This document shows, one piece after another, positions 1-23,050 of a DNA stretch of 23,050 nt. The position numbers and the translations under genes are program-made. The DNA comes from a virus. How positions within the stretch are numbered: the stretch's first letter is position 1; each line of letters starts with the position of its first letter. Where the stretch lies: positions 1 to 23,050 of the IMG/VR virus record IMGVR_UViG_3300010885_019193, one strand, 5' to 3'. Under the pieces are notes generated by a model that saw nothing but the letters and a program-made list of their open reading frames with translations, was not told where the DNA came from and did no database searches.

Positions 1-9
1 ATTGTAGCA
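1..9 (-). promoter_or_regulatory. Possible extended -10 element TGCTACAAT at the window edge
   Basis: On the minus strand, after the HTH gene stop, TGCTACAAT reads to the very end of the window. It fits the TGnTAnAAT form found in other gaps here and could serve a gene lying outside. Confidence 0.3.
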
Positions 10-21
10 CACTCTAGCCGA

Positions 22-564
22 TTAGATATTTTCTGACCAAACTGGAATATACCTTCCATCTTCTGTCTTTGTATATGTAAGTATACCTTCTCCCATTCGC
101 CTTGTCAACTCTTGACTTGTAGGTGTCATATTATTTGTTATTAATTTATCTTTTCTTGGTTGTCCAATATGTATTGTTGCCAGGATAGAGCAAATTTCTC
201 TAACGTCGTCTTCTGAATAATAAGATCTAATTTGCCACCCAGTTTTACCATCAATGCTTGATCCAACAGGTGCAGGTATGACTCCTCGTTTTATTAATCT
301 TGGCATATACTTTCTGTGCCGATTAACTAATTTAGCAGTCTCTGCAACAGTGTAAGCCTTTTTCCTATTTCTTCTAAAATCAGAACGCAAGCATGTTTCT
401 AGTCTATCTTTATTAATATTATAAACAGTTACCATTCCTGTTGATCTAGAACTATGATGAAGTCTTACTAGGTCTCCATTAAGAAACCATATTTTTTTAC
501 CGCCAGGTATTATAGGTTCGTTATTATATGCTTCGCTCTGAATTTTTCCTTTTGCAGTAACCAT
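22..564 (-). CDS. HTH (MerR/excisionase-like) DNA-binding protein
   Basis: This gene encodes 180 residues. Residues 71-97 (YTVAETAKLVNRHRKYMPRL then IKRGVIP) form a helix-turn-helix of the MerR/excisionase type: a 'tva-ea-l' first helix, a recognition helix rich in Arg/Lys/His, and the IKRGVIPxP turn. Residues 110-125 (WQIRSYYSEDDVREI) match the wing and following helix of that family. The N-terminal 65 residues are basic with beta character (KKIWFLNGDLVRLH, GMVTVYNI). The start at 564 has a strong GGAGGG SD, even though it lies 55 nt inside the zinc ribbon gene. Its position at the end of the tail genes suggests a regulator of late transcription or of genes beyond the window edge. The target is unknown. 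Confidence 0.75.
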   Translation of the reverse strand: MVTAKGKIQSEAYNNEPIIPGGKKIWFLNGDLVRLHHSSRSTGMVTVYNINKDRLETCLRSDFRRNRKKAYTVAETAKLVNRHRKYMPRLIKRGVIPAPVGSSIDGKTGWQIRSYYSEDDVREICSILATIHIGQPRKDKLITNNMTPTSQELTRRMGEGILTYTKTEDGRYIPVWSENI

Positions 565-698
565 TTTCCCTCCGCAGATTCGTTAGGTGGATGATAAAAT
601 TTTCTATTTCCACATCTAACACAATATGTTTCTAGATGGTCTATGTTTGAATGTATTCTATCAACAAACATTTTTCCTTGACATCTTTCACAATACAT
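510..698 (-). CDS. Small zinc ribbon protein
   Basis: This gene encodes 62 residues from the ATG at 698. A longer reading to 722 would start inside the previous gene and adds nothing recognisable. Two CxxC knuckles (C3-C6 in MYCERC, C26-C29 in YCVRCGNRKF) are spaced as in a zinc ribbon, followed by a basic tail (LLQKEKFRAKHIITNL). Such small proteins bind nucleic acid or RNA polymerase in other phages; no specific target can be named here. No clear SD is seen, but the preceding stop (TAG) ends two bases before the ATG, so reinitiation is likely. Its 3' end overlaps the HTH gene by 55 nt in another frame. Confidence 0.65.
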   Translation of the reverse strand: MYCERCQGKMFVDRIHSNIDHLETYCVRCGNRKFYHPPNESAEGKWLLQKEKFRAKHIITNL

Positions 699-699
699 G

Positions 700-1140
700 C
701 TAATTTGGAACACCAATAGCAATAAGATTTATGCCAATGGTTGCAGTTCCAGAAACCCCATATCTTACTGTAAACCCAGCCTCTGTAGTTGTAACAGATG
801 TTAAAACTACTGTAGTATTAGATCCAGCCGTAGTTCCGCTGGTATTTACAATTGACAGAGTTACAATTGGTGGAAACTTAAAGTTAGAATACGGAATAGA
901 AAAAGACTTTTCCTGTCCAGCAGTTACGGTTTCATTATTTGCAATTGACTTAAACTTGCCAACAAATTTTGTATCAGAAGTCTTTAAACTCTTTTTTTCT
1001 GCTCCAACTACATCAATATCTGTATAGTTATAGGTTGCATCTGAAACCTGTGTTGATAAAACATTTAAAGCATCTACTATTTGATAGATGTATGTTACAT
1101 CAAGCGGTTGCCCTCTTTCGGGTAGTGGTAATCTTGCCAT
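700..1140 (-). CDS. Tail tip/fibre protein with lectin-like C-terminal domain (probable)
   Basis: This gene encodes 146 residues. The opening MARLPLPERGQPLDVTYIYQ continues IVDALNVLSTQVS, a helix that may trimerise or dock on the tip. After a charged linker (VVGAEKKSLKTSDTKFVGKF), the C-terminal 80 residues form a compact beta domain (EKSFSIPYSNFKFPPIVTLS to TIGINLIAIGVPN) with the FPP-x-VTLS element seen in H-type-lectin-like tips of phage fibres. It has the strongest promoter of the window upstream and a good SD (AGGAGG). It ends at TAG 702-700, two bases before the next ATG. A receptor-binding role is plausible from fold and position; the family is uncertain. Confidence 0.6.
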   Translation of the reverse strand: MARLPLPERGQPLDVTYIYQIVDALNVLSTQVSDATYNYTDIDVVGAEKKSLKTSDTKFVGKFKSIANNETVTAGQEKSFSIPYSNFKFPPIVTLSIVNTSGTTAGSNTTVVLTSVTTTEAGFTVRYGVSGTATIGINLIAIGVPN

Positions 1141-1157
1141 ATTATTCCTCCTATTTA

Positions 1158-1187
1158 ATTATACCAAAGACACTATGCCAGAGTCAA
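1158..1187 (-). promoter_or_regulatory. Best promoter in the window: TTGACT, 18-nt spacer, TGGTATAAT
   Basis: On the minus strand TTGACT (1187-1182) is followed by 18 nt, ending in TGG, and then TATAAT (1163-1158). Five of six -35 bases and six of six -10 bases match consensus, with the TGn extension. It reads toward the genes at 1140 and below. The ATG is 17 nt after the -10, with AGGAGG in between, giving a leader of about 10 nt. It overlaps the last codons of the upstream gene. Confidence 0.65.
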
Positions 1188-1584
1188 AGATATTTAATGC
1201 GGTCTTAATTTCTTTTTTTGATGAAACAATTTGAACCTTTACTCTGACTGTTGTAGTCCCAGTATTTAAAAATGCATATGAATGTACTTTTGATGTACCA
1301 TGATAAAGAAACTCTCCTGAATCAAATTTAACAAAAATATCATACTCTGGGCGAAGGTTTTCATCTCCCCAGACAGCAGTAATAATATTTGCTGTAACGG
1401 ATAATGCTCCACTTACACCCGTTATTGTTTCTCCAGAAATACTATATACTGGAGACCAGTGAGATGTTCTATTCCTATCTTCAGAAATAATTCTATATCT
1501 TAAATTATATTTTAAAGTATCATTATCAATTGGTGGAAGTGATGATTTTAAGATACGTAATTTTTTTATGTTTGCATCAACCAT
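1159..1584 (-). CDS. Fn3-like small tail tip protein
   Basis: This gene encodes 141 residues. Residues 30-49 (YRIISEDRNRTSHWSPVYSI) carry the Tyr-Arg...Ser-x-Trp-Ser-Pro pattern of a fibronectin-type-III strand pair. A later PEYDIFVKFDSGEFLYHGTS followed by strand TVRVKVQIV fits the rest of such a domain. Fn3-like modules are frequent in phage tail tips. The start lies in a TAATG overlap with the fibre-like gene. The stop codon TAA (1161-1159) lies inside the TATAAT of a promoter-like element that serves the next gene, so the end of this gene and the promoter share bases. Its role is probably structural or adhesive, but not proven. Confidence 0.6.
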   Translation of the reverse strand: MVDANIKKLRILKSSLPPIDNDTLKYNLRYRIISEDRNRTSHWSPVYSISGETITGVSGALSVTANIITAVWGDENLRPEYDIFVKFDSGEFLYHGTSKVHSYAFLNTGTTTVRVKVQIVSSKKEIKTALNIFDSGIVSLV

Positions 1585-2744
1585 TATGTTACACCAATAG
1601 AAAATCTAAACTCAATATAGTTGTTTGTATTAGGAGACTTAACAATGGTTGTAGCATTGTCATTTTTAATAATAGAATATCCAGTTAAACCATATATTGG
1701 ATTAACTGTTGCTATATTTTCAAGCCTTAGTGCATCTAATGCAATGTAATAATCTGAGGTTGGATAAAGTCCTCCGCTTAAACTATCAAAAATAGAAACA
1801 TAAATCTTTACTACACTCACTGCATTCCATGTAAAATCTTGGCTTTTATATAATTCTTGTAGTTGTTTTGAAACAACAAAATATCTATTTGTTGCAAAGT
1901 CATATCCATCAACACCATCTTCAATATTAACTTCAAACCTAGCATATGTTGTTGGAATGTCATTCTCGGTTGCTGCAAAATCAATAAGTATTCTTACCGT
2001 ATCGGGATTTGATGCCGAACCTCCGTCTCTATTTACCAGAGAAAATGCAAACCTTAATTCGTCTATTGGAGAGTTTTCTGAAAAGTTAACATTTGGTGAA
2101 GCAAGATGTATGTGATTTCCAGAATCAACAACTAAATTATCAACCCCTCCAGATCCTCCGCCATCTAAACTTAAGTCTGAGTCATTTCCTCTCATTAAAA
2201 TTGTATTATTTAAAAACCTTGCTCTTTCATATCTATCAATACGATCTTGGTTATAAAAAATAGCATTGTCGGCATTGGTTTGAAATACACCAGTTTCCGT
2301 TCCAACTGCTGCAATAACATCATCCTCTTCTGGGTCATCTAGTGGTATAGAAACTACAGGGATTGCTGTTGATGCAGAGGCTGTATGGTGTTCCCAGTTT
2401 TCCCCTTGAGTAAAAGCAAAAACAGTCTTACTGTCTTGTGCACCAGCAGAGGGGTTAGAACCTGCAGAGTATAAACCTACCTCTGTAATTTCATATCTTT
2501 CTTCTGTTGGTAGTTCTGCTGTAAATACAATTTTATCTATACCGTTTTCATTTATAAAACCTCTAGAAGATATAGGAACTCTAAACATTTCAAAGTCAAG
2601 GTTTTCTTTTTCTGCAAAGTTATCTGCAACATCTTCAGTTTGAAGCGGTATTGGGCCGCATCCAACAGCCAAATATGAGGCATATGCTGGTACCTGACCA
2701 AGCATATATTTTCCAATAATACTCTTGCCCTTATTAGTTATCAT
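1584..2744 (-). CDS. Tail fibre / receptor-binding-like protein
   Basis: This gene encodes 386 residues. The N-terminal segment ITNKGKSIIGKYMLGQVPAY followed by ASYLAVGCG (residues 2-30) resembles the attachment domain of many phage tail fibre and baseplate proteins that begin with a helix and then a strand ending in GxG. The next strands (IDKIVFTAELPTEERYEITE, VGLYSAG) continue this domain to about residue 140. After a linker, residues about 170-380 form a beta-rich part with a Gly-rich turn (DGGGSGGVDNLVVDSGNHIH) and a strand such as YYIALDALRLENI, as in jelly-roll carbohydrate-binding modules. It probably contributes to host recognition. It overlaps the previous gene by ATGA and the next by TAATG. 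Glycan binding is inferred only from the shape of the sequence. Confidence 0.6.
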   Translation of the reverse strand: MITNKGKSIIGKYMLGQVPAYASYLAVGCGPIPLQTEDVADNFAEKENLDFEMFRVPISSRGFINENGIDKIVFTAELPTEERYEITEVGLYSAGSNPSAGAQDSKTVFAFTQGENWEHHTASASTAIPVVSIPLDDPEEDDVIAAVGTETGVFQTNADNAIFYNQDRIDRYERARFLNNTILMRGNDSDLSLDGGGSGGVDNLVVDSGNHIHLASPNVNFSENSPIDELRFAFSLVNRDGGSASNPDTVRILIDFAATENDIPTTYARFEVNIEDGVDGYDFATNRYFVVSKQLQELYKSQDFTWNAVSVVKIYVSIFDSLSGGLYPTSDYYIALDALRLENIATVNPIYGLTGYSIIKNDNATTIVKSPNTNNYIEFRFSIGVT

Positions 2745-3241
2745 GACGTAGTTGCTCCAAATTCCGCTTCATATATTGTACCATTTAAAGATATTTCAAC
2801 CTCAAGTAGTTCATCTTTGTTTATATTAATACTTTCAATAATTAAGTCTCCAGTTGTTTCATCAAAATATATGTTTGAACCATTGAGACCATTGCCTTCT
2901 TCTGGTACTTTTTCTTCAAACTTTATAGCAAAATTAGCAAAATACTTGTCAGAGGTTGCCTGCAATCCAAGAATATTATTTGGGTTATATCTTTGTTGAA
3001 TAAGACCAAGGTTTTTAATTGGGGTATAAGATATTTGTTGTCCATTAATAATGTCATTTCTAGTAATATTTATTAATTCATGCCCTCCAATATCTTCAAA
3101 AATTAAATCAGCCATTATTTCAACAGACATAGAATCATTATTAAATAAAACTGTATCTATTGGTGCTGTTTTTACTGGATTTACAGGTGCTTGATTTGAA
3201 GCAGATGCGTTAGATGGTGTATCTGGAGTTGCTGATACCAT
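2741..3241 (-). CDS. Tail tip-associated protein of unknown function
   Basis: This gene encodes 166 residues. The first 28 are low-complexity, rich in Ser, Ala, Asn and Pro (DTPSNASASNQAPVNPVK), suggesting a flexible arm. The rest is predicted beta with acidic surfaces (MSVEIMADLIFEDIGGHELI, GDLIIESININKDELLEVEI, GTIYEAEFG). I do not recognise a family. It lies between the hub-like gene and a fibre-like gene, so it is probably a virion baseplate or fibre-linking component. The SD GAGG is supplied by the last codons of the previous gene (GAG GTA TAA), and the ATG is at 3241. The end overlaps the next gene by four bases (ATGA), implying coupled translation. Confidence 0.6.
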   Translation of the reverse strand: MVSATPDTPSNASASNQAPVNPVKTAPIDTVLFNNDSMSVEIMADLIFEDIGGHELINITRNDIINGQQISYTPIKNLGLIQQRYNPNNILGLQATSDKYFANFAIKFEEKVPEEGNGLNGSNIYFDETTGDLIIESININKDELLEVEISLNGTIYEAEFGATTS

Positions 3242-3243
3242 TG

Positions 3244-6200
3244 TTATACCTCACTTAAATAAACTGTCATGCTTGGTCCAGAAATAGACCTAGCGTATTC
3301 TATATTATAAATAACAAACCTTGAAAGATCGGATGTAATTAAATCAAGTCCTGTTGAATCTTTATAATCTACTGTTACAATATCTCCAAGTTGAAGAGTT
3401 GGTATGCTAAATAAATTAATACCAATAGATTTTTTAGGAATCATAACTTTATTTATAATCCAGTTCATCATTGCTTCTGCATCATCTTGTGTTTGTATGT
3501 ATGTACTGTCAATACTAAATTCATTTTTACCATATGTTAATCTACTTAGTTTAATTTCATCATATCTTGATTTTTCAACTAAAGGAGAATATGTAAGAAC
3601 GCTGCCTACTAACTCTGGGTCTGATAAATTACCACGTTTTTTAAAGAACTCATCTACTGTTAATTCATGAGTTGTGTTTTGTGTAAAAGTAATTCCCTGG
3701 ATTCTTAAAAAATTTCCAGTTGTTTCATCTAAGTTTAATGCTTTGTCTGTTGAATTAAAGATTAAAAATTCAGCACCGTAAGAATTTGCATAAAAACCTG
3801 ATGTTGTATATCCTTTTATATTATTAAATGTTGGTGAAAGTTGTGCATAAAGTGCTGGATAGGCACGATCATATTTAATGTCAAAATAAGCACATTCACG
3901 CATGATTGAGCCAAATTCTTCAAAATACATATTATAGTTTGGTGGCTGTTGAGAACTTATGCCAGACAAATAAGTTGATTGAACAACTCCACTCATAGCA
4001 TATTTCCTAAACGATTCACTCACATCAATTTTAGAATTACCAAATGCATTAAATAAAGTTTCTCCTATAGTAAAAGATGTATCTTTACTATAATTTTTTG
4101 ATAAAGCATAGATGTTTTCAAACATGCACTTAGATGACCCACGAACAAATAAAGCCATGTTGTTGTATACGGGAAGCGGATCTGGATCATCTACAATCTT
4201 AATAAGTTGATTGTTTATATATAAATAAAATCTTCTTGTTTTTCCAATATCTTCATATTCTACTGATAAATCATAAACAGTTGAATTTTCTTCACCAGCC
4301 ATTCTTTGTTGTCCAGAAAACTTACCATCATCTACAAGTATTTTTGATAAACCACCCCAGAGTTTAACTGGTATTGCATCTGTGTTGCTAGAGTCTTTTT
4401 TAACTTTATAGAAAATAACATTATTAATTGAAAACTCTGCTTCATTATTGTCATTTAACTTTAAATAAGAAGTAATATTATCTTCGCTTAGTGCAACTAT
4501 TTCAAAATAATATCCGTTATTTGTTACTGGGTTTAACAAAATTGCAAGACCTCCAGAGCCTCCGCTAATATTTATGTTTTCGTCTGGCTTACTTCCACTA
4601 ACCTGATAATAAGGAACGCTACCATTTGCGGTTTGACTTCTTGCAATAGTGTTTTCAATTTTTCCTATAATCCTCATTCTTGTGCCAAAATGCCTGTATG
4701 CGTTGTTTAAACTTTTATAAACATATGAAACAAAGTTAAGTGGTGTTTCAGGAGTTTTAAATCCTGGTCCATTAAAGACTAATGCAGAAGATTGAATTGT
4801 TCCAGTTTGAGTTGATGGTAAACTGTTAATTTCAGTATCTGTTAAGTTGCTTGTTGTCATAAAGTTTTTAATTATACTATTTCTTGTTGACTGCTTAGCA
4901 ATTACATTACTCACTCCAGCAGCCCCTACTGTTGTTGCTGGCAAGGTTAAGGTTACATCTTCATCTAACTGGGTTGTAAAAAGGTCTTGAGTTTTCATGT
5001 CAATGCCACGTACATTATCGTTATTTGTCCAATAAGTATTAATTCCAGCATAGTGAGCAGTTATTGTTGTTCCAAATTGACCTCGTCCATGATTCATAAC
5101 TGCTCCATTTTGGAGTCTAGTTATACCATTAACTGTTTCATAGTATGGAGTTGAGTATATTCTTACCAGTCCCGTTGGATATATTTTTCCATTAAATGGG
5201 AGAGATGCAAAATATTTTTGATATTCTTGGTTGCTGCTAATCCACACATTGCTTGAGCCTTGAACATGAGTTGTTTTCCATGCACCAATTATTTTATCCG
5301 CTTGGGTTTGAACAATTGCTCTAGACTTTACCTGTGTATTTAGGTCTGCTATAACTGTTGCTGGTGCAAGTTTTCCTGGCTCAACAAAATATTGCTTTTT
5401 ATAATTTGGAGTACCGTCAGAGTTTTTGTCATACCATAATGCAATAGTAAGACTAAACTCTGCTGCATCGTATCTAATAATTTCACCATTAGAATACAAG
5501 TATCCATTATATCTTGTTAACCAATAAATGTTTTCTCCAAGATCCATTATGTTATTTATTAAAACATTCTTTGAAACTGTTGGTGGTTCAGCAACAATAT
5601 TTGAGTTTAAGGGCATAGCACCAAGCACATAACTTCCTTGTTTTGATGCTAGTTCATTTATTGTTTTTGTTGAATCTGTTCCTGCAACTTCCCATAAAAG
5701 TGATGGTTTATATATCCATGTTTTTTCTTTATCAATCATACTTGATTGTTTTATTGATCCATAAGATCTTTGAATATATCTTGTTGTGTAGTTAATCTTT
5801 CCATCATTATAAACTTTTTTATCTTGTGATGCAATAGATAAAATATTTGGAAGATTTCCAGATGTTGAATTTTCTATGACTCCAGAATCTGTTTGATTAT
5901 TTGATCCCGAAACAACAAAGTCTGTTGCTCTTTGTGTTAAAGTAGGCATTAGATAGTCTTTGCTCATTACTACAAAGTTATTATACTCATCAAAAAACAT
6001 TGCAGTTTGTGTTGATACTGCTAGTTGATTTAAAACTTCTGCAACATTTTGATCTGGTGCAATAAAGAAATATGGAATTATTGGATCATTTTCTCCATCA
6101 ACTCTTTTAAATGTATAGTTACTAAATCCAATATAGTCAAGTAAAAGAGAAATCGCATAACTTAAAGATGTTTGAGTTGTTAAAAGTCTTGGGGCAGGCA

Positions 6201-7752
6201 TTGACTCTAGGAAAAAATAAAAATCTCTTAACTCTAAAGAAATGGTTCCTGCAGTAACATCTGCCTGTGGGAATCCTTCTGAGTATAATGTTTTAATAGG
6301 AACTGAATATTCATCTCCATCAACATTAAAAATTGATTCATAAAAAAGAAATTTAATATTTTTTCTAATATAATCAGAAACAATACTTAAAGTGTTGTTT
6401 TCATTAAAAGCCTGATCATCATCGAATAAAGATAGTGATCCAGTTGATGCAAGCAGTTGTCCTACTGGCAAAGAAGTTGTACCAATATCCGATAAAATCT
6501 TTTTTATATTAAAATTAATAACCTTGTTTGAAATATCTACAACAAGTCTAGGTGACATTTCAATTAAATCAAAAGTAGAATCAAACTTATTCATTGTTTC
6601 TACAACAATTCTAATACCACGAACATAAGAAAACTCTCTGTATGTAGTTAAATTATTTGCATCATTTGTAAAAAAGTCTGGACTTGTAAGATCTGTAACA
6701 AGACTTGTTGAACTATTCAATATTCCAGATCCAAGTATCCAACCATATTCTGGAGTAAATGTATCATATTCGCTATTTGCTGTATTCCAAATATAAAATA
6801 AGCCTCGCTCATTTTCATTTTCAATAACAAGGTAAGCATAGCCATCAAGTGATTCATCTGGAAGGAGTGTACTAGATGTTATTTTTTCTGCAAACTCAAA
6901 CTTTGCTTTGTACTCTTCTGGAATTTGTAAGCCATACTCTAATTCAACATATCCATCCTCTGGAATAATGGCTGTGCCATCATCTCTAATAGAGTTTTCA
7001 TTAAATGAATAAGCATCAGTCCAATTATTTTCATTTAAATATTGTATCTTCCATCTAACGGGAGTTGTTTTATTTGTTGTCCCGTAAAGTGGATCTGCCA
7101 ATGTTCCAGACTGAGTTGTAAAATTTCCAAGATCTACAGTTCCAACATTTGTTTGCATTTTTACAATAAGTCTATTTGCTGGAACAGTTTTTTTATAAAC
7201 CACAAAAGGGGCTGTATCATCAATATAATTAAGAGAGTTTGATATATTTTTTGCAACTCCTCTTTCAATATTATCTTCAGTTCTAAAAGATGACCAATAT
7301 TTAAACTCGTCATATCGTGATGGCATATAATATCTTGGTCTAAGAGTCATTGATGCACCAGAGTTTGATATATATTTTCTATTAAAATATGATGCTTTGT
7401 TAATTCCAGATCTTGGTCTAAATGGTTTTACGCAATCCTCTAAAGAATAAAGCATCTTAACTTTTTCTTTAATTGAGGTAAAAAGTTGTGGTACTTCTAA
7501 ATTTGTATATCCACCATCAATAACAACATCTGCATCTGTTGCACCAGTATAATAATTCCCAGCATCTAAATTATCAAAAGTCAAAGGAAGTGTGCGAAAC
7601 TGAACATTTGATCCTAGTGGTCTATATCTATAGTTACCTAGTTTATAAATGTTATCTGGCATATTCATATTCCATTCAGCCAAGACTAATGACTGAAGGC
7701 TTATGGTTGACGATGTTTCTAGGTGTGTCTTTAATACATCACTTACAAACAT
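3244..7752 (-). CDS. Large tail tip / hub protein with lectin-like insert
   Basis: This gene encodes 1502 residues. The second gene after the tape measure is usually the tip hub (Tal-like). Hub-like traits: a segment near residues 568-597 (VAEVLNQLAVSTQTAMFFDE followed by YNNFVVMSKDYL), and the C-terminal end (DDAEAMMNWIINKVMIPKKS and later LQLGDIVTVDY, near 1420-1470) that recalls the final domain of gp27/hub proteins. Between them, about residues 1030-1215 resemble a concanavalin-like/LamG beta sandwich (GGLAILLNPVTNNGYYFEIV, YDLSVEYED, RRFYLYINNQLIKIV, MALFVRGSSKCMFENIY). The element GAVMNHGRGQFGT lies near 885. No peptidase or muramidase motif was seen. It is probably the host-contact hub with glycan binding. 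The start is fixed by the SD (GAAGAGGT) inside the previous gene's end. Confidence 0.7.
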   Translation of the reverse strand: MFVSDVLKTHLETSSTISLQSLVLAEWNMNMPDNIYKLGNYRYRPLGSNVQFRTLPLTFDNLDAGNYYTGATDADVVIDGGYTNLEVPQLFTSIKEKVKMLYSLEDCVKPFRPRSGINKASYFNRKYISNSGASMTLRPRYYMPSRYDEFKYWSSFRTEDNIERGVAKNISNSLNYIDDTAPFVVYKKTVPANRLIVKMQTNVGTVDLGNFTTQSGTLADPLYGTTNKTTPVRWKIQYLNENNWTDAYSFNENSIRDDGTAIIPEDGYVELEYGLQIPEEYKAKFEFAEKITSSTLLPDESLDGYAYLVIENENERGLFYIWNTANSEYDTFTPEYGWILGSGILNSSTSLVTDLTSPDFFTNDANNLTTYREFSYVRGIRIVVETMNKFDSTFDLIEMSPRLVVDISNKVINFNIKKILSDIGTTSLPVGQLLASTGSLSLFDDDQAFNENNTLSIVSDYIRKNIKFLFYESIFNVDGDEYSVPIKTLYSEGFPQADVTAGTISLELRDFYFFLESMPAPRLLTTQTSLSYAISLLLDYIGFSNYTFKRVDGENDPIIPYFFIAPDQNVAEVLNQLAVSTQTAMFFDEYNNFVVMSKDYLMPTLTQRATDFVVSGSNNQTDSGVIENSTSGNLPNILSIASQDKKVYNDGKINYTTRYIQRSYGSIKQSSMIDKEKTWIYKPSLLWEVAGTDSTKTINELASKQGSYVLGAMPLNSNIVAEPPTVSKNVLINNIMDLGENIYWLTRYNGYLYSNGEIIRYDAAEFSLTIALWYDKNSDGTPNYKKQYFVEPGKLAPATVIADLNTQVKSRAIVQTQADKIIGAWKTTHVQGSSNVWISSNQEYQKYFASLPFNGKIYPTGLVRIYSTPYYETVNGITRLQNGAVMNHGRGQFGTTITAHYAGINTYWTNNDNVRGIDMKTQDLFTTQLDEDVTLTLPATTVGAAGVSNVIAKQSTRNSIIKNFMTTSNLTDTEINSLPSTQTGTIQSSALVFNGPGFKTPETPLNFVSYVYKSLNNAYRHFGTRMRIIGKIENTIARSQTANGSVPYYQVSGSKPDENINISGGSGGLAILLNPVTNNGYYFEIVALSEDNITSYLKLNDNNEAEFSINNVIFYKVKKDSSNTDAIPVKLWGGLSKILVDDGKFSGQQRMAGEENSTVYDLSVEYEDIGKTRRFYLYINNQLIKIVDDPDPLPVYNNMALFVRGSSKCMFENIYALSKNYSKDTSFTIGETLFNAFGNSKIDVSESFRKYAMSGVVQSTYLSGISSQQPPNYNMYFEEFGSIMRECAYFDIKYDRAYPALYAQLSPTFNNIKGYTTSGFYANSYGAEFLIFNSTDKALNLDETTGNFLRIQGITFTQNTTHELTVDEFFKKRGNLSDPELVGSVLTYSPLVEKSRYDEIKLSRLTYGKNEFSIDSTYIQTQDDAEAMMNWIINKVMIPKKSIGINLFSIPTLQLGDIVTVDYKDSTGLDLITSDLSRFVIYNIEYARSISGPSMTVYLSEV

Positions 7753-8388
7753 TTATACCTCTTCCAGTGTTACCGAAATATTCCAAAGATCGTGGTTTGC
7801 TCCACCACGTTTTACAACAGAATAATTAAAATCTGCAATATAAACCTGCATGATTTGATTGTATTGTGCAAGATGTCCATAGTCTGCATCAGCCTTGCCA
7901 AAATTTGAATACTTGTCGTATGCCATAAACATCCAAAAAGGGCCTGTATGGTTTTCATACCAGTCAAGTATTTCTACTCCGCCTGCTCCACCATCTACTG
8001 TAAACTCTCCAGTTGTATTTTTTTCAGGGGACAAACCAGTAGATAAAAACCCTGCATCTTGATAGTATCCTCTTGATGGCAAGTTATTCCATGAAACAGA
8101 CATTGTTAGTTTATCTGCTATGTGATATGAACGCATACGTCCATTAATGGTTCTTTGTCTTTGTTCTATTCTTGTGGGTGTAAAACTTAGTTCCCCCCGA
8201 TTATGGTCTGACAGAATCAAAAATTGATTAATTAAATCTGTATCTGTTGATGCATCAAAGTTGCCTTGTACTTCATAGCCAGTGGGCAGATATACCCCAT
8301 TAGAGAGCGTACCAGGGTTCTCAGACCACAACAAAGCCTGGGGGCGTTCATACCTACGTCTACCTGTTAAATACGCTGCTGTGGCCAT
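7753..8388 (-). CDS. Distal tail protein-like, first gene after the tape measure
   Basis: This gene encodes 211 residues. The gene right after a tape measure gene normally codes the distal tail (Dit-like) ring that joins tube and tip, and the size suits a single tube-like domain. It is beta-rich, with aromatic strands late in the chain (GPFWMFMAYDKYSNF, IMQVYIADFNYSVVKRGG, DLWNISVTLEEV). The N-terminus is basic (GRRRYERPQALLWSENPGTL). It starts at the ATG in TAATG shared with the tape measure stop. Its last codons, GAA GAG GTA TAA, double as SD for the next gene, whose ATG follows the stop with no gap. The role is inferred from order and fold pattern; no family signature is certain. Confidence 0.6.
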   Translation of the reverse strand: MATAAYLTGRRRYERPQALLWSENPGTLSNGVYLPTGYEVQGNFDASTDTDLINQFLILSDHNRGELSFTPTRIEQRQRTINGRMRSYHIADKLTMSVSWNNLPSRGYYQDAGFLSTGLSPEKNTTGEFTVDGGAGGVEILDWYENHTGPFWMFMAYDKYSNFGKADADYGHLAQYNQIMQVYIADFNYSVVKRGGANHDLWNISVTLEEV

Positions 8389-11300
8389 TATGGTCTTTGT
8401 GTCCTAATTCTCTGTGAGTCAACTTGTCTAATTTGTGTCATAACGACTCTTGCAATATCTTGTGGATTTGCATCAGATTTAACGTTAACGCTTAGATTAT
8501 AATTATACACCTTCTGGCCACTGTAGGATCCATCATTTATAGACTTCATTTTATTAATACCATATGAGTCAACTGCATATTTGCTCATTATAAATTCACC
8601 AGGAGTTAACATTGCTGGAACTGTATCTGTTCCCTTTGCATACCCTCCTACAGCAAAATATTTAGGCATAACCATTCCACCCATATTCATTCTTTGTGGA
8701 GGTGCTGGTTCTGCTCTAGTAGTTTTTACTATTCCACCAGAAGCAAACACTGGTCGTGCTGGAGGTTTTGGCGTTGGCTTTGGCGTTGGAGTTGGTGAAG
8801 GCGTTGGAGTTGGTGAAGGCGTTGGAGTTGGTGAAGGCGTTGGAGTTGGTGAAGGCGTTGGTGAAGGCGTTGGGTTGCCTCGGTCTGGATTATTTGCACC
8901 TTCATCTGGATTATGGACTGCTCCATTACCTGTATCGCCAGGAGGTGGTGTTGGTGTGGGAGTTGGTGTTGGTGTGGGAGTTGGTGTTGGTGTGGGAGTT
9001 GGTGTTGGTGTGGGAGTTGGTGTTGGTGTAGATGAAACTGTTGCTAAATATTCATCATAAGACATTTGGTCTTCTGGTGGAAGAGTTGCTTGTAATTTAT
9101 TCCACGCTGCTCTAGACATTGGCTTTTGTTTATTTAAGAAGTTATCAAGTGCTGCACTAGCATTATTCCATCCATCTTTTGCATTTTCTGCAGGATCGGT
9201 TAAACTCTTATTAAATGTTAGTTCCTGACCAATTAATTCAGCATAAGCAATTACTTGATCTTCTGTAAGTCCCCATTCTGTTGCAAGATCTGTAATTTCT
9301 TTAGTAGATAGGTCATCATCTAAAGTTGCAGCAACAAATGCAGCATACTTCGCTACTTCGTCATATGGCACTCCCCATTTTTTTGCAAGTGCTTCAATTT
9401 GTACAGGAGATAATTCCGTACCTAAAGTAGTAGTAACAAATGAAGCATATTTCAGAACTTCACTTTCTGTAAGATTCCATGTTGCTCCAAGTTTTGTAAT
9501 CTCTGCACTAGATAGACCTTTACTTAAAATAGCAGTAACAAATGCAGCATACTGCTCTGCCTCAGTTTTTGGTACTCCCCAGGCTTCTCCAAGTTTTGCA
9601 ATCTGTACAGGAGATAATTCCGTACCTAAAGTAGTAGTAACAAATGAAGCATATTTCAGAACTTCACTTTCTGTAAGATTCCATGTTGCTCCAAGTTTTG
9701 TAATCTCTGCACTAGATAGACCTTGACTTAAAATAGCAGTAACAAATGCAGCATACTTCGCTGCCTCAGTTTTTGGTACTCCCCATGCTATTCCAAGGTT
9801 TGTAATCTGTTGATCAGATAAAGTTCTTCTATTAAGTTCTAAATAACCCTCAAGATATTGTCTTGCTTGGCTTTGGCTTATTCCCCAGGCTGTGGCAAGT
9901 GCTACAACGTCTGCATCTGATATGGCTCCATCTTTAATTGCCTTTTGAATAAGCGCATATGAGGCTGCTCCTACTGTTGCAAAATCTATTGATAGTTTAA
10001 GAAGATCAAACTGTGTAATAATTTCTGCTCCAAAGATTGCAGCCTTTACTAATAAATCTTGAAAAGCAATAGTTGCAACTTCTGATTCTGCAATTTTTCC
10101 TGAAACCTCTGCCCATTGAACCTTTAGATCATTAAGATATTGCAAATCTCTTGCTTGATTATCTTGAATTACTTTTAGTTTTCCTTGCTCTATCACAAGA
10201 AGTGCTTGTGCAGAAGATAACTCTTTATTTGCAGTAAAAAGATTTAATTCTTTAGCATCACCAATACCATTTGTAATATTATAAATTCTATCTTCAAGAT
10301 CACGGATATCTAGTAGTATTGCTTTTCTTGCATCTTCAAGAGGTTTAATGTTATATTTTTTAATTGTAGCAATTTTTGCTTCAATTGCTTCTCTACCCTC
10401 TTCAAGGTCATAGATGTCTTGAGTTATTTGAAATTGGGCTTCTTCAATTTGTAATCTGGTTAGACCATTAGCATTTCTTAAGTTTCCAAGTTCTTGTTCT
10501 TTTGCTATGTTTAGGGAGTCTCCAGTACCAGATGCTGCCCCCTCTGATGCTGTAGATCGTATGTCTTGTGACATTTGTGCTGCTGCAGAAATATCTCCTT
10601 GTGATAGAGCATCTGCAAGAGATATTTTTTGTTTTTCTTGTGCAATTAAGTTTTGATTTAATTCAGAGATTTTACTTAATGCATCTTGTTGTACATCATA
10701 CTTTTTATTAATTGCCTCTGCTGCATGATCAATTATACTTAAATCATTTGATAGGTCAGAAGCCTTTTCTTGTGCGGCAGCAATTGGAATATCAAATGTT
10801 TCAGAAATTTGATCTTCATATTCTTTAATTTGATCTTCAAAGATTCTTAATTGTCTTGTTACATCTGTTTCAATTTTTACTTGTTTTTCATCTATTTTTG
10901 ATTGAATTTCATCAATTGTATGCTGAATATCCGAAACATTCTTTTGTGCTGCTTCAACTACTTTTTGTTTAGCCTCAATTTCTCTTTCTGCAGAAAGTAT
11001 TGATCTAGCATATTTTCCTTCTACTGCTGTTTGTGCTTTTGAGAAGAAGTTGTTCATTTCACTTTCTACCTCAGATAATTTATCTTTAAAATGTTGTAGT
11101 GGATCTTGTACTTTTCCTAAATTTTCTTGAGCCTTTTTTAACTCTCTAAATTTTGCAATTAAAGCATCTAGTTCTGGTCCTGGGGCTGCAGCACTTAATG
11201 ATAAAGCAAAGTTTGCATCTGATAACATTTCAATTGCTTCTTTAGCAGTTACTCCTGCTGAAGTTAATTCTTTAAATTTGGATTTTTGTTTTTCAATACC

Positions 11301-14300
11301 AGCAATTGTTACAACTGCAGAACTTTGGAATGCTCCAATAACTGCTTCTTTGTATCCTCTTGCTGCTGCAAACCCATCAGTGGTTAGGTTAACAAACTTT
11401 TTATTTAACCTATCTACAGAAACATATCCCTTTTTAACGGCTTCATCTAGTCCACCAACAAAATTAATGAAATCTTCATTTTGACCAAGGTTTGATAGTT
11501 CCTGGTTAAGACCTTCAAAGATTTTGATATCTTGCTTCTCTCCAAGAATTCTTCTAAGTTCAAGCAATCCACCTTCTGCATTAATGGACGCATCTCTTGT
11601 TAATTTTAATTGAAGAAGTAAGTCATTTAGGTTAGTATCTATTGGTTTTACTTCTGCGACTGTTGGTGTTTTAACAACTTTACCGCTACCATCAACAACT
11701 GGGTCTCCTGTATATGTTCTTGTTTTTTTACCAGCAATTTCTGCTATCTGTTGATCTAATGTTTTTGTCTTACCTGATTTATCTTTAGTAATATTATTAG
11801 TCTCAAGAAATTTATTTCTTTTTATTGATGCTTGACGGGAGCCTAGTTCGGATGGGCCGCTTTCTCCTATTTGTTCTTGAGCATAGTCTTGAATATATTT
11901 TCTTTTTGCATTATCATCTTCAAACTCAACTGCGTAGATACTAATATATCTAGAAATTGTTTCTTTTTTAAATTCATCTGGTAATGCAGCAAAATCTTTA
12001 TATTGTTTTGTTAGTTGTTCAAGGTTTGCAATTGATGAACTGTCTTTGTGGTCTTCTATAAACTTTGAAAGAATTTCTTTAGTTATTGGAGTTTTAATGC
12101 TATCAACTTGATCAAGAAGTGCAGAAAGTTCTAATAATTTTTTATTATTCTGTTTAGTTAATCCTGTTAGTGCAACCTCAAGATTAATTTCACTTCCATC
12201 CATTGATTGTAAAAGGGCAATTGCTTTTCCTGTTTTATCAAATTCTGCTGGTTTCATTTTAATCATGTCAATAACTAACTTAGTGGATAATTTTTTATCT
12301 GATACTCCTCCAAGTAATTGTGTTATCTCTGATATTTTTGCAATACCGTGAGTTTTTACTCCAAGTTCAAGGTTTGAATCTAATTCTCCTAATTTACCAG
12401 CAAAAAGGTCCATCATTGCAGTTGTCTGTTCAGGATTTAATTGTCCGCTTGCCATCATTAAGTTCATTTTTACTTCAAAGTTTTGAGCCTTTGCTGAAGT
12501 TTCAAATCCTGCTTTTGAGTATTGTGATGTTGAAGTTCCAAATCCAATATCACTTAGTTTAGCCAGTTTGCTTTGAACGGTATTGGCCTGTGTAGCAAAT
12601 AAGGTATCCTTATATCTATCTTTTACTTGACCTTTTAATGAATCAAAATATGCACTTTTACTAGAATTCATATGCATTAAATTTGCTATATCAACTGCCC
12701 CTTTATTGCCACCTAAGAATGAAGGGAAAGATTCTTTTGGATTATTAAGTGCTGGATTTTTTGCATTCTTAAACTGTTTCATTGCAAGATTAAGAGATTG
12801 TGCAGTTCTAGCATTTGTCTTTTCTGTATCAATTCCTTGCTGCACAGTTAAACCAGCAATTTTTTCTTGTATCTCTAACTGTTTTTCTTTATTAGACGTT
12901 ATTAAAATTTCTTTTGATAAAGACTCAATTTGCTTTTGTGTTATTTGGTATATAGCATCTGCTTGGGCTTGAGCAAGAGCAAGGTTTTGTACACCATATG
13001 AAGCCAGTTGTGCTGCTGCAGCATTATCCTTAATGCCACCTGAAACAATATTTTTACCTGCTTGCTCTGCAGTATCAATTAAGTTCATTCTAACCTTAAT
13101 TGGGTTTTTAAGAATATCGCTTCCATCTGGTCCGACTAACATTCTTAACTGTCCCTCAACATTTGCGGTAAATGTCTTATCCCCTAGATTAGTTCCAATT
13201 TGATCACCAATACTATTTGCTTGCTCTGCAGTAAGGATTCCATCTGAAATATATGCTGCTAATTGCAAAGATAATTCTTTTGCTGCTGCTGCTGCACCAT
13301 TTTTTTCTATGCTTGTAAATACGCCAGCATTGACTGTTTTTCCAACTTCACTCTTTAGGAAGGTATCTCCAAATCCGCTTCCTTGTCTGTTATAGTCATT
13401 ATAAGATTGAAGAGATCCCGCTTCTTTTTTCTTTGCAGTTAATTGAGATGCACCAACTGTATCAGTTAATACACTTATCTCTTCCATTTTCTTTGTTGTT
13501 GCAGAAATAGATGCAACATACTGTCCTTGCCTTATAGCAGCATCTTTTTGCATTTTTTGATAAATTAACATTCCTGCACCAACTGCAACAACTGAAGCAG
13601 CAAGAATTGAAAATGTACTAGTTAGCATTGGTAAAATTCCAAGTAAGGCTGAGGCTGCAAATAGACCAGTTGTTACCTTTTCATTTCCACCAGTCATAGC
13701 ACTTGCCATTCCTAGTCCACCCAATGCACCAGAGCCCATTGCTGCTTTCCCACCCATACCCTGTTTTGGTGTTTTTTCTGCTAAAGGAGCATCTGCTTTT
13801 CCTGGAATTCTGTATGTAACTTTTGGTGTTTGAACAACTTTCTTTCCTTTTGGAATAGTAGTAATTATTGTATCTTTTGGACTTCCGCTTGAAGATTTAA
13901 CATTTACAGGTTTCTTTTTTCCTTTTATTGGTGTTACCTTTTTAGTTTTTTTATCTTGTAAAGATTCATCCTTTGTTACCAAAACAGCAGAATGCATTTT
14001 ATGGAATTCTCTCCAGTCAACCTTTCTTGCTTCTTCAAGTCTATTTATCATTGCTTGATACATTGATTTTTCTTCTGCATTTAAAGTCCAACTTGAAACA
14101 AGGTTTTTAAGTTTTGGAAGTGTTTTATCAATTTCAGAAATCATAGATGAGTTATAAGCATCAGGCGTCATATTTTTTGGAATATCCATTGTTGATTCAG
14201 CAAAGAATCTTTTTGCTCCACCATTAACACCAAGTAAATTAATTCTTGCTTGTTCTGCCATAGACTTCATATTTGTTGAGAATTCTCTCTTCCCAGATGC

Positions 14301-17300
14301 TTTATCAAACACTCCTGCAGTTCCTACATCTGCAAGAACATTTCCTGAAAGGTTTCCAGCATGAAGATCTTTATCACCACGAAGGTTTGCTGCTACTAGT
14401 TGTTTGAAGTATTCATCTTTTGTAAATTTACCAGTAAAATTAGATTCTGCAAATTTTGGATTAAACTGTGATTCTAACGCAAATAATTTTTTACCAGTTC
14501 TTGGATCTTGAATAACCTTTATGCTTTGAACTGGAGACTCTAATCCATGAACTTCTCTAGCAATTTGTGTTGCACGAATTTCTGCAAGAGCAGCCTTTTC
14601 ATCCATCATGGCTTTTACAAAAACTTTTGATCCATTTTCTTTTTCATAAACACCGCTTATGTGATTAGCATCAATAAAACTAAATCCAGATGATCTAGAT
14701 ACTTGTTTTACATATTTTGTTATAGAATCATTTTTAAATCTACTGGAGTTAACATCTTTCTCTGTTTCTAAAAACACCTTTTGTCTTTGAGTTTCTTTTT
14801 CTAAAGCAATTCTTTCTGCTTCTTTAAGAGCATTTTTATTTATTTTTATTTGTCTTCCACCACCACGATTAACTCTTCCAGTCTTAAATCTATCGCCAAT
14901 TAAGACACCAACATTTTTAGTGCCAGAGAATGTTCCAGTTTTACTACTAATTTCAGGTCTTTCATATGCGGTAATATTACCTGAAGAATCTCTTTGTACA
15001 GGAATCTTATAGTTTGAATCAAGTTTCATTACTGACTCTAATGCTTTAATTACTGACTGGCTTGTTTTTGTTTTTTTAACTTTATCAATAACCTCTGAAA
15101 TAGGAGCATCAGGTGGGCTAAATTTTATGTTTGAAGAACCTCTTGGGCTAATTGCAGCAGGAGCATATAGTTTTTTTACTCCTTCTGTTAATTTTCCTCC
15201 AGCACCTTCTTTAATAAGATTACCAAGAATTCCATTTTTTTCATCTCCCATTCTTGAATAAACATCTTGGTCTCCAATAAAAGTTGATGGATTTACGTCT
15301 AAAAATGATTTTATTAAACTTGTTCTTATTTTTTCACTAGTTTTATTTGCATCTTCTGGAGAAAAACCATCACCTATAAGTCTTGCGTTCATTGTATTTA
15401 TTGCAGAGGCTTTTTCTATTTCTTGTAAATATTCACCAAGAGTTATTTTAGAATTAATTAATTTTGCATTTGTTTCTGGACTAACATCAAAACCAACTGC
15501 TGTATATGCATTTGCTTCAGCAAATCCAAGTTTTTTTATATTTTCTGGAAGGTTAGAACCTGTTAATGTTTGAAAATTTACTGCGTGAGCAAATACTGTT
15601 TTATTTGGTTTAACTTCACTTGTTCCTTCTGCAAATCCCTGCATTTTTCCATCAATTAAACCTTGTATTAATGCTCTTGCATATGGTTGCTGCATAACAT
15701 CTTTTGTAACAACTGCTTCGCCAGGCTCTAGCATTGCTGGAATAGTATCACCATTTCCAGAACCTGGGACCATCGATATACCACCTGCAAGTTTTCTAAC
15801 TTTATTTCTTGATGCTGTTAACTTTCCTGCATTGGCTGTTTTTCCTGCAACTACTTTAGCACCACTAACCATCATACCTGGATTTGCCATAGCAAATTTT
15901 GCTGCTGCAACTGTTGCTTCAACATATGCGTTTCGCAAAAGTTTAACTGCAACTGTTTCTAATTCAAACTTTTGAGTTAACTGTGTATGAGCCTGATTAA
16001 GTGATGCTGCAACAGTGGCTGCCTCTAACTGTTCTGCATTTAAATAGTTTGTTTGTTCAGCAAGAATTTTTGAATTTCCGCTAAGTTTTAAGAATCCACC
16101 ACGCATTGCAAGAAATAGTTTAATTATGTTTGCAGCACCATTAGCAAGTAAACCAAATGTCATAAGAAGAACTGGACCAATTACTCCAACAAGCGTTGTT
16201 GCAATTACTATAAACTTTTTAGTTCCATCACTTAAATTATTAAATTTTTCAAGAAAGTTTCCAATTACTTTAACTATTGGAGTAATCGCCTCTAAAAATG
16301 TTTTTCCAATTGGGGCAATTGAAAGTTTTAGTTGTTCAATTGATGCTTTAAAATTTGTTCCAACAGCATCTTCTATTGTTTTTAATTCTCGTTCTGATAA
16401 AATTGCAAGTTCTTCTATTGATTTTCCTGTTAAACCTAAAACCACACTTGCTTGTGTTCCATCTTTTGCTACGTTTTGAAATAAAGTTGATAGTCTTGAG
16501 AATTGAAACTTACCAAATAACTGTTCAATTGCTCTTGCTCTTTGTAATGGGGCCAGTGTATCTAATGCTTGTGCAAACTGGATAACAGTATTTTTAATAT
16601 CTCCTTGATTACCTTCAACAATACCTTTGATATTAATGCCAAGACCACTAAGCATTGCACTTGCTTTTGCTGATGGGTTAATTAATGATGCAAGTCCAGA
16701 CTTTAATGCGTTGGCACCTTCTGATGCATTGATTCCACCTTCTTTCATGGCGGTAAGGAAAAATGCAAGATCTTCTACATCTCCACCAAGTTGTTTAATA
16801 ACTGGTCCTGCTTTAGGAATAGCAATAGTTAAGTCTTCAATAGAAAGAGTTGTTTGGTTTTCAACAGCATTTAAAAAATTAATCTTAGTTGATAGTTCAT
16901 CTGCTGCTATACCAAATGCATTTGTAAGAGATATTGTTGTTTCAAGTGCAGCAGATTGCTCAACCCCGCCAAGTACTGCAAGTCTAGTTGCTTCTGAAAC
17001 CTGTGCAGTTAAGTCTGATCCAGTCTTACCCATTGCTGCTGCTGAAGCAGCCATTTCCATAGTTTTTGATACTGCAACACCATACTTTGTAAAGCCATCT
17101 GCAAGTTGTTGAACATCAGCAAGTGCCTTATTTGTTTGTGCACTTGTTGTAAACATATCTCCATAAACACGTTTAAACTTTACTGCTTGTGCTTCCAAGT
17201 CCATAAATGTTTTTGCAGCCATCGAACCAAAATACAGAAGAGGAACAGTAAAACCAACCATAAGTTGGCGACCTGCCCACTGTGTATTTTTACCAAAATT

Positions 17301-17840
17301 TAAAAGACTTGTTGATCCTTGTCTTACAACTTGATTAAAAATTGCCTGTTTTTGTGCAGCAAGTGCAGTTTTTGTTGCATAATCATTCATGTTTAAGGTT
17401 TTTGGCGTAACAGCCATAGCCTTCATTGCACCGTTTGCATCACGACCCATTTTAATATATTGGGTTTGCATTTTCTTGACACGTTCTTCTGCTACCTTGC
17501 CAATTGTGTCAAATTCAGATCTAAATAGTTTTCCAAAAGTTTTTGAAGCACCGCCTGCATAACGGAAATACTCACGCATAGAAAGTTTATTAGTCTCTAA
17601 TGCGTGAGTAAATGACTCCGTCGATGATCTAACACTACCCATTGTTGCAGTAAATTTGTTAGTGGCATTAATGGAATTTAAAAGATTATTTTGTAATCCT
17701 TTTTGTGCTAATGCTGCTGATTGGCTATTTTTTGCTACTGATGCATGAAATAATGCAATCTGACGTTGTAAAACCTTGAGTTCGGCTAATGCTGATGAGG
17801 CATTTATATTTATGCCTATATTAGCATTAACGTCACTCAT
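8388..17840 (-). CDS. Tape measure protein, 3150 residues, with kinase-like insert and repeats
   Basis: This protein sets tail length and is expected to be ejected with DNA. SD: AGAGGTGT. Order by residue: 1-180 helical; about 205-580 TP901-type core ([34 protein letters not shown]) ending in a hydrophobic stretch at 540-578; about 680-735 the motif [16 protein letters not shown]; about 740-1300 an insert including a kinase-like segment (K1076, E1087, GDKDLHAGN at 1155-1163); a basic linker; a second hydrophobic stretch at 1389-1429; long helical part; coiled coil at about 2260-2560; seven 34-residue repeats at 2638-2875, each with one Trp (2652 to 2856); a Thr-Pro/Ser-Pro rod at about 2934-3023; and a C-terminus with [18 protein letters not shown]. 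At 0.15 nm per residue the upper limit for the tail is about 470 nm; inserted globular domains would shorten it. The stop overlaps the next start (TAATG). The identity is very secure. Confidence 0.97.
8782..8873 (-). repeat. 18-bp minisatellite B encoding Ser-Pro/Thr-Pro repeats
   Basis: On the plus strand the unit GGCGTTGGAGTTGGTGAA occurs four times (8782, 8800, 8818, 8836), followed by a 12-nt short copy and a degenerate end. It encodes Pro-Ser-Pro-Thr-Pro-Thr type repeats. A 70-nt non-repetitive spacer (Gly-Asn-Asp rich) separates it from the first array. Confidence 0.95.
8947..9030 (-). repeat. 18-bp minisatellite A encoding Thr-Pro repeats
   Basis: On the plus strand the unit GGTGTTGGTGTGGGAGTT occurs four times without error (8947, 8965, 8983, 9001), followed by a 12-nt partial copy. 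On the coding strand it gives (Thr-Pro)3 per unit. The 18-bp period keeps frame, so copy number can vary without breaking the tape measure gene. Confidence 0.95.
9214..9929 (-). repeat. Seven 34-residue (102-bp) tandem repeats in the tape measure gene
   Basis: The repeats have the consensus LS--EI--LG--WG--E-E--KYA-FV---L, with a Trp exactly every 34 residues (residues 2652, 2686, 2720, 2754, 2788, 2822, 2856). Each looks like two short helices. Units 3 and 5 are identical in protein sequence. At DNA level the block 9400-9582 recurs at 9604-9786 with only a few mismatches, a 204-bp (two-unit) step, so part of the array is a recent duplication. Confidence 0.9.
14160..14720 (-). other. Kinase-fold-like domain inside the tape measure protein
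   Basis: This covers residues about 1040-1225 of the tape measure protein. A strand with an invariant-type lysine (GSKVFVK, K1076) is followed 11 residues later by a helix with glutamate ([16 protein letters not shown]1087). A hinge-like strand follows ([10 protein letters not shown]). Then comes the segment [12 protein letters not shown], in which D1158 and N1163 have the D-x4-N spacing of the kinase catalytic loop, and a strand ending in a candidate metal-binding Asp (D1171 in VLADVG, or D1179 in GVFDK). The pattern recalls HipA, phosphoinositide-kinase and aminoglycoside-kinase type folds. The N-to-D gap (8 or 16) is off the usual value of about 13, so activity is uncertain. The limits given are approximate. 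Confidence 0.5.
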
Positions 17841-17859
17841 GAATTTACACCTCTTTTAT

Positions 17860-18192
17860 TTAATTATTTGCAAGTACTGTGTTTAGCAGTGCATTAGCAT
17901 CGCTAAGTTTTACTCCAGATGCCGCTTCAATAATGCTGTAGACTGTTGGTAGATCTAAAACATCTTCCAACTTTGCTATATCCCCAGCCAATTCTGGCTT
18001 GTATTGCTCCATTGCAATTTGTACACATTCAACGAGCAAAACCATAGACTTTTCGTTATCTTCTGCTACTAAGGCTACCTGCTCAAATTTCTTCATAAAT
18101 GGACGAAGCAAGGAAATCTTTAAAGGACGTACCTTTATCTTTGTTCCATCCATAAGTGTCAGTTCTGCCCCATCATAAACTGTTGTTGCCAT
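17860..18192 (-). CDS. Tail assembly chaperone, short form (G-only paralog)
   Basis: This gene encodes 110 residues, starting MATTVYDGAELTLMDGTKIK. Over its whole length it is a paralog of the N-terminal 98 residues of the gene just upstream: shared PLKI, LR-FM--FE-V, LVECV-I-M-QY-PE, D-PT-Y-I---AG-K. It lacks the T-like extension and ends in ASGVKLSDANALLNTVLANN. Unlike its partner it has a perfect SD (AGGAGG, eight bases upstream) and its own extended -10 box, so it may be made in excess. That matches the surplus of short G protein over GT in well-studied siphophages such as lambda. The tape measure gene starts 19 nt downstream. It probably acts as a chaperone for the tape measure protein during tail assembly and is absent from the virion. 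The paralogy is clear; the function is inferred from family and place. Confidence 0.75.
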   Translation of the reverse strand: MATTVYDGAELTLMDGTKIKVRPLKISLLRPFMKKFEQVALVAEDNEKSMVLLVECVQIAMEQYKPELAGDIAKLEDVLDLPTVYSIIEAASGVKLSDANALLNTVLANN

Positions 18193-18219
18193 TGTATTTC
18201 CTCCTGTTAAGTTATGTCA

Positions 18220-18228
18220 ATTATAGCA
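18220..18228 (-). promoter_or_regulatory. Extended -10 element TGCTATAAT upstream of the short chaperone
   Basis: TGCTATAAT on the minus strand lies in the 69-nt gap between the two chaperone genes, 27 nt before the ATG at 18192. The -35 region is only AT-rich (CTTAAA). A start here would leave a leader of about 20 nt containing AGGAGG. Confidence 0.45.
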
Positions 18229-18261
18229 CAAATAGGCTATTTTTTAAGTTATTAAACATTT

Positions 18262-18972
18262 TTATTTCATTACGCTTGGATCTCTTTCATCGCCATAATC
18301 CAACCCCATATTTATACCAAACCCCGCCTTTTGTGCATTAACTCCTTGTAGAGCCAAAACGTCATTGCTATCTGTTGCTTTGCCACCGCTAAAGACTCTT
18401 GCTTTCATGTCTTCCCATTCTTTCTGTCCTTTATTTTGATTTTTATCCCCGTCTAAATCCACACCTTGAATTGCTGCAAGAAACTTTTTTTCTGAATAAT
18501 CTAACTCTCTAAGTACTTCAAGAGTTACCATCAGTTCTGGCATTGATAGATATGTTTCTAGTTCTTGATAATCTTTCCAGATACCCAGCAAAAAAACCTC
18601 TGCTTCAAGTTTTGCTAAATCTAGTGTCTCCCAGGTTTCTCCACTTTTTTCTGCTTGATCTTTTACTGGCTCTTCAGATTTTTGATTAATTTTAATTCCA
18701 GCAGATGAATCTAATATTTTATAAATTGTTGGCATGTCAAAATTATCTTCTATATCTTTAGCGGTAGATGATATTTCTGGACAGTACTGTTTCATACATA
18801 TACGAACACACTCTACTAAGACAGCGATAGATTCATCATCACTTTTTGCTTCTTTTACATTTTCAAATACCTCCATAAATTCACGAAGATATCTTATCTT
18901 TAATGGTATGATTTCTAATTCTTTACCATTAAATAAAAATATTGTTTGATTTTTGTATACCCTGGTTGCCAT
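18262..18972 (-). CDS. Tail assembly chaperone, long form (G domain fused in frame to a T-like domain)
   Basis: This gene encodes 236 residues from the ATG at 18972. Longer versions with TTG or GTG starts back to 19011 would read through the terminator. The ATG is preferred because the short paralog downstream starts with the same MAT-VY motif. Residues 1-98 match that paralog: PLKI, LR-FM-FE, LVECV-I-M-QY-PE and ED-D-PT-Y-I--AG-K. A charged linker follows. Then comes a helical T-like part (ETWETLDLAKLEAEVFLLGI, LRELDYSEKKFLAAIQGVDL) with a Gly-rich end (GFGINMGLDYGDERD) typical of the GT chaperones coded before tape measure genes. In most siphophages the T part is reached by a -1 frameshift; here it is in the same frame. 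An A6 tract at 18645-18650 sits at the junction but is not in the phase of a canonical slippery heptamer. It likely coats the tape measure protein and recruits tube subunits. Confidence 0.75.
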   Translation of the reverse strand: MATRVYKNQTIFLFNGKELEIIPLKIRYLREFMEVFENVKEAKSDDESIAVLVECVRICMKQYCPEISSTAKDIEDNFDMPTIYKILDSSAGIKINQKSEEPVKDQAEKSGETWETLDLAKLEAEVFLLGIWKDYQELETYLSMPELMVTLEVLRELDYSEKKFLAAIQGVDLDGDKNQNKGQKEWEDMKARVFSGGKATDSNDVLALQGVNAQKAGFGINMGLDYGDERDPSVMK

Positions 18973-18980
18973 TATAATCA

Positions 18981-18989
18981 ATTCTACCA
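18981..18989 (-). promoter_or_regulatory. Extended -10 element TGGTAGAAT placed for a leaderless transcript
   Basis: TGGTAGAAT on the minus strand lies immediately after the terminator U run. Only eight bases (TGATTATA) separate it from the ATG at 18972. A start 7-9 nt downstream of the -10 would put the 5' end at or within two bases of the A of the ATG. No SD lies in a usable position before that ATG. Confidence 0.5.
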
Positions 18990-18990
18990 C

Positions 18991-19024
18991 AAACAAAAAA
19001 CCCACCTCCAATTAAGGAAGTGGG
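18991..19024 (-). terminator. Intrinsic terminator after the tail tube gene
   Basis: The minus strand reads CCCACTTCC, loop TTAATT, GGAGGTGGG, then TTTTTTG. The stem is nine pairs with one G-U wobble, GC-rich, followed directly by six U. This is the clearest terminator in the window. It separates the tail tube gene from the chaperone genes, whose first promoter-like box lies only a few bases further on. Confidence 0.85.
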
Positions 19025-19027
19025 CTA

Positions 19028-19056
19028 GTTGTAATCTAAAATTAGATTATTACAAC
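19028..19056 (-). other. Stem-loop directly after the tail tube stop codon
   Basis: On the minus strand GTTGTAATAATCTAA pairs with TTAGATTACAAC: a 5-bp outer stem, a 3-nt bulge (AAT) and a 6-7 bp inner stem with a tiny loop. It starts 4 nt after the TAA and stands just ahead of the intrinsic terminator, so the transcript would end in two consecutive hairpins. It may protect the abundant tube mRNA from 3' exonucleases. Confidence 0.5.
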
Positions 19057-19060
19057 ATTA

Positions 19061-19696
19061 TTATGATGTAACTGTGTGGGTACGGTCAATGATCTTGCCG
19101 TATGATCCAGATGTATCTTCTGGTAGAAGACGGAATGATACTTCAAACATTGAAGCCTCATCACGCTTTGCTGAAACTGTTACGTTTTCAATTGATAGAG
19201 CACGGTATCCAACGTATATGCGCTCTACTGCAGCAGAATCATCACAGTCGCCTGTTCCTGGTCCTATTGCAACAATACCACGCTCAACTGGACATTCTCC
19301 GATGTCTCCAGCATTAAATGATAAAGTTCTTCCAGCAGATGAAGCCTTTGTTCCACTTAGATCATTGTTGTTTCCTGCTAGGGCCAATAGAAGGTTTTCT
19401 AAAGTAGCCTCAGCAAATGCAGTTGCAATGCTAACTTGCATTCCCTGCTTATAAAGTTTTGCAACGTCAAGAATCTGGTCTACCTGGACTTCACCGAAGT
19501 CTGGTTGGAACTGCATTTCAAGTCCGTTTGTTGTGTAACCAACATTGTCATATCCTGCATCAGCAGAGAGAGTGTCTCTGTATGATTCTGATCCTGAAAA
19601 TGCTGGGGACATTGTTGGTACTAAAGTTGTGTCTGCCATATAAAATGCTGCAGCACCAACGATAATGTTTGTTGATGTTCCACGGGTATAAGCCAT
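19061..19696 (-). CDS. Major tail (tube) protein
   Basis: This gene encodes 211 residues of the subunit expected to polymerise into the tail tube. Evidence: it sits between the tail terminator and the tail chaperone genes upstream of the tape measure; its size is right; and it is built of Gly/Ser/Thr-rich strands with the typical small N-terminus MAYTRGTSTNIIVGAAAFYM. Further strands include NGLEMQFQPDFGEVQVDQI, ERGIVAIGPG, IYVGYRALSIENVTVSAKRD and ASMFEVSFRLLPED. A strong SD (AAAGAGGTGA) lies five bases before the ATG. Codon use is visibly more GC-ending than in the surrounding genes (GAC, TCC, CGT, GGC), which fits very high expression. Its own extended -10 lies upstream, and a classical intrinsic terminator preceded by a second hairpin follows the stop, so it may be made largely as a monocistronic message. 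Confidence 0.8.
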   Translation of the reverse strand: MAYTRGTSTNIIVGAAAFYMADTTLVPTMSPAFSGSESYRDTLSADAGYDNVGYTTNGLEMQFQPDFGEVQVDQILDVAKLYKQGMQVSIATAFAEATLENLLLALAGNNNDLSGTKASSAGRTLSFNAGDIGECPVERGIVAIGPGTGDCDDSAAVERIYVGYRALSIENVTVSAKRDEASMFEVSFRLLPEDTSGSYGKIIDRTHTVTS

Positions 19697-19758
19697 TTGT
19701 TCACCTCTTTCTTAAATAGATATTAAGTTGTTTTGGCGTTTTTGTTTCCTCAGACATA

Positions 19759-19767
19759 ATTATAACA
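19759..19767 (-). promoter_or_regulatory. Extended -10 element TGTTATAAT upstream of the tail tube gene
   Basis: TGTTATAAT reads on the minus strand in the 76-nt gap, 62 nt before the tube-gene ATG. A start here would give a leader of about 55 nt ending in the strong SD AAAGAGGTGA. No convincing -35 is visible. A dedicated promoter makes sense for one of the most abundant virion proteins. Confidence 0.5.
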
Positions 19768-19772
19768 TCTTT

Positions 19773-20393
19773 TTATATGACTATTTTTCCGCCTGCTGGC
19801 AATCCTTCTGGGGTCCAATTAGACCCCATCATAATGTCTTTTGAATATTCATCAAAAACTGGCATCGGATGGTAGTCAAACTCAATAATAAACTTGTTGC
19901 CACCATAGGTTCTTGCTGTACCAAAATCAATAATGTCTCTTGCTTCTTCTAATTGATAAACCTTGAATCTATGAAAATAAAATACGTTATTTATAAAATT
20001 AGGGCTTTCTTCTGTTCCTAGGTTAACCTTGCGAATAGAGCACCAATTGTTAACTTCTTCTGCTGTTTCGTCTAGCCTATCCATTAATCTTAAAACTGCC
20101 TCTTGTATTTTTATCATATTTACCGTTGAGTTTTCTGCTGTGGCATAAAAATAATACAAAATTTGTTCTGTTTTTATATGCGGGAATTTACTCTTATTCA
20201 TTCTTGATAATCTATCATAAACACACATGACCCCATCCTGAGATGATGGAAATGTATTAGTTAAATCATCAAGGGTTGATGGGGATGATGGGAAAAATGG
20301 AAGCCTAGTAAAGCCAGCAAGATCTTCTACCTTTGTTTGTAGATATTTATTAATCCAAATTAATGGGGTGTTTAATAGATCTGTATCAGCCAT
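19773..20393 (-). CDS. Tail terminator protein, probable
   Basis: This gene encodes 206 residues. It opens with LLNTPLIWINKYLQTKVEDL, a short amphipathic helix, and continues with alternating strands and a helix (MIKIQEAVLRLMDRLDETAEEVNNW), the layout seen in gpU/gp17-like tail terminator proteins, which cap the tail tube at the head-proximal end. A late strand (GNKFIIEFDYHPMPVFDEYS) fits too. It is the last gene before the major tail tube protein, the usual place for the terminator. The ATG is inside the preceding gene (8-nt overlap). The TAA is followed by a 76-nt gap that contains an extended -10 element for the tube gene. The call is based on order, size and fold pattern. Confidence 0.65.
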   Translation of the reverse strand: MADTDLLNTPLIWINKYLQTKVEDLAGFTRLPFFPSSPSTLDDLTNTFPSSQDGVMCVYDRLSRMNKSKFPHIKTEQILYYFYATAENSTVNMIKIQEAVLRLMDRLDETAEEVNNWCSIRKVNLGTEESPNFINNVFYFHRFKVYQLEEARDIIDFGTARTYGGNKFIIEFDYHPMPVFDEYSKDIMMGSNWTPEGLPAGGKIVI

Positions 20394-21063
20394 GTATTAG
20401 CCCCGCATTCGTTATCCATTTATATCCTACGGACATTCCTTTTGATCTCCCAGAAACTTTGCCTGCACGAATATTTTTTTTGTATAATATTGGATTTTCT
20501 AAATATGCGGCAACCCCGCTTGATCTTAAGAATGCTTGAGTAAAATACTTTTTAAAGAAAGAATCAATTATATTTTCAAAAGCACCAGTAGTTGCATTTC
20601 CTCCTGGACTGTCAACTGTGACGCTACTTTTAGTAAAAACCGTTTCTCCATCTTGTTCAAAAACCAAAACATCAGAATTTCTTGGAGTAATTACAACTGA
20701 AATTCCTTGCTCCATAATTTTTGCCTTGTCGTAGAATGGAACATTTGATCCATTTTTAATTGATGAAGATTGTTTAAAATTTGTCATAAATGATAAACCT
20801 AGATTGCTTACCGTATAGTTTATATCATATAATCTTGCTTCTGGGCTTCCTACCTTAGACCATTCATATATGTAGTGAAGTGCTTGAGGGTTTACCCTTG
20901 CATTTGAGTCAATATACTTTTCTAAGACTTCTTTTACATTTAGTCCAAGGTTTTTAAAAAATACTGATTTACCTGCTTTTACTCCATCCAAATATCCCAA
21001 AGAATATTGAACAATGTTGTTCATTTCTTTTGTAAATTGCTTAGTGTTTACGGATACTCTCAT
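20386..21063 (-). CDS. HK97 gp10-like neck / tail completion protein
   Basis: This gene encodes 225 residues. The N-terminal third is helical (FTKEMNNIVQYSLGYLDGVK), followed by the segment VNPQALHYIYEWSKVGSPEA and then RLYDI, which recalls the central part of HK97-gp10-like proteins that act at the head-tail junction. The middle is beta-rich (ISVVITPRNSDVLVFEQDGE), and the C-terminus is basic (KKNIRAGKVSGRSKGMSVGY). It starts at the ATG in TAATG with the previous stop. It ends in TGA at 20386, eight bases inside the following gene, so translation of the tail terminator is probably coupled. Placement between head closure and tail terminator is the canonical one for this family. Confidence 0.65.
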   Translation of the reverse strand: MRVSVNTKQFTKEMNNIVQYSLGYLDGVKAGKSVFFKNLGLNVKEVLEKYIDSNARVNPQALHYIYEWSKVGSPEARLYDINYTVSNLGLSFMTNFKQSSSIKNGSNVPFYDKAKIMEQGISVVITPRNSDVLVFEQDGETVFTKSSVTVDSPGGNATTGAFENIIDSFFKKYFTQAFLRSSGVAAYLENPILYKKNIRAGKVSGRSKGMSVGYKWITNAGLIHG

Positions 21064-21509
21064 TATATATCCGACCCCTGATTCTCTGAACGGCGTATAG
21101 CCAAAGCATAATAATCTGGATCTCCAAATGGTCCTATAATTGGAGACTGAGACTCTATCTCATATATTGTTGACTTACCAGCCCTTACTCCAGAAGTTTC
21201 TATGTATAGTGGAACATCTGTTCTTGTTCTAATGTTTGTTATAACTACATTTGTTATTGAGTCTGCATTATTTTCTTGTGAAAATCTAATGTCCTTTTTT
21301 GTTCTTCCCATTAAAACTTTTTTTAATGTTATGTTTACATTTGGCTTTACTTCTTGGTCTACCGTTCCATCTTTAGAAAAATTACAGATTATTGTTTTAT
21401 TAAAAACCCAGGTTTTTTGAACATTGCCGTATGCTCCTTGTTCAACTATTGGATAGTAGACATCTGCTTTCATGGGATACATGAAGTCTGTATCTTCGCA
21501 TGATTCCAT
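21063..21509 (-). CDS. Head closure (stopper) protein, probable
   Basis: This gene encodes 148 residues. The start of the mature-looking domain, MYPMKADVYYPIVEQGAYGN followed by VQKTW, is the typical opening of phage head-closure proteins of the SPP1 gp16 / HK97 gp7 type, a small beta barrel that seals the connector after packaging. Later strands include VNITLKKVLMGRTKKDIRF and VVITNIRT. Gene order (adaptor, this gene, gp10-like neck protein, tail terminator) supports the call. The chosen ATG (21509) overlaps the previous stop as TAATG and has only a weak SD. An internal ATG at residue 10 or 13 is a possible alternative, because the first nine residues (MESCEDTDF) lie outside the recognisable domain. 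The stop again overlaps the next start by one base. Confidence 0.65.
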   Translation of the reverse strand: MESCEDTDFMYPMKADVYYPIVEQGAYGNVQKTWVFNKTIICNFSKDGTVDQEVKPNVNITLKKVLMGRTKKDIRFSQENNADSITNVVITNIRTRTDVPLYIETSGVRAGKSTIYEIESQSPIIGPFGDPDYYALAIRRSENQGSDI

Positions 21510-22486
21510 TATAAAATCCCAGGTCTGACAATGTTATTGAGGTACTTGTCTAAAATCTTATCAACTAGAATATTACCAGTTCCATCAAGTAATCTTTTAT
21601 CATATTCAATTTTAAACTGCTCTGTGCTATATGCTTTTACATATCTTTTGTAGTAGTCAAGTTTTCCACATTTAATATCATTAATAAGCATCTTAGTTGC
21701 GTCTTGAATGTCATATGGCACTACCTTGTACCCAGTTTCTAAAAGAATAATATAATCTGTTCCTTCAGAAAATGCCACTCCACCACTAACCGTTTGAACG
21801 TTTCCGCTGTCTTCTGTATCAAATAAAGAGATTGAGTCTGAGTATCCTAATGGTATTCTTGCAGGTTTTCTTTCTGCACGGTTTAAAGCATCTACTGTTT
21901 CTACGGGATCCTTTGTAATTGCAGTCTTGTCTTTTGTTATTAAAAAGTTATATGTAGTTAATGCCGCTGGATCTTCTGATGAGTCATATACTAGTTCTGC
22001 ATTTTCATGTACCGTTAAAATTTTATGTGCTTTATCCCATAATGGAATATAGTCAGTTCCTTGGCCAACAACTTCTAGGTAGGTTCTCTTATAATAAAAT
22101 CCACCGACAACGGAATCAATTATTGTTCTTGCAAGGTTTTCATACTCTGTATATTCTGTAATTTCTGTTGGTGTTGTTCCAAGTGTTGATGGATCTACAT
22201 ATGGCCTTACAATGTCTAAATTATCTTCTAAAACAATATCTCCACGAGAATCCTGAACTCCAGAGACTGTAATGCTTTCGTAAATTGTAACGGGATAAGA
22301 CTTGTCATATTTAAGAAAATTTCCAGTAAGGCTATAAGTTAAAACTTTTTGAGCACTAGAAACAAGAATAATCTCAAGTTCTGTTTGTTCTAGTAGGTCA
22401 TCAATTACAATAATATACTCTGTAGATGCATCTGGAACTGTATAAGAAAGAGTCAGTGGGTATGGGGGAAGTCTAAGTATTTGCAT
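21509..22486 (-). CDS. Head-tail connector/adaptor protein (gp6/gp15-like, probable)
   Basis: This gene encodes 325 residues. The second of the head-completion genes, it follows the SAP-like gene and precedes a head-closure-like gene, which is where siphophages code the adaptor that docks onto the portal. The centre carries helices typical of the adaptor fold: YENLARTIIDSVVGGFYYKR around residues 115-135, and KMLINDIKCGKLDYYKRYVK and VDKILDKYLNNIV near the C-terminus. The first 110 residues are beta-rich (LSYTVPDASTEYIIVIDD) and seem to be an extra domain, since classical HK97 gp6-like adaptors are only about 100 residues long. It starts at ATG in TAATG and ends in another TAATG, so it is co-translated with both neighbours. 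The function rests on gene order and helix pattern rather than a firm family match. Confidence 0.65.
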   Translation of the reverse strand: MQILRLPPYPLTLSYTVPDASTEYIIVIDDLLEQTELEIILVSSAQKVLTYSLTGNFLKYDKSYPVTIYESITVSGVQDSRGDIVLEDNLDIVRPYVDPSTLGTTPTEITEYTEYENLARTIIDSVVGGFYYKRTYLEVVGQGTDYIPLWDKAHKILTVHENAELVYDSSEDPAALTTYNFLITKDKTAITKDPVETVDALNRAERKPARIPLGYSDSISLFDTEDSGNVQTVSGGVAFSEGTDYIILLETGYKVVPYDIQDATKMLINDIKCGKLDYYKRYVKAYSTEQFKIEYDKRLLDGTGNILVDKILDKYLNNIVRPGIL

Positions 22487-22821
22487 TATTTACCGTAATA
22501 ATTCGCTAGTTCTTCTGGTGTTGCGCTACGAACCTTTTTAAGAGTTAGCCATTTTTCTGAGGATTCTTTTGAAACAATATTGTAGCCAGTTATAAGTTGC
22601 CCTACTCCTTGCCAATGAAGATTTCCTAATGAATATACGGCAACCTTTTCATTTATTTTTACTTCTTCTTTTAATTCTTGGGCTGGTTCTGGAACAAAAT
22701 TATTAATAATTTCTAAAATTTCATTTCTTGTTTTTGCCTCATTTATAGCAATATTATTTTTTTTGGCATAGGCTTTTAACTCAAATACTGTTTTTTTACT
22801 TAAATCATTAATAGTAATCAT
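22486..22821 (-). CDS. Small SAP/HeH-like protein between capsid and connector genes
   Basis: This gene encodes 111 residues. Residues about 4-41 form a short helix-extended-helix pattern (TVFELKAYAKKNNI, then AKTRNEILEIIN), as in the HeH/SAP or Rho-N-like modules found in many phage proteins coded just after the major capsid gene. A short acidic linker rich in Pro, Glu and Lys follows. The C-terminal half (VAVYSLGNLHWQGVGQL to ATPEELANYYGK) looks like a small beta domain ending in a helix. The start ATG has a strong AGGAGG six bases upstream. Its stop overlaps the next start by one base (TAATG), so the two are probably translationally coupled. The role is unproven; a structural or head-completion accessory is likely. 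The domain assignment is by eye. Confidence 0.8.
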   Translation of the reverse strand: MITINDLSKKTVFELKAYAKKNNIAINEAKTRNEILEIINNFVPEPAQELKEEVKINEKVAVYSLGNLHWQGVGQLITGYNIVSKESSEKWLTLKKVRSATPEELANYYGK

Positions 22822-22837
22822 ACGAGCCTCCTAAGTT

Positions 22838-22846
22838 ATTATACCA
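22838..22846 (-). promoter_or_regulatory. Extended -10 element TGGTATAAT upstream of the SAP-like gene
   Basis: TGGTATAAT reads on the minus strand just after the capsid hairpin and 16 nt before the ATG at 22821. No good -35 is seen at 17-18 nt. A start site about 7 nt downstream would fall next to the AGGAGG, giving a very short leader. The same TGnTAnAAT pattern recurs in most other gaps of this window. Confidence 0.45.
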
Positions 22847-22852
22847 GAATAT

Positions 22853-22892
22853 GAAGAAGGGAAGCCACTGTTACATGACTTCCCTCTTTCAA
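22853..22892 (-). terminator. Hairpin after the capsid gene (weak terminator or 3' stabiliser)
   Basis: On the minus strand the arm GAAAGAGGGAAG pairs with CTTCCCTTCTTC: eight contiguous pairs including one G-U, one mismatch, then three more, around a 14-nt loop. The downstream tract is pyrimidine rich (TTCTTCATATT) but is not a clean U run. It starts about 13 nt after the capsid stop. It could be a leaky terminator or a 3' end that protects the abundant capsid mRNA. Confidence 0.5.
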
Positions 22893-22905
22893 TTATTTAT
22901 GAGTA

Positions 22906-23050
22906 TTACTCAGAAACGCTATCTGCATCGCCATAAGCAACTGCATCTAGTTCTTCCCATTGAATACCAAAGCGGACGAATACTGTGTATTCAATTGTAT
23001 CCTTCTTTGGCTTGTATTCACGGTTTACAGTAATATCACGTTGGAATCCC
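22906..23050 (-). CDS. Major capsid protein, C-terminal fragment (partial, probable)
   Basis: An open frame enters from the right edge and ends at TAA 22908-22906, giving the last 47 residues of a protein. The segment is beta-rich, with the text VNREYKPKKDTIEYTVFVRF near its start, then GIQWEELDAVAYGDAD. This resembles the C-terminal strand region of HK97-fold major capsid proteins. Position agrees: it lies directly before the SAP-like protein and the head-tail connector genes. Codons (CGT, GTC, CGC, TTC) look more GC-ending than in most neighbours, a trait shared here only with the tail tube gene and expected of a very abundant protein. A hairpin follows the stop. Only the end is visible, so another capsid-associated protein cannot be excluded. 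Identity is inferred from context and a weak sequence resemblance. Confidence 0.65.
   Translation of the reverse strand, partial: GFQRDITVNREYKPKKDTIEYTVFVRFGIQWEELDAVAYGDADSVSE

Follow-up and report, generated by a model that had tools for sequence, protein, structure and literature searches.

Does the tape measure protein (TMP) of an uncultured phage carry a kinase, and what would a kinase do in a phage tail? The question is raised by a stretch of 23,050 nucleotides from IMG/VR virus record IMGVR_UViG_3300010885_019193 (the whole of which is called the window here), in which one gene encodes 3150 amino acids. The original prediction, made from the DNA letters, took this large protein for a TMP, and profile searches bear it out with matches to the Pfam family PhageMin_Tail (E 1.1e-23) and to a PHROG tape measure profile (E 2.6e-98). 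The position among tail genes further backs this identity. The ORFs flanking the TMP match the tail-region PHROGs phrog_1194 and phrog_10504, without a significant Pfam family, and the surroundings include matches to a minor tail PHROG (3244-7752, E 3.5e-56) and to Ig-domain and major tail PHROGs (19061-19696, E 1.6e-33 and 7e-4). The terminase of the virus is nearest to those of Streptomyces phages and its GC content is 34%; from these two observations we infer an actinophage-like virus and a corresponding host. A host search with a secreted-protein gene of the near-identical contig returned no relative. The TMP gene is laid out as follows.

8388..17840, minus strand: TMP gene, 3150 aa, with PhageMin_Tail and PHROG matches
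15621..17840, minus strand: conserved N-terminal TMP block ahead of the cargo region, residues 1-740
16512..17090, minus strand: PhageMin_Tail domain (Pfam match), residues 251-443
16131..16220, minus strand: hydrophobic segment 1, residues 541-570
15579..15815, minus strand: module with a motif of 15 residues, residues about 676-754
14814..15620, minus strand: variable pre-kinase module, residues 741-1009, common to the kinase-less TMP L187 (and L185)
13557..13676, minus strand: hydrophobic segments 2 and 3, residues 1389-1428
8556..8642, minus strand: C-terminal copy, PAML motif (14 residues), residues about 3067-3095

Of 60 other TMPs with the kinase, 56 have a counterpart of the N-terminal block, at a median identity of 60%, and the block occurs in TMPs without the kinase too. 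In some other TMPs the motif module of residues 676-754 is repeated downstream of the kinase. Pre-kinase modules gave nothing convincing against Pfam (two families, each matched in a single TMP, best E 0.0016).

A kinase-like domain had been placed at residues ~1040-1225 (14160-14720, which corresponds to residues 1041-1227). The motifs do lie there, but the folded domain is larger and extends over about residues 1014-1289, with these features.

13974..14801, minus strand: kinase-like domain of the TMP, residues 1014-1289 (AF2 model, fold matches, conservation)
14613..14615, minus strand: K1076, ATP-lysine position in strand beta3 (86 of 86 sequences; model strand 59-65)
14580..14582, minus strand: E1087, alphaC glutamate position (86 of 86; model helix 68-83)
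14352..14369, minus strand: catalytic loop D1158-x4-N1163 (D and N each 86 of 86)
14322..14330, minus strand: D1171-V-G1173, predicted DFG-like metal-binding motif (D and G each 86 of 86)

Structure prediction, which had been proposed as a check of the kinase fold, yielded a bilobal fold with a five-stranded N-lobe carrying alphaC and a helical C-lobe (AF2, pLDDT 91.9, pTM 0.91). Its structural matches are CotH (Z 12.1), CtkA (10.6) and HipA (9.0), and 43 of the 1000 chains compared reached Z>=8. The best match, CotH structure 5jd9, aligns over 218 residues at an rmsd of 4.2, and HipA structures range from Z 7.5 to 9.0. The matches that Foldseek found in the PDB were weak, with a best E of 1.2e-3, a TM-score near 0.3 and nothing at E<=0.001; the clear fold matches come from the VIA second comparison and from viral models, not from plain Foldseek.

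Conservation agrees with the predicted fold. K1076, E1087, D1158, N1163 and D1171 are unchanged in 86/86 distinct domain-bearing sequences, while identity to the window's domain falls to 45%. The residues of the original prediction, in VFVK (K1076), at E1087 and in GDKDLHAGN (D1158, N1163), were thus found where it had put them, and K1076, D1158 and N1163, which it had singled out for a conservation check among homologs that keep the domain, are all invariant. Its downstream Asp, given as 1171 or 1179, is settled in favour of D1171, as D1179 is kept in just 19/86 sequences; the window's H1160 is not conserved either. Of 276 alignment columns 36 are invariant, and the four residues named before the alignment was made all fall among them (P = 2.5e-4 for random positions). 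A chance or mis-seen kinase motif, considered as a candidate explanation, is ruled out by the 86/86 conservation and the predicted structure. Predicted fold and conserved catalytic set together support the assignment of the domain to the protein-kinase-like (PKL) fold superfamily.

The relationship to particular kinases is indirect. Direct sequence comparison of the domain with known kinase families (Pfam, PDB sequences, PHROGs, HipA alignment) gave nothing significant, none of 60 TMP-domain members matches HipA_C (PF07804) at E<=1, and a 100-kb relative has neither a HipA_C match at E<=1 nor a CotH match. We compared the TMP-domain alignment A2 (60 of 61 references; L002, identical to the window, was left out) by hhalign with a four-sequence HipA alignment, A6, consisting of E. 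coli K-12 HipA and three of 14 listed plasmid matches, with Salmonella, Enterobacter, Citrobacter and other E. coli matches left out. The result was not significant (prob 0.2%), and neither was its best segment, which is the catalytic loop (24 columns, 38% identity, opposite HipA ATDGHAKN).

A sister family of phage proteins, A7, provides the connection. Its alignment comprises GodonK and 37 of the 80 loci kept from 257 relatives, L249 being omitted with a stop in range. The family is itself HipA/CtkA-like, its closest solved structure being the kinase CtkA (Z 14.0), and in hhalign it matched A2 over 63 N-lobe columns (score 46.0, E 6.3e-6, prob 85); 200 shuffles of the columns scored 25.9 at most. 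With filters off, the A7 profile matched inside the TMP domain in 144/160 loci (best E 3.3e-4). In a blind search of whole records it recovered the window-type domain in one of nine holding it, and that one is in the window's near-identical relative. Its match in L055 fell on a different kinase-like segment, which lowers the support from the blind search and adds to the evidence for cargo. What holds at the level of sequence is that the TMP domain appears linked to HipA through the intermediate family A7 alone; the HipA-type comparison drawn at the outset was apt, but a direct HipA sequence link fails. Proteins of the sister family are MuF or minor-capsid proteins in 4/7 ORFs scanned and carry ART domains in 5/7, unlike the window's TMP, which has no MuF or ART match in Pfam. 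Passages of PMC9503650 describe the arrangement of MuF/minor-capsid and ADP-ribosyltransferase domains as head-packaged, injected effectors.

Relatives of the domain are encoded by at least 208 IMG/VR stretches; 80/90 relatives were kept in the first set and 80/208 in a second search. In all 80 first-set loci the domain lies inside one long ORF. The two hydrophobic segments expected around it were found at residues 541-570 and 1389-1428, and this flanking pattern recurs in relatives: a hydrophobic segment is present upstream of the kinase in 62/62 first-set ORFs whose 5' end is included, downstream in 43/46 that include both ends, and within the domain in 0/73. Five TMPs (L185, L186, L187, L188, L198) share the N-terminal block and lack the kinase domain, and in L187 the module that precedes the kinase in the window is retained as far as the domain border. 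With this block occurring in TMPs that lack the domain, the latter is, as judged by these alignments, optional cargo that was apparently gained or lost as a module. Among isolated phages (INPHARED), one search found no relative of the domain and another gave two chance matches at E 4. Isolates of freshwater actinobacterial phages are reported (PMC10202952). No relative was confirmed among 58 candidate stretches of cellular species genomes; near records may be missing from these collections. The domain was absent in seven records picked as lacking it, in a search that had no positive control of its own.

The stretch behind the kinase holds further enzyme-like segments in related TMPs. Scanning of TMP stretches used two hand-picked collections, A3 (40 sequences from 62 representatives) and A4 (28 from 32), which mix unrelated sequences and served purely as containers for scanning. 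A HAD acid phosphatase was found in the post-kinase stretch of 12/40 related TMPs scanned and a phosphoheptose isomerase PHROG in 6/40. Another, different kinase-like segment occurs in four TMPs. In L055 it lies about 370 residues behind the window-type domain, has the motifs YYVK, NDDGHTNN and LDLG, and is the segment matched by the A7 profile; in L144, L158 and L160 it has GHGDMHPGN and FDWG and matches ABC1 at E 2.5e-6 to 4.1e-6, which falls short of the curated cut-off. ART-like domains were seen, by motif alone, in three TMPs (L066, L079, L059). It is tempting to propose, as a tentative reading that we hold for possible rather than probable, that the TMP is a delivery chassis across a large group of uncultured phages. 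Its cargo region would lie between the conserved N-terminal block and the C-terminus, bracketed in some cases by repeats of the PAMLxPGE module, and several kinds of kinase, the HAD phosphatase and other enzyme domains would be interchanged there in the style of polymorphic toxins. Unfolded cargo would reach the host by way of the tail tube before the genome does, and would refold there.

For the window itself, we consider it reasonably probable that the TMP carries a HipA-like atypical kinase as exchangeable cargo, that is, an effector borne in the tail. Catalysis, delivery into the cell, membrane side and target are conceived as follows. The domain would travel in the tail lumen, probably unfolded, since a folded form would hardly fit. 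It would exit together with the TMP before the DNA does, fold in the cytosol of the host, which offers ATP, and phosphorylate one or few host proteins (or another substrate), so that a defence is disarmed or the host is slowed at the first moment of infection. PMC13033339 and PMC9022992 propose release of the TMP and a channel that leads to the inner membrane. The dimensions speak against this reading, as a tube about 4 nm wide has hardly any room for three 276-aa domains in folded form.

Other readings of the domain have to be weighed against this effector. The fold could be catalytically dead or ATP-sensing and serve tail assembly, or the release of the TMP, as a structural or timing element. 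Pseudokinases are common, the domain is located in a structural protein, and some relatives do without it yet keep the TMP; but pseudokinases usually lose some catalytic positions, whereas here five are invariant at the divergence described above, and we regard this role as unlikely. We likewise think it improbable that the kinase acts late in the producing cell, on tail proteins, chaperones, lysis or host factors, with its carriage in the virion being incidental. The TMP is made in a cell with ATP, where the domain could fold and the problem of tube size would be avoided, but a separate gene would suffice for such a task, and the fusion of sister-family members to packaged head-type proteins also speaks against it.

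Two further alternatives concern the reaction and its place. Some kinase-like folds put ATP to other uses (SelO, SidJ, APH), and chemistry on small molecules or nucleic acids would suit the HAD and phosphoheptose-isomerase-like neighbours seen in other TMPs. That the domain catalyses AMPylation or polyglutamylation, or phosphorylates a sugar or small molecule, nevertheless seems distinctly improbable, given that the solved structure closest to the sister family is the kinase CtkA. The CotH family is a spore-coat or secreted one and, as it provides the best fold match, action outside the cytosol is possible. An extracytoplasmic CotH/Fam20C-type kinase that acts on proteins or glycans of the envelope while the phage penetrates would also agree with known TMP enzyme inserts, which target the wall. 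We give this reading very little credence, as ATP is scarce outside the cell, the Pfam CotH family is matched by none of the 60 members at E<=1, and the sequence link passes via the HipA-like sister family.

If the reading as a tail-borne effector kinase is true, the protein that leaves the virion first can be an enzyme too, in a domain family of the breadth recorded above. This would open to test how a TMP with a globular domain is packed in a narrow tube, whether such cargo refolds inside the host, and which molecules are phosphorylated by a phage at a time when its own genes are not yet expressed. Virion-delivered enzymes are mainly known from the phage head, as MuF and portal fusions, with T4 Alt as an example of a head-borne enzyme.

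We found no description of a TMP kinase among the listed matches from openly accessible journal papers. PMC8876498 mentions a kinase domain as well as a tape measure protein, and there the kinase is encoded by an ORF of its own. The kinases that Iyer et al. 2017 (PMC5512222) describe in phage polyvalent proteins are similar in that a kinase is part of a multi-domain mobile-element protein for which modification of host proteins is proposed. That paper, which never uses the word 'tape', places them mainly in Verrucomicrobia-Chlamydia and Bacteroidetes elements and describes them as lacking the C-terminal subdomain and having an insert between a conserved His and Asp; our TMP-domain model keeps C-lobe helices 213-237 and 242-258, and the His is not conserved.

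With HipA/CtkA kinases (PF07804), the TMP domain shares the bilobal fold and the K-E-D-x4-N-D order. It has the D and N of the HipA loop D-x-H-x-K-N, but the His is not conserved, only eight residues separate N1163 from the D-x-G aspartate, and the domain is embedded in a TMP, with no HipB-type antitoxin gene beside it (ORFs on either side checked). The head-type kinases of A7 resemble it in a Lys-Glu spacing of 11, the D-x-G motif and their occurrence in large phage proteins; they differ in being linked to the head, not the tail, often with a fused ART, and in an invariant D-x5-N in place of D-x4-N. The A7 member GodonK gp67 adjoins the portal and has no MuF or ART match in Pfam. CotH kinases (PF08757) are alike in overall fold, with 5jd9 as best structural match, but none of 60 TMP-domain members matches Pfam CotH at E<=1. 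A known case of an enzyme domain inside a TMP is the wall-hydrolase insert, which has peptidoglycan as its substrate; the kinase would instead require ATP and an acceptor for the phosphate.

The tape measure protein (TMP) encoded in the window contains a domain (residues 1014-1289) that is predicted to fold like a protein kinase and has its catalytic set intact. A literature search for a kinase carried by a TMP returned no such report, and the TMP as a carrier of a kinase is, at least to us, apparently new. Tail genes occupy the minus strand of this 23,050-base virus record, and the TMP gene is its largest ORF:

8388-17840, minus strand, tape measure protein of 3150 aa (PhageMin_Tail, E 1.1e-23; tape measure PHROG, E 2.6e-98)

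The original prediction of a kinase fold is supported by an AlphaFold2 model built from a 60-sequence alignment (pLDDT 91.9, pTM 0.91) and by matches to kinase structures in VIA-align. The model opens with strands and has K1076 on the strand preceding the first helix of the N-lobe and E1087 inside that helix. Two more strands and a helix lead to the D-x4-N loop, after which come a tight hairpin and the D-V-G motif; the remainder is helical. Most Foldseek matches in the PDB were kinases, but their scores were weak (best E 1.2e-3, TM about 0.3). When these PDB candidates were aligned with VIA-align, CotH was the best match (Z 12.1, rmsd 4.2, 218 aligned), followed by CtkA (Z 10.6), MavQ (9.8), VPS34 (9.4), LepB (9.3), Golgi casein kinase (9.1) and HipA (9.0). 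By title, the matches listed are kinases, HipA-type proteins or kinase inhibitor complexes, except LepB, which we take to be kinase-like. Sequence searches with the window TMP and with domain members matched no kinase family.

Successive IMG/VR scans for relatives of the domain returned 8, 90 and then at least 208 stretches, of which 80 were kept from each of the last two, and conservation was counted on 86 distinct domain sequences from 160 loci. The domain lies within one long ORF (1068-4062 aa, some ending at contig ends) in all 80 loci of the first set, and 56 of 60 distinct kinase-bearing TMPs also match the conserved N-terminal block of the window TMP (residues 1-740). K1076, E1087, R1154, D1156, D1158, N1163, D1171, G1173, G1183 and R1185 are unchanged in 86/86 sequences; H1160 of the window is not conserved. 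The active-site residues read from the sequence were found at their positions in the TMP, and the four named before any alignment (K1076, E1087, D1158, N1163) are each invariant. Because 36 of the 276 alignment columns are invariant, the chance of hitting all four is 2.5e-4. For the downstream Asp, proposed as D1171 or D1179, the former holds (86/86) but the latter does not (19/86). The domain was matched in 60/60 TMPs at a median identity of 53%, and the stretch behind it in 40/60 at 30%. In these alignments the domain is conserved in the manner expected of an enzyme.

The distribution of the domain suggests that it is cargo of the TMP. The TMPs of four loci (L185, L186, L187 and L188, with L185 identical to L187 along its own length) have the N-terminal block (55-57% identity over residues 575-740) and no kinase, and the more distant L196, L198, L199 and L200 TMPs, some with cut ORFs, also are without it. 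Identity between L187 and the window is 67.5% as far as window residue 1004, a stretch that includes the module preceding the kinase (residues 741-1009); beyond that, about 200 residues show no clear similarity, and homology resumes from window residue 1370. The pre-kinase module differs between TMP groups, and the window's type was found in none of the other kinase-bearing TMPs. This type (window 14814-15620) is common to L187; L188 has another, with a SHIVEE motif, common to L182 and L179. A PAMLxPGE motif occurs before the kinase and at least twice after it in 15 of the 46 ORFs complete at both ends, within a module alignable across 56-79 residues in L023, L050, L063 and L066. In the window TMP a single copy precedes the kinase and another lies at the C-terminus, the latter preceded by Thr-Pro and Ser-Pro repeats. 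Ahead of these lie tandem repeats of roughly 35-40 residues each, of a type defined by 20 protein letters (not shown); the repeat region covers residues ~2651-2870 (window 9231-9890) and ~2938-3020 (8781-9029).

Other enzyme segments may accompany the kinase in related TMPs. In 40 post-kinase stretches, hand-picked out of 62 representatives, we detected HAD acid phosphatase (12/40, best 3e-18), a polynucleotide kinase PHROG (12/40) and a phosphoheptose isomerase PHROG (6/40). HAD acid phosphatase or PNKP-like phosphatase domains lie inside TMPs of, e.g., L066 and L074; Pfam gave no HAD match on the window TMP. Motifs and short profile matches identified second kinase-like segments in L055, L144, L158 and L160, so that 4 of the 160 loci would have TMPs with two kinase-like segments of different kinds. 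In L055 the second segment (ORF residues ~1379-1540, ~370 residues behind the window-type domain) has HipA-like motifs (YYVK, NDDGHTNN, NLDLG) and is also detected by A7, the profile of a sister kinase family (E 2.8e-5). L144, L158 and L160 have theirs at ORF residues ~3000-3200, with the motifs HYMK, GHGDMHPGN and FDWG around residues 3130-3180. Profile matches of this segment fall on the catalytic-loop part of ABC1 (E 2.5e-6 to 4.1e-6) and of APH (1.4e-5 to 2.0e-5), all below curated cut-offs; HipA_C matched none of these records. L066 also has two related domains (ORF ~1777-1953 and ~2121-2306; motifs H-R, GPG-x-Y, GY-x-GY), similar in L079 and L059, which by eye look like ADP-ribosyltransferases.

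A near-identical phage is present on a 100,390-base IMG/VR contig (19,002 of 19,011 compared bases identical). Its terminase is 53-54% identical to those of the best-matching Streptomyces phages. Streptomyces phage TMPs, including those of Tomas and Circinus (Stanwilliamsviridae), share ~30% identity with the TMP N-terminus. As its GC content is 34%, this relatedness would suggest a low-GC actinobacterial host. A host scan with a secreted-protein gene of the contig found no relative. Beside the TMP gene, two neighbouring ORFs (window 17860-18192 and 18262-19011) at the position of the tail assembly chaperone genes of the Streptomyces relatives are alike in their N-terminal halves and likely represent a duplication.

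The proposed hydrophobic segments on both sides of the domain were confirmed: a segment precedes the kinase in 62/62 ORFs whose 5' end is present, and one or more follow it in 43 of the 46 ORFs complete at both ends. Because they flank it both ways, these segments could hold the kinase on one side of the membrane, and since a kinase needs ATP, its site of action would be the cytosol. By rule of thumb, a globular domain of 31 kDa measures about 4 nm across. According to PMC13033339 and PMC9022992, siphophage TMPs extend through the tail, are proposed to leave ahead of the DNA and are thought to contribute to a channel across the envelope, the TMP of phage Douge is trimeric with its C-terminus in the baseplate, and the tail tube is 4 nm wide. 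Three folded copies, each globule as wide as the tube, would hardly fit, and the domain would therefore be carried unfolded or extended.

The resemblance to HipA-type kinases holds for the fold and indirectly via A7, but not for direct comparison of the TMP profile with HipA (hhalign, prob 0.2); direct sequence tests placed the domain in neither HipA_C nor CotH. At E values of 0.001 or lower, the domain model matches five viral models, of which one carries a portal annotation and two are annotated as ADP-ribosyltransferase; the other two are an unnamed one and the uncharacterised GodonK gp67. The gp67 gene lies directly 3' of the portal gene, and its product has a run of motifs similar to the TMP domain's and no significant Pfam match. 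Its kinase-like part has counterparts in at least 257 stretches of IMG/VR. The 38-row A7 profile of this family aligned with A2, the TMP domain profile, over 63 N-lobe columns (hhalign score 46.0, E 6.3e-6), compared with maxima of 22.0 and 25.9 for 100 column shuffles per side and 14.2 for reversed alignments. When whole records were searched blindly with A7, the window-type domain was picked up in the near-identical relative of the window (E 7e-4) and in 0/8 other records that contain the domain; with filters off, matches fell inside the domain in 144/160 loci (best E 3.3e-4). A7 is itself a HipA/CtkA-type kinase, since 9 of its 38 members match HipA_C (best 8.7e-4), hhalign relates it to HipA (E 1.9e-4, prob 48) and its AF2 model (pLDDT 92.7, pTM 0.90) matches CtkA (Z 14.0) and HipA (up to 10.8).

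The A7-type family is large (L211-L290, GodonK gp67 and phage records including Dolphis gp117, annotated as ADP-ribosyltransferase, and DSL-LC01 WJZ48510.1), and its HipA/CtkA-like kinase domain, weakly matched by Pfam, is in several cases combined with MuF (or minor capsid 2) and, at the C-terminus, an ADP-ribosyltransferase. Among seven sister ORFs scanned, a MuF or minor capsid 2 domain was present in four and an ADP-ribosyltransferase in five. PMC9503650 describes MuF-fused enzymes as head-packaged and injected. Comparison with the polyvalent-protein kinases of PMC5512222 did not place the TMP domain among them; it is a distant relative of the head-type, HipA-like phage kinase family, with which it shares a Lys-Glu spacing of 11.

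Follow-up and report, generated by a model that had tools for sequence, protein, structure and literature searches.

A fused and a separate short tail assembly chaperone gene, predicted to replace a frameshifting pair in uncultured, mostly aquatic viruses

The chaperone locus and its genes

The window, i.e., the whole stretch of 23,050 nucleotides that was analysed (IMG/VR record IMGVR_UViG_3300010885_019193), contains a tail module on the minus strand. Across its full length, it is 99.9% identical to part of IMGVR_UViG_3300010160_000003, an IMG/VR contig of 100,390 bases. The original prediction had described two tail chaperone paralogs in this module, and both reading frames are present: a long one of 236 amino acids, here called GT, and a short one of 110 amino acids, called G. 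They are placed between the major tail protein (MTP) gene and the tape measure gene, as expected of G/GT-type chaperones. For chaperones of this type, the expectation is further that G binds to the tape measure and T to the tail tube protein, and that both are absent from the virion. The features of the locus are listed below in the order of transcription.

19061-19696, minus strand: MTP gene, upstream of GT; matches phrog_2175 and phrog_885, and its position is matched in Stanwilliamsviridae
18990-19026, minus strand: predicted intrinsic terminator between the MTP gene and the GT promoter; an 11-pair stem followed by a T-run, folding z-score -5.1
18981-18989, minus strand: extended -10 box TGGTAGAAT, 8 nt upstream of the ATG of GT; predicted to serve as promoter for a leaderless mRNA of this gene
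18972-18262, minus strand: fused tail assembly chaperone GT, 236 aa from ATG
18688-18972, minus strand: G-like domain of GT, about residues 1-95
18637-18690, minus strand: fusion joint (about KINQKSEEPVKDQAEKSGE), which aligns with the -1 slip position of relatives, between GVKLNDP and KSSSDGSGSTWEELDLAK
Residues 96-112 of GT, minus strand: linker
18265-18636, minus strand: T-like domain of GT, about residues 113-236
18220-18228, minus strand: extended -10 box TGCTATAAT of the predicted G promoter, 27 nt upstream of the G ATG
18200-18205, minus strand: Shine-Dalgarno (SD) sequence AGGAGG of G, 7 nt before the ATG
18192-17860, minus strand: separate short chaperone G, paralog of the N-terminal part of GT, 110 aa
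8388-17840, minus strand: tape measure gene, directly downstream of G; matches phrog_10030 (E 2.6e-98) and PF10145 (E 1.1e-23)

The first 98 residues of the short G protein match the long gene at 41% identity (tblastn within the window, E 9.3e-24), and their paralogy is thus not due to chance. All motifs that had been named as common to the two proteins (MATxVY, PLKI, LRxFM, LVECVxIxMxQYxPE and DxPTxYxI) were found again. Both proteins match the family phrog_10504 at about 1e-20 (E 8.7e-21 for short G; residues 1-101 in the case of GT), and the T part of GT also matches phrog_10474 (E 2e-14, residues 131-194). In Streptomyces phages, the separate frames of G and T are covered by these two families as well. 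Moreover, the G and T parts are homologous to the “tail assembly chaperone” pairs of Stanwilliamsviridae, with E-values down to 3e-32, an annotation that is based on position and frameshift as far as could be seen.

Pfam gave no family above the cut-off for GT or short G of the window, and no significant match was obtained in sequence and fold searches of the PDB. In BFVD, a predicted tail assembly chaperone was matched modestly, at E 7.9e-5, and the GT protein of N15 at 0.07. The predicted structures used have a pLDDT of 71 for GT and 61 for short G. The position and the homology suggest a chaperone function for both proteins, to which the BFVD match adds slightly. Median dN/dS values are 0.16 for short G, 0.23 for the G part of GT and 0.14 for its T part; judged by these ratios, both genes are under purifying selection.

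The neighbouring tape measure gene contains a tandem repeat of 204 bases (window positions 9320-9810, 2.4 copies with sub-units of 102 bases), and low-complexity 18-base repeats at 8768-9043, which encode proline-threonine and proline-serine stretches. In its protein of 3150 amino acids, a motif resembling a kinase-like catalytic loop was noticed by eye, and the Pfam search was empty at this place.

Two layouts among relatives and the fusion joint

Both proteins were searched by tblastn against 50,697 phage records, in which matches were found only in Streptomyces and Rhodococcus phages. This search identified 127 Streptomyces phages in which one G is accompanied by a T in another frame (those inspected are Stanwilliamsviridae), and no cultured phage with the GT and G layout among these records. 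Several hundred further loci were retrieved in IMG/VR scans, and scans of genome contigs showed no prophage relative. The census was then composed of IMG/VR loci and cultured relatives, with identical loci removed. The two-gene layout of the window recurs in 159 distinct loci, each having GT in one open frame, followed by the separate G. The classic layout, G then T, is present in 132 distinct loci, from Stanwilliamsviridae and two groups of uncultured viruses.

T is in the -1 frame relative to G in 132/132 frameshift loci, and the overlap of the two contains a slippery heptamer. This heptamer is CCCAAAC in 53 loci, GGGAAAC in 41, CCCAAAT in 14, the imperfect CCCGGAA in 13, AAATTTG in eight, GGGAAAA in two and GGGAAAT in one. 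The long form is annotated as a joined CDS in the phages TunaTartare, Kenrey and Yaboi, and in the more distant Rhodococcus phage Dorin. Among the intact census loci covering the place, a fused GT never occurs without the separate G, nor a short G without the fused GT, and no frameshift pair is accompanied by an additional G. Since neither mixed type occurs in the census, the two layouts exclude each other. GT stands alone in L006, L015 and L188 only because the contig ends, and L087, which entered the first G tree as a frameshift G, was dropped as a short G on a cut contig.

Two single odd loci have a broken gene, perhaps by assembly error: a frame change interrupts GT in L144 (5214-5968) and short G in L465 (4413-4748). 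The spacing between GT and G is 172 bases in L066, compared with 26-70 in most relatives.

WhiB proteins are an actinobacterial regulator family. The presence of WhiB genes in 11 of the 12 large contigs argues for actinobacterial hosts, and the data point to the viruses with GT and G as a widespread, uncultured and mostly aquatic group infecting such hosts.

The point at which the G and T parts are joined was compared with the place where the frameshifting relatives slip. The G frame of Streptomyces phage Circinus reads GVKLNDPNLLAMAAEALGKN up to its stop; upon a -1 shift at its C CCA AAT heptamer, the product would run on as KSSSDGSGSTWEELDLAKLEAEVF. The fused GT reads GIKINQKSEEPVKDQAEKSGETWETLDLAKLEAEVF across its joint. 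As far as the aligned sequences tell, the frame change in GT is fixed at the very position where the relatives slip. The short G protein ends in GVKLSDANALLNTVLANN, similar to the tail of G in the frameshifting relatives, with GCA or GCT replacing the slippery CCA in the aligned rows shown. A phased heptamer is absent between codon 80 and the stop in 132 of the 159 short G genes.

The original prediction had named an efficient frameshift in the long gene, giving a short G product, as evidence against its proposal. At the GT joint, no conserved phased slippery heptamer was found in the 159 loci. Residual slippage elsewhere in GT was considered and rejected, as phased heptamers within codons 80-130 are present in only 44/159 loci, 25 of these at codon 126, in the conserved VFLL motif. 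The GT of the window is one with a heptamer at this codon (a phased T TTT TTG in the T part), which, given these counts, is not a conserved signal; a slip there would result in a broken T and not in a G.

Start signals and the terminator

The start signals are as described in the original prediction, GT having a -10 box without SD and G having AGGAGG together with its own -10 box, and this contrast is conserved. In 152/157 loci, the ATG of GT follows 6-9 nt after the end of an extended -10 box (TGNTANNNT), compared with 1.3% of shuffled leaders having one at 6-10 nt. An SD of at least 5 nt is found in 0/157 GT leaders, and the start codon is ATG in 157/157. Apparent SDs, seen when a long anti-SD string was used, were mostly the -10 box itself (TAGAA) and were removed by a stricter test. 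A -10 box close to the start, the missing SD and the invariable ATG indicate that the GT mRNA would be leaderless.

This combination is shared with the leaderless genes of Actinobacteria, in which they are common and are recognized by a TANNNT box lying about 12 nt upstream of the start (Zheng et al. 2011, PMC3160421). In Mycobacterium smegmatis, leaderless mRNAs starting with ATG and leadered mRNAs are translated with about equal efficiency, and CTG and TTG are poor leaderless starts, with which the strict ATG of GT is in agreement (PMC4633059). Leaderless genes are known mainly from bacteria, although leaderless phage promoters have been predicted in cluster O mycobacteriophages (PMC4351075). 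In the literature consulted, no use of leaderless starts to split chaperone forms was found.

The short G gene is preceded by an SD of at least 4 nt in 159/159 loci, and of at least 5 nt in 145. Its -10 box, with the consensus TATGcTATAAT (120 distinct leaders), is located 18-42 nt before the start, mostly 23-30, and overlaps the GT stop codon in some relatives. The G gene of the frameshift loci has an SD in 131/132 cases and a -10 box at a similar distance, and it starts with TTG or GTG in 69/132. Because the frameshift G is also led by an SD with a similarly placed -10 box, the short G keeps the old type of leader, and the type found before GT is new.

The terminator at 18990-19026, predicted to be strong, had not been mentioned in the original prediction. 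A terminator-like hairpin precedes GT in 156/157 loci and the frameshift G in 97/132, whereas only 13/159 short G leaders contain one, in all cases short; the loci are related, and these counts do not represent independent events. The terminator between MTP and GT may limit the amount of tail protein transcript that reaches the chaperone genes.

Apart from the chaperone locus, 12 of the 111 ORFs of at least 80 aa in IMGVR_UViG_3300010160_000003 (L486-L490) carry an extended -10 box at 6-9 nt from the start codon, which is ATG in all of them; ten of these 12 lack an SD at any candidate start. Leaderless starts thus seem to be in regular use in this phage.

Origin and expression of the two chaperone forms

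In lambda and most long-tailed phages, both chaperone forms are produced from one gene by -1 slippage. Few recoding events of long-tailed phages are as well conserved as the G:GT frameshift, and in lambda, the ratio of the two products is crucial for tail assembly. The proposal that a duplication stands in for this frameshift pair is borne out by the -1 position of T in all 132 frameshifting relatives, the joint at their slip position and the loss of the slippery site in short G. It is most likely that frameshifting was replaced by duplication.

Phylogenetic trees were used to place this event. In the T-domain tree, rooted with two Rhodococcus phages, frameshift lineages branch first and outside, and the fused forms are found in one clade (98/91) together with some GGGAAAC frameshift members, with L198 at the clade base. 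In the tree of G domains, which had been suggested as a check, the short G groups with the G of the GGGAAAC frameshift lineages and the fused G of GT is separate; a single clade of fused G and short G was not rejected (AU p 0.40). Trees of MTP, and of MTP and T combined, fully support the aquatic clade. The placement of its frameshift members is not resolved there, the GGGAAAC-type lineages (e.g., L191, L217 and L198) lying inside the clade and not resolved as basal. A single origin of the GT and G layout was not rejected either (p 0.22 with MTP; 0.31 with MTP and T). The simplest account of these sequences would be one duplication in a frameshifting ancestor, with reversal, loss or more than one origin possible in some lineages.

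Starting from the paralogy, the layout, the joint and the conserved signals, all of which can be read in the sequences, we consider it highly probable that GT and G are the long and short forms of a chaperone, derived by duplication of an ancestral frameshift gene and now expressed from separate starts. The virus is probably an actinobacteriophage, and its genome would measure about 100 kb. Its ancestor would have produced both forms from one gene via -1 ribosomal frameshifting, as the relatives still appear to do, before this chaperone gene was presumably duplicated. In the copy next to MTP, the frame change would have become fixed at the old slip position, leaving GT as the only product. In the copy adjoining the tape measure gene, the T part and the slippery site would have disappeared, so that only G is made, and the kind of promoter and SD leader seen in the relatives would have been kept. 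The terminator is predicted to end the MTP transcript before GT, and GT, with a promoter to itself, would be transcribed into a leaderless mRNA that probably extends through G into the tape measure gene. Further G would come from another promoter, which is followed by a strong SD. As no strong terminator separates GT and G, G is probably also part of the GT transcript; with its own promoter and strong SD in addition, G should therefore exceed GT without slippage.

The original prediction ascribed the G:GT ratio to the strength of translation initiation. Such control may exist, but promoter dosage is at least as likely, and the ratio may well depend on both promoter dosage and initiation, leaderless in the case of GT. 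The two-gene origin would be the same if the ratio were set by transcript dosage, through two promoters and one terminator, with leaderless initiation not being limiting, a reading to which we give an even chance. It agrees with the fact that GT and G are each preceded by a conserved extended -10 box of their own, and with the distribution of hairpins (156/157 upstream of GT; few and short, 13/159, upstream of G). A leaderless start need not be weak in these hosts, given that, in M. smegmatis, leaderless reporters reach the efficiency of leadered ones (PMC4633059), and the transcript dosage may set the ratio since G has its own promoter and probably a place on the GT transcript. On the other hand, the strict SD contrast (at least 4 nt in 159/159 G leaders; at least 5 nt in 0/157 GT leaders) suggests that the start signals matter too.

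The trees also bear on the direction of change. If GT and G were ancestral in the aquatic clade, its GGGAAAC frameshift lineages would represent a later return to one gene, with which the grouping of their single G with the short G and their position, for which the MTP and MTP with T trees give no resolved basal placement, would be compatible. This is unlikely, as all outgroups use the frameshift layout, the T tree has L198 at the base of the clade, and a return would require new slippery sites and frame breaks. It is quite unlikely, too, that the short paralog has taken a new role, e.g., on an additional part of the tape measure, which is unusually long, with GT alone acting as the classic chaperone, possibly via residual slippage. 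The separate groups formed by short G and the G parts of GT in the G tree, and the somewhat faster evolution of the fused G part (dN/dS 0.23 vs. 0.16), could be explained in this way, but the short G and the fused GT are never found apart in intact loci, of the two copies, it is the short G that lies nearer to the single G found in the GGGAAAC frameshift lineages, and there is no conserved slippery site near the GT joint. We think it rather likely that the clade split the two products of the frameshift between the copies, by fixing the frame in one and losing the slippery site in the other, with the ratio set by separate promoters and by the difference between a leaderless GT and an SD-led G.

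Stanwilliamsviridae (Streptomyces phages such as Circinus, Coruscant, TunaTartare and Yaboi) share with the GT and G viruses the homologous G and T parts, the order of MTP, chaperone and tape measure genes, and actinobacterial hosts. They differ by their single G gene with a -1 T and a slippery site, the absence of a second G, and an SD-led start that is often TTG or GTG. In lambda and its relatives, a short and a long form are likewise encoded at one locus before the tape measure gene, with the same proposed task in tail assembly. The lambda gpG and gpGT are, however, produced at about 30:1 via -1 slippage on one mRNA (PMC5009743), whereas two genes with unlike start signals are found here. 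T4-like phages, in so far as they are described in PMC10885494 (Vladimirov, Gautam and Davidson 2022), have a short chaperone gene and a separate fused long gene, with no frameshifting. This likeness is one of layout only, the T4-like phages being myophages and not actinophages; going by that description, the two-gene strategy is not new in kind. New, as far as the literature consulted shows, are the two-gene layout in actinophages, a close frameshifting outgroup in which the joint can be recognized, and the conserved split into a leaderless and an SD-led start.

A large natural clade appears to do without the G:GT frameshift, and its near frameshifting relatives reveal the point of fixation. 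This makes it testable what the frameshift serves, i.e., the ratio only, or also the synthesis of the two forms from a single mRNA and at a single place. The two parts of one presumed complex have conserved, unlike start signals. For annotators, the case is a warning that a chaperone gene lacking a slippery site is not necessarily an annotation error. Among the frameshifting relatives, the 13 loci with the imperfect slip site C CCG GAA (e.g., L157, L158, L162 and L168-L174) have relatives with C CCA AAT or C CCA AAC, and these three types offer a natural series for tests of slip efficiency.
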